The notes under the pieces: model-generated | What the model saw: the letters and a program-made list of their open reading frames with translations, nothing else | Told to the model about the DNA's origin: nothing | Database searches by the model: none | Translations under genes and position numbers: made by a program | Shown here: one piece after another, positions 1-35,233 of the stretch | How the letters are laid out: every line of letters begins with the position of its first letter | Numbering within the stretch: position 1 is the stretch's first letter | Assembly (NCBI GenBank): GCA_903927965.1 | Contig: CAIYPA010000488.1 | Coordinates: 1-35,233, forward strand | Reading direction: 5' to 3' | DNA: 35,233 nt | Origin: an uncultured Bacteroidia bacterium | GTDB taxonomy: Bacteria; Bacteroidota; Bacteroidia; Bacteroidales; Prolixibacteraceae

Positions 1-3000
1 ACGGAGACAACTGAATATCATTTAATTCAGAACGATAAGTCTTGCAGCCCCGGACAAACCGTAACTACTGATGCAGTGAAAGTTACTGTTCACGCCCCTT
101 TCAAGGCGGGAGTTGCAACGACCAATCAGACAGTATGCTACGGCGAATCCGCAACCCTGACGGGGACAAATCCGACAGGAGGCAGTGGGGCCAATTATTT
201 AAAACTTCAGTGGAAATCGTCAACCGACAATCTTGTGTGGAATGATGTTATAACCCAGGGTTCGACTTCACTGTCATTCAGCACAGGGGCGCTTTTTGTA
301 ACTACCTATTTCAGGTTAGTACAGACCGATACGTATTGTAAACCTTATAAAACTGATAAGACCAATGATGTTACTATCACTGTATTAGACAAACTGAATC
401 CAGGGATTATCGCCCCTGATAAAGCAACCATTTGCTATAAAGAGTCCCAGTTGTTGACTTCTTCAGGAGTAACGGGCGGGAGCAATAACTTCAAATACCA
501 GTGGCAATCCTATGATGATACCAAAAAACAGTGGAATGCCATTCCTGGAGCCAATTCAACAACTTACAATACCGGTCAGCTAACACAGAGTACTACCTAT
601 CGGTTGGCAGTAACAGATTTGATGTGCGCTCCAAATCAAACAGACTACTCGAAAGAGGCAACCATTATTGTTTATGGAGAATTGACAAAAGGATCTACAA
701 CTTCCAATGTTTTAACTATTTGTTATGGTGGTTCAGTCGTTCTGACTGGGACTGCTCCGACAGGAGGAAGCGGGTCAATTATCAGATATCAATGGCAGGA
801 ATTTGTAAACGGAGGTTGGATAACTTCTACTCAAGGATCCGGATATAATAGTCTCGTTTATACAACAGGTCCTATTCTAGTCAATACAAAATTCAGATTG
901 ACAGAAACCGATGTTTATTGTAATCCCGATCAGACTGTAAATACGGATGAGGTTGCAATTGCCATTACTTCCCCAACTGTTAATGCCGGACCAGATGATG
1001 TAATTTGTGATCTTGTTCCTTACAAACTTTCTAAAGCTCTAGCTACCAATGCTACAAATTTCAAATGGACAACTTCCGGAACCGGTTCATTCTTCAATAA
1101 ATTTTTGCTGGATGCCATTTACTTCCCAAGCCAGGCGGATATGAATATTGGAAGTGTAGTTTTAACACTGACAGTCTCAGATAATTGTGGAAATGAAGCT
1201 AAGGACGACTTGAACCTTACATTGGGTCATGTACCCTCTGCGTTCTTTATAAACAGCACACCAGTTTGCAGCAATAATGTAATTGATTTCACCGATCAAT
1301 CAAGAGTAACAAATGGTTATATTAATAAATGGGAATGGGATTATGGTGATGGGAATAAAGAGGCCATAAATTATCCAGGTAAGCTGAATGTTAGTCACTT
1401 ATATTCTGATCAGGTTCCAAGTGCAAATGTAAAATTAACTGTTTATTCCAATCTTGGATGTAGTAATGTATTTCCAAAAGTTATCCCAATAGCAAAGGCT
1501 CCTGGGGCTAGTTTTGATGTACCGGCAGTTTTGTGCCAGGGTCAGGCTGTTCAATTCACAAATACCTCCCAGATAGGGACTGGCAACAGTTTGCAACCCT
1601 GGAGTTGGAACTTTGATGATCCTGCAAGCGGAACAAACAATACCTCTGTATCACAGAATCCAACCCATGCATTTGGTAAAGCAGGCGATTACAATGTGAG
1701 CTTAACTGTCCAGAATTCCAGTAAATGTTATGCCACCACAGTTAAAACAATAACCGTTAAAGCAATACCCACTGTTGGGTTTACATTTACCCAACCTTGC
1801 CTGAACGAGTTGGTTACCTTCGCACCTGATCCAACAAAAATGGATATCAAAACAATAGGTTTATGGTTTTGGGAATTTGGAGATGGAGGTACCTCAGAAA
1901 AGGCGACAGTTGTGCATCCATTTACCGGTACAGGGACCTTTACCACCAAACTAACGGTTAAGGATCTTTCGGGATGTTCTGCCACCGTTGATAATCCGCT
2001 TATTGTAAATTCGTTACCAGTTGTTAAATACAACGCAACAGTTACAGATTGTACAAAAAATACTGTTTATTTCAACAATCAATCTTCCACATCTGCCGGG
2101 TCTATAGTGAAATGGACTTATAACTTCGGAGATAACAACAGTACAGTGGTCAATTTCCTGAGCGATCCGAATGTTTCGCATTCCTATAGCAAACCAGATC
2201 CTTACCACACGTCCTTAACGGTCGAAACGGCAGAAGGTTGCAAAATAACAGATACTTTAAGTGTTAATCTTTATAACCAGTCTAAGGCTGGCTTCACATA
2301 TAACTCGCCATGCAGCAATATTCCGGTTTCGTTTACGGATTTGTCCCAGACGAATGGAAGTGGTGATATCGTGAAGTGGGAATGGAATTTTGGTGATCCT
2401 TCCAGTCCGAATAATGGTTCAACGTTACAGAATCCATCCCATTTGTTTTCTACTGATGGGACCTATAAAGTGACATTAGTTGTCACCAATAGAAATGGCT
2501 GTCAAAATACGTTTGTCAAGTTAGATGTGGTTATCAAGCCTAAATTGGCTGCTGATTTTACTATGGCTACTATCAAATGTGAAGGGCAATCATTAGACTT
2601 TACCAATAATTCATCTGCTCCCTCAGGAACTGCAATTGTATCGAATAATTGGTATTTTGGCGATGGTTCCAGTTTGAAACAGTCATCTGCTTCAGATATG
2701 TTCCCGCACACTTATAAAACTTATGGCCCCTTCACGGTCAAACTGGATGTAGTTGATTCGAATGGGTGTAGTGCCACAGCCGAAAAACAAATAGTGGTGA
2801 GCCCAAAACCAGTAGCGGATTACACATTCTCAGAGTTAAGATGCATCGATACGCCTGTTAGTTTCACTGACAGGTCCTTTGTGCGGGCAGGATTTAACAG
2901 CTATATATCGAAATGGGATTGGGATTATGGCGATGGTTCAAAAGTTGTTTCGATCACTCCTTCAGATAATCCTAACGGACCTCCGCATCTTTTTGTACCA

Positions 3001-4575
3001 GGCTCTTCAAGTTATAATGTTAGCTTAAAGGTAACAACAACTGCCGGATGTACTGACGATACGATCCAGAACCTGGTCGTTAACACGGCTGGATTTACTG
3101 GAACTTATGGTCCATATTGTGCAAGTGACGGACCGATTACACTTACTGCTGTTCCCTCAGGAGGTACATTTAGTGGTTTTACTGTGCAAGGAAATACTTT
3201 CTATCCTGATAGGGCAGGTGCTGGAACTCATACAATCACCTACACCACCCCGGGAGGTAAATGTGCTGTTGCTCCAATAAATATTGTAGTTGTTTCGGCA
3301 CCTCTGGTTAAAACCACGAAACAATATGTTCCTAATTGTAACGGAACTGTTGATTTAACCCTTCCTGCTGTCACAACCGGTTCAACTCAGGGCTTGATCT
3401 TTAAATATTATATGGATGCGCTTGCAACGAATCCTGTTCCAAAGCCGGAGGCAGTGAGTATCGGAACTTATTATATCAGAGGTGCTACAGGCAGTGGAAG
3501 ATGTTCAACAATACAACCCGTGGTGGTCGAACCGAGATATCCATTGGTGGTTACATTGACTATGGTATCACCACAATGTAGCGGAGTTGCCAATGGATCA
3601 ATAAAGGTAGATGTTAACAATGCAACAACTCCTGTATCCTATCAATTGAATGTTCTGCCGGCTCAGACTTCTAACAACACCTCTTATACATTTTCAAACA
3701 TCAAATCGGATAATTATTCTATATTGATCAAGGATGCAAGCGGATGTACGTTAAAGAAGGATACCATTTTAAAGGATAACCCTCAGTTAAAAATCCATAT
3801 CACTCCAACAAATATACTTTGTGGCGATGATGCCAATGGGGAGGCTGTCGTGGACTACATCAACGGTAGCAATACCCAGACTGTTTTTGCTGCACATACT
3901 TATGAATGGAAAACCACTCCTGCTCAATCTGGCAGATCAGCCGTAAGGCTTAAAAAAGGATGGGCAGTCGTGACCCTTGATGCCAAAACCTGTGCAGTTA
4001 AAGATAGTGTTGAAATAAAAGTCCTGGACAATATACCACCTACGATTTCCTGCAAAACAGAAACGGTAACCATTGTATTACAGGCCGATGCAAATAGTTC
4101 TGGTCAAAATGCCCCGACTACTGCAGTAGTGGAGTTGTCAAAACCACATGTTGAAGATAATTGTGGAATAGCCAGTCTTACAAACAATGCACCTGAATTT
4201 TTCAAAATAGGAACTCCAACACGTGTAAAATGGGTTGTCACTGACCTTGCAGGTTTACAAGATTCCTGTTTTCAGGTTGTCTATGTTAAAATGATTCCAA
4301 CAATTCCAAAATTGCTTACTCCGAATGGGGATGGGTTAAATGATAATTTTGAGATTGATGGTTTGAAAAACTTCCCAAATTCGCAGATATCCATCTTTAC
4401 ACGTTCAGGTGAACCGGTGTTCTCAAGCAATGATTATAAGAATGACTGGGATTGTAGATTCACTTTATCCAAGTTCTACAACAATCAACTTGTTTCACCC
4501 GGTGTCTATTACTATATACTTAGTCTTGGGGGGACTACCCAAAAGATAAAAGGTTTTATCTACATCTCATATTAA
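1..4575 (+). CDS. PKD-repeat surface protein with T9SS type-B sorting domain (5' end outside window)
   Basis: This is the 3' part of a very large secreted protein. The frame is open from the first base, so the GTG at 76 is not a real start and the N-terminus and signal peptide lie upstream. The first ~980 bases encode Ig-like repeats of about 100 residues, each beginning with a motif like ICYGGSVVLTG and ending near TTYFRLVQTD. Seven PKD repeats follow, recognised by WEWDYGDG-type motifs starting near 1330, 1600, 1861, 2113, 2377, 2650 and 2914. A HYR-like segment (DNIPPTISC ... VEDNCGI) lies near 4030-4290. The last ~88 residues, starting LLTPNGDGLNDNFEI, are the gliding-motility-type C-terminal domain (CHU_C, T9SS type B) that directs export through the type IX secretion system. 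Many regularly spaced cysteines occur. Likely a cell-surface adhesin or matrix protein; its ligand cannot be told from sequence. Confidence 0.9.
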   Translation, partial: TETTEYHLIQNDKSCSPGQTVTTDAVKVTVHAPFKAGVATTNQTVCYGESATLTGTNPTGGSGANYLKLQWKSSTDNLVWNDVITQGSTSLSFSTGALFVTTYFRLVQTDTYCKPYKTDKTNDVTITVLDKLNPGIIAPDKATICYKESQLLTSSGVTGGSNNFKYQWQSYDDTKKQWNAIPGANSTTYNTGQLTQSTTYRLAVTDLMCAPNQTDYSKEATIIVYGELTKGSTTSNVLTICYGGSVVLTGTAPTGGSGSIIRYQWQEFVNGGWITSTQGSGYNSLVYTTGPILVNTKFRLTETDVYCNPDQTVNTDEVAIAITSPTVNAGPDDVICDLVPYKLSKALATNATNFKWTTSGTGSFFNKFLLDAIYFPSQADMNIGSVVLTLTVSDNCGNEAKDDLNLTLGHVPSAFFINSTPVCSNNVIDFTDQSRVTNGYINKWEWDYGDGNKEAINYPGKLNVSHLYSDQVPSANVKLTVYSNLGCSNVFPKVIPIAKAPGASFDVPAVLCQGQAVQFTNTSQIGTGNSLQPWSWNFDDPASGTNNTSVSQNPTHAFGKAGDYNVSLTVQNSSKCYATTVKTITVKAIPTVGFTFTQPCLNELVTFAPDPTKMDIKTIGLWFWEFGDGGTSEKATVVHPFTGTGTFTTKLTVKDLSGCSATVDNPLIVNSLPVVKYNATVTDCTKNTVYFNNQSSTSAGSIVKWTYNFGDNNSTVVNFLSDPNVSHSYSKPDPYHTSLTVETAEGCKITDTLSVNLYNQSKAGFTYNSPCSNIPVSFTDLSQTNGSGDIVKWEWNFGDPSSPNNGSTLQNPSHLFSTDGTYKVTLVVTNRNGCQNTFVKLDVVIKPKLAADFTMATIKCEGQSLDFTNNSSAPSGTAIVSNNWYFGDGSSLKQSSASDMFPHTYKTYGPFTVKLDVVDSNGCSATAEKQIVVSPKPVADYTFSELRCIDTPVSFTDRSFVRAGFNSYISKWDWDYGDGSKVVSITPSDNPNGPPHLFVPGSSSYNVSLKVTTTAGCTDDTIQNLVVNTAGFTGTYGPYCASDGPITLTAVPSGGTFSGFTVQGNTFYPDRAGAGTHTITYTTPGGKCAVAPINIVVVSAPLVKTTKQYVPNCNGTVDLTLPAVTTGSTQGLIFKYYMDALATNPVPKPEAVSIGTYYIRGATGSGRCSTIQPVVVEPRYPLVVTLTMVSPQCSGVANGSIKVDVNNATTPVSYQLNVLPAQTSNNTSYTFSNIKSDNYSILIKDASGCTLKKDTILKDNPQLKIHITPTNILCGDDANGEAVVDYINGSNTQTVFAAHTYEWKTTPAQSGRSAVRLKKGWAVVTLDAKTCAVKDSVEIKVLDNIPPTISCKTETVTIVLQADANSSGQNAPTTAVVELSKPHVEDNCGIASLTNNAPEFFKIGTPTRVKWVVTDLAGLQDSCFQVVYVKMIPTIPKLLTPNGDGLNDNFEIDGLKNFPNSQISIFTRSGEPVFSSNDYKNDWDCRFTLSKFYNNQLVSPGVYYYILSLGGTTQKIKGFIYISY

Positions 4576-4617
4576 TGGAGCAGCTTGCAATTAAAAATAT
4601 CTACCTTGAAAAACAAA

Positions 4618-5586
4618 ATGCTATACAATCAAAAATCTCGAATAGGATTGGCCTTATTAATTGTGATGCTTATTCCATTTAAGGGTTTTGGCCAGCAAGA
4701 TCCTGTCTATACACAGTATATGAATAATTTACTGACATTTCAGCCTGCATATATTGGCATGTCGGACAATTATAACTTCACCCTGTTAAGTCGTCAGCAA
4801 TGGGTCGGTTTTGATGGCGCCCCTGAAACAACTACGTTTACTGCACAGGTTCCGTTTTCGGAATATAATATGGGTGTTGGGCTTTCTGTGATTCATGACA
4901 AATATGGGCCAGTACGCCAGGATGCTGTTTATTTTGATTTTGCTTATCACTTTCCGGTCAGCGATGCAATAAACTGTTCCCTTGGTATAATGGGAGGCGG
5001 TAATTTTTATAAAGCTTTCGTAAGCGAACTTACGACACATGACCCGAACGATCCACTAGCAATTCAGGATATTACAGGAAAATTTCAGCCCAATATTGGT
5101 ACTGGTGTCCTATTTAGTGCTGAAAAATATTTTTTAGGCATTTCGGTACCTAAACTTCTAAAAAACACCATTACTACGGATACCGGGTCTCCCCTGTATC
5201 ACAATGACCTGAATTTTTATGGGATGTTTGGTTGCGAAATCTTTAAAGACAACTTTAAATTGAAACCAAATATTTTCTACCGATGGAATGAAAATAATCC
5301 TGCGCTAATTGATATAAACATTAATGCAATTTTCTACGATGTTTTTTGTCTGGGTGCAACTTATCGGTATAATAATTCTTTTGGTTTTCTTTTTCAGATT
5401 TATCCGTTCCGTGATGAACGGTTTGCTCCTATAAAAATTGGAATGGCTTATGACCTTACAACTTTTCATTCATCCCAGGTGAATTCAGGAACATATGAGC
5501 TGATGATTAGTTTTAACATTCCGGGAAAGGAGAGTTTTCGCAATAAATACGGTAGAAGAAGGGTCAGCAATACTTGTCGCTGGTAA
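4618..5586 (+). CDS. PorP/SprF family type IX secretion membrane protein
   Basis: Outer-membrane beta-barrel-like protein of the PorP/SprF family, known as a T9SS-associated partner of type-B-sorted proteins such as SprB. I chose the ATG at 4618 because it gives a standard signal peptide (hydrophobic stretch GLALLIVMLIPF, cleavage around FGQ-Q at residues 24-26). A TTG at 4585 in the same frame would add 11 residues ahead of it. The mature start QQDPVYTQYMNNLLTFQPAY is the family's typical N-terminus, and the length of 322 residues is normal. It follows the PKD protein by 42 bases on the same strand, so the two are probably co-transcribed and this protein probably serves the secretion or anchoring of its neighbour. 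The pairing is known for the family; the specific partnership here is inferred. Confidence 0.9.
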   Translation: MLYNQKSRIGLALLIVMLIPFKGFGQQDPVYTQYMNNLLTFQPAYIGMSDNYNFTLLSRQQWVGFDGAPETTTFTAQVPFSEYNMGVGLSVIHDKYGPVRQDAVYFDFAYHFPVSDAINCSLGIMGGGNFYKAFVSELTTHDPNDPLAIQDITGKFQPNIGTGVLFSAEKYFLGISVPKLLKNTITTDTGSPLYHNDLNFYGMFGCEIFKDNFKLKPNIFYRWNENNPALIDININAIFYDVFCLGATYRYNNSFGFLFQIYPFRDERFAPIKIGMAYDLTTFHSSQVNSGTYELMISFNIPGKESFRNKYGRRRVSNTCRW

Positions 5587-5642
5587 AAGACAATAAAAGT
5601 ACATGGTATTTTCTTTTCATGGATTTGATATAGATAAAGTTA

Positions 5643-6929
5643 TCAAACTTTTACTAGATAATTAACTATAATTGAAACTATGAATCCAGAAAATATCAAT
5701 ACTGAAAAATTCAGGATCAGGCTTTTCCTTATTGCTTTACTGCCCAAAGTTATTGCATAAACCATTTTCAGGAGGTTGTTGCTGTTTGTCGCATTGATAA
5801 TGGCCATGCCTGCAATTAATTCTGCTATTGTGTTATGTTGCAACAGGTTAAGTAAAAATGGATCTATGTCGGTAACTCCCACAATATAAGCCAGCGTAGT
5901 TACACCCGAATTTCCATAGGTTTTTATGACATAATCGGTGATCACGGCAAAAAAGATAAAAAGTACCCCAAAAATAGCTGCTGTTTTTAGTTCGAGCGGG
6001 TTCCTATTCCCTGTAATGATTTTATTTTCGGTTTCGATCGGAATGATTCCAGATTTTCGGATTAAGGAAAATTTCGATAGCAACATACTGATTACGAATA
6101 GGATAAGTAATGGAATCGTAATCACCCTTGAAATTGTCGTGTTAAAAAGAAAAGCCAGAAAGATGATCCTGAGGTACATCATGCCTGTTGAGACCATAAT
6201 GGCCGATACAGCATTGTTTTCGATTGTCCCTTCCTTTTCATGACGTGCAATGATCATCGTTGTTGCTGTGCTGCTGTACAATCCACCAAGTATTCCGGTA
6301 AGGATAATACCGGAATCGGGGAAAACAAATTTTCTCAGAAGATAGCTAATGTACGAGATTCCGGAGACAACTACAACAGCCAACCATAGACGATAAGGCG
6401 AAATGGGTATCTGGGCAGAAATGGGCTGGTCAGGTAGCAACGGTAAGATGACACCCGCAAATGCGATAAATTTCGCAAGGGTGATATATTCCTCTTCGGA
6501 AGCTTTTTTCGCGATGGAGATAAAATGGGGCTTCAGCTCTGTAAGTATCAGTATAACAACTACAAAGGCAAGAACGAGCCAAACTGGTTGCGTAAAAACC
6601 ATGATCGGGAGACAATAGGTCAGCAACGCCAATATGGAAGTTGTGAGCCCGTAATTGCTGTGCTGGCTGATTTTCTGAAAATAGTTGATTCCCAAAAGAA
6701 ACCCGATAACCAGAAACCCTGCCAGAAATGGAATATACGATTGGGTATTGGCGATGAAGAGGACATAACCCAAAAGCCCGATAAACGTGAATGTCCGGTC
6801 AGTACCAAAAAGGAGGTCCTCATTTTCGGAAATATGGTGGCGGCGTTGCTCCAGTCCGATGATCAGTGAGAAAACCAGCACCAAAAGAAACCGGACGAAT
6901 GCTTCAGGAATATAGTTCTGAAATGGCAT
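5643..6929 (-). CDS. MgtC/SapB-DUF4010 family inner-membrane protein
   Basis: Polytopic membrane protein of 428 residues. The N-terminal ~140 residues resemble the MgtC/SapB domain (hydrophobic helix followed by SLIIGLEQRR, the family's Gly-Leu-Glu-Arg region). The remainder is a DUF4010-like membrane domain with about eight further helices. The role of this fusion family is not established; MgtC proteins are linked to Mg2+ limitation and membrane energetics in other bacteria, which need not hold here. I chose the ATG at 6929; a TTG at 6947 is possible but adds only six residues. It is the last gene of the minus-strand run, 35 bases after aroA, and converges on the PorP/SprF gene with 56 bases between the stops. 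Confidence 0.8.
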   Translation of the reverse strand: MPFQNYIPEAFVRFLLVLVFSLIIGLEQRRHHISENEDLLFGTDRTFTFIGLLGYVLFIANTQSYIPFLAGFLVIGFLLGINYFQKISQHSNYGLTTSILALLTYCLPIMVFTQPVWLVLAFVVVILILTELKPHFISIAKKASEEEYITLAKFIAFAGVILPLLPDQPISAQIPISPYRLWLAVVVVSGISYISYLLRKFVFPDSGIILTGILGGLYSSTATTMIIARHEKEGTIENNAVSAIMVSTGMMYLRIIFLAFLFNTTISRVITIPLLILFVISMLLSKFSLIRKSGIIPIETENKIITGNRNPLELKTAAIFGVLFIFFAVITDYVIKTYGNSGVTTLAYIVGVTDIDPFLLNLLQHNTIAELIAGMAIINATNSNNLLKMVYAITLGSKAIRKSLILNFSVLIFSGFIVSIIVNYLVKV

Positions 6930-6964
6930 ATCATTAAAATTTAGCAATAAAGGTAGTATTTTGC

Positions 6965-8203
6965 TTAAATTTCATTAATCGTAAATCCCAGGTTTTTCAG
7001 GTCGTCCCAATATTGAGGATACGATTTTGTGATTACCGAAGGGTTATCGATGGTGATTGCAGGGAAAGCCATTGCGGCAGGAGCAAATGCCAAAGCCATG
7101 CGATGGTCATGATAGGTCATGATAACAGGATGTCTAGTTTCTATGAACGGATCAAAGGTTCCGTCCCAGGCAAGTTTGCCATTGGATGGTTCGGTAAGAA
7201 ACGCTCCAAATTTCATCAATTCAACCTGGAGTGCCTTGATCCGGTCGGTCTCTTTAATCTTTAAAGTGGCCAATCCGCTAAAAATGAAAGGGATTTTTTT
7301 GCAGACCGACAGAACAACAAAAGTTTGTGCAATATCCGGATTTTCAATAAAATCAATTTCTAATTTCTTAATATCCGGATTTTTAACTTTTGTAAGTCGT
7401 ATATTGTTCCCTTCCTGTTTTGATCGGATGCCAAAATATTTGCCGAACCATTCCGCCTGCATAGAATCACCCTGAAGGCTGTTCAGGCGGAGCCCTTTTA
7501 ACAAAAGGTTACATTCGTCTGCAAGGGCAGCCATCGAATACCAATATGATGCTCCCGACCAGTCTGCTTCGACTGAATATTTTACCGGTTGATAAGTTTG
7601 TTCGTTAATCTTTATTTCATTTCCATTCCAGCAATAATGGATTCCAAATTCCTCCATCAGCTTTAAAGTCAGGTCAATGTATGGCTTTGATGTGATTTGG
7701 TTCCGAAGTTTTAAGGTCAATCCTCCCTGGACAGTTGGTGCGATCATCAGCAATGCAGAAATGTATTGACTGCTTATGCTGCCGTCAAGTTCGATCACAC
7801 CCCCTTTTAAAGCCGTACCAACGATTCGAAGCGGAGGGAATCCCTCCTGATGGGTATATTCAATTAAAGCACCAAGTTTTCTCAATGCTTCGACTAAAAT
7901 GCCGATAGGACGTTGCCGCATCCTTTCTGATCCTGTCAACGTCCATTCCCCAACTATTTTTGAAAGAAAAGCGGTAAGAAACCGCATGGCTGTTCCTGCA
8001 TGACCGATATCAAAATGATTACTTGCCCCATTCAGGACTTGCTCCATTATTTTAGTGTCATCACTATCCGATAGATTATCAATTAAATAAGGCGAATAGC
8101 TTAAGGCATTGATAATTAGAATCCGATTGCTTATGCTTTTTGAGGAGGGAAGAGAAATTTTCCCAATAAGTTTTTTATCCGGTTTCGTTATCTGGTATAT
8201 CAT
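6965..8203 (-). CDS. aroA: 3-phosphoshikimate 1-carboxyvinyltransferase (EPSP synthase)
   Basis: Catalyses transfer of enolpyruvate from PEP to shikimate-3-phosphate, the sixth step of the shikimate pathway, in the cytoplasm. The 412 residues carry the family signatures: LPSSKSISNR (18-27, substrate-binding Lys), AGTAMRFLTA (69-78), GSERMRQRPI (91-100), SSQYISALL (143-151), KETDRIKAL (317-325) and DHRMALAF (366-373). The position that is Pro101 in the E. coli enzyme is Phe74 here (TAMRF instead of TAMRP). I believe this is common in Bacteroidetes AroA and do not read it as a defect. It starts 8 bases after the aroB stop, so aroB-aroA form a transcriptional unit. The start is the ATG at 8203. 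Confidence 0.97.
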   Translation of the reverse strand: MIYQITKPDKKLIGKISLPSSKSISNRILIINALSYSPYLIDNLSDSDDTKIMEQVLNGASNHFDIGHAGTAMRFLTAFLSKIVGEWTLTGSERMRQRPIGILVEALRKLGALIEYTHQEGFPPLRIVGTALKGGVIELDGSISSQYISALLMIAPTVQGGLTLKLRNQITSKPYIDLTLKLMEEFGIHYCWNGNEIKINEQTYQPVKYSVEADWSGASYWYSMAALADECNLLLKGLRLNSLQGDSMQAEWFGKYFGIRSKQEGNNIRLTKVKNPDIKKLEIDFIENPDIAQTFVVLSVCKKIPFIFSGLATLKIKETDRIKALQVELMKFGAFLTEPSNGKLAWDGTFDPFIETRHPVIMTYHDHRMALAFAPAAMAFPAITIDNPSVITKSYPQYWDDLKNLGFTINEI

Positions 8204-8211
8204 AAAGACAT

Positions 8212-9285
8212 TTACTCAGTCAAATGTTTGAAAAACCTTAAAGCTTCAAATATTAGATCTTTGTCACAAATTTGATTGATCGTCACTTTGCCGACTGATG
8301 GGATTAAAGTAAAATTAATAGCTCCTTTCTCGTTCTTTTTATCGTGGGTCATGAATTGATACAAGGCCTCAAACTGTGATTCTTCGATTGGATATTTTCC
8401 GAAAACATCAAGCAGCCAATAGCAATACTGATTGAGGGTTTCCGCCAGAAGGTTGCATTTTACATGCGAAAGGTAGAGTTCAACGATCATTCCGTAAGCA
8501 ACAGCAAAGCCATGAAGGAGAGGATTTTCGGACAACATCGCGAAACTCTCGAAGGCGTGTCCGGCGGTATGTCCGAAATTAAGTGCTTTTCGGATACCCA
8601 TTTCAAATGGGTCGCGAAACACAAAAGAGTCTTTTATAGCCACAGAATCGCCTATAATTTTACTGAGCAGTGAATAATCGCGATTATAAAGATCATAATT
8701 TCTAACTTCATCCAAATGTTCAGCATCGGCAATCAATCCATGCTTGACCATTTCTGCATAACCAGAAATAAAATTATGATTATCAATTGTTTGAAGAAAT
8801 CTCGTATCAATAAATACATTTGTAGGCTGATTGATCACACCGATCTCATTCTTAAGCCCGTTAAAGTTAAAACCTGTCTTTCCTCCGACTGAAGCATCAA
8901 CTTGGGATAATAATGTGGTCGGAATATTAACAAAATCCATTCCCCTTTTCATTGTTGAAGCGGCAAACCCTCCAAGATCTGTAATCATACCACCACCAAG
9001 GTTCACGACAAGTGATTTTCTGTCAGCTCCGTTCTGACTTAAAAAAAGCCAGATTTTTTCGACCGTTGAAAGTTTCTTATTCTCCTCCCCCGAAGGTACA
9101 ACAACCTTTTTAAAGTTGCCGAATCCAGGGGTTTGGGTAATCAACGGCACACACAAATCATCACAGGTCTGCTCTGTCACTAAGAACACCTTATCTTTTG
9201 GATAACGGGAAATGATAGACCCCAGGTCTTTTTCAAGTTCCTGTGTAACCAGAATAAGTGTGTTATATGGCGGGTAATTGTTCAT
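8212..9285 (-). CDS. aroB: 3-dehydroquinate synthase
   Basis: Converts DAHP to 3-dehydroquinate, the second step of the shikimate pathway; an NAD+- and divalent-metal-dependent cytoplasmic enzyme. The 357-residue length is normal. Visible signatures are the NAD-binding LGGGMITDLGGF (96-107), PTTLLSQVDASVGGKTG (122-138), GYAEMVKHGL (175-184, containing a metal-ligand Glu) and LNFGHTAGHAFE (235-246, containing a metal-ligand His). A Bacteroidetes-type -7 box (TAACTTTG on the minus strand) lies 19 bases upstream of the ATG. It could let aroB-aroA be transcribed separately from the PfkB gene, whose stop is 56 bases upstream. Confidence 0.97.
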   Translation of the reverse strand: MNNYPPYNTLILVTQELEKDLGSIISRYPKDKVFLVTEQTCDDLCVPLITQTPGFGNFKKVVVPSGEENKKLSTVEKIWLFLSQNGADRKSLVVNLGGGMITDLGGFAASTMKRGMDFVNIPTTLLSQVDASVGGKTGFNFNGLKNEIGVINQPTNVFIDTRFLQTIDNHNFISGYAEMVKHGLIADAEHLDEVRNYDLYNRDYSLLSKIIGDSVAIKDSFVFRDPFEMGIRKALNFGHTAGHAFESFAMLSENPLLHGFAVAYGMIVELYLSHVKCNLLAETLNQYCYWLLDVFGKYPIEESQFEALYQFMTHDKKNEKGAINFTLIPSVGKVTINQICDKDLIFEALRFFKHLTE

Positions 9286-9303
9286 ATTTCATAAATCAAT
9301 TTG

Positions 9304-9311
9304 CAAAGTTA
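9304..9311 (-). promoter_or_regulatory. Putative -7 box for aroB-aroA
   Basis: On the minus strand the sequence reads TAACTTTG, an exact match to the Bacteroidetes -7 consensus TAnnTTTG. It lies in the 56-base gap between the PfkB-kinase stop and the aroB ATG. Transcription would start about 10 bases before the ATG. I found no good TTTG at the expected -33 distance, so this is a moderate call. Confidence 0.4.
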
Positions 9312-9341
9312 AAATATTATAAACTTTATCATGGTAAATGT

Positions 9342-10292
9342 TCAAATTATTGAATCAAATTGATTGATTTGATTGATATTTATTCTCAAATTTCGTTGAT
9401 TAACACTTTCCCTCGGCAAATAGTTTTCGGTTGAACCACAAACTTCAGTCGAAAACAATAAACCTGAATTAAGGATTTCCGTCCAATCTTTCAGGCCAAA
9501 GGAGAAATATGATAATCCTTTATTCATGCGTTTATAAAGACCATAAACAATTCCAGCCGAAAAATTATCGCCAGCACCAATGGTACTTTCCACCTTAATT
9601 TTTGGAACCGGAATATCTAAATGAATATTTTGTACGAAAAGTTCAGCCCCCAAAGATCCCTTGGTATAAAACAGACATTTTTGCCCAAATTCAGAAATTC
9701 GGTCATAGACGCTTTGTCCATCTTCAAGTCCAAAAATATTCTTGAAATCCTGATCAGAACCTTTGATAATGGAAGCCAACTCAAAATTTTCGAGTGTTTT
9801 TTTGAGTAGTTCGGGTTTATCAGTTAACCGTTGCCGTGCATTGGGATCGTAAATGACCAGGCCTCCAACCTCTTTAACTTTTTTAAGAAAAGACAACAAG
9901 TTTTCCCTTCCGTTGTCCCTGATCGCAAAAGAAGATCCTAAAAGGACAATATCCATTTTTTGCGTATCCGGATATTCAGGAACAACGTCTTTAGATGCCT
10001 GATAGAATGAATAGTCGGCATTTTTGTCACGATCAATAAAAGCCAATGCAATACGCGATTGTCCATCAAACCTTTTGATGAAATCGCAGCCAACACCATT
10101 GCTCTTTAAAAATTCCATTGACAAATCTCCAACCTGATCATACCCGAAAGTAGTGACCAAGCTAACCGGCAGGCCACATCTCCCCAATGAAACAGATGAG
10201 TTGAAGGCACTTCCACCACTGCACGAACCTATAAGCAAACCGTTAAAAAACAAAATATCATAGGTTGTCTCACCAATTGTATATACCCTCAT
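9342..10292 (-). CDS. PfkB-family carbohydrate kinase
   Basis: Sugar or nucleoside kinase of the PfkB (ribokinase) fold, 316 residues. The N-terminal substrate-binding region GGSAFNSSVSLGRCG (26-40) and the PfkB signature 2 motif GAGDNFSAG (239-247, with Asp242 as the catalytic base) are both intact. Fructokinase-like proteins of this size are the closest match in general features, but the sugar cannot be assigned from sequence. It starts 17 bases after the branching-enzyme stop, which places it in the same transcript and hints at a role in sugar or glycogen metabolism. The ATG at 10292 gives the expected N-terminal beta-strand MRVYTIGETTYD. Confidence 0.87.
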   Translation of the reverse strand: MRVYTIGETTYDILFFNGLLIGSCSGGSAFNSSVSLGRCGLPVSLVTTFGYDQVGDLSMEFLKSNGVGCDFIKRFDGQSRIALAFIDRDKNADYSFYQASKDVVPEYPDTQKMDIVLLGSSFAIRDNGRENLLSFLKKVKEVGGLVIYDPNARQRLTDKPELLKKTLENFELASIIKGSDQDFKNIFGLEDGQSVYDRISEFGQKCLFYTKGSLGAELFVQNIHLDIPVPKIKVESTIGAGDNFSAGIVYGLYKRMNKGLSYFSFGLKDWTEILNSGLLFSTEVCGSTENYLPRESVNQRNLRININQINQFDSII

Positions 10293-10309
10293 TGAAAGAG
10301 AATTTTTTT

Positions 10310-12319
10310 TTAACGGACACTTTTAAAGGGTTGTTTCTTCATTACTATCGCTGTTCTTGATGGTAGATAGACCTTCAGGTAGTGGGTCGAACCAAGGCCT
10401 GCTTCGGGCATTGAATAATAGGTCATCCTATCGTCAATCCGATTAAATCCACCATAAGCATGGGCATCGGTATGGAGGATAATTTTATATTTGGAAGGTT
10501 GAATCTGAAACCCGTATCCTTCAAAGGAGGTGGAAGGGTTAAAATTGAAAATAAAGAGAAGATCTTTCCGGGCAAAAACAAGGACCTGATCCGAAGGATT
10601 GTCGGTAATCCATTGAATAGTTGGATCTTCAAGAAGTCTTTCATTTTTCGCAAGATTGATCATATCGCGGTCAAAGTCAAGCAACCAATGATAACGAAGT
10701 TCGGGGTTTTCAGAGATGCTCCAGATTCTTCGCGCATGTTGGTACGACCAATTGTTCCCTTCGCGTGGAAAATCAATCCATTCAGGGTGCCCAAATTCGT
10801 TGCCCATAAAATTCAGATATGCTCCGCCTGCGCAACTTAAGGTGGCTAACCTAATCATTTTATGCAATGCGATACCACGATCAACAGCCAGATTTGGTTG
10901 ATCTTTGCGCATACTAAAATACATCTCTTTATCTAATAGTCTGAATATAATGGTTTTATCTCCAACCATTGCCTGATCGTGGCTTTCGGCATAACTGACT
11001 ACTTTTTCATCGGCACGGTGACTTGTTAGCTCATGAAAAATCTGTCCTACGTTCCACGCTTCATCGGGGAGTTCTTTGATCACTTTAATCCAATAATCAG
11101 GTACTCCCATTGACATCCTGTAGTCAAATCCAAGTCCACCATTTATAAGAGGGGTTGCAAGACCTGGAAGTCCGCTCATGTCTTCCGCTATTGACAATGC
11201 ACCTGGACTGTAATCATGGATCAATCGATTGGCAAGTTTAAAATAGACGATGGCCTCATCGTCAATGTTGGGGGTGAAATAGTCGCCATAATTGGTGAAT
11301 GCTTTACCCAACCCATGATCGAAATAGATCATACTCGTGACTCCATCAAAGCGGAATCCATCAAATTTGTATTCTTCGAGCCAGAACCGTATATTCGAGA
11401 GAAGAAAATGAAGGACATCGTTTTTGTTGTAGTTGAAGCAATAGGAATCCCATGCAGGATGTTCCCCACGTGCCCCATCGTGAAAAAACTGGTAGCGGGT
11501 TCCGTCATAACTTCCCAAACCTTCGGTAACATTTTTAACCGCATGTGAATGAACAAGGTCCATAACTACCGAAATGCCCATGCCATGGGCTTCGTCGATC
11601 AGTTGCTTCAATTCTTCAGGTGTTCCAAATCTTGAAGAGGCAGCAAAAAAACTTGATACGTGATAACCAAAACTTCCATAATATGGATGTTCGGGTATTG
11701 CCATCAACTGAAGTGTGTTATAACCGCCTGTTTTGATCCGAGGGAGAATATCCCTTCTGAACTCGTTGTATGTGTGTACCCGGGGTTCTTCCCCTCCCAT
11801 CCCAACATGGGCTTCGTAAATAATGGGAGCTTCTGTTTCCCTTTTAAACCGGGGGTTGATCCAATTGTATTTTTCCATCGGGTCCCAAACCTGTGCGTTA
11901 AAAATCAGGGTATTGTCGTCCTGAACAACGCGTCGGGCCCAAGCTGGTATCCTTTTGCCATTTCCGCCATTCCAATAAACCGAAAATGCATACAAATCGC
12001 CATGGTTAAGAATGTGGTTAGCAAGATACAGCTCCCAGCAACCATTCCCAATATTATGAAGCTCAAAATCAGCGGATTCCTGCCAATTGTTAAACGACCC
12101 GATTAAATAGATTTTTGTTGCATTCGGGGCCCAATCCCTGATGACCCATTTCTTTTTTTCCTTAAAGAGACCAAAATAGAGATGTCCCGAGGCAAAGTCG
12201 ATGAGATTTACATTGGATAAAATCTCAGATTCCTTAGCCTTTAATTTTGTTTCCCAACGAATGAAGCTATCCTCAAAGGGTTGGAGATAGGGATCATCCT
12301 GAACAACTTTCATTTTCAT
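10310..12319 (-). CDS. glgB: 1,4-alpha-glucan branching enzyme (GH13)
   Basis: Introduces alpha-1,6 branches into glycogen-like glucans. The 669 residues comprise an N-terminal CBM48-type beta-sandwich (about 45-140, with WAPNATKIYLIGSFNNW) and a GH13 TIM barrel. The barrel carries the nucleophile in DGFRFDGVTSM (Asp325), the acid/base in SIAEDMSG (Glu379) and the stabilising Asp in YAESHDQAM. A C-terminal beta domain follows. Features such as GHLYFGL near the start and DGVTSMIYFDHG resemble the eukaryotic-type branching enzymes (GH13 subfamily 8) rather than E. coli GlgB; this subfamily call is by motif memory. ATGs at 12319 and 12313 are in frame and equally plausible. It lies between kdsB (51 bases upstream) and the PfkB kinase. 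Confidence 0.93.
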   Translation of the reverse strand: MKMKVVQDDPYLQPFEDSFIRWETKLKAKESEILSNVNLIDFASGHLYFGLFKEKKKWVIRDWAPNATKIYLIGSFNNWQESADFELHNIGNGCWELYLANHILNHGDLYAFSVYWNGGNGKRIPAWARRVVQDDNTLIFNAQVWDPMEKYNWINPRFKRETEAPIIYEAHVGMGGEEPRVHTYNEFRRDILPRIKTGGYNTLQLMAIPEHPYYGSFGYHVSSFFAASSRFGTPEELKQLIDEAHGMGISVVMDLVHSHAVKNVTEGLGSYDGTRYQFFHDGARGEHPAWDSYCFNYNKNDVLHFLLSNIRFWLEEYKFDGFRFDGVTSMIYFDHGLGKAFTNYGDYFTPNIDDEAIVYFKLANRLIHDYSPGALSIAEDMSGLPGLATPLINGGLGFDYRMSMGVPDYWIKVIKELPDEAWNVGQIFHELTSHRADEKVVSYAESHDQAMVGDKTIIFRLLDKEMYFSMRKDQPNLAVDRGIALHKMIRLATLSCAGGAYLNFMGNEFGHPEWIDFPREGNNWSYQHARRIWSISENPELRYHWLLDFDRDMINLAKNERLLEDPTIQWITDNPSDQVLVFARKDLLFIFNFNPSTSFEGYGFQIQPSKYKIILHTDAHAYGGFNRIDDRMTYYSMPEAGLGSTHYLKVYLPSRTAIVMKKQPFKSVR

Positions 12320-12370
12320 AACAAACGGTTAAACTTCTGTAATTTCACAAATTTAATAAACTATCCGGAA

Positions 12371-13135
12371 TTACAGGTAATATTTATCGATCCCAGCTGC
12401 AATTACCTTTTCAAGGTCTTCCGGAGTATCGATTCCAAAATTATCGGAATCCGTAAGGCAGGTTTTAATCTTAAATCCATTCTCCAGCCAACGCAATTGT
12501 TCCAGCGATTCAACTTTCTCAAGTATTCCTGGGATAAGTTTTGAAAGTTTGAGCAACGTTCTTGTGTGATATGCATAAAGCCCAAGATGGCCATAAAAGG
12601 TGGCATAATTAAGCCATTCGGATGGATCAACCCGTACGATATGAGGAATTGGTGACCGGCTGAAATAGATTGCATTTGCCTCATTGTCAAGAACGACCTT
12701 GACCATATCTGTCATGAAAATATGTTCCGGGACAAGGATTGGTTGTATTAAGGTAGCGATCTCCGTATCTGGGGAATGGAGGAAACAATCCTTTATCAAA
12801 GGGATGTGCTTAGGTTGAATGAAGGGTTCGTCGCCCTGGACATTAATCACCACATCAAATTGCCGACCTGTGATTACGGTAATTTTCTGAATTGCTTCGG
12901 CACAGCGGTCTGTTCCACTCCGGTGTTCGGTAGAAGTCATCACCACGTTCCCTCCAAACGCTTTGACCACATCAAAAATTCGGGTATCATCGGTCGCAAC
13001 CCAAACATCATCGATTGCTTTGGAGGCTTGTTCATAAACACGTTGAATCATTGTTTTGCCCAAAATGTCAGCCAAAGGCTTTCCAGGAAAACGGGTCGAA
13101 GCAAAACGGGCAGGTATAATTCCAATAAAATTCAT
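12371..13135 (-). CDS. kdsB: 3-deoxy-manno-octulosonate cytidylyltransferase
   Basis: Activates KDO as CMP-KDO for the inner core of lipopolysaccharide; a cytoplasmic enzyme. The 254-residue length fits the family. Signatures are IIPARFASTRFPGKPL (6-21, nucleotide binding), HRSGTDRCAE (71-80) and VINVQGDEPFI (96-106). It is the first gene of the minus-strand run and is divergent from the sigma-54 activator. Its presence confirms a Gram-negative envelope with KDO-containing LPS and fits functionally with lptE across the divergent promoter region. The start is the ATG at 13135. Confidence 0.97.
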   Translation of the reverse strand: MNFIGIIPARFASTRFPGKPLADILGKTMIQRVYEQASKAIDDVWVATDDTRIFDVVKAFGGNVVMTSTEHRSGTDRCAEAIQKITVITGRQFDVVINVQGDEPFIQPKHIPLIKDCFLHSPDTEIATLIQPILVPEHIFMTDMVKVVLDNEANAIYFSRSPIPHIVRVDPSEWLNYATFYGHLGLYAYHTRTLLKLSKLIPGILEKVESLEQLRWLENGFKIKTCLTDSDNFGIDTPEDLEKVIAAGIDKYYL

Positions 13136-13156
13136 TTGGTTAATTTAATTTTTTCG

Positions 13157-13164
13157 TAAAAGTA
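13157..13164 (-). promoter_or_regulatory. Possible -7 box for kdsB
   Basis: The minus strand reads TACTTTTA about 20 bases upstream of the kdsB ATG. It matches TAnnTTTG except for the last base. The position is right for the first gene of the run, but the match is imperfect and the nearest TTTG upstream is about 23 bases away, which is slightly long. Confidence 0.25.
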
Positions 13165-13296
13165 ACTTAATGTCTTTTCAGAATATACAAATCAATATTT
13201 TTTTATGGATTGGGAGCAAAATTTAATGCCAGAATAACCTAAATTCGGTGACATGAATGGCTGAAAGATAAAGCAAGGTAATTCCCGGATTAATTA

Positions 13297-13304
13297 TAAA
13301 TTTG
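13297..13304 (+). promoter_or_regulatory. Putative -7 box for the sigma-54 activator operon
   Basis: The sequence TAAATTTG matches the Bacteroidetes -7 consensus TAnnTTTG exactly and sits 26 bases upstream of the ATG at 13331. That leaves a short leader of about 20 bases. No clear TTTG is visible at the -33 distance. Confidence 0.45.
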
Positions 13305-13330
13305 TAATCCGAAATTTTGTAAGTATTGAC

Positions 13331-14566
13331 ATGGATATTCAGGAGATAAAACAACGGTTTGGGATTATAGGAAATGCCGCAGAATTGACCCGTGCAATAG
13401 AGGTTGCAATTCAAGTGGCGCCAACCGATCTGTCAGTTTTGATCAGTGGTGAGAGTGGTGTTGGAAAGGAGTCTTTTCCACAGATCATCCATAGCTACTC
13501 GCATCGTAAGCATGGAAAATACATTGCAGTCAACTGCGGGGCCATTCCCGAGGGAACCATTGATTCTGAGTTGTTCGGGCACGAAAAGGGTTCCTTTACT
13601 GGGGCAATGAACGACAGGAAGGGATATTTTGAAGTTACTGACGGTGGCACACTATTCCTTGATGAAATTGGGGAGCTTCCACTTTCCACCCAGGTGCGTT
13701 TGTTAAGAGTCCTCGAATCGGGTGAATTTATCAGGGTTGGATCCTCACAGGTTCAGAAAACCAATGTCCGTGTAATTGCTGCGACCAATGTTGACCTGAC
13801 AAAAGCGATCAGGGAAGGGCAGTTCCGCGAGGATCTCTATTATCGACTGAATACTGTACCCATAAAAATAGCCCCACTTCGTGAGCGTTCGGGTGATGTA
13901 TTGTTGTTGTTCAGGAAATTTGCCAGCGATTTTGCCGAAAAATACAAGATGCCATCTATCAGGCTCACCGAAGATGCTCAAAAGGTGATGCTCAATTACC
14001 GTTGGCCAGGCAATGTAAGGCAATTGAAAAATATTACGGAGCAAATATCGATTATCGAAACCGAAAGGGACATCTCAGCCGCGAAGCTTATCCATTACCT
14101 CCCTTCGGAAAATATGGAAGTTTTGCCCGCACTTTACAATAAAGGATTCGATGAAAAAACTTTCAGCAGTGAACGTGAGATACTATATAAAATCCTTTTT
14201 GACATGAAAAAGGATATGAACGACCTGAAGAAGTTGGTTCATGAGGTCATGGAGAGTGGGAAGACTCCCAAAACACAGGAGGATAGTTCCCAGTTATTCA
14301 GGAAGTTATATCATGAAGTGGAAGAGGATTTTATCTCGCCCCAACCAACTTACCCGTCCCCTGTGATTCTAAAAAATTCTGTACGCGATAATATACAGGA
14401 TACGGAAGAGTTTGTCGAAGAATCGTTGTCATTATCGGATAAGGAGATCGAAATGATCCGCAAATCGCTTGAGAAACACAATGGCAAACGTAAATTGGCA
14501 GCTCGCGAGCTTGGAATATCGGAAAGGACACTCTATCGAAAAATTAAAGAATATAATATCGGATAA
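13331..14566 (+). CDS. Sigma-54-dependent transcriptional activator without receiver domain
   Basis: Enhancer-binding AAA+ protein that would activate RNA polymerase carrying sigma-54. The 411 residues begin directly with the AAA+ domain: Walker A GESGVGKE (40-47), the sigma-54 contact loop as GSFTGA (87-92, Ser in place of the usual second-position Ala), Walker B GGTLFLDEIGEL (about 105-116) and an arginine-finger region YYRLNTVPIKIAPLRER. A long polar linker follows, then a C-terminal Fis-type helix-turn-helix (KRKLAARELGISERTLYRKI). There is no N-terminal sensor or receiver domain, so control must come from partners or expression. It is followed after 3 bases by lptE, an arrangement I recall as widespread in Bacteroidetes, suggesting a link to envelope maintenance. 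Confidence 0.93.
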   Translation: MDIQEIKQRFGIIGNAAELTRAIEVAIQVAPTDLSVLISGESGVGKESFPQIIHSYSHRKHGKYIAVNCGAIPEGTIDSELFGHEKGSFTGAMNDRKGYFEVTDGGTLFLDEIGELPLSTQVRLLRVLESGEFIRVGSSQVQKTNVRVIAATNVDLTKAIREGQFREDLYYRLNTVPIKIAPLRERSGDVLLLFRKFASDFAEKYKMPSIRLTEDAQKVMLNYRWPGNVRQLKNITEQISIIETERDISAAKLIHYLPSENMEVLPALYNKGFDEKTFSSEREILYKILFDMKKDMNDLKKLVHEVMESGKTPKTQEDSSQLFRKLYHEVEEDFISPQPTYPSPVILKNSVRDNIQDTEEFVEESLSLSDKEIEMIRKSLEKHNGKRKLAARELGISERTLYRKIKEYNIG

Positions 14567-14569
14567 TCA

Positions 14570-15106
14570 ATGGCAACCCGAACTTTCAGACTTTTAGTTT
14601 CATTTTGTTGCATCATTGCATTGGCAGCCATTGTAAATGCCTGTAAGATTGGCTATTCCTTTACTGGTGCCTCAATATCACCCGAAGTTAAGTCCGTATT
14701 CATTGATTTCTTTACGAACAGGGCGCGTGTTGTCAACCCGATGCTGAGCCAAACTTTCACCGAAAAAATGAAAGACAAGTTCGTCAACGAAACTGGTTTG
14801 ACAATGGAGCGTGAACAGGGAGACCTTGAGTTTTCGGGCGAGATTACGGGATATGAAGTGCGGCCTTTGTCAATCCAGCAAAGCGATCAGGGAAGGGATT
14901 TTGCCTCAATGAACAGGTTAACAGTGACTGTAAAAGTTGTTTTTACAAACAATAAAGACCACGAACAGGATTTTAACACCTCATTTTCTGCCTACTATGA
15001 CTGGGAAAGCACCCGGTCCTTAAATGAGATTGAAAATGATGCAGTGGATGTTATTGTGGAGCAGTTGATTGAAGATATTTTCAACAAATCGGTGGCGAAT
15101 TTTTAA
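14570..15106 (+). CDS. lptE: LPS-assembly lipoprotein LptE family
   Basis: Probable outer-membrane lipoprotein that plugs the LptD barrel during LPS insertion. The 178 residues start with a hydrophobic signal ending at Cys25 (ALAAIVNAC). The lipobox is not ideal because Asn is at -2, but Cys position and context fit. The mature region has the family pattern: YSFTGASISPEVKSVFIDFF, then TFTEKMKDKFVNETGL and a beta-rich C-terminal half with SAYYDWESTRSLNEIE. It sits 3 bases after the sigma-54 activator and 21 bases before the TPR-like gene, so all are probably one operon. Family assignment rests on these motifs and on gene order. Confidence 0.88.
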   Translation: MATRTFRLLVSFCCIIALAAIVNACKIGYSFTGASISPEVKSVFIDFFTNRARVVNPMLSQTFTEKMKDKFVNETGLTMEREQGDLEFSGEITGYEVRPLSIQQSDQGRDFASMNRLTVTVKVVFTNNKDHEQDFNTSFSAYYDWESTRSLNEIENDAVDVIVEQLIEDIFNKSVANF

Positions 15107-15127
15107 TCCAGTAATAAATGTTGCCCT

Positions 15128-15937
15128 ATGTCAATGACCCGGGATCAATTGTTGCGATACGTTAATGATCCATTCGCACTTAACGAACGGACCCTCGGGG
15201 AACTCAGGGAGATTCTGGATGAATACCCTTATTTTCAGAGTGCCCACTTGCTCTATGTCAGAAATTTGCAGCAGGAACACAATTTCCGGTTTGACGGTCA
15301 ATTGAAAACTTGTGCAGTTTATGCCGCAGACCGTACAATCCTTTTTCACCTTTTGAATTCAGGACCTTCAAAACAAATCAAGTCTGGTCCTGTGGAAGAA
15401 AACCGTGTATTGGACATTGAAGAGCAACTTTATTTCGAGTTATCTGATGGTCAAACTGAAAGAGTTCAAAACAGCGATCAATTGGTTTTAAACAAGAAGC
15501 AACCGGATAGCAACCGTATCGACCTGCTCAATTTTGAACACTCCAACAAGCCTTATGTGTTCGGGGAAGGCGAAACCGAAACGCCAAAACCCCTGGCAGA
15601 ACTCGCCATGGAGATCGGACATTTATCTGTAAAAAAAGAAAAGGTTAACGAACCTGAACAAAAAGATGATCTTATAGATCGGTTTATTAAGGAAAACCCA
15701 CCTTTTGTCGTCAGGCAACAAGTGGATTCAGAAAGAACAAAAGGTGCTGATAAACTGGCCGATAGTTCTGAAGAAGGGGAGGAGTTCATCACCGAAACAT
15801 TGGCAAAAATCTACATGAAACAAGGATTATATCAAAAATCGATTACAGCCTTTCAAAGATTAAGTTTGAAATATCCCGAAAAAAGTGTTTATTTTGCGCG
15901 TCAAATTGAAGAAATTACAAATCTGATTAATAAGTAG
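15128..15937 (+). CDS. Conserved hypothetical protein with C-terminal TPR-like segment
   Basis: Protein of 269 residues without signal peptide or membrane segment, so probably cytoplasmic. The first ~80 residues are helical (REILDEYPYFQSAHLLYVRN, RTILFHLLN). A polar, low-complexity central part follows (about 85-215). The last ~45 residues look like a single tetratricopeptide-type helix pair (ETLAKIYMKQGLYQKSITAF, QRLSLKYPEKSVYF). The function is unknown to me. Proteins of this kind between lptE and secG are, as far as I recall, common in Bacteroidetes, suggesting a conserved but uncharacterised envelope or secretion-related task. It is separated from secG by only 4 bases. Confidence 0.8.
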   Translation: MSMTRDQLLRYVNDPFALNERTLGELREILDEYPYFQSAHLLYVRNLQQEHNFRFDGQLKTCAVYAADRTILFHLLNSGPSKQIKSGPVEENRVLDIEEQLYFELSDGQTERVQNSDQLVLNKKQPDSNRIDLLNFEHSNKPYVFGEGETETPKPLAELAMEIGHLSVKKEKVNEPEQKDDLIDRFIKENPPFVVRQQVDSERTKGADKLADSSEEGEEFITETLAKIYMKQGLYQKSITAFQRLSLKYPEKSVYFARQIEEITNLINK

Positions 15938-15941
15938 TCCA

Positions 15942-16268
15942 ATGTACAATTTTATTATTGTTATCATTTTTATTGTTTGTATCCTTTTAGTACTGATAGT
16001 CTTGGTTCAGAACTCAAAAGGTGGTGGCCTTACATCCTCATTCTCAAGTTCAAATCAGGTGATGGGAGTGCGTCGGACAACCGATTTCCTGGAAAAAGCA
16101 ACATGGTTCCTTGCGATCGCATTGGTAGTCCTTACGATAGGTGCCACGGCTTTCTTACCTTCCCGCGGGGAACAGAAGAAATCCGGAATAGAGGAGATGG
16201 TTCCGCAGATGCAGGATCCAACACAGGTTCCTAATTTTCCTCAGGCAGTACGCGATTCAACAAAGTAA
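15942..16268 (+). CDS. secG: Protein translocase subunit SecG
   Basis: Small subunit of the SecYEG channel in the inner membrane. The 108 residues show two membrane segments (about 3-23 and 53-72) flanking the family motif LVQNSKGGGLTSSF and the basic loop VMGVRRTTDFLEK, followed by a short polar tail. It ends the operon that begins with the sigma-54 activator; a clear terminator hairpin lies about 80 bases downstream. The groES-groEL genes that I associate with this neighbourhood in some relatives are absent here; the giant genes follow instead. Confidence 0.95.
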   Translation: MYNFIIVIIFIVCILLVLIVLVQNSKGGGLTSSFSSSNQVMGVRRTTDFLEKATWFLAIALVVLTIGATAFLPSRGEQKKSGIEEMVPQMQDPTQVPNFPQAVRDSTK

Positions 16269-16345
16269 TTGGTTGATCTGTATTTTTTTGGTCGAAGGGA
16301 TTTCCTTCTGCCCGAATATTAAATTAAAGTGGAAATAAAATATAG

Positions 16346-16375
16346 AAGCCCGGGACTAAGTCACCGGGCTTTTGT
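16346..16375 (+). terminator. Rho-independent terminator after secG
   Basis: An 8-bp perfect stem, AAGCCCGG (16346-16353) with CCGGGCTT (16364-16371), and a 10-base loop are followed by a T-rich tract (TTGTGTTTG). It lies 78 bases after the secG stop. This should separate the secG operon from the giant genes. A weaker hairpin (GAAGG/CCTTC) lies at 16294-16308. Confidence 0.8.
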
Positions 16376-16521
16376 GTTTGTGCCGGCATCTGACATCTAC
16401 CTACTGCCCATAAAATAAAAAAGATCCCTGGTTTGAATTTCGAAAATAAAATTGTAGTTTTAAGGTTTAAATTCCAATCGTAAAAATACTTTACTTTTAG
16501 GAAAGTCATTCCCATTGGAGA

Positions 16522-16541
16522 TAGCACCTCATGAGGAGCTA
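16522..16541 (+). promoter_or_regulatory. Near-perfect 20-bp palindrome upstream of the giant genes
   Basis: TAGCACCTCATGAGGAGCTA is an inverted repeat with a single mismatched pair (A/A at positions 5 and 16) around a perfect 10-bp core, CCTCATGAGG. It lies 63 bases before the ATG of the first giant gene. It has no following T-tract, so it looks more like a binding site for a dimeric regulator than a terminator. The rest of 16269-16604 contains the terminator and AT-rich sequence. A near -7 box (TAcccTTTG, one base longer than consensus) is at 16582-16590. Confidence 0.35.
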
Positions 16542-16604
16542 TATTGAGTTACCATTTTTCATTGCAGAAATTGTGTGTAATTACCCTTTGATTCCTATAA
16601 ACGC

Positions 16605-19600
16605 ATGAAACTATTCAATCTTAAGCAAGCCAGAACGTTAGTTGCTACCGCGCAACCAGTTTCCACCGAAGGATCAGGAAGACGGAAATTTATTAAGAAT
16701 GTCGGTTTTTTTGCCTTAAGTGCCAATCCGATTGCTGAATCCATCAAGACAATCACCTTCAGACCCTTTGAAATCAGGTTTTCAGATAATCAATTTGCAG
16801 TTTTGCGAAAGGATGTATTGGTTTGGTCAATTTCGAATGAACACTTCAACAAAGGATATTCTCTAAGCTTAAAGGAATCATCCAATGGCTATTTGCTTCA
16901 TGCAGAACATCTTGGCCTAATAAATACCAACCTCTGTTTTTCGTTGGAGGCAACGATCACTTACGAAAGAATGGAGTGGAAAATGCAAATCGTAATTCCT
17001 GAATTCGGAATCAATGAAAAACTCAATTTTATCGATTGGCTGGATGGTAAGGTGAAATTAGAAAAGGGGATAATCAACGACTTGATTATTAAGAAATTAA
17101 ATAATGTTGACAATGTTTCTGTTATCGGAGAGTGTTCAATCAAAATCGACCACAAATGGAATTGTGAAATCGAAGGCAAAGGGAATATTTCTACTGTTCT
17201 GAATGGCGAGACCTATAATTCTGATCTGGCTTATCTTTCTACCAACAAACAGATACCGGATTTATTGGAAATAAGTCAGGGTTTAAATTTTACAGGTCTT
17301 ACAATTCCAGAATTTGTGGGTTGGAGACGATATATTGAGAACATTAAATTCTATGAAAGCAACCACTTAAAGGCCAATTACCATGCTCCTGATTTGAATT
17401 TTATTTTTTTGGGATCTGAAAATGGTGACGATCATTCGGCTTTTTGGGTTTTGGAAGAAAAAGGGTCACTTTCCTTTTTACCTGAAAAGCGTTTGAACAA
17501 TGAATTTAGCTTTGAAAAATACCTCTATTTTTCGGAATATCAAATGGGGGCCGATCCTGATTTCTACCTTTCGGGAAGCCTGGCGAACAATGGACAATGG
17601 ATAACCAACAAATTAGGTTCTTTCAATTTTATTAACGATGAGAAAATTCCTGTTTTTGAAGCCTTTGGGACAAATAGTCAGATAACCGACCATTTTTTTG
17701 AACCCCGGATGAGGGCTTTCCAACCTTATATCAGCGATGCAATTGCCCTGGTCTCCAAATATAGTAATCCCCAGCCTGTAAGCATTAATCCCCAAAAACC
17801 CGAAAATTCCGGTTCACCACAGGATCCTATTAAACTCAATAAAATCAAACGCGAGCAGGTCGAAAATGTTTCCAAAATGAAGATTGGTTTCGAAGAAGTA
17901 AATTTTCTCCCAAAACAAGCTTTAAAAATTAAATTTCTTCGCCCGGAAGATTTGATTTTATTGGAGTTCGAACTTCATAATTTTAAGTTTTCAAACCGGG
18001 GAGAGGCTCCTTATGTGGAGTTGGCCAATCCTAAGGAAGTTGGAATTGTTGTTGTCTGGTTTCAATCGCAACATACGTTGGAAGAGGCATTCTTTGAGGC
18101 TTCAAATATTCAGGCTAAAGATGGAACTTCTTCAGGGCCTGGTAATATACCACTTCCGGTCAGGCAAATTCGTGCCAAAAAGAGCCGACTTGTTTATGAA
18201 CTGCCTGTTGGTCATGCCGGTTTTCCTTTAATTGTGGAAGGGTTATTGGATTGGTCGAAGTATAACCTTCGTGTCCATCCCCGCGCATGGGCTAAAGTTG
18301 AATCTTACACAGTAGGCCCCGTGGCCTATCCATCAGGGGCTGTTTCAGTAACGAATACTGCAACTATTGAAGCGACTACAAAATTTATTGATCGTAATAC
18401 CAAGCAAGATCACTATGCCGTAATGATGGCTTCAAACCAAAAAGTTAGGGCCCAAAACCAAAATATCTATGTAGCTTCGGTACTCGACAAATTGTTAAAA
18501 TCCGAAAAATCATTCACACTTGCACCTGAATTTAACATTGCCGTTATTAATAAGATTGACCTCAGTGTTGGGCCAATTCCCGATACAAGTACTTCGATCG
18601 AAGCTCCTGCCTTACTCTATATCTCGCCTAATCAGGTAAGTGATTTTACTCATAAAATTGAGCTTGAAACCCGTGATGTAGATGAAAGGGTCACAACAAA
18701 TACTTTACAACTCAACCAGAACAACAGGGTTTTTGACCCGCTTTTCTTGGGGAAGGGAGAAATCGTCGAATTGTGGCACAGCAGGATGGGCACCAAATTG
18801 AAAAACGGGAAGGTTATCTTTTATCATCTTGAAAAGTTACAGACAATCAGGGCATTATGGGCTTATGACGGAATAAGGGAATGGCCTGATCCTGCAAAAT
18901 TGCCAAAAGCCTACAAAAAAGATTACAAGAATTTGCCGTTCATGGCTTCGCTCGATGCTGACGACCGCATCAAATTGGTCCACGAAACATCAAATTATTA
19001 TATTCCTGATTACCAGCCGGTTGCTGTCCCTGTTAAAATGTTGATGCTTACCTCCTTAGGTGCGTACATCGACTGGCATGCCTTTTTCAATGTCCCTGTT
19101 CCTGCCGATACCTATCTCAACATTGTAGAATGGGAACATCGTGCAACATTGGGAAGGGACCACTATGTAAAAATCGTGAAGAAAGGTTACCTTTTTCCTG
19201 TCGGACACCGGGCAGTGCTGGTGAAAGTGACAGAACGCAAGTTTAACAAAGCTACAAAAGCAGCCATTTGCCGGCAGAGGATGTATATCGTAGTGCTTGA
19301 GAAGGAAGTCCTTTATCCCCGCGTCGATCCTGCGAATAAATTTATCCGGTTTCCGTTCCAGTCGATTCGGATCGATACCCCATTCACACCAGATATTGAT
19401 AACCCCACCGAATCAACTATCATTAAATCATCAAGTTATAATTTTTATATCAATGTTGGGAAGGAAGGTTTTAAATTTAATGTGGTTGCAACAGACAAAG
19501 AAGGGATTGATCACAAGATCAGGATGCCACTGGTTTTTACAGAAACAGGTATTGCACGCGATCTCAATGAAATTGGAGGAGTTATCGCAGAATATAACAA

Positions 19601-21386
19601 GAAAACCAAATTTACGAATATTCCATTTAATGGACAGAAAATAGGGTATGCCGAATCACTTGTTGAGGGCGATACATTATTCGAGACCGATACCCTTGAG
19701 TTTGGTGCACAAAAATACCCTGCGACGGGTTTAGGGGAACTGAAATTTCATCCGATGATGCAATCTTCCAAAATTTACCTGAAACAGGTGGAAGAACTTA
19801 CCGGGAATCGCAAAGTTGCATCAATCACCCTTGAAGATGATCAAAATGATGGGATGGTTTTTGCAAAAGTGACCGATGCAGTGCTTGACTTTTCGGGCGG
19901 AACCGACAAATCGGGGGGATTTATTTCACCAAACATGAACATTACCGGGTTAAGCAAATTGCAGGGACCCATTGGCGGTGATGTTGAAGATCTGAAGAAA
20001 CTAGTTTTTAATGCCTCTAAATTTTTTGAGAAAATTGGGGATTCCCTTCCATCGGCAAAAATATTTGGTGTGATCGATATTTTTGACTTGTTTCCAACTG
20101 ACTCCAGTTTGGGCGGATCGTTTGATAGTATGATCAATGCTGTCAAAAAGATAAGAGATGAAATTGAAAGTATTAAAGATGAAATCTTATACCTTGAAAA
20201 TCAGGCAAAAGAGACCAAAGAAGATATTACTTCGCAAATGGCCGCTTTTAAGAAAAACATCGAAGATAAAGTCAAGGAGTTGATCGCAGCATTGAACAGC
20301 AATACACCCCGAATTCCTAATTTAAAGACCTATCTTACCGAATCGGCCTTTTATGCAGAATATAAGTGGAATCCCGAGCTGGCCAGCAACGACATGACAA
20401 TCATCGCTGATTTACTTAAGGTGCAGGTAACCGACCATAAAACAGCGCTTACAATCAGCACAAAATTTGTCAAACCATTCGATTCGACTATCCCTGCTTC
20501 ACTTAACGGGTTGGCCCGTTTTGAGAAATTCACCATTGACATTGTACCTTTGCTTTCGGTCAAATTCAATTACATTGAATTCAGATCCGGTTCATCCCAG
20601 AAAACAGATGTAAAGGTAGATATTGATGCGAATGATCCGATCGCCTTTAAGGGAGCCCTCTCGTTTGTGAACAGTCTGCAAAGTATCATCCCAAGCACCG
20701 GATTTTCTGACGATGGTCCTTTTATCGATCTGAGTCCAACCGGAATAACAGCAGGATTCAACATCAGCATCCCGAGTGTAGAAGTTGGTGTTTGTTCAAT
20801 AACCAACATGATGTTGGGTGCCAGCATCACCCTGCCCTTTACAGGGGCACCACTGACCCTGGCATTCAATTTCGCTACCCGCGAAAATCCTTTCCTGCTT
20901 ACAGTCTCTTGTTTTGGTGGTGGTGGTTACTTTTTACTTGTAAGTACGCTTCATGGCATACAGTCCGTTGAAGCTGCTTTTGAATTTGGGGCATCGCTTT
21001 CCCTGAATATTGGCGTTGCCTCCGGAAGCGTATCCGTAATGGGAGGATTTTACTTCAAGGTTGAGGCTGTAACCAAAAATGGTGAAGATACAACTGATGT
21101 TACCCTCACCGGTTACATCAGAATAAATGGCAGGCTTTCCATTTTGGGAATTATCACCTTATCGCTCGAATTCTACCTTGCCCTGACAGCCGTCCTCGAA
21201 GGTGGGAAAGTCCAGCGGATTGAAGGAGAGGCCACTTTGAAAGTAAAGGTGGAAGTGCTCTTCTTTAGTAAAACGGTCTCTATGACTGTACGGCGGGAAA
21301 TTGCAGGTGCCGATGCTGACCCAAAATTTTCACAAATGATCGAATTGGAAGACTGGAAGCAATATTGTCTTGCATTTGCAGGGTGA
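16605..21386 (+). CDS. Giant uncharacterised protein A (1593 aa; Tat-like motif, coiled coil, Gly-rich beta C-terminus)
   Basis: I recognise no family of known function. Residues 26-31 read RRKFIK, close to the twin-arginine consensus, but the following hydrophobic stretch (NVGFFALSANPIA) is weak, so Tat export is uncertain; no Sec signal is present. Most of 50-1150 looks beta-rich. Distinct segments are EIVELWHSRMGTKL (about 720), a basic region GRDHYVKIVKKGYLFPVGHR (about 845-865) and a Cys-containing CRQRMYIVVLEKE. A coiled coil spans about 1179-1232 (KKIRDEIESIKDEI ... ). The last ~200 residues (from about 1394) are a Gly/Ser/Phe-rich beta domain with LLTVSCFGGGGYFLL, EFGASLSLNIGVASGS and a closing DWKQYCLAFAG. 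From memory, large uncharacterised proteins in other phyla share some of these motifs; I could not verify this. The ATG at 16605 is the only good start. Giant protein B follows 68 bases downstream. Confidence 0.85.
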   Translation: MKLFNLKQARTLVATAQPVSTEGSGRRKFIKNVGFFALSANPIAESIKTITFRPFEIRFSDNQFAVLRKDVLVWSISNEHFNKGYSLSLKESSNGYLLHAEHLGLINTNLCFSLEATITYERMEWKMQIVIPEFGINEKLNFIDWLDGKVKLEKGIINDLIIKKLNNVDNVSVIGECSIKIDHKWNCEIEGKGNISTVLNGETYNSDLAYLSTNKQIPDLLEISQGLNFTGLTIPEFVGWRRYIENIKFYESNHLKANYHAPDLNFIFLGSENGDDHSAFWVLEEKGSLSFLPEKRLNNEFSFEKYLYFSEYQMGADPDFYLSGSLANNGQWITNKLGSFNFINDEKIPVFEAFGTNSQITDHFFEPRMRAFQPYISDAIALVSKYSNPQPVSINPQKPENSGSPQDPIKLNKIKREQVENVSKMKIGFEEVNFLPKQALKIKFLRPEDLILLEFELHNFKFSNRGEAPYVELANPKEVGIVVVWFQSQHTLEEAFFEASNIQAKDGTSSGPGNIPLPVRQIRAKKSRLVYELPVGHAGFPLIVEGLLDWSKYNLRVHPRAWAKVESYTVGPVAYPSGAVSVTNTATIEATTKFIDRNTKQDHYAVMMASNQKVRAQNQNIYVASVLDKLLKSEKSFTLAPEFNIAVINKIDLSVGPIPDTSTSIEAPALLYISPNQVSDFTHKIELETRDVDERVTTNTLQLNQNNRVFDPLFLGKGEIVELWHSRMGTKLKNGKVIFYHLEKLQTIRALWAYDGIREWPDPAKLPKAYKKDYKNLPFMASLDADDRIKLVHETSNYYIPDYQPVAVPVKMLMLTSLGAYIDWHAFFNVPVPADTYLNIVEWEHRATLGRDHYVKIVKKGYLFPVGHRAVLVKVTERKFNKATKAAICRQRMYIVVLEKEVLYPRVDPANKFIRFPFQSIRIDTPFTPDIDNPTESTIIKSSSYNFYINVGKEGFKFNVVATDKEGIDHKIRMPLVFTETGIARDLNEIGGVIAEYNKKTKFTNIPFNGQKIGYAESLVEGDTLFETDTLEFGAQKYPATGLGELKFHPMMQSSKIYLKQVEELTGNRKVASITLEDDQNDGMVFAKVTDAVLDFSGGTDKSGGFISPNMNITGLSKLQGPIGGDVEDLKKLVFNASKFFEKIGDSLPSAKIFGVIDIFDLFPTDSSLGGSFDSMINAVKKIRDEIESIKDEILYLENQAKETKEDITSQMAAFKKNIEDKVKELIAALNSNTPRIPNLKTYLTESAFYAEYKWNPELASNDMTIIADLLKVQVTDHKTALTISTKFVKPFDSTIPASLNGLARFEKFTIDIVPLLSVKFNYIEFRSGSSQKTDVKVDIDANDPIAFKGALSFVNSLQSIIPSTGFSDDGPFIDLSPTGITAGFNISIPSVEVGVCSITNMMLGASITLPFTGAPLTLAFNFATRENPFLLTVSCFGGGGYFLLVSTLHGIQSVEAAFEFGASLSLNIGVASGSVSVMGGFYFKVEAVTKNGEDTTDVTLTGYIRINGRLSILGIITLSLEFYLALTAVLEGGKVQRIEGEATLKVKVEVLFFSKTVSMTVRREIAGADADPKFSQMIELEDWKQYCLAFAG

Positions 21387-21454
21387 GATTCCTTTTATTA
21401 AATATAGCTAATTAGCAGATTGATTGAAAACCAACGATTTATAAACAACAAGAT

Positions 21455-24400
21455 ATGTCACAGGAATTAATATTTACGGTATTGCCTCATCAGCGGATCG
21501 TTCGCGATGGGCATAACTACCTTCAGCTATCGGTTTATGTAACAATACGCCTGGAGTCTGTTTCCAACGGTAAACTATCTGATTTTGAAGATATACTCAA
21601 TTGGCCTGACAGAATCATGAACAATAAATATGTTTTTGAGTTCAACAGTAGCGCTCTGGCTCTTCCGGGTGAACTTCAAAAAACGAAAATAAATAGCGAC
21701 TTGTATAAAAAACTGTTATTCGGTGATATACGTGTGAATAAGTTTGTTCAGGAGGACCTCACCCTCAAAAGGATCAACTCCTTTCCGATGCGGCATGTCA
21801 AGGATTTCGTATTGAAAAACTATACACTGGCAGCGATTGAAGATTCAATAAATTTAGTCTCTGCTGACAAATTTATTGATGAAGAACGTTTTGGCCTTTT
21901 TTCACCGATTAAGATCGATGAGAATGAGCTCTTCAATGTCAACAACAATCGGATGAAAAATTTTGACAAAACAAAAAAACCGATTGTTAGTAGGTTGCCG
22001 CCCAACGATATACGGTTTAACCTCCAAAAATTCCGTTTTATTCCCGGATCGAAACAAATCAACCCCGTTTTGGACATTTCTCAATTCCGAAATTTTCATA
22101 AATTGGACCGTGAAAAGGTCAAAATTGTACCCTTTATCATCAAAAAACCAGAATTTGAATTCCATGACATTGTCGCCGCTGCAAACAGCTATCCTCAAAT
22201 TATGCGGAAGCTTGGTTATATACTTGATTTTGAGGTGGCACTTTCTGTCACCATTCCTGTTACAGGGAACATCCGGTTACAACCCTCTTCCTTTACCTTC
22301 ACAGAAAAAGAGTGTACAACATCCTTTCCTTCCACTGCCTATGAGATCACCAAAAGCGGATTCTATGCAGCCGATCGAACGGATTCGATTTTCAAGCGGG
22401 GCTTTGTGAAGATCAATACGGATGACTTTTCGGTTGTTCAGCTCGATACAGATGGTGTGGCCTTAAAGGCGAGCAATATGGCTGAAAACAAAGTTCATCA
22501 GGTAGTCAAATATTTCAATGTAAAATCGAAACTTTCTGTTAGCCATAATCTTGACAAAAAGAAAATTAATTTTATTGAAACTCCAGTGGATGAAGGACTT
22601 CCATCAATGAGATCGGCTGGGATAGCCATTGTAAAAAACGGGATGGCCGAACATATTTTTAAGGTATTCAACGACAATAAAGTATTGCAGTCCAGCATAT
22701 TGACCAATGCCCCAATAAGCCCTGTTTTTAAGGTTAAAATGCCCGATTTTTCCCTTTACTCGTCTGATATAATTCAGGGATACCGGATGGACATTGCTTA
22801 TACACGCGATCCTGAAAAATGGTATTCACTTCACTTTCGCCTCGATGAATATAAATGGTTTGATAAAAGCAATACTCCCCATGCAATCGATGGAATTGAA
22901 CCCGATGAAGGGTTTATTGAACTGGCCGTGGCCGAGGACCCCAATGATCCGGATGATATTTTTATATCCGAAACACTTGCCCGTTGGGAAGGGTGGAGTC
23001 TCTCGGTTGGAAAGCCTGGTTATGCCATCAACGAAGCCAACGATTACAAATTAAAAGAGGGAGAAAAGGTAAAACGTGATTTTGTCCATGAGAACAAGGC
23101 AATGGAGGAGACAAAATATGCCTTTAACCCGGAAAGTGAATTCAGGATCAACGTACAAACGAAAATCGTTCCCGGAACTTTGCCAAAATTGCGATTTGGA
23201 AGGGAGTACTGTGTAAGGATCAGGGCAGTTGACCTGGCAGGAAACAGTGTTCCATTGACCCAACTCTCTGAAGATGTTGCCGAGACGGTGATCAGCGGTA
23301 TCCGGTATATGCGTTATGAACCATTATCAGGTCCTATCATGCTTACAGGCAATGAATTAAAAGATGGTGAATTTGCAGAAAGAATGGTCATCCGCAGTAA
23401 TTTTGACACCTCGACCGCTGTTTATGAGGACAAATTTTCGATTAAAGGAAACAAACTGGACAATTATTCTCAACGATTTTTACTTCCGCCCAAAAATAGT
23501 CAGCTGATGGCTGAGACTCACGGAATGTTTGAAAAGGCGATGGGTGATTTTCCGGATGCAGCAGCAACAATATACGAAATCATAACCAGTCATGAGGGAC
23601 TTTATGAGAAAAGCAAGGAAAACAAAGAGGTGATTTATAAACCTTCGGATGTTAAGGTCATCTATCTTCCCGACCCTATGGCAGCAGGAGTTGCCATTTT
23701 CCTGGCCGAAGGTTACGAAACTACCCATACCTCCGAATTTGTTCCACGTCTTTTTGGGTTTTATTCCAATGATGAAGTTTCCGCAACCAATACCAATATG
23801 GATATCCCTTCCGACTGGTACAATGCGAAACCATTGACTATCAGACTCGAAGAAGGTGTACTTCATTCAACTTGGGATGCACCGAACAGGGTTTTTACTG
23901 TTTATCTACCACAGGGATATCGTACAAGGCTTAGAATCAGCACCTTTTGGCGCGAAAAAGATATGAAGGAACTTTCTGCGGTCTGGCAGATGGTCAAAGA
24001 AAGCTCACCCATCAACTACAATGCCTTGGAAAAATTGGCCAGGATTGGTCAGCATTGGATGGTTAGCCCTTCAAGGGAAATCGAACTTGTACATGCCGTC
24101 CAACAACCTGTGGAAGAACCTGTTATTAAAGCACTTATACCTGACCGGGATTTTGGTGAGACCATAGCAAGGATCAATATCAGATTCTCGGTGCATGGTG
24201 AAAGTACCGAAAAAGTTGAATTTCAGGCCAAATGGACAGATCCGCTTGATGATGCCATATCTGTTGAGATAAAAAAATCACAGAGGAGCAGTTCTATCCG
24301 CGACCAGGAAATACATTATCATGACGACTTGATCACAAGGGGATCCGTCCCCGCAGTCCCAAAACTTGAGCTGGAAAAGAATCCCAGAATGGTTTTTCAG

Positions 24401-25798
24401 CCCATTAAGGACATGAAAGTAAAAACCGAAGTCGAATTTAAAGCAAATCCCCAACCCGATGCGTCAAAAGTAAATATCCTTTATAAGAAGCAGTCAACGG
24501 CATTTGACACGCTCCAGCAGACCAAGCTTTCGGCAAAGAATACCCTGGTCAACAATCTGAAGTTCGATATTGCAGAGTCCAAGTTTAACTTTATTAAAGG
24601 GATTGATCTGCGTTTCGATCCATTGGTGATCAATTTTGACGATACAAAACATCATTGGGTCGATTTCAGGATCGTTGCAGCTTCGCGTTACCGTGAATAT
24701 TTCGATAAAATATTGACCAATTTCGCCAATCCTCCTACTACTCGTGAAAGCAAGATGGTCGAAAAAATCAATATATTGAGTACTGTCCGTCCGTCTATTC
24801 CCGAAATTGACTATGTAATTCCTACTTTTGAATGGCGCAAATCACAAAATGAGAATACGATACGCCATCAAAGATTAGGTGGCGGTCTCCGGGTTTTCCT
24901 GAAACGCCCATGGTTTTCAACAGGGGCTGATGAAATGCTTGCTGTTATACTTCCTCCACCCTCAGCCGAGATCAGCCTTGCGAGCATATTGGTTGATTCT
25001 GCCCGTGAATACACAATGAACTATACTTATTGGGGCCTCGATCCATTGCATAATTCGGGCCAACCCGATCAGATCACTCCAAAACCGACTGATTTCAGGT
25101 TGAATCCGGTTATTGATAATAACCTTGAATATCCCGACAAACCGGATTTAATAGCCAATGCAGTCGCTTATCCTGTGCATTTCGATGAAAGCCGGCAGCA
25201 ATGGTTCTGCGATTTGGCGATCAATCCGAAAAATATGTATTTCCCGTTTATCAAACTGGCTTTGGCACGCTATCAGCCACATTCGGTCAGAAAAGCACAG
25301 TTTGATTGTTGCCTTTCACATGTTGTTTTAGCAGAGATGATCCAGTTGATGCCCGATCGGCAAACAACAATCCAATTCAAGAAAGAAGATGTCAATTCAA
25401 AGTTCACGGTAACAATCGAAGGGCTGATCTATCAGGAAGCACTGCCATCATATGGAATTTTTAATTACTTCCATATTAGTTTACTCGACAGCCGGATTGC
25501 GCAACCTGTGTTCGGAGTGATTGATGATGGTTTGTCGAAACAGAAACTCGAAGACGAAAAAGTCGATATTCAATTGACAGCCAGAGATATATCTGGAAAC
25601 CGGTTTAAGGTAACCAGGGATTTTAAATTGCCAGGCAAATACAAAAGTGCACCTTTCGTTGTGATTATTGAGGAATACGAACGTGGACCGAAGAGCATGT
25701 CCCTCCCCGCGGACTATAAAGAGAGGATAGAACAGTCGGATGAGACAGATAAAATTGTCTATGCTGATGTTTTTAAAATCAACGAAGTAAAATCATAA
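21455..25798 (+). CDS. Giant uncharacterised protein B (1447 aa; FN3-like segment)
   Basis: No recognised function. The protein starts MSQELIFTVLPHQR with no signal peptide or membrane segment, so it is either cytoplasmic or exported by a dedicated route. Around 570-605 a fibronectin-III-like strand pattern is visible (LRFGREYCVRIRAVDLAGN). Other distinctive stretches are LPPKNSQLMAETHGMFEKA (about 680), YLPDPMAAGVAIFLAEGYE (about 737), HQRLGGGLRVFLKRPWFS (about 1135), YWGLDPLHNS (about 1192), FIKLALARYQPHSV (about 1265) and LSHVVLAEMIQLMPDR. The C-terminal ~120 residues again look like a beta-sandwich (VDIQLTARDISGNRF). It lies 68 bases after protein A; a 10-bp palindrome GCTAATTAGC (21407-21416) is in the gap. 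Base composition resembles the neighbours. The two giants are probably co-expressed and may act together; that is inference. Confidence 0.85.
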   Translation: MSQELIFTVLPHQRIVRDGHNYLQLSVYVTIRLESVSNGKLSDFEDILNWPDRIMNNKYVFEFNSSALALPGELQKTKINSDLYKKLLFGDIRVNKFVQEDLTLKRINSFPMRHVKDFVLKNYTLAAIEDSINLVSADKFIDEERFGLFSPIKIDENELFNVNNNRMKNFDKTKKPIVSRLPPNDIRFNLQKFRFIPGSKQINPVLDISQFRNFHKLDREKVKIVPFIIKKPEFEFHDIVAAANSYPQIMRKLGYILDFEVALSVTIPVTGNIRLQPSSFTFTEKECTTSFPSTAYEITKSGFYAADRTDSIFKRGFVKINTDDFSVVQLDTDGVALKASNMAENKVHQVVKYFNVKSKLSVSHNLDKKKINFIETPVDEGLPSMRSAGIAIVKNGMAEHIFKVFNDNKVLQSSILTNAPISPVFKVKMPDFSLYSSDIIQGYRMDIAYTRDPEKWYSLHFRLDEYKWFDKSNTPHAIDGIEPDEGFIELAVAEDPNDPDDIFISETLARWEGWSLSVGKPGYAINEANDYKLKEGEKVKRDFVHENKAMEETKYAFNPESEFRINVQTKIVPGTLPKLRFGREYCVRIRAVDLAGNSVPLTQLSEDVAETVISGIRYMRYEPLSGPIMLTGNELKDGEFAERMVIRSNFDTSTAVYEDKFSIKGNKLDNYSQRFLLPPKNSQLMAETHGMFEKAMGDFPDAAATIYEIITSHEGLYEKSKENKEVIYKPSDVKVIYLPDPMAAGVAIFLAEGYETTHTSEFVPRLFGFYSNDEVSATNTNMDIPSDWYNAKPLTIRLEEGVLHSTWDAPNRVFTVYLPQGYRTRLRISTFWREKDMKELSAVWQMVKESSPINYNALEKLARIGQHWMVSPSREIELVHAVQQPVEEPVIKALIPDRDFGETIARINIRFSVHGESTEKVEFQAKWTDPLDDAISVEIKKSQRSSSIRDQEIHYHDDLITRGSVPAVPKLELEKNPRMVFQPIKDMKVKTEVEFKANPQPDASKVNILYKKQSTAFDTLQQTKLSAKNTLVNNLKFDIAESKFNFIKGIDLRFDPLVINFDDTKHHWVDFRIVAASRYREYFDKILTNFANPPTTRESKMVEKINILSTVRPSIPEIDYVIPTFEWRKSQNENTIRHQRLGGGLRVFLKRPWFSTGADEMLAVILPPPSAEISLASILVDSAREYTMNYTYWGLDPLHNSGQPDQITPKPTDFRLNPVIDNNLEYPDKPDLIANAVAYPVHFDESRQQWFCDLAINPKNMYFPFIKLALARYQPHSVRKAQFDCCLSHVVLAEMIQLMPDRQTTIQFKKEDVNSKFTVTIEGLIYQEALPSYGIFNYFHISLLDSRIAQPVFGVIDDGLSKQKLEDEKVDIQLTARDISGNRFKVTRDFKLPGKYKSAPFVVIIEEYERGPKSMSLPADYKERIEQSDETDKIVYADVFKINEVKS

Positions 25799-25827
25799 AT
25801 TCGAAACTTTAGGTGCATATTCAGACC

Positions 25828-28800
25828 ATGTCTTATTTCTACCCCTCAGGATTTGGACGCCTATTTTCTGCTTCCAAGCCATCCAGGTTCTATTGTTTGC
25901 TGTTTTTTTGTTTGCTACTTTATTTACCCTCCCTGAAATCTGAAGGGATCGATATCGTCAATAATCTGAGCTTTGATTTTTATTCGCAGGAACAAGGTTT
26001 GTCCAATAATCAGATCCACTGTATTTTACAGGATAAAAAAGGATTTATGTGGTTTGGCACATCCCAAGGGGTCTGCCGGTTTGATGGATACAGGTTTACG
26101 GTATTCAAAAATAATCCTGAAGATTCGTGCAGTTTAATTGGGAATCTGGTGAGGGTAATTTATGAAGACCGGAAGGGGCAGATCTGGATAGGAACCGAAA
26201 ATGGGGGGCTCAACAAATTCAACCGTGAAAAGGAGAATTTCGAGCGTTTTTTTGCCGGGAAAGATCAACCGGTATTCAGGGATGTTTCAGTTACTTCAAT
26301 CATCGAAGATCGTGAAGGGTTTTTATGGGTAGGGACCGAAACCCGATTTTACCGGATCGAAAATGAAAAAATTCTCTCCGAAGTTAAACCATCAAATCCT
26401 CCAGGCTTTTCGCCTTATTTCAGGGTCTTGCATATTGATGGAACTGGAAGGATCTGGATTGGCACCAACAGTGGACTTTATGTTTACAATCCGAAAACAA
26501 ACCTTTCTGAAAAAGTCAGTTTCCCGCAAGGATATTCATCCGATCAGGAAATATGGGAGATCGTGAGGGACGAAGAGGGTCCGGTTTGGGTCGGCACCTA
26601 TACCAGTGGAATGTTCACGGTTGATCCCTCCACTCTCGAAACGCACCACGTGGTTATAGATCCGAACAATGAGCGCAGCAACACGGTAAGGGCCATTTCC
26701 AAAGACCGGAACGGGAAATACTGGATTGGTACAAGGGGTGGGCTTTATGTCTATGACAAAATAAAAGGGGTGACCGCCTCCTATTACCATGACGAGAGGG
26801 AACCCAAAAGTTTGGTCAACAATTCGATTTTGTGCATTACCCACGATGCAAAAGGGGATGTCTGGATTGGGACCCGTAGCGGGATCAACTTTTTGATCGA
26901 GGAACGGCAGAATATCCATGGTTATAAATCAATGCCAGGAGACGACCGATATCTGAACAGCAGTGAGATCTTTGCATTCTGGATCGATCCGAAAAACCAA
27001 AGTGAGGTGTGGATTGGTACAGAAAGTGGAGGGATCAATATTCTCGACCGGAAAACAGGGCGTTTCAAATACCTTCTGCCGCAAAAGGGCAACCCGAATT
27101 CCTTGTCGCGGAATTGCATCAAGGCGATACTTGACGATGGCAAGGACCGCCTTTGGATCGGGACATTTTTAGGTGGCATTGATGTGTTGGATCGGAAAAC
27201 CGGTAAATATGAGCATTATAAAAACGACCCAAACGATCCGAACAGCTTGTCGGAGAACCGCGTTTGGGCACTTCTTCGCGACAGCAACAACGATATCTGG
27301 GTCGGGACAACCAATGGTCTTGACAAATTTAATCCAAAAACGAAAAGTTTTGTTCATTATAAAAACCTTGTGAACAATCAGCAGGTGAATTGGCTGGCCG
27401 AAGACAGTGACCATTGTTTGTGGATTGGCGCGAACGAATTGATTGTCTATAATACAGTAAATCAAAAGATTAGCAGGTACGATGAAACAACAAGGTACCT
27501 TTTGGAAGATTCTAAAAAGCGGTTTTGGATTGCAACCTTAAACAAGGGGATTGCCCTTTATTCAAGGGAAAATGGTCCCATAAAGTACTATTCCGAAAAA
27601 AGCGGTTTGGCCAATAACCAGGCTCTTGCCATCCTCGAAGACAACGACCACTTTTTATGGATCAGCACAACCAATGGCCTTTCAAAATTCGATCCCGAAA
27701 AGGAACGGTTCCATAATTTCTCATTGATCAACGGGTTTCAAAACAACCAGTTTAACTATGGTGCAGCGTTTCGGGAACCAAACGGAGAATTGCTTTTTGG
27801 CGGTATATCAGGGTTCAATATTTTTGATCCGGCAAAGATAAAATCGGGAGATTATTTTGCACCCATTATCCTCACCGATTTCAAAATCTTTAACAAGAGT
27901 GTCCGAATAGGAAACCAGAAAAGTGATGTGCTGACCAAATCCATCACTGAAACTGACAAGGTTGAGCTTAAATACGATCAGAATTCCATCACAATCGACT
28001 TCACGTCCCTCGATTATGCCAATAGTCTTGGAATTAAATATTCCTACTACCTTGAAGGGTTCGAAAAAGATTGGAACGAGCCATCTGTCAATCGTTCTGC
28101 AACATATACGAATATAGATCCAGGAGAATATACATTTCGCATTAAAGCAGTTTCGATCGACCGGCAGGAGAGCAATTTGGGGCCGACATTGAAAATAATA
28201 GTTGGCACACCTTATTATGCAACCTTATGGTTCAGGAGTTTGGCAATCCTATTGATCCTGGGTTTGGTTTACCTATTGATTTCATTTCTGCTCAACAAGC
28301 AAAAAATGAAGAACGACCTGGTTTTTGAGCGGATCAAAGCCAAAAAACTACACGAACTCGATATGATGAAGTTGCGGTTTTATACTAATATCTCGCATGA
28401 GATCAGGACGCCTTTGACGCTCATCCTGGGACCGTTGGAGAAGATGAGGAAAAAGACGATAACAGAGGGTGAATTTCAGGGGCATGTTGAGGTGATGCAC
28501 CGCAATGCGACACAGTTGCATCAGTTGATCAATCAGTTGCTTGATTTCCGCAAGCTTGAAACAGGTAACCTGAAACTGGTCCTCTCAAGCGGAGATCTGG
28601 TCTCTTATCTTTCGGGGATTGTGGACTCTTTCGGGAAATTTGCCGAAGAGAAAGAAATTGAATTAAAGTTCAACTCCCTTAAAAAGGCAATTGTCACCAA
28701 TTTTGATACCGACAAACTGGCCAAGATCATGAACAACCTCTTATCCAATGCGTTAAAATTTTCAGGGAAAGGGGGGAAAGTGTCCGTCAACCTGTCGCTG

Positions 28801-29952
28801 GTTTTTGATCCTGATGAGAATGGTTCTTCGGTTGATCCGTCGGAGAAGAAAATAATTGAAATTACCGTAAAAGATTCGGGAATCGGAATTGCGGAATCCA
28901 ACCTTGAAAAAATATTTACCAGGTTTTTTAGGGTCGATGAAGGGGGAGCCCAAACAGGCACTGGGATTGGATTGGCCCTTACGAAGGAATTGGTGAAACT
29001 TCACCATGGGAAGATCTTTGTCAAAAGCAAGGAAGGTAAAGGGTCGAAGTTTACGGTACAGTTGCCATACGAAGATCTTTCCCAACTCAACAACCCCGAA
29101 TCTGGTTTGGGTTCGTCAGATTCCTTATTGGAGCAACCAAATATAGGTACTGAGGATCAGCTTTCTGAGCAAATCATTGAAGGACAAAAGATTATGCTTT
29201 TGGTTGACGACAATGCGGATGTCAGGTATTTCGTGAAATCCCATTTTGTTCATGCCTATCATGTTTTGGAAGCGGCGAATGGCGTTGAAGGATGGGGCGT
29301 GGCGCTGAAAACAATACCCGACATTGTAATTTGTGACGTTTTGATGCCAGAGATGGATGGATTTGAGTTTTGCCGGAAAATCCGGAAGGATGAACGAACG
29401 TCCCATATTCCAATATTGTTGCTCACAGCACTGGGTTCCCGCGAACACGAAATTGAAGGTTTGAACTGTGGGGCAGATGATTACATTACCAAGCCTTTTG
29501 ATCTTGTGATCCTTGAGACCAAGGTCGAAAATATCCTGTCGGTCCGGCAGTCGCTCAAGAAAAAATACACTGGCGAAATGTTACTTCAGCCCAGGAATGT
29601 GCTGCTCAATTCACCTGACGAACGTTTCCTGCAAAAGGCCATCGACATTGTCGAGAAAAACATTGCCGATCCCGACCTCGACATTGAAAGGTTTGCTACC
29701 GAGATTGGTGTCAGCAGGATGCAGCTTTACCGCAAGTTGAATGCGCTTACCGAAATGACAGTCAAGGAGTTTGTGCGCAACATCCGGCTCAAGAGGGCTG
29801 CCCAGTTGTTGGTACAGAAGAAGATGAACGTTTCGGAAGTGGCTTATGCAGTGGGATTCAGGGATTTGTCCCATTTCCGAAAATGTTTCCGCCAGGAATT
29901 CGGTATGAGCTCGTCGGAGTACATCGAAAAATTCAAGGGGGAGAAGGGTTAA
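25828..29952 (+). CDS. Hybrid two-component system sensor/regulator (HTCS)
   Basis: One-protein signalling system typical of Bacteroidetes polysaccharide-utilisation loci. I chose the ATG at 25828 (1374 residues), which gives a signal peptide (FYCLLFFCLLLYLPSLKSEG); a GTG at 25813 is possible. The periplasmic part has 14 Reg_prop blades with motifs such as GFMWFGTSQGV, IWIGTENGGLNKF and LWIGTFLGGIDVL, enough for two seven-bladed propellers, then a Y_Y_Y domain. A membrane segment (about 798-822) leads to a histidine kinase with H-box ISHEIRTP (855-862) and ATPase motifs (NNLLSNALKFS, TGIGLALTKEL). A receiver follows (LLVDDNADVRYF; phospho-acceptor in VICDVLMPEMDG, about 1169), then an AraC-type DNA-binding domain (SRMQLYRKLNAL, SHFRKCFRQEFGMS). 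Probably senses an oligosaccharide and activates the downstream glycosidase and SusC genes. Only 29 bases separate it from giant gene B. Confidence 0.96.
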   Translation: MSYFYPSGFGRLFSASKPSRFYCLLFFCLLLYLPSLKSEGIDIVNNLSFDFYSQEQGLSNNQIHCILQDKKGFMWFGTSQGVCRFDGYRFTVFKNNPEDSCSLIGNLVRVIYEDRKGQIWIGTENGGLNKFNREKENFERFFAGKDQPVFRDVSVTSIIEDREGFLWVGTETRFYRIENEKILSEVKPSNPPGFSPYFRVLHIDGTGRIWIGTNSGLYVYNPKTNLSEKVSFPQGYSSDQEIWEIVRDEEGPVWVGTYTSGMFTVDPSTLETHHVVIDPNNERSNTVRAISKDRNGKYWIGTRGGLYVYDKIKGVTASYYHDEREPKSLVNNSILCITHDAKGDVWIGTRSGINFLIEERQNIHGYKSMPGDDRYLNSSEIFAFWIDPKNQSEVWIGTESGGINILDRKTGRFKYLLPQKGNPNSLSRNCIKAILDDGKDRLWIGTFLGGIDVLDRKTGKYEHYKNDPNDPNSLSENRVWALLRDSNNDIWVGTTNGLDKFNPKTKSFVHYKNLVNNQQVNWLAEDSDHCLWIGANELIVYNTVNQKISRYDETTRYLLEDSKKRFWIATLNKGIALYSRENGPIKYYSEKSGLANNQALAILEDNDHFLWISTTNGLSKFDPEKERFHNFSLINGFQNNQFNYGAAFREPNGELLFGGISGFNIFDPAKIKSGDYFAPIILTDFKIFNKSVRIGNQKSDVLTKSITETDKVELKYDQNSITIDFTSLDYANSLGIKYSYYLEGFEKDWNEPSVNRSATYTNIDPGEYTFRIKAVSIDRQESNLGPTLKIIVGTPYYATLWFRSLAILLILGLVYLLISFLLNKQKMKNDLVFERIKAKKLHELDMMKLRFYTNISHEIRTPLTLILGPLEKMRKKTITEGEFQGHVEVMHRNATQLHQLINQLLDFRKLETGNLKLVLSSGDLVSYLSGIVDSFGKFAEEKEIELKFNSLKKAIVTNFDTDKLAKIMNNLLSNALKFSGKGGKVSVNLSLVFDPDENGSSVDPSEKKIIEITVKDSGIGIAESNLEKIFTRFFRVDEGGAQTGTGIGLALTKELVKLHHGKIFVKSKEGKGSKFTVQLPYEDLSQLNNPESGLGSSDSLLEQPNIGTEDQLSEQIIEGQKIMLLVDDNADVRYFVKSHFVHAYHVLEAANGVEGWGVALKTIPDIVICDVLMPEMDGFEFCRKIRKDERTSHIPILLLTALGSREHEIEGLNCGADDYITKPFDLVILETKVENILSVRQSLKKKYTGEMLLQPRNVLLNSPDERFLQKAIDIVEKNIADPDLDIERFATEIGVSRMQLYRKLNALTEMTVKEFVRNIRLKRAAQLLVQKKMNVSEVAYAVGFRDLSHFRKCFRQEFGMSSSEYIEKFKGEKG

Positions 29953-30050
29953 TCGAGCCAGACAAAATCGTATGTTTTGATCGTTGGGAATTTTGGGAAT
30001 CCTTTATATACAGGAACTTCATGCAATTTTAAACGCATAGGAATCAATAG

Positions 30051-30225
30051 GTTAAAACACATAGGCACATAGATTTAGAACACATAGGCACATAGGTTTA
30101 GAACACATAGGGCTCAATAGGAGATGAAAAAGTTGGGGAAGTCTGTCTTGTTCATGACTATAGATTACCTTTATTTTTAAACCTATGTGCCTAATGTGTT
30201 TAACCTATGCACCTATGTGTTAAAT
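30051..30225. repeat. 23-bp tandem repeat with inverted copy, forming a long imperfect hairpin
   Basis: Tandem 23-bp units read ACACATAGGCACATAGATTT plus AGA at 30057-30079, the same with one change at 30080-30102, and a partial unit at 30103-30121. About 57 bases later, 30178-30225 holds the same units inverted (ACCTATGTGCCTAATGTG, then ACCTATGCACCTATGTG). The two arms could pair over about 45 bases with a few mismatches. It lies in the 598-base gap between the HTCS and the GH2 gene. The remaining gap holds AT-rich sequence and a possible minus-strand small gene at 30260-30523. It could be a transcription-ending or mobile REP-like element; I see no transposase and no direct-repeat flanks. 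Confidence 0.75.
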
Positions 30226-30259
30226 TTTTAGCCTAAGTAACCTTACAATCTCCGTTTTT

Positions 30260-30523
30260 CTATTTCCGCATTATCACCGATTCTTTTGCGAAATTGGTCA
30301 CAAAAATGCTATATTCAAACGATTTGTTGTTTATAGAGAACACCATATCGGGAAAACACAATCTGGGATGGTCACTGGCAAATCCATAAATTTGTATAAT
30401 TTTAAAACGTGGTTCCATAGTCATTGCATACCGATAAATTGCCATGATTTCAGGGCTTAAGAAATCATTTTCCGGATCGTAATTGAACTGAATTAATAAA
30501 TTGAATATTAGTGTTTTAACCAT
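30260..30523 (-). CDS. Possible small hypothetical protein
   Basis: Open frame of 87 codons from the ATG at 30523 (a TTG at 30550 would overlap the GH2 start codon region). The product (MVKTLIFNLLIQFNYDPEND..., ending AKESVIMRK) has a plausible amino-acid mix and a defined hydrophobic and polar pattern, but no domain that I recognise, no signal peptide and no visible -7 box upstream. It is divergent from the GH2 gene. It may be a real orphan gene or chance coding in an intergenic region. Confidence 0.35.
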   Translation of the reverse strand: MVKTLIFNLLIQFNYDPENDFLSPEIMAIYRYAMTMEPRFKIIQIYGFASDHPRLCFPDMVFSINNKSFEYSIFVTNFAKESVIMRK

Positions 30524-30550
30524 TAATTCGCATAAATAATCTATAAGCAA

Positions 30551-32581
30551 ATGAAAACAAAGTATCTATTCATCCTGGCATTTTTGGTTGTTCAGGTAGT
30601 TTTTACAACCTCAAGCACATTCGCAAGGGAGGTAATTTCGATAAACGAAAGCTGGAAATTCACAAATGGTATTCAGACACCGAGAGGACTGGGTTGGGGT
30701 GGTTCCCAGAATGCTTCGGCGACTGTAAACCTGCCCCATACCTGGAACAGCACCGATTTTATGTCGGATGGCGGCTATCGCAGGGGATATGGCTCTTACA
30801 GCAAAGACATTGAAATACCCGCCGAATACAAAGGCAAACGGATCTTCCTTAGGTTTGAAGGGGCAGGAAGTGTAGCCAACGTATTCATCAATTCGAGCCA
30901 CCTGGGGGAACACAAAGGTGGCTATACTGCTTTCACCTATGAGATAACGGACCGTGTGAATTACGGCAAAAACAACAGTGTCAGTGTCATATGCGACAAT
31001 TCTCAGCGGTTTGATCTTGCTCCTCAGGGGGGCGACTTCAATATGTACGGAGGCTTGTACCGTAATGCGTGGCTGATCGTTACCGATGATGATGCCTGCA
31101 TCTCCCCAGTTTACTTCGGTTCATGTGGCGTATTTGTCAGTCAGTTGCTCGCTACGGAAAAAAGAGCCGAATTAAGGGCAGAAATCTACTTATCCACCAA
31201 ATCGGACTTCAAAGAGTGTGAAGTAGAGTTTTCAATCCTCGGAAAAGATAATAACATTGTATCTTCTCAGACTATTCCTTACATCAACAACAACAGGGTC
31301 CTATGCAAGGTCGGTATAGATAACCCGCATTTATGGAACGGCGTTAAAGATCCCTATCTATATAAAACGGTGACCGTATTGAAGAGAAAAGGAAAAGAGA
31401 TTGACCGGGTAGAAGAGAATATCGGGATACGCAATTACTACGTAGATGCCAACAAGGGGTTTTTCCTCAACGGGGAACATTTAAAACTTAGAGGGGTCTG
31501 CCGTCACCAGGATTGGGACAGTCTGGCCTCGGCGTTAACGGAGAAGAACCACCTTGCTGATTTTAATTTCTTCGGGGAGTTGGGCGTGAATGCCTTACGT
31601 CTGGCCCATTACCCACAGGCTCAGTTCATGTTCAGGGAAGCAGACAAGCGTGGATATGTTGTGTGGGAGGAAATACCGTTTGTTGGGAGTTATGTTGACT
31701 CGAAAGAATTTGAAGACAATCTGAAAATACAGCTTCAGGAGATGATCTTACAAAATTTCAACCACCCCTCAATTTGCTTTTGGGGATTGTTCAATGAAAT
31801 CAATGGCAACTTTGATTCAACTCTGGACCGGCTCAATGAACTGGCGCATAACCTTGATCCATACCGCCTGACTGTTGCGGCGTCTGACAAGGAGGGGAGT
31901 TTCAACTTCGTTACCGACGCCATGGCAATGAACAAGTACTTTGGTTGGTACTATAACAAAGTGGAAGATTTTGCCACCTACTACGACAATTGGCACAAAC
32001 AGAATCCCAATACAAAAATTGGGTTGAGCGAATATGGTGGGGGTGCCAATACGAACCAACATGTAGGTCAATTTGTTCCCGAAGAGGATCCAAGACCTAC
32101 CTCAAGGGGGCCCTGGCATCCGGAAGAAAAACAGACTGCCATTCATCAAAGTACTTTAAAAATGATCACCGAGAGAGATTTTATCTGGGGATCGTTTGTT
32201 TGGAACATGTTCGATTTTGGATCAAACATTCAAAGGGCAGGTGGTTTAAATCACCTGAACGACAAGGGTTTGGTAACCTATGACCGAAAAACCAAGAAGG
32301 ATGCTTTCTTCCTTTACAAAGCCAACTGGAACAAGGCTGAAAAAACGACTCACCTTTGTTCGAAGCGCTATACCGAGAGAAAAGAGAACATCACGGATAT
32401 CATTGTGTTTACCACGGCTCCTTCGGCCAAACTTTTTATCAATGGGAAACAGGTAGGAACCATGAATACTGATACGTATGCAACGGTAGTTTGGAAAAAC
32501 GTGAAGTTGTCATCTGGCAAAAATCTGGTTGAAATAAAAACTGCTGATGGAAATGACTCCGCTGAATGGACCGTTAAATAA
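30551..32581 (+). CDS. Glycoside hydrolase family 2 protein (beta-galactosidase/beta-glucuronidase type)
   Basis: Exported retaining glycosidase of 676 residues. A Sec signal (YLFILAFLVVQVVFTTSSTFA) is followed by the GH2 sugar-binding jelly roll (about 30-180, with VNLPHTWN, RRGYGSYSKDIEIP and NMYGGLYRNAWL), an Ig-like sandwich and the TIM barrel. The acid/base is Glu416 in FWGLFNEING and the probable nucleophile is Glu494 in IGLSEYGGGAN; NALRLAHYPQ also fits the family. A short C-terminal Ig-like domain (KLFINGKQVGTMNTD) closes the protein. It is shorter than many GH2 enzymes. The substrate may be a beta-galactoside or beta-glucuronide; the GH105 neighbour favours a uronic-acid-rich polysaccharide. 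The ATG at 30551 is clear. A strong terminator lies downstream at 32650. Confidence 0.93.
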   Translation: MKTKYLFILAFLVVQVVFTTSSTFAREVISINESWKFTNGIQTPRGLGWGGSQNASATVNLPHTWNSTDFMSDGGYRRGYGSYSKDIEIPAEYKGKRIFLRFEGAGSVANVFINSSHLGEHKGGYTAFTYEITDRVNYGKNNSVSVICDNSQRFDLAPQGGDFNMYGGLYRNAWLIVTDDDACISPVYFGSCGVFVSQLLATEKRAELRAEIYLSTKSDFKECEVEFSILGKDNNIVSSQTIPYINNNRVLCKVGIDNPHLWNGVKDPYLYKTVTVLKRKGKEIDRVEENIGIRNYYVDANKGFFLNGEHLKLRGVCRHQDWDSLASALTEKNHLADFNFFGELGVNALRLAHYPQAQFMFREADKRGYVVWEEIPFVGSYVDSKEFEDNLKIQLQEMILQNFNHPSICFWGLFNEINGNFDSTLDRLNELAHNLDPYRLTVAASDKEGSFNFVTDAMAMNKYFGWYYNKVEDFATYYDNWHKQNPNTKIGLSEYGGGANTNQHVGQFVPEEDPRPTSRGPWHPEEKQTAIHQSTLKMITERDFIWGSFVWNMFDFGSNIQRAGGLNHLNDKGLVTYDRKTKKDAFFLYKANWNKAEKTTHLCSKRYTERKENITDIIVFTTAPSAKLFINGKQVGTMNTDTYATVVWKNVKLSSGKNLVEIKTADGNDSAEWTVK

Positions 32582-32649
32582 TTAGGCGAAACCAATGAAT
32601 TCTTGTTTCATTTATTTGAACCGGCAGGAATGATGAATTAAAATATCTA

Positions 32650-32680
32650 CGAAAAAAGGGTGAATTTCACCCTTTTTTCG
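32650..32680. terminator. Bidirectional terminator between GH2 and the toxin gene
   Basis: A perfect 14-bp stem (CGAAAAAAGGGTGA with TCACCCTTTTTTCG) around a 3-base loop lies between the converging GH2 and PIN-toxin genes. The A-run on one arm and T-run on the other allow it to end transcription from both sides. Confidence 0.85.
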
Positions 32681-32752
32681 TTGGAACAGATCAGCGTGTT
32701 TTCAGTATGTCAAAAAAAATTTCAGGTTGTCATGATTGAAAATAAAAGCATT

Positions 32753-33136
32753 TTATATTTTATACGGATTACAAATTTTCAGTCCTTTAATATGAACAAA
32801 GTCTTTTTCATTATTAGTGATCAGCGTTAAGTTGTATGCCAATGCAGTGGCTGCAATAATAGCATCCGGCGTTTTTATTTTTTTACTTCTTCTAATATTT
32901 ACACACCTGCCTACTACATCAGGGCTGATTTCAATTATAGCACTGTCATCAATAAATTCCTTGACTTTCAACTCAGTTAAAGGATCAGTTTGCCAGCAAA
33001 GTAACTCGATTTGAGTAATAACAGAAATAGTTGGAATTGAGTCAAAAACAGTATCCATAAAATTCAAGCCATCAACAGAAAATGAAGCAGCGAAGTAATC
33101 AGAAACAACATTGGTGTCAATTAGATATTTTTCCAT
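32753..33136 (-). CDS. vapC: PIN-domain toxin, VapC family
   Basis: Probable ribonuclease toxin of a type II toxin-antitoxin module, 127 residues. The PIN acidic active-site residues are visible: Asp7 in LIDTNVVSDYF, Glu44 in ITQIELL, Asp91 in KTPDAIIAATA and Asn108/Asp112 in ITNNEKDF. The start codon overlaps the end of the antitoxin gene by 16 bases, the usual arrangement with the antitoxin first. The cellular target, likely an RNA, cannot be told. The pair lies on the minus strand within the polysaccharide locus and is likely a recent or independent insertion. Confidence 0.9.
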   Translation of the reverse strand: MEKYLIDTNVVSDYFAASFSVDGLNFMDTVFDSIPTISVITQIELLCWQTDPLTELKVKEFIDDSAIIEISPDVVGRCVNIRRSKKIKTPDAIIAATALAYNLTLITNNEKDFVHIKGLKICNPYKI

Positions 33137-33333
33137 TCTTTTCTCATTTGATCAATATGATCGTTCAGTTTTTGCCCTTCTTCCTTACTTAGTATGCCCC
33201 TGTATTTATCTGACAATTTGGGTGTTGCTATATCTATATTCTCTTTTAAAACTTTGATAAGGCTCAGTTCTTCCAATTCGTGTAAAAGTCCAGCGGCCTT
33301 TTGGTTCATAAGTTGTATCAACATTGTATCCAT
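33121..33333 (-). CDS. Antitoxin of the VapC-type module
   Basis: Small protein of 70 residues overlapping the toxin gene by 16 bases. It starts MDTMLIQLMNQKAAGLLHEL, then ELSLIKVLKE, a pattern I associate with short antitoxin partners of Bacteroidetes PIN toxins; the C-terminal half (LSKEEGQKLNDHIDQMRKEW) is likely the toxin-binding helix. It shows no obvious helix-turn-helix or AbrB-type domain. A clear Bacteroidetes-type promoter lies 45 bases upstream. Identity rests mainly on size, overlap and position. Confidence 0.8.
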   Translation of the reverse strand: MDTMLIQLMNQKAAGLLHELEELSLIKVLKENIDIATPKLSDKYRGILSKEEGQKLNDHIDQMRKEWKNI

Positions 33334-33377
33334 AATTTATATGCAATTTTGTTAAGCAATAACTTAAAATCAATTTA

Positions 33378-33409
33378 CAAATTTAACTTATAAATCAAAT
33401 CTTTGCAAA
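33378..33409 (-). promoter_or_regulatory. Promoter of the toxin-antitoxin pair
   Basis: On the minus strand, TTTG (33409-33406) and TAAATTTG (33385-33378) are separated by 20 bases. Both elements and their spacing fit the Bacteroidetes -33/-7 promoter consensus. It is the best complete promoter match I found in the window. Confidence 0.6.
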
Positions 33410-33611
33410 AGAAGGTAATCCTTCTCAGCGGTATATTGTTTATAAATTTTTAACATTATAAATTTCCCAACTGATCTTGCATAATATGGCTAATAGGCTA
33501 TATTCTAGCAAAATACGATTTTTTCAGTTTTTCGGATGTTCCAATCTCACCCGCATTTTGGGAAATCCAGCCCTATTCTGTTACGCCTGTCCCCTGTGAA
33601 TGGTACTGTTT

Positions 33612-33638
33612 TTAACCCTTATTAACCCTCTTGAACCT
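33612..33638 (+). promoter_or_regulatory. Triplet direct repeat upstream of the GH105 gene
   Basis: TTAACCCT occurs at 33612-33619 and 33622-33629, with a degenerate copy TTGAACCT at 33631-33638, so the units recur about every 10 bases, one turn of DNA. They directly abut a -7 box. This spacing suits binding of an activator to one face of the helix; the HTCS in this locus is an obvious candidate. The stretch 33410-33611 holds nothing else that I can name. Confidence 0.45.
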
Positions 33639-33645
33639 ATTTTTG
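33638..33645 (+). promoter_or_regulatory. Putative -7 box for the GH105-SusC transcript
   Basis: TATTTTTG matches TAnnTTTG exactly and lies 69 bases upstream of the GH105 ATG at 33715. There is no good TTTG at -33; the direct repeats occupy that position, as expected for an activator-dependent promoter. Confidence 0.4.
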
Positions 33646-33714
33646 CACTGGTCCTTTCTCCCAGAAATGACGGTTAAAAATGGGAAACTGGAATTAACGA
33701 TTAACAAAACTAAC

Positions 33715-34914
33715 ATGGGAAATTTAAGGCAATTTTGGTTGTTCTTTTTTGGATTTCTTACGCTTGCTCACATAGGCAACGCTCAAACTACTAAAGAAAA
33801 TTCGGTTGGTTTGGAGATGGCGGTCAAAATGGCCAAATCCGAAATGAAACAGTTTCCCGAACCCTGGACAGTTGACTTTAACCCCAAACCAGTGTGGAAC
33901 TATACCCAGGGTTTGATTGCCCAGTCGATGATGCTTGTTTATAAAGAGACCCAAAATGACACCTATTATAAGTATGCAAAATTGTATGCCGATAAAATAA
34001 TCGATGCCACAGGAAATATTGCAGGATACAAGGTGGATGAATACAACATCGACTGCCTGAACTCCGGTAAATTCCTTTTCGACCTTTACAACAAAACTAA
34101 AGATGAACGGTACAAAAAAGTGATCCTGCTTTTGCGCGACCAACTTAAAACACAACCTCGTACCTCGGAAGGGGGTTTCTGGCACAAGCAGCGTTATCCC
34201 AATCAGATGTGGCTCGATGGTTTGTACATGGGTGCCCCTTTTTATGCCCAGTATGCCAAAGAATTCAATGAACCCGCACTTTATGACGATGTTGTCAATC
34301 AATTTGTTACAATCCATAAACATACGTATGATCCCAAAGTCGGTTTGAATTACCATGGCTGGGACGAAAGCAAGACCCAGAAATGGGCCAATCCTGTAAC
34401 CGGTTGCTCCCCCAACTTCTGGGGACGGGCGATGGGCTGGTATGCTGTGGCATTGGTCGATGTGCTCGATTTTTTACCTAAGGAACATAAGGGACGTGCC
34501 AAAATCCTTGAAATACTGAATCAGGTAGTTGTCGGAATCCAGAAATACCAGGATCCCAAAACCGGCTTGTGGTACCAGGTGCTGGATCAGGGAAACCGTG
34601 AAGGCAATTACCTTGAAGCCACATGTTCTTCCATGTTTGTTTACGCCTTGTTAAAAGCTTCCCGGAAGGGCTATATACCTGATAGTTACAAAACTATTGC
34701 AGTAAAAGGGTACAATGGCATCCTAAAAAATCTGATTAAAGACAATGGGGACGGAACGATCAGCCTGACGAAATGCTGTTCCGTGGCTGGTTTGGGAGGC
34801 AATCCTTACCGTGATGGTTCTTTCGAATATTACATCAAGGAACCTGTCCGCGACAATGACGCAAAAGGGGTCGGGCCATTTATTATGGCATCCATCGAAT
34901 TCAATATCAAATAG
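33715..34914 (+). CDS. Glycoside hydrolase family 105 protein (unsaturated uronyl hydrolase)
   Basis: Removes the 4,5-unsaturated uronic acid left at the non-reducing end of oligosaccharides by polysaccharide lyases (unsaturated rhamnogalacturonyl or glucuronyl hydrolase). The 399 residues fold as an (alpha/alpha)6 barrel. Visible features are PWTVDFNPKPVWNYTQGLIA (after the signal), the probable catalytic Asp168 in MWLDGLYMGAPFYAQYA, GCSPNFWGRAMGWYAVALVD, LEATCSSMFVYALLKA and the C-terminal GDGSFEYYI-like motif (RDGSFEYYIKEPV). I chose the ATG at 33715, which gives a clean signal peptide (MGNLRQFWLFFFGFLTLAH); the TTG at 33631 lies upstream of the -7 box. It lies 34 bases before the SusC-type gene, so both probably share a transcript and act in uptake of a uronic-acid-containing glycan. 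Confidence 0.93.
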   Translation: MGNLRQFWLFFFGFLTLAHIGNAQTTKENSVGLEMAVKMAKSEMKQFPEPWTVDFNPKPVWNYTQGLIAQSMMLVYKETQNDTYYKYAKLYADKIIDATGNIAGYKVDEYNIDCLNSGKFLFDLYNKTKDERYKKVILLLRDQLKTQPRTSEGGFWHKQRYPNQMWLDGLYMGAPFYAQYAKEFNEPALYDDVVNQFVTIHKHTYDPKVGLNYHGWDESKTQKWANPVTGCSPNFWGRAMGWYAVALVDVLDFLPKEHKGRAKILEILNQVVVGIQKYQDPKTGLWYQVLDQGNREGNYLEATCSSMFVYALLKASRKGYIPDSYKTIAVKGYNGILKNLIKDNGDGTISLTKCCSVAGLGGNPYRDGSFEYYIKEPVRDNDAKGVGPFIMASIEFNIK

Positions 34915-34948
34915 TTGCAATAAATTCAAATATACTTAATAATTAGCT

Positions 34949-35233
34949 ATGATGAAAATGAAGCAAAGTTTTCTTAAGAAGGTTTGTTTGTTGGCACTGA
35001 TGGTCATTTTTGTGGGCGTTCAGCTTTACGCCCAAAAAGTAACCGGTAAAGTGGTCGATGAGACAAACACACCTATTCCGGGTGCAAATGTAGTCATCAA
35101 AGGAACAACCAATGGTTTGATAACCAACAATGAAGGTCTCTTTTCGATTGTTCCGGCCAATATCCAGAAGGATGTAATCCAGTTCTCCTTTATTGGTTAT
35201 GATACCAAGGAGGTACCAATTAATGGACAGTCC
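34949..35233 (+). CDS. SusC/RagA-type TonB-linked outer-membrane receptor (3' end outside window)
   Basis: Only the first 95 codons are present. A signal peptide (LLALMVIFVGVQLYA, cleaved before QK) is followed by a CarboxypepD_reg-like domain (VTGKVVDETNTPIPGANVVI, KGTTNGLITNNEGLFSI), the standard N-terminus of SusC-type TonB-dependent oligosaccharide importers. The TonB box, plug and barrel are beyond the window. The double ATG at 34949 and 34952 leaves the exact start open by one codon; a further in-frame ATG is at 34958. It is the third protein of the locus pointing to glycan use, after GH2 and GH105. Confidence 0.9.
   Translation, partial: MMKMKQSFLKKVCLLALMVIFVGVQLYAQKVTGKVVDETNTPIPGANVVIKGTTNGLITNNEGLFSIVPANIQKDVIQFSFIGYDTKEVPINGQS

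Follow-up and report, generated by a model that had tools for sequence, protein, structure and literature searches.

Two adjacent giant genes, A and B, are read here as a laterally moving two-gene operon whose products are the paired subunits of a single large complex located outside the cytoplasm, in the cell envelope; this reading was given a rough probability of 0.45. Linkage of the pair in at least three phyla, together with signs of Tat export on one partner, gives it the appearance of an undescribed two-part cell-envelope assembly. That A and B form a functional unit is close to certain, and a physical complex of the two is somewhat favored. We infer the complex, its location and its function from the patterns below.

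The gene pair and its surroundings

The window (the whole stretch of DNA analyzed, 35,233 nucleotides) contains both ORFs intact, each with an ATG start and on the plus strand, 68 nt apart. The features needed here are as follows.

16346..16374, + strand: inverted repeat resembling a terminator, located after secG; 8 relatives have a similar one
16605..21386, + strand: gene A (1593 aa), which opens the pair (ORF and homologues)
21455..25798, + strand: gene B (1447 aa), which follows A and shows no sign of a signal peptide (ORF and homologues)

The first-pass annotation had described two giant unrecognized neighboring ORFs; their coordinates and integrity were confirmed, and the motifs quoted for them were located (GRDHY at A 850, VRIRAVDLAGN at B 587 and LARYQP at B 1270). 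Compared with the relative L002, differences at codon positions 1/2/3 were 0.37/0.25/0.62 for A and 0.33/0.23/0.63 for B, the pattern expected under purifying selection.

Genes for a sigma54 activator, LptE, a 269-aa protein and SecG lie upstream of the pair, and genes for an HTCS, a GH2 and a GH88 lie downstream, which fits the earlier description of the pair as flanked by a housekeeping operon and by a glycan locus. The HTCS ORF begins 14 nt past the end of B on the same strand. The start of a further ORF, SusC-like by eye, follows GH88. In the window the pair comes next after secG, a position taken by groES-groEL in 8/8 relatives examined, and the window sequence diverges from that of 8 relatives soon after the secG inverted repeat, at about 16400.

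Occurrence and co-inheritance

In-depth homologue searches covered the genomes of one phylum, plasmids, phages and viral contigs. Relatives of A and B were found as neighbors, with A leading, in Bacteroidota, in Streptomyces and on alpha- and betaproteobacterial plasmids (at least three phyla). The proposal of a conserved two-gene unit, neighbors in other phyla as well, was thereby borne out, the homologues co-occurring rather than always standing apart. Within 395 genomes of the window's phylum A was present in 19 and B in 18, and all 18 genomes with B also had A. In 15/16 loci, and also in the window, L001 and L002, A immediately preceded B on the same strand; L043 is cut by a contig end, and in L042 B is interrupted. 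Wherever a single contig carried both genes, A came first. Plasmid records matched by both queries had A directly before B in every case (10/10, two being of one species). The A-B gap was between −40 and +91 nt in 22/23 pairs, the remaining pair, L054 with an uncertain start, giving −236.

Distances among the A proteins correlated with those among the B proteins with r = 0.927 (best of 2000 permutations, 0.41) and the two trees had 12/20 splits in common, an agreement that can come from shared ancestry alone. The set of 23 pairs omitted the cut, split or interrupted copies L001, L039, L042, L043, L048 and L051, as well as L080, L081, L083-L085, L115 and same-genus copies; L054 and L036, the latter with an aberrant sequence at the end of A, were retained.

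Family and structure searches

No significant match to A or B was found in Pfam, NCBIfam, PHROGs, PADLOC or PDB sequences, and library searches with both proteins gave long-helix or weak matches only, in agreement with the original statement that neither belongs to a known family that could be named. Strongest among these were Pfam Apolipoprotein for A members and an NCBIfam phage tail tube model for a B member, both described below. A literature search by motif strings and description found no account of the A-B pair; with homologues that co-occur and no strong profile match, the earlier view of a unit lacking a described role held. Against Pfam, 13 B members matched DUF900 (0.062) and PKD_6 (0.088) only, one member each, and gave no significant match to an Ig or Fn3 domain. 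Comparison of A with B, A with C and B with C (C being an accompanying gene described below) by hhalign showed no likeness.

AlphaFold was run on alignments of four rows each (window, L001, L002 and L058), giving mean pLDDT values of 31.7 for A 430-1593 and 34.2 for B 230-1429. The models were used solely as a hint to secondary structure. Foldseek searches with both low-confidence models returned no row at E <= 0.001, and the rows were treated as noise. The novelty lies at the level of sequence families, and a good structure might yet assign A and B to a known class of fold. A strictly paired 9 kb gene set, under selection, in distant phyla and absent from the family libraries searched amounts to a sizeable annotation gap.

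Probable export signal of A

16677..16748, + strand: Tat-like signal of A, residues 25-48 (GRRKFIKNVGFFAL...; G-R-R-K-F-I-K and a hydrophobic stretch), with 24 residues before it (RR pattern)

The first-pass annotation had noted the lack of a Sec signal in both proteins. None was seen here either; the Tat-like signal of A had been missed. By script, RR followed by a hydrophobic stretch was found in 14/23 A proteins and 0/23 B proteins, or in 15 A proteins when that of L002 was read to the contig edge. Shuffled A N-termini passed in 579 of 4600 cases (13%). Eight of the 23 A proteins lack it, while Bacteroidota, Streptomyces and alphaproteobacteria all have A proteins that show it. The window's signal, with RR at residue 26 and a peak hydrophobicity of 1.16, ranks last in strength among the 14 that passed. 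Hydrophobicity by itself fails to separate A from B: the B proteins of L055, L057 and L058 reach 1.3-1.4, exceeding window A, but have no RR. The RR motif of window A begins at residue 25, and no clear cleavage site was seen. TatC was found in 21/21 A-positive genomes tested, which says little since 11/14 control genomes also had it. One plasmid carries a tatA gene after B. A is likely to be exported by Tat in the window's genome.

Domains of A and motifs of B

19152..19211, + strand: conserved motif of A, GRDHYVKIVKKGYLFPVGHR, residues 850-869 (conservation among homologues)
20106..20303, + strand: coiled-coil-like helical spacer of A, residues about 1168-1233 (modeled as a helix, at low confidence; long-helix proteins match it weakly)
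20505..21320, + strand: conserved C-terminal amphipathic beta domain of A, residues about 1301-1572 (beta periodicity and conservation)
21351..21383, + strand: C-terminal peptide of A, DWKQYCLAFAG (AFA/CFA ending)
23189..23245, + strand: motif of B, LRFGREYCVRIRAVDLAGN (Fn3-like by eye; no profile confirms this)
25247..25288, + strand: motif of B, FIKLALARYQPHSV

Amphipathic beta periodicity was present in the last ∼290 residues of A in 6/6 members tested (z 3.6 to 5.7); the same measure gave z −0.2 to 1.2 for a middle region. AFA or CFA occurs in the last 8 residues of 19/23 A proteins and the strict pattern W..YC.AFA in 12/23; the AFA ending is missing from the largest variants (L055, L056 and L079). 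An outer-membrane beta-barrel, which calls for occurrence in outer-membrane bacteria only, was considered for the C-terminal domain and not supported: the domain is present in the three Streptomyces A proteins, one of which was tested and shows this periodicity too, and Streptomyces has no outer membrane.

Additional genes near the pair

Two more genes accompany A-B in some Bacteroidota, C encoding a putative secreted protein and D a putative outer-membrane barrel. The 11 best matches of a D model in the 395 genomes all came from A/B-positive genomes, 4 of which had supplied rows of the model and 7 of which were independent. Neither gene adjoins the window's pair; C-like matches occur elsewhere in the same genome, and D has none there. 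The suggested 'surface structure' is supported only in part, by the Tat-like signal on most A proteins and by these putative envelope partners in some genomes.

Of 16 neighbor proteins compared across the loci, two matched in a second independent locus. One was a small protein (L056, L055). The other belonged to a small family whose genes lie close to A-B on a Rhizobium plasmid and on a Streptomyces plasmid (3/72,556 records), which was rejected as a general third partner because it occurs in 4/395 genomes of the window's phylum, none of them with A/B.

Proposed mechanism

In the proposed scheme A and B would fold and bind one another in the cytoplasm, and the Tat signal of A would move the already folded protein outside. 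B would be carried along as a signal-less hitchhiker or would dock to A at the membrane. Once outside, the C-terminal sheet of long amphipathic strands in A may bind a hydrophobic ligand or the membrane, B and the remaining A domains forming the body of the complex; in some Bacteroidota the complex appears tied to the putative envelope proteins C and D. A role in handling a hydrophobic ligand or lipid was considered doubtful. Hitchhiker export is a known mode for some Tat enzymes. A complex of A and B would come to an estimated ∼340 kDa, which is very large for Tat and counts against export by this route. If the hitchhiker reading is true, the pair would test the size limit of folded complexes moved by Tat. 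The fullest version, a widespread undescribed envelope machine in which a Tat-exported giant A with a hydrophobic beta tube carries out a signal-less giant B, as a two-gene cassette in diderm and monoderm phyla with extra envelope partners in some Bacteroidota, was judged a long shot.

Alternative readings

Transfer of lipids or other hydrophobic ligands, with the C-terminal domain of A as a TULIP- or AsmA-like tube or groove, is unlikely, though it survives best. Amphipathic strands come after a long helix that the low-confidence model shows in A, the top Foldseek rows for A were P47 and an OrfX complex, vitellogenin and microsomal triglyceride transfer protein appeared as further rows, and Pfam Apolipoprotein was matched by 3/11 A members (best E 1.3e-4, probably through the helical spacer). 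Occurrence in Streptomyces, by which A is not tied to an outer membrane, was also counted in its favor. However, the model has a pLDDT of 31.7, the best Foldseek E was 1.4e-3 (probability 0.21), TM-scores of the listed rows were <= 0.21, and the rows also included porins and actin-capping proteins, the latter with a probability of up to 1.00. Pfam matches, taken up to E 1 for window A and up to E 0.1 for 11 A members, included no TULIP family.

A mating-pair or plasmid-maintenance module, in which giant surface proteins aid conjugation, was considered improbable. Its model is RSP of plasmid R27, a large plasmid-encoded protein that conjugation requires, according to its published description (PMC6764697). 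The Sinorhizobium copy sits between VirB11/coupling-protein genes and traA/mobC, a Bradyrhizobium B-like ORF adjoins tra genes, and 6/15 plasmid records obtained with the Sinorhizobium B query were typed conjugative. With the window B query, however, 4 of 12 plasmid records were typed conjugative and 5 non-mobilizable, and the pair occurs in 18 genomes of the window's phylum, where no transfer gene was recognized among shared neighbor families.

Equally improbable is a cytoplasmic location for both proteins, the RR motif of A not being a working signal. The 8/23 A proteins without the signal, and the start at residue 25 and missing clear cleavage site of the window's motif, would agree with this; its recurrence in Bacteroidota, Streptomyces and alphaproteobacteria, and its frequency of 14/23 vs 13% in shuffles, argue against it.

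A contact-dependent weapon or a device that delivers effectors, perhaps descended from phage tails, is very improbable. Annotated hydrolases lie near a few copies (phospholipase C, an M35 peptidase and a patatin), one of 13 B members matched an NCBIfam phage tail tube model (E 0.0091), and one IMG/VR contig, the single contig returned by scans of the viral collection, has the A-B pair adjoining phage head genes. The two phospholipases are, however, not common to other loci. PADLOC models gave no match at E 0.001 and only Cas12c above it (E 0.024, A residues 1176-1238), so that no known anti-phage defence was found in A or B; PHROGs gave no match at E 0.001 for A and B of the window and L058, and window B matched none of 50,697 phage records.

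Membership of the adjacent polysaccharide locus, in cell-surface glycan binding or export, is the least probable reading: the window copy could belong there, its B ending 14 nt before the HTCS ORF with GH2, GH88 and the SusC-like start beyond, and in the near relative L002 two ORFs that look by eye like glycosidases lie ∼6 to 9 kb past B, beyond an ABC transporter, but no glycan locus was seen among neighbor families common to the loci and two same-genus copies are located elsewhere.

Comparison with known systems

The proposed two-subunit envelope complex resembles hitchhiker Tat export in that one subunit carries the signal and a tightly linked partner, B, does not; it differs in that no enzyme signature was seen in A or B. 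Known Tat hitchhikers are mostly cofactor enzymes and far smaller. R27 RSP is likewise a giant protein; the A-B pair is partly found on conjugative plasmids, and B has an Fn3-like stretch by eye. Unlike the Ig-like RSP, B gives no significant Ig/Fn3 profile match, and whereas RSP is reported to leave via the plasmid's type IV system (PMC6764697), most A proteins carry a Tat-like signal. The P47/OrfX TULIP proteins share with the C-terminal part of A a possible long helix and a long amphipathic beta sheet, the Foldseek rows being non-significant. They differ in that A has no such family among its Pfam matches, is paired with B and, at 1593 aa, is longer than the P47 and OrfX2 spans given in PMC6791001.

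Distribution and order of A and B

Both giant genes of the window were intact and adjoined one another:
16605-21386, plus strand, gene A, 1593 aa
21455-25798, plus strand, gene B, 1447 aa

An initial scan returned two relatives, from Lutibacter (L001) and a Bacteroidetes genome (L002), each with A adjoining B. Across 395 genomes of the window's phylum, taken as Bacteroidota from these two relatives, B was located in 18 and A in 19, with A present in all 18 B genomes; A without a B match occurred only in genome G231, as a large variant running off its contig. A lay immediately 5' of B in 15 of the 16 loci fetched (including L042, where B is interrupted); the one other locus is truncated at its contig end. 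A tblastn search of 72,556 plasmid records gave 12 records for B and 15 for A. All 10 records with both carried A immediately before B, and derived from Streptomyces, Rhizobium, Sinorhizobium, Cupriavidus metallidurans (two records) and Diaphorobacter. Within the scope of these two collections, the suggestion of the first-pass annotation that homologues stand side by side in other phyla was confirmed. Sinorhizobium, Ruegeria and Rhizobium had larger relatives, with A of 3052-3311 aa and B of 1766-1899 aa.

One IMG/VR contig carried the pair next to head protease, major head protein and terminase genes. Window B had no match among 50,697 phage records, and the pair on this contig was therefore taken as the neighbor of a prophage. 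A role in conjugation, which draws on PMC6764697 and a few plasmid contexts, was considered improbable.

On a Paraburkholderia plasmid (L084, 15562-18008) there were short ORFs with A-like pieces; the annotation places a cytolethal distending toxin subunit B family gene ∼10 kb away. On an Agrobacterium plasmid (L081, 4258-19360) a dpd gene cluster is annotated after an A-like gene and three ORFs, the first large, the second B-like and the third of 111 aa.

The gap between A and B was -40 to +91 nt in 22 of 23 pairs and -236 nt in L054, where the start is uncertain. Pairwise distances of A and B were correlated at 0.927 (23 pairs; best of 2000 permutations 0.41) and the two trees had 12 of 20 splits in common; part of this agreement would be expected from common ancestry alone. 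In both the A and the B tree, betaproteobacterial copies clustered with a Bacteroidota copy (support values 0.96 and 0.63), a hint of transfer between phyla. Codon position 3 was the most diverged between the window and L002.

Site of the pair in the window

The genes before the pair encode a sigma54-type activator, LptE, a 269-aa protein with no match in Pfam, and SecG. The 269-aa neighbor of secG was matched in 12 of 13 same-genus genomes (own included), and in all eight relatives examined further (L103-L110) the genes after secG were groES-groEL, identified by eye. The window retains the secG terminator but has A-B behind it, so that the secG-groES-groEL order is broken directly past the terminator (16346-16400); groES-groEL of this genome lie on another contig (C305), behind other genes. 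A was found in only 2 of the 12 other same-genus genomes, at other places, and in one of these both genes were fragmented. An HTCS ORF starts 14 nt past the end of B; after it come GH2 and GH88 genes and the beginning of an ORF read as SusC-like.

Two other regions of the window were noted. A PIN-domain (VapC-like) ORF and small partner ORF were seen by eye between GH2 and GH88 (32753-33333, minus strand), and 76-5586 was marked for a large protein that has PKD repeats and a C-terminal domain of the type IX secretion kind, with PorP/SprF after it.

Searches for known families

The best E values for window A/B were 0.013 in Pfam, 0.23 in NCBIfam, 0.074 in PHROGs, 0.024 in PADLOC and 0.023 to 0.036 among PDB sequences; the matches of A lie on its helical spacer. 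Profiles of 11 A and 13 B relatives searched against the PDB gave best E values of 0.0099 and 0.017, respectively. Among single members, Pfam Apolipoprotein was matched by 3 of 11 A proteins (best E 1.3e-4), Pfam gave E 0.062 at best for B, and 1 of 13 B proteins matched an NCBIfam phage tail tube model (E 0.0091). No literature on the pair was found in a partial library.

Anatomy of A

A Tat-like signal (RR plus hydrophobic stretch) was identified by script in 14 of 23 A proteins, or 15 with L002 read to the contig edge; the remaining eight were L034, L036, L044, L052, L053, L054, L057 and L058. The same script passed 579 of 4600 shuffled A N-termini and 0 of 23 B proteins. TatC was present in 21 of 21 A-positive genomes tested, which is weak evidence for Tat export because 11 of 14 control genomes also have it. 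On a conjugative Sinorhizobium plasmid the gene that starts 49 nt past B (L055, 19244-19411) is annotated as tatA; none was listed next to A/B at the other annotated plasmid copies.

The N-terminal ∼440 residues of A were absent or unrecognised in the plasmid copies compared, the common core beginning at about profile position 470 and being followed by a helical spacer of variable length and then the C-terminal part. Amphipathic beta periodicity was detected in the last 290 residues of all six members tested (three phyla plus the IMG/VR copy; z 3.6-5.7); the middle region gave z -0.2 to 1.2. Of 23 A proteins, 19 had AFA or CFA among their eight final residues and 12 had the strict W..YC.AFA. 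The C-terminal domain is probably not an outer-membrane barrel, since the same domain is found in Streptomyces.

Neighbor families

All-against-all comparison of neighbor proteins at 18 loci yielded two families. C, present in 9 loci, has by eye a signal peptide and N-terminal domain, with RCC1 repeats in 1 of 3 members scanned. D, present in 5, is an outer-membrane barrel by eye. A D model matched 150 of 395 genomes; the 11 best matches were all from A/B-positive genomes, 4 of them supplying model rows and 7 independent, and 5 of these 7 lay on the same contig as A. In the window genome D had no match and C-like matches were on a different contig from A/B. Contig C88 of that genome (L073, 10688-18001) has a C-like protein next to a putative barrel and to a protein of 1035 aa, away from A/B.

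A rare family, matched in 3 of the 72,556 plasmid records, was seen near A/B on one Rhizobium and one Streptomyces plasmid (L079, 5308-6138; L057, 10175-11155). It was rejected as a companion, as it does not track A/B in the window's phylum.

Interpretation and comparison with known proteins

Four observations favor A-B as an extracytoplasmic assembly: most A proteins bear a Tat-like signal, B lacks a signal, the two genes are tightly linked, and some genomes have putative envelope partners. Whether and how B would exit the cytoplasm is a matter of inference. The amphipathic sheet of A is suggestive of contacts with membranes or with hydrophobic ligands. The best Foldseek rows for A were TULIP proteins, obtained from a model too poor to count; bacterial families of this class are listed in PMC6791001.
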